A stretch of DNA of 5,484 bases from Thermococcus sp. (GTDB taxonomy: Archaea; Methanobacteriota_B; Thermococci; Thermococcales; Thermococcaceae), in NCBI GenBank assembly GCA_027023165.1, contig JALVWX010000259.1:1-5484 (forward strand), read 5' to 3'. The position numbers and the translations under genes are program-made. Under the pieces are notes generated by a model. It saw nothing but the letters and a program-made list of their open reading frames with translations. It was not told the DNA's origin and searched no databases. This document shows, piece by piece, positions 1 to 5,484 of the stretch (position 1 is its first letter; every line of letters starts with the position of its first letter).

Positions 1-1264
1 TGTCCTTGTCGCGGCCGCCGAATATCATACCGCCGACCTTAACGCCGCAGGGGTTGTTGAGGGCTTCCAAATCGGCGTTGGGGAAGTGCTCGAGCGATAC
101 CGTGAAGCGCGCGTTCTTGTGGCTCGGCGGTATCTCGTTGCCCTCCTCGTCCGTCTTCCCGCGCCACCACTTTCCGCTGTGGTTCTCTCCCTCGTCCGGA
201 ATCTCAACGCCCATGTCGTTCCAGTAGGGCTTTCCGTCCTTGACGAGGACGTTCGAGAAGATTATCTCGACCGGGGAGTGGAGTATCTGCCATATTATCG
301 GGTCGTCCTCAGGGTTGACGCCCTGAATGATACCGAAGACACCCTTCTCGACGTTTGCACCCCTTACAACTCCGTTGACAGGGAGGATGAAGCTCAGATC
401 GTCTCCGACTATGTTCTCCCAGCTTATCATGGCCGTTGAGGTCTTGCCGCACATGCTCGGGTATGCTCCCGTGAAGTAGGTCTTCCTGCCGTTTGGACCG
501 TTAACGCGCATGAGGAACATGTGCTCACTGAGCCAGCCCTCTTTGACCGCCCTGTTTATTGTCAGACGGAAGGCGGGCTTCTTGAGGCCTATCGTGTTTC
601 CGCCGTACTGGGTGTTGACGGAGTAAACGGTCTCGTCCTCGAGGTCGATGTAAACCCTCCTTTTACCGAGGTTCTTGCTTGTCTTTCTCTCGTCGAGTTC
701 GCCCTCACTGTGGACGAAGCGGAAGAAGCGGGCCTGTCTACCGAGGCGTTTAAACTCCTCGTAGCCCTTCCTGTAGAGGATGAACTCGGAGTGGGCGACA
801 TAAGCGGAATCGGTGAGCTGAACGGCTGGAATAGTGAAGATCGAGTTCTTTGGCCCGAGGGTGAAGAAGCAGACGAAAAGCTCCTTATCCTTCATTATGC
901 CCCTCATAAGCTCGCGTATCTCCTTTAAACCTTCATCCCTATCCTTGGTGTTGATGTAGGGGAGCTTCTTTCCACCGGGGGTTAGTATGGCGGTGTTGGC
1001 TTTGTCTCTTGCCTGGTCGTAGTAGCTGTCGTAGTGGACGGTGTGGTGTGGCGTTTCGAGCATCTTTTCCTCGCCGTAGTAGAGGGCCTTCCAGCGGACG
1101 TAGTCCTCATCCTCCGGGCTGTCGGTGCAGACGAAGACCTTATCCGGCTCGAGCCACTCAATCCATTCCGCCAGAAACGCGTGAAGTTCGGGGTTGTCTA
1201 TCGCCTTTATCTTTTCAAACTGCTCCTTATCGAGGAGCTTTTCAAGCCTCTCAAGGGGTTCCAT
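1..1264 (-). CDS. pck: Phosphoenolpyruvate carboxykinase (GTP), 3'-truncated by window edge
   Basis: The enzyme interconverts oxaloacetate + GTP with PEP + CO2 + GDP in the cytoplasm and feeds gluconeogenesis. Reading from ATG at 1264 gives 421 codons without a stop. The family is usually about 600 residues or a little more, so roughly a third lies beyond position 1. Visible landmarks, aligned from memory to vertebrate PEPCK: R-loop-like YGGNTIGLKK at 220-229, with K229 as the expected Mn ligand; H248 in WLSEHMF, the second Mn ligand; P-loop PSMCGKTS at 269-276, with the reactive Cys272 and Lys274; metal motif GDD at 287-289; NARFT at 384-388; and IFGGR with Arg418. The aromatic guanine-binding segment should be in the missing part. 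The start is fixed by GGAGGC eight bases upstream. It is divergent from the nucleotidylyltransferase operon. The family call is very secure. Confidence 0.96.
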   Translation of the reverse strand, partial: MEPLERLEKLLDKEQFEKIKAIDNPELHAFLAEWIEWLEPDKVFVCTDSPEDEDYVRWKALYYGEEKMLETPHHTVHYDSYYDQARDKANTAILTPGGKKLPYINTKDRDEGLKEIRELMRGIMKDKELFVCFFTLGPKNSIFTIPAVQLTDSAYVAHSEFILYRKGYEEFKRLGRQARFFRFVHSEGELDERKTSKNLGKRRVYIDLEDETVYSVNTQYGGNTIGLKKPAFRLTINRAVKEGWLSEHMFLMRVNGPNGRKTYFTGAYPSMCGKTSTAMISWENIVGDDLSFILPVNGVVRGANVEKGVFGIIQGVNPEDDPIIWQILHSPVEIIFSNVLVKDGKPYWNDMGVEIPDEGENHSGKWWRGKTDEEGNEIPPSHKNARFTVSLEHFPNADLEALNNPCGVKVGGMIFGGRDKD

Positions 1265-1270
1265 GGTATC

Positions 1271-1276
1271 GCCTCC
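1271..1276 (-). promoter_or_regulatory. Shine-Dalgarno of PEP carboxykinase
   Basis: The minus strand reads GGAGGC, then GATACC and ATG at 1264. This strong archaeal SD supports that ATG as the start. Confidence 0.8.
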
Positions 1277-1297
1277 GGGAAGAGTTGAGCGATGCCT

Positions 1298-1309
1298 TAA
1301 AATAGTTTG
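1298..1309 (-). promoter_or_regulatory. Candidate BRE/TATA promoter for PEP carboxykinase
   Basis: The minus strand here reads CAAACTATTTTAAG: an AAA BRE-like triplet followed by an AT-rich TATA-like core. A start about 25 bases downstream (near 1278) would give a short leader of about 14 nt that still holds the GGAGG site. A second TATA-like string, GTATAAAC at 1318-1325, is an alternative and would give a leader of about 30 nt. Inferred from spacing only. Confidence 0.45.
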
Positions 1310-1346
1310 TCGAGTAAGTTTATACGCTGATGCACCCATAAGTTCA

Positions 1347-1362
1347 GCGATGATGGCATCGC
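1347..1362. promoter_or_regulatory. 16-bp palindrome, possible operator in the divergent promoter region
   Basis: GCGATG (1347-1352) and CATCGC (1357-1362) form a perfect inverted repeat around ATGG. The right arm ends just before the TATA-like element of the plus-strand operon, a position compatible with a transcription factor site. The octamer GGCATCGC that ends here (1355-1362) recurs in opposite orientation at 1289-1296, just downstream of the candidate TATA of the carboxykinase gene. Function is inferred. It could instead form a small leader hairpin if transcription starts from the upstream TTTATAC element at 1319-1325. Confidence 0.4.
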
Positions 1363-1374
1363 AAGGTATATTAA
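1363..1374 (+). promoter_or_regulatory. Candidate promoter of the nucleotidylyltransferase operon
   Basis: AAGGTATATTAA has a purine-rich stretch followed by TATATTA, centred near 1369-1370. Archaeal initiation about 25 bases on would fall near 1394. That leaves a very short leader before ATG 1406 and makes the in-frame ATG at 1394 unlikely. TTTATAC at 1319-1325 is an alternative TATA element giving a leader of about 60 nt. Confidence 0.45.
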
Positions 1375-1405
1375 CTGGGAGTGATACATCCGGATGGTGC
1401 GCATC

Positions 1406-2491
1406 ATGAAGGCTGTAGTGCTCGCGGGGGGCAGGGGGACGAGGCTTCTCCCGCTGACGGTATACCGGCCGAAGCCCATGATCCCCTTCTTCAACAGGCC
1501 CCTGATGGAATATGCCCTGCTGAACCTCGCCAACGCGGGCGTCGATGAGGTCTACGTCCTCGTCGGCTACCTGAAGGAGCGCATAATGGACTACTTTGGG
1601 GACGGAAGCAGGTGGGGGATCGAGATACACTACTCGAACGGTGACAACATAAAGCTCGGGACGGCTGGCGCCACTAAGAAGGTGGTGAAGCACATGGACG
1701 ATACGTTCTTCGTAGTTTCCAGCGATGTTCTAACGAACCTCGACCTCAAGGCGCTCTACGACTACCACCGCTCGAAGAATGCCCTCGCAACGATAGCGCT
1801 CTCCCGCGTTGAGGATCCGACCCAGTACGGCATAGCCATCATAGACGGGGACGGGAGGATCAAGCAGTTCAAGGAGAAGCCAAAGCCGGAGGAGGTCTTC
1901 AGCAACCTCGTCAACGCCGGCATCTACGTCTTTGAGCCGGAGGCTTTTGACCTCGTTCCAAAGGCCAAAAACTTCGACTTTTCCAAGGATCTCTTCCCGA
2001 GGATGCTGGAGAACGACCTGGCCCTCTACGGCTTCCCGTTCAGCGAGTACTGGAACGACGTGGGGAGACCTTCGAGCTATCTGCAGGCGACGGAGGACGT
2101 TTTTCAGGGGAGGCTTCGTCTGCCGGGCTTGAGAACGGAGAGCCTGAAGGGCAACTTGGAATACGGGGGGGCGATAGTCACGGGAAGGCGCTGTGTGCTC
2201 AGGAAGCCTGATGTCAGGGGATTTGCCGTCCTCGGAGACGGTGTGGAGGTGGAGAGAAACGTTAAAATAGAACGTTCGGTGATACTCTCGGGTGTCACCA
2301 TAGGGGAGGGCACCGAGATACGGGAGGCAATCATTGGAGAAAACGTCCGCATAGGGAAGGGCGTTGTGATCCAGCCCGGAAGCGTTGTGGGCGACAACAC
2401 GCTCATTGAGGACTTCAGCAAGATAGGCTCCAACGTCAAGATATGGGTGGAGTCGAGGATTGGAAAGGAGAGTATAATACTGCCGGACTGA
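1406..2491 (+). CDS. Sugar-1-phosphate nucleotidylyltransferase with C-terminal left-handed beta-helix (GDP-mannose pyrophosphorylase-like)
   Basis: A 361-residue cytoplasmic enzyme expected to join a hexose-1-phosphate and an NTP into an NDP-sugar plus pyrophosphate. Visible motifs: nucleotide-binding signature LAGGRGTRLLPLT at 6-18; substrate PKPM with Lys23 at 22-25; LGTAGA at 84-89; SSDVL with metal ligand Asp107; KEKP at 156-159; and WNDVGRP with the second metal Asp218. From about 250 to 358 there are imperfect hexapeptide repeats (IGEGTEI, IGENVRI, IGKGVVI, IGSNVKI) typical of a left-handed beta-helix. Length and layout match the GMPPB type (about 360 residues), but base and sugar specificity cannot be read from sequence; glucose-1-phosphate is an alternative. 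An in-frame ATG at 1394 would add MVRI. ATG 1406 is preferred because the protein then begins MKAVVLAGG as in relatives and GGTG lies six bases upstream. It is followed 10 bp later by the mutase-like gene. Confidence 0.9.
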   Translation: MKAVVLAGGRGTRLLPLTVYRPKPMIPFFNRPLMEYALLNLANAGVDEVYVLVGYLKERIMDYFGDGSRWGIEIHYSNGDNIKLGTAGATKKVVKHMDDTFFVVSSDVLTNLDLKALYDYHRSKNALATIALSRVEDPTQYGIAIIDGDGRIKQFKEKPKPEEVFSNLVNAGIYVFEPEAFDLVPKAKNFDFSKDLFPRMLENDLALYGFPFSEYWNDVGRPSSYLQATEDVFQGRLRLPGLRTESLKGNLEYGGAIVTGRRCVLRKPDVRGFAVLGDGVEVERNVKIERSVILSGVTIGEGTEIREAIIGENVRIGKGVVIQPGSVVGDNTLIEDFSKIGSNVKIWVESRIGKESIILPD

Positions 2492-2495
2492 GGTG
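2490..2495 (+). promoter_or_regulatory. Shine-Dalgarno overlapping the upstream stop; decides the start of the mutase-like gene
   Basis: GAGGTG overlaps the TGA stop of the preceding gene and lies six bases before ATG 2502. The in-frame GTG at 2493 is part of this site, so it is not the start. The arrangement suggests translational coupling. Confidence 0.75.
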
Positions 2496-2501
2496 GTTGG
2501 G

Positions 2502-3209
2502 ATGGAGGTTTACTATTCCCCAAGGTTCAACCCTGAGGAGCTTGCCCTTCTCGGAAGGGCCATAGGAACGATTTCGCACGGCACCATAATCGTTGGAAGG
2601 GACGGAAGGGCCATATCGAGGTACGGGAAGCGCGCTATGGTCGTTGGAATTGTCAGCACAGGTTCGACGATAATGGACGTCCGCCTGATTCCGCTCGTCG
2701 CGCTGAAGGACTTTGCCCACAGAAAGGGTCTCCCCCTCGCGTACGTCTACTACTACAACGGCGTCCGCGTTTACGTCAACGGCATGGATGCGGATGAGAT
2801 AAACGCCATCCTTGAAAGCAGGAGCTTCATCGAGGCACATCCAAACGATATAGGTGCGACCGTCTACTATCCAAACGCCCTCGACGACTTCCTGCACGAG
2901 GTCTTCAAGCACTACAACTTCAAGATAGAGGGCAAGGCCCTCGTCGACGCCATGAACACCCCCGCTGTGCTCTTTTTCCCGCGTATGAGCGAGCACTTCG
3001 GCTTCGAGACTGAGCTTATCAACGACATGATGACGAGCTACCTGCCGCCCAAGCCGAAGGAGGTCTTCCTCCACAAGCTCAGCAAGGGGAACTACGACTT
3101 CGGCCTCCGCTTCAGGCCGGACGGGATAATAGAACTCTACCACAACGGGGAGCAGAACGAGTTTGGTAGCATGTGGACGTTCCTTGACTACATGAAGAAG
3201 AACCTTTGA
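2502..3209 (+). CDS. Degenerate alpha-D-phosphohexomutase-like protein (likely catalytically inactive)
   Basis: A 235-residue protein resembling the first half of phosphomannomutase/phosphoglucomutase, whose full enzymes are about 450 residues. Domain I is recognisable: FNPEELALLGRAIGT (9-23), IIVGRDGRAISRYGKRAMVVGIVSTG (29-54) and DVRLIPL (59-65). Where active enzymes have the TASHNP phosphoserine loop before YNGIKV, this protein goes directly from LAYVY into YNGVRVYVNG (85-94), so the catalytic serine is absent. A domain II-like part follows (EGKALVDAMNTPAV, 143-156). The usual DGDxDR metal loop appears as GLRFRPDG (201-208), without the aspartate triad. Domains III and IV are missing. Position directly behind the nucleotidylyltransferase suggests a regulatory or structural partner of it; this is inference. 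No frameshift or premature-stop sign is seen and the downstream 93 bases do not continue the fold, so it reads as a stable short gene rather than a pseudogene. Confidence 0.8.
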   Translation: MEVYYSPRFNPEELALLGRAIGTISHGTIIVGRDGRAISRYGKRAMVVGIVSTGSTIMDVRLIPLVALKDFAHRKGLPLAYVYYYNGVRVYVNGMDADEINAILESRSFIEAHPNDIGATVYYPNALDDFLHEVFKHYNFKIEGKALVDAMNTPAVLFFPRMSEHFGFETELINDMMTSYLPPKPKEVFLHKLSKGNYDFGLRFRPDGIIELYHNGEQNEFGSMWTFLDYMKKNL

Positions 3210-3240
3210 TTTTCGGTTCTTCCAAAATTTTTCCGGAAAA
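3210..3240 (+). terminator. T-rich stretch with TTTTCCGGAAAA palindrome after the mutase-like gene
   Basis: Immediately after the TGA there are two T runs (3210-3213 and 3228-3232), the second forming part of a perfect 12-bp palindrome at 3229-3240. Oligo-T signals end many archaeal transcripts. The next gene has its own promoter, which fits termination here. Not proven. Confidence 0.45.
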
Positions 3241-3249
3241 TCCTCGCAG

Positions 3250-3263
3250 AAAAAGGTTAAAAG
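3250..3263 (+). promoter_or_regulatory. Candidate promoter of thymidylate kinase
   Basis: AAAAAGG followed by TTAAAAG is a BRE/TATA-like pair centred near 3259. Initiation near 3284 would leave a leader of about 19 nt that contains the GGGGGTG ribosome site. It would also lie downstream of the alternative GTG start at 3264, excluding that start. Confidence 0.5.
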
Positions 3264-3289
3264 GTGCCCGCTTCACCAGTTTCATCTTT

Positions 3290-3296
3290 GGGGGTG
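3290..3296 (+). promoter_or_regulatory. Shine-Dalgarno that selects the GTG start of thymidylate kinase
   Basis: GGGGGTG lies six bases upstream of GTG 3303. No comparable site precedes the in-frame GTG at 3264. Confidence 0.65.
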
Positions 3297-3302
3297 GCAG
3301 CT

Positions 3303-3926
3303 GTGGGAACTTTCATAGTCATAGAGGGCATCGATGGTGCCGGTAAATCAACTCAGGCAAGGCTTCTCGCCGAATGGTTTAAGGAGCGGGGAAAAGAGGT
3401 TGTTTTGACAAAGGAACCCACCGATACGGCCTTTGGTAAGCTCATAAGGAGGCTCGTCCTGACTGGCGGAAGAGAGGGCATAATAGACGGCGCCAGGATA
3501 AGCCACGAGGCCGAGGCGCTTCTCTTCGCCGCAGACAGGGCGGAGCACGTTGAGAAGCTCATCAAACCGTCTCTCAAAGAGGGTAAAATCGTCATCTCCG
3601 ACCGCTACTTCTACTCATCACTCGCATACCAGTGGGCGCGCGGCCTTGACCTCGAATGGCTGATAGACCTAAACCGCTTCGCGGTGAGGCCTGACCTTGC
3701 CATACTCCTCGACCTTCCTGTAAAGGAGAGCATGAGGCGCATAAACAGGAGGAGCATAAAGAGCGAGTTCGATAAAATAGCGGAACTCCAGAAGGCCGTC
3801 CGCGAGAACTACCTCAAGTTGGCGGAGCGCTTTCCTGAGATGAGGATCGTCAACGCCCTCGCGAGCGTCGAGGACATACACAACGACATCGTGGCGCTCG
3901 TCGAGCACGAGCTTTTCAGAGAGTAG
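3303..3926 (+). CDS. tmk: Thymidylate kinase (dTMP kinase)
   Basis: Phosphorylates dTMP to dTDP with ATP in the cytoplasm, a required step of dTTP synthesis. The 207-residue length is normal for the family. Motifs: P-loop [10 protein letters not shown] at 8-17; KEPT at 37-40 followed by [19 protein letters not shown] at 100-110, the DR(Y/H) dTMP-site motif; [11 protein letters not shown] at 129-139; and an Arg-rich LID-like segment [13 protein letters not shown] at 145-157. The GTG start at 3303 gives MGTFIVIEG, the expected N-terminus, and has a good ribosome site. The longer reading from GTG 3264 adds 13 residues of no family character. It is monocistronic as far as can be seen, with its own promoter, and its stop codon touches the 3' end of the minus-strand sRNA. 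Confidence 0.95.
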
Positions 3927-3992
3927 GGGTCGGCCAGTGCCAGTCTCTTCATTCGGTAGCGAATCAGACCGGTAAACGCTCGTCATTCCCCC
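3926..3992 (-). ncRNA. Box C/D guide sRNA (minus strand)
   Basis: Read on the minus strand from the G run 3992-3988: C box ATGACGA (3986-3980), 12-nt guide (3979-3968), D' box CTGA (3967-3964), 11-nt interval (3963-3953), C' box ATGAAGA (3952-3946), 12-nt guide (3945-3934), D box CCGA (3933-3930), then CCCC (3929-3926). Both guide spacers are exactly 12 nt, the archaeal norm. GGGG/CCCC closes a terminal stem directly after D, with the 3-nt kink-turn bulge (AAT) on the C side, as C/D RNAs require. C, C' and D each depart by one base from RTGATGA/CTGA. The RNA would bind L7Ae, Nop5 and fibrillarin and direct 2'-O-methylation. By the D+5 rule the target bases are the fifth base of ACCGGTAAACGC (D') and of CCAGTGCCAGTC (D). 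I could not identify these targets. The exact ends are inferred. Confidence 0.75.
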
Positions 3993-4054
3993 TTCTTCTT
4001 CCGGTTGGTTTTTAAAAAGCCTTTCTCAAATAAGTTGGGCCGATGACGAGCGTT
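3975..4054. repeat. 12-bp perfect inverted repeat formed by the two sRNA 5' regions
   Basis: AACGCTCGTCAT at 3975-3986 is the reverse complement of ATGACGAGCGTT at 4043-4054. The arms coincide with the C box and first five guide bases of the two divergent sRNAs. The repeat is therefore explained by two related RNA genes rather than by one long hairpin. Confidence 0.85.
4009..4018. promoter_or_regulatory. Palindromic TATA element shared by the two divergent sRNAs
   Basis: TTTTTAAAAA is a perfect palindrome with no other TATA-like element well placed for either RNA. Its centre is about 23-24 bases upstream of G4037 (plus sRNA) and about 22-25 bases upstream of the G run 3992-3988 (minus sRNA), the normal archaeal distance. 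On the minus strand it is preceded by GAGAAAGGC, a good BRE; the plus-side BRE (CCGGTTGG) is poorer, so the plus RNA may be weaker. The T runs could also act as a bidirectional terminator for tmk and the converging membrane-protein operon. Confidence 0.6.
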
Positions 4055-4096
4055 AGCCACGCTGAGTGGTGAGGAAAAGAGGGTTAGCCGAGGCCC
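4037..4096 (+). ncRNA. Box C/D guide sRNA (plus strand)
   Basis: Order: GGGCC (4037-4041), bulge base G, C box ATGACGA (4043-4049), 12-nt guide (4050-4061), D' CTGA (4062-4065), 3-nt interval, C' GTGAGGA (4069-4075), 12-nt guide (4076-4087), D CCGA (4088-4091), GGCCC (4092-4096). The 5-bp terminal stem, 3-nt bulge (GAT), tandem G·A pairs and the G-C pair all fall where the C/D kink-turn needs them. C and D each differ by one base from consensus, giving C·C instead of U·U. By the D+5 rule the D' guide would mark the fifth base of CGTGGCTAACGC. Its first ten bases match a 16S rRNA segment recalled from Thermococcales (ACACGTGGCTAACC). The D guide target is CTAACCCTCTTT, unidentified. It ends one base before the stop codon of the opposing CDS. 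Confidence 0.8.
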
Positions 4097-4097
4097 A

Positions 4098-4421
4098 TCA
4101 GTAGAGCTTTCCGCCTTCCTCCTGGAGAGTTTCCCTCTCGTGCTCAATCTTCTTCTCGTCCTCGAAGAGTTTGGCCCGGTTTGTGTATCCGAGCCTGCTA
4201 AAGAGGCTCGTTGTCGTGTTCATGAACTTTCCTGCGTTCGCGGCGATTATTGAGGCGACTATGAAAAGCCCTACTATGAAAGCGGCCTCGCTCGGCGTGA
4301 AGAACCCGTGCGACACGAGAGCGTGGCCGATCAAGACGGGTATCCCGACGAGAACGAAACCGAGAACGAGGTACCACAGTGCCTTATAACCATACCTCTC
4401 CATGAACATCGCAAAGTCCAT
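4098..4421 (-). CDS. Small two-TM membrane protein, function unknown
   Basis: A 107-residue protein I do not recognise. It has a short amphipathic start, a hydrophobic segment at about 14-36 (ALWYLVLGFVLVGIPVLIG), a short HGFFTPSE turn, and a second hydrophobic segment at about 46-64 (AAFIVGLFIVASIIAANAG). A highly charged tail (82-105, RAKLFEDEKKIEHERETLQEE) is probably helical, perhaps coiled. The likely topology is a hairpin with the tail and N-terminus on the same side. ATG 4421 is chosen because GGGTGAT ends three bases upstream; the in-frame ATG at 4439 lies before that site and would add only MHTGDT. It lies 18 bp downstream of the DUF2334 gene and is probably co-transcribed with it, so it could be a partner in the membrane. 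That link is inference. Confidence 0.75.
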   Translation of the reverse strand: MDFAMFMERYGYKALWYLVLGFVLVGIPVLIGHALVSHGFFTPSEAAFIVGLFIVASIIAANAGKFMNTTTSLFSRLGYTNRAKLFEDEKKIEHERETLQEEGGKLY

Positions 4422-4424
4422 GGT

Positions 4425-4431
4425 ATCACCC
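4425..4431 (-). promoter_or_regulatory. Shine-Dalgarno of the small membrane protein
   Basis: GGGTGAT on the minus strand, then ACC and ATG 4421. It lies in the 18-bp gap after the upstream stop codon, so the second cistron has an SD although the first appears leaderless. Confidence 0.7.
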
Positions 4432-4439
4432 GTGTGCAT

Positions 4440-5258
4440 CTAGGGGATAGGTCCTTTTATCCTTTTCGATTGTGTAAAAGTTTGGTTCGGATCTGGTAGA
4501 ATGACCGGCCAGTTTTGTTGCCCGATATCACGTTTTTCTGATTTCTGCGAGTTCGCCGCAAACCCCAGGAACTCCCTTAAAAACCTCATTCCGGCGTTGT
4601 TGTTGGCCGCCCCTGGGTGAATGGAGAGGAAGAACGTTCCGTTCATGCTCGAGTAAGCGCTCTCCGCGCTCGAAAGCTCGTAGGGGAGCAGGAACTCGGG
4701 AATGTACCACGTGTATTCGTGGTTGTAAACCGGCTCAGCCCTACCGTCCGGGAGGTATATGAAGTCTCTACCGATGACGGTTATGTTGTGGCCTAAAAGA
4801 ACGCCGAGGGCATCCCTTGAGAGGGAGTACCTCGGGGCGATGAAGTAGCGCGGAAAGGGCAGGCCGCACTTCTTGAATTCCCCCAAACCGAGTTCGAGCT
4901 TCTCCTCCGCTATGCTCGAGCCGCAGTCGAACTCGTCCCCAATGTGGTCGTAGCCGTGAAGCTCTATGTGGTAACCTTCACTTTTGAGTTCCTTCAGGAA
5001 CTCCACAAAGGCGGGATACCTGCACAGGGGTTTTTCCCCGCCGTGGTTTGGGATCACGAAGAGATACGTCTCGTTCTGGAGGCCGTACGAACTTATTATT
5101 CCGGTTATCTCCTTTAGCTGGGTCATGTAGCCCGGGCTGACATCGTGGAGCAGAATCGCGAAGTGCCCGAAGGCCGGAACGTAGGCTGGCTTTCCAAACG
5201 AGGATGAGGCCAGGAAAACGAGGAACATAACGGCGATAACCTTTCCGGTGGACTTCAT
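4440..5258 (-). CDS. DUF2334 / polysaccharide deacetylase-like exported protein
   Basis: A 272-residue protein. Residues 1-22 are a signal peptide or N-terminal anchor (KSTGK, then VIAVMFLVFLASSSFG). The rest resembles the DUF2334 branch of the NodB-like deacetylase fold: FAILLHDVSP at 33-42, with His38-Asp39 in the place of the catalytic/metal motif; NHGG at 71-74; HIELHGYDHIG at 97-107, with the HxxxH metal motif His101/His105; FIAPRY at 139-144; and LSIHPG at 211-216, with His214. The family is thought to act on N-acetylated sugars or polysaccharides, but the substrate is not known. Three cysteines (79, 112, 131) and four N-x-T sequons (62, 158, 206, 258) fit an extracellular protein. ATG 5258 is preferred over the TTG three bases before: no SD precedes it and the TATA box is about 26 bases upstream, so the mRNA is probably leaderless. 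First gene of a two-gene operon. Confidence 0.8.
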   Translation of the reverse strand: MKSTGKVIAVMFLVFLASSSFGKPAYVPAFGHFAILLHDVSPGYMTQLKEITGIISSYGLQNETYLFVIPNHGGEKPLCRYPAFVEFLKELKSEGYHIELHGYDHIGDEFDCGSSIAEEKLELGLGEFKKCGLPFPRYFIAPRYSLSRDALGVLLGHNITVIGRDFIYLPDGRAEPVYNHEYTWYIPEFLLPYELSSAESAYSSMNGTFFLSIHPGAANNNAGMRFLREFLGFAANSQKSEKRDIGQQNWPVILPDPNQTFTQSKRIKGPIP

Positions 5259-5280
5259 CAAAAGCGAAAGGAGAAAAGGC

Positions 5281-5294
5281 GTAAAAAGGTTTCG
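5281..5294 (-). promoter_or_regulatory. BRE/TATA promoter of the DUF2334 operon, leaderless
   Basis: The minus strand reads CGAAACC (BRE) then TTTTTAC (TATA core, centre near 5284). Initiation about 26 bases on falls at or within two bases of ATG 5258. The pyrimidine-rich gap has no ribosome site. The T5 run might also end transcription from the upstream hydrolase gene. Confidence 0.65.
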
Positions 5295-5298
5295 TCCC

Positions 5299-5484
5299 TC
5301 AGAGGTGCCTCCTCAGGAAGTCCCGGACTCTGGCCTTCCACTCCTCGGGGTGGAACTTCAGCGTTCTGACGTGGGGCGAGTCGGTAACCCAAAGCTCCAC
5401 GTCGGGGTTGACCTTCCTGTTGCGCTCGTAGAACTCCCTGACCTCGTCCACCTCAATAAGTGGGTCCTTCTCCCCGACTATGAG
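5299..5484 (-). CDS. Alpha/beta hydrolase, C-terminal fragment (5' end beyond window)
   Basis: Only the last 61 residues and the TGA stop are in the window. They show the end of an alpha/beta hydrolase fold. LIVGEKDPLI (1-10) carries the catalytic acid Asp7, right after a core beta strand. SPHVRTLKFHPEEW (36-49) carries the probable catalytic His38, in the HVR...PEE context seen in many esterase/peptidase-like hydrolases. The nucleophile serine is outside the window, so substrate class cannot be judged. It is on the same strand as the DUF2334 gene and 40 bp upstream of it, but that gene has its own promoter. Confidence 0.75.
   Translation of the reverse strand, partial: LIVGEKDPLIEVDEVREFYERNRKVNPDVELWVTDSPHVRTLKFHPEEWKARVRDFLRRHL

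Follow-up and report, generated by a model that had tools for sequence, protein, structure and literature searches.

Divergent sR12 and sR34 box C/D sRNA genes of Thermococcus, probably transcribed from one central TATA box

Results

Two opposed box C/D sRNA genes downstream of tmk

The window, a 5,484-nucleotide stretch of DNA from Thermococcus sp. (contig JALVWX010000259.1), carries two opposed box C/D plans at 3926–4096, all of whose guides are 12 nt long. Direct reading of both strands bore out the C-N12-D'/C'-N12-D plan and the closing stems on both strands proposed in an earlier, sequence-only reading; the two D boxes read CCGA, not CUGA. The features are listed below; stems, boxes, guides, and BRE sides were read from the sequence.

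3264–3926, plus strand: tmk, thymidylate kinase (Pfam PF02223, E = 4.9e-54; start codon uncertain)
3926–3992, minus strand: box C/D sRNA gene of the sR12 family (T. kodakarensis orthologue: sR42; RF01147 match 3988–3929)
Within 3992–3988 and 3929–3926, minus strand: sR12 closing stem, GGGG/CCCC
3986–3980, minus strand: sR12 box C, AUGACGA
3979–3968, minus strand: sR12 D' guide, 12 nt
3967–3964, minus strand: sR12 box D', CUGA
3952–3946, minus strand: sR12 box C', AUGAAGA
3945–3934, minus strand: sR12 D guide, 12 nt
3933–3930, minus strand: sR12 box D, CCGA
4002–4008, plus strand: BRE side for the sR34 direction, CGGTTGG, not A-rich (window profile score 4.3)
4009–4018, no strand assigned: TTTTTAAAAA, proposed shared TATA box, self-complementary, best profile hit in both directions
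4019–4026, minus strand: BRE side for the sR12 direction, A-rich, GAGAAAGGC (window profile score 7.4)
4034–4096, plus strand: sR34-family box C/D sRNA gene (RF01273 match 4039–4093; start 4034 transferred from T. kodakarensis)
4037–4041 and 4092–4096, plus strand: sR34 closing stem, GGGCC/GGCCC
4043–4049, plus strand: sR34 box C, AUGACGA
4050–4061, plus strand: sR34 D' guide, 12 nt
4062–4065, plus strand: sR34 box D', CUGA
4069–4075, plus strand: sR34 box C', GUGAGGA
4076–4087, plus strand: sR34 D guide, 12 nt
4088–4091, plus strand: sR34 box D, CCGA
4098–4439, minus strand: 113-aa open reading frame, convergent to sR34 (from the ORF list)

The sRNA pair occupies the whole gap between tmk and the 113-aa reading frame. 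The final base of the tmk stop codon (3924–3926) is overlapped by the sR12 3' stem, and the stop codon of the 113-aa frame (4098–4100), which had no Pfam match, lies 1 nt beyond the sR34 stem, with a DUF2334 gene coming next.

The covariance-model search suggested in the sequence-only reading gave a divided result. The sR34 gene scored 76.3 bits against RF01273 (E = 1.2e-13), well above the gathering cut-off of 40, and the sR12 gene scored 31.5 bits against RF01147 (E = 8.5e-4), under the cut-off of 38. The minus-strand gene is assigned to sR12 by its location and its guide GCGTTTACCGGT, and we therefore term it an sR12 relative. The lower score is accompanied by an 11-nt D'-C' spacer (3953–3963) in which a hairpin is possible. 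By eye, this spacer varies in length and is hairpin-like in places (the window, L071, L074, L137, and L138), with longer GC-rich versions in L071-like loci. Folding energy was dropped as support for the two genes, z being -1.05 and -0.89 with 27/200 and 41/200 shuffles equally stable.

The terminal k-turn pair (the fourth letter of UGAUGA with the second of CUGA) was mostly other than U.U in both RNAs across 93 loci. The sR34 genes (n = 93) had C.C in 57, U.U in 18, C.U in 12, and other pairs in 6; among 79 sR12 genes read, with 4 further ones unparsed, the pairs were A.C (20), U.U (18), C.C (14), A.A (8), and others (19). Seven of 12 letters are identical by eye between the D' guides of sR12 and sR34, giving the idea that sR12 is an inverted copy of sR34.

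Guides and predicted rRNA targets

Methylation is directed opposite the fifth nucleotide from box D or D'. The 16S and 23S rRNAs of two genomes (G030 and G010) were searched for guide targets with 200 shuffled guides as a control. Three of the four guides match the G030 23S rRNA inside a single segment of about 75 nt, with sites within 65 nt. The predicted targets are 1958–1968 (U1962; 14/200 shuffled guides equal) for the sR12 D guide, 1999–2009 (G2003; 3/200) for the sR12 D' guide, and 2023–2032 (C2026; 1/200) for the sR34 D guide. C2026 seems to correspond to helix-69 C1920 in E. coli numbering. The sR34 D' guide gave a 10-pair 23S target in G010, starting at 2314, and no 23S target in G030 (198/200 shuffles as good), where this rRNA stretch differs. 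The same guide (window 4050–4061) is strongly conserved and may be an orphan guide in Thermococcus or have another target.

Conservation and layout of the gene pair

We searched 94 Thermococcales genomes, took the region from all 92 sR34 carriers, and measured 93 loci, the window among them. The sR12 partner was detected via its guide motif; sR1 loci were viewed as a control and left out of the counts. sR34 scored over the Rfam cut-off in 92/94 genomes, and RF01147 (sR12) in 14/94 relatives. A divergent sR12 lay upstream of sR34 in 82/92 genomes, the remaining 10 having sR34 without the partner. A search for relocated sR12 with a 15-nt guide pattern, allowing one mismatch, found none in 12 genomes (the 10 with sR34 alone and 2 without sR34), and the pattern was found in both positive controls, G028 and G001.

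The loci fell into four layout classes by their box C to box C interval: class A (56–59 nt; 62/93 loci, window included), class B (41–43 nt; 16 loci), class C (8 nt; L051, L052, and L053), and class D (86 nt; L084 and L092). The class-A intervals comprise 59 distinct sequences in 20 clusters at 75%. The sequence-only reading had placed the comparison among relatives that keep the tmk neighborhood; the pair is indeed kept widely, but not every locus has that neighborhood: tmk was found in 61/93 fetched stretches and not found in 22/62 class-A loci. A tmk tree of 60 rows, the bootstrap of which has not settled, requires three changes to account for the states class A, class B, and sR12 absent. 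Loci without tmk stand outside this tree and span all four classes (for example L058 in A, L078 in B, L051 in C, and L084 in D), and the layout may therefore have changed more often.

Several loci depart from the common plan. In L141, L143, L144, L145, L150, and L151, sR12 is lost and a minus-strand TATA-like element, CTTTAAAA, is retained beside sR34. In L152 (genome G005), sR12 and the TATA box are gone, no TATA being found, and the tmk reading frame continues into sR34. In the class-C loci the two sRNA matches stand head to head, 2 nt apart, with no TATA in between (best profile scores -2.2 and -5.2). In L052 the pair is flanked by gcvPB and DUF2334 genes that converge on it, and each sRNA there may be derived from the 3' terminus of the opposing mRNA. 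The class-D loci have about 44 nt extra with a GC-rich inverted repeat between the minus-strand TATA and sR34, and the profile gave no good plus-strand promoter hit for sR34.

The central TATA element

We scored promoters with a 16-column BRE-TATA profile. Of 30 T. kodakarensis tRNA upstream regions, 23 went into this profile and 7 were excluded for having no promoter hit above threshold. As the sequence-only reading had claimed, TTTTTAAAAA (4009–4018) is its own reverse complement and suitably spaced, its center lying 29.5 bp from box C on the plus strand and 27.5 bp from box C on the minus strand. The symmetry carries less weight than that reading gave it, as the palindrome by itself is nothing special: an AT palindrome of at least 8 nt occurs at 11/23 tRNA promoter TATAs, as it does in 42/62 class-A loci, and the palindrome was rejected as main evidence.

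A TATA was counted as shared when the centers of both best hits were at most 3 bp apart and each was 27–32 bp from its own box C. With the tRNA-promoter profile, both directions fell on one TATA in 60/62 class-A loci (exceptions L076 and L122), a count that does not stand for 62 independent cases because the loci share descent. For 20 representative intervals, the one-TATA geometry arose in 119/4000 dinucleotide shuffles, and with equal scores in 12/4000. The heptamer TTTTTAA is present in 62/62 class-A intervals, and the distance from the TATA to the sR34 box C is 29.5–31.5 bp in 61/62. Two conserved columns, T in 86% on one side and A in 90% on the other, stand mirror-like about 15 bp from the TATA center; the promoter proximal element described for T. 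onnurineus lies near these columns, as far as the cited part of that report goes (PMC5316973).

The mean class-A scores were 4.0 in the plus and 7.9 in the minus direction, compared with 10.0 and 10.2 in class B and 19.5 for tRNA promoters, the back side of which scored 5.2 on the same TATA. Judged by the profile alone, the plus direction of class A thus does not surpass the back side of an ordinary promoter, and it is the fixed distances and the published transcription starts that carry the case. The CGG columns of the sR34-side BRE are conserved at 81–88% in class A. In all 16 class-B loci each gene has a separate TATA at a class-A-like distance from its box C, the two being crossed 16–18 bp apart.

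Transcripts of the T. kodakarensis orthologues

In genome G028, sR34 matched 1226844–1226898 on the minus strand and sR12 matched 1226951–1227008 on the plus strand. These coordinates agree with a published T. kodakarensis table, which identifies G028 as that species; in the table, sR41 has a circle at 1226838–1226899 and a predicted start at 1226903, and sR42 a circle at 1226948–1227017 and a predicted start at 1226948; we therefore identify sR41 as the sR34 orthologue and sR42 as the sR12 orthologue (PMC9014305, where the tabulated starts are taken from Jager 2014). The two starts are 45 bp apart and flank a TATA centered at 1226924.5, at 21.5 bp for sR41 and 23.5 bp for sR42; the median TATA-start distance given for T. 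kodakarensis is 23 bp (Jager 2014, PMC4247193).

According to the same tables, both RNAs accumulate and are circularized: wild-type aligned reads for sR41 and sR42 numbered 1,967 and 12,085 in the small-RNA library and 359 and 226 in total RNA, and in the small-RNA library circular reads dropped in a ligase knockout from 31 to 0 for sR41 and from 7,194 to 10 for sR42 (PMC9014305). Projected onto the window, the starts fall at 3991 and 4034 and the circular-form end at 4038, in agreement with the ends expected beforehand (3988–3992 on the minus and 4037 on the plus strand).

Discussion

Two divergent box C/D sRNA genes, as first read from the letters, are borne out here by the Rfam matches, the conservation of the pair, and the published sR41 and sR42 RNAs. 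The sR12 match below its Rfam cut-off and folds no more stable than those of shuffled sequences would fit a chance occurrence of C/D-like plans that are not genuine genes, a reading to which we give practically no weight: it is already contradicted by the retention of sR34 in 92/94 genomes and of the pair in 82/92, and by the orthologous RNAs sequenced and circularized in T. kodakarensis.

It is likely that one central TATA box drives divergent transcription of sR12 (minus strand) and sR34 (plus strand), both known archaeal methylation-guide genes. Such use, well supported by the 60/62 loci and the T. kodakarensis starts, had been proposed in the sequence-only reading. The genes, their geometry, and its conservation are observed, as are, in published data, the RNAs and starts of T. 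kodakarensis; that both genes depend on TTTTTAAAAA in the organism of the window is an inference. TBP would bind the TTTTTAA element, which is nearly symmetric, the side on which TFB docks would set the direction, and RNA polymerase would start about 20–24 bp from the TATA on either strand. Each RNA would then be closed by its stem and k-turn, be partly circularized, assemble with L7Ae, Nop5, and fibrillarin into a predicted box C/D particle, and guide predicted 2'-O-methylation; the protein steps of this assembly are those generally known for C/D sRNPs. Retention of the minus-strand TATA-like element in the six sR12-less genomes of the tmk-linked group counts against a shared TATA, and this element may also serve as the AT-rich stretch that directly precedes the sR34 start.

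An alternative that we consider unlikely assigns the central TATA to a single sRNA, most probably sR12 with its A-rich BRE side, sR34 being processed from transcripts that read through from tmk or another upstream gene. The weak plus-side BRE fits this, as does processing from read-through transcripts, presented in the cited part of one report as the usual route for archaeal C/D sRNAs (PMC7994747). Relatives without a promoter exist, namely the three 8-nt loci, including the one between convergent gcvPB and DUF2334 genes, and L152; read-through is the likely state of class C and of L152. Against it for class A stand the listed sR41 start at 21.5 bp from the TATA and the near-constant distance from the TATA to the sR34 box C, which extends to loci where tmk was not found; the 22 such class-A loci have the same TATA distances, although the exceptions L076 and L122 belong to them. 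Flanking-gene directions from mechanically called ORFs are unreliable in GC-rich DNA, and only Pfam-matched genes were counted: the right-hand gene is directed away from sR12 in 4/7 class-A loci checked (ABC transporters in L063, L120, and L128, a methyltransferase in L079) and toward it in 3/7 (L059, L071, and L126). In the four loci sR12 is therefore outside the read-through path of that gene, which also disfavors read-through.

Transcription of both genes from the AT-rich center could also come from two separate, mostly overlapping promoters, each gene having its own TBP register inside the AT run. The best plus and minus registers are 1–3 bp apart in part of class A, with 3 bp in the window, and class B has two crossed TATAs throughout; on the other side, the registers are identical in 37/62 class-A loci and the AT run in the window is 10 bp, which accommodates only one TBP. 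We regard this arrangement as highly improbable and favor a single TATA serving both genes.

More tentatively, and with doubt, the single TATA might be a selected device coupling two guides of neighboring 23S sites (U1962, G2003, and C2026). One TBP-TFB complex can serve one direction at a time, so that such a device would link the ratio of the two RNAs; by altering the spacing, lineages would move between a TATA in common, two crossed TATAs, and read-through without a promoter while retaining both guides.

Bidirectional initiation from one archaeal TATA has been interpreted as yielding useless antisense RNA; at this locus it seems to be retained as the promoter of two working genes. With the natural variants (TATA shared, crossed, or absent, or one gene lost), the rules of spacing and the part that the BRE plays in setting direction can be tested directly in an archaeon amenable to genetics. 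The two RNA families are already known, as is the bidirectional promoter with one TATA. As far as our searches show, the evidence for one TATA serving two functional guides, its wide conservation, and a natural layout series are new within the literature searched; among titles and abstract openings we found no description of a shared promoter for the sR12/sR34 pair, and the divergent pair itself may be in print, for example in Gaspin 2000.

The window has the same boxes, guides, and divergent order as Rfam sR34 (RF01273) and sR12 (RF01147) and T. kodakarensis sR41/sR42, differing from RF01147 in the 11-nt D'-C' spacer of its sR12 gene and the score under the cut-off; the two Rfam entries make no mention of a shared promoter. 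Divergent tRNA pairs of T. kodakarensis, used as a control, are likewise divergent stable-RNA genes with a short intergenic region, but all 4 examined have two TATAs each, with centers 33–46 bp apart and genes 92–110 bp apart. A further likeness is to the BRE-TATA-BRE bidirectional promoters of P. furiosus, described in the cited sections of Grunberger 2019 as having one TATA midway between starts about 50 bp apart (49 in vitro), comparable to the one TATA between two starts 45 bp apart at the T. kodakarensis orthologue. Whereas the second P. furiosus transcript is presumed there to be a non-functional antisense RNA (PMC6640164), both products here are guide RNAs, and, unlike those promoters as described, the layout is conserved over many genomes and its BREs are less clear.
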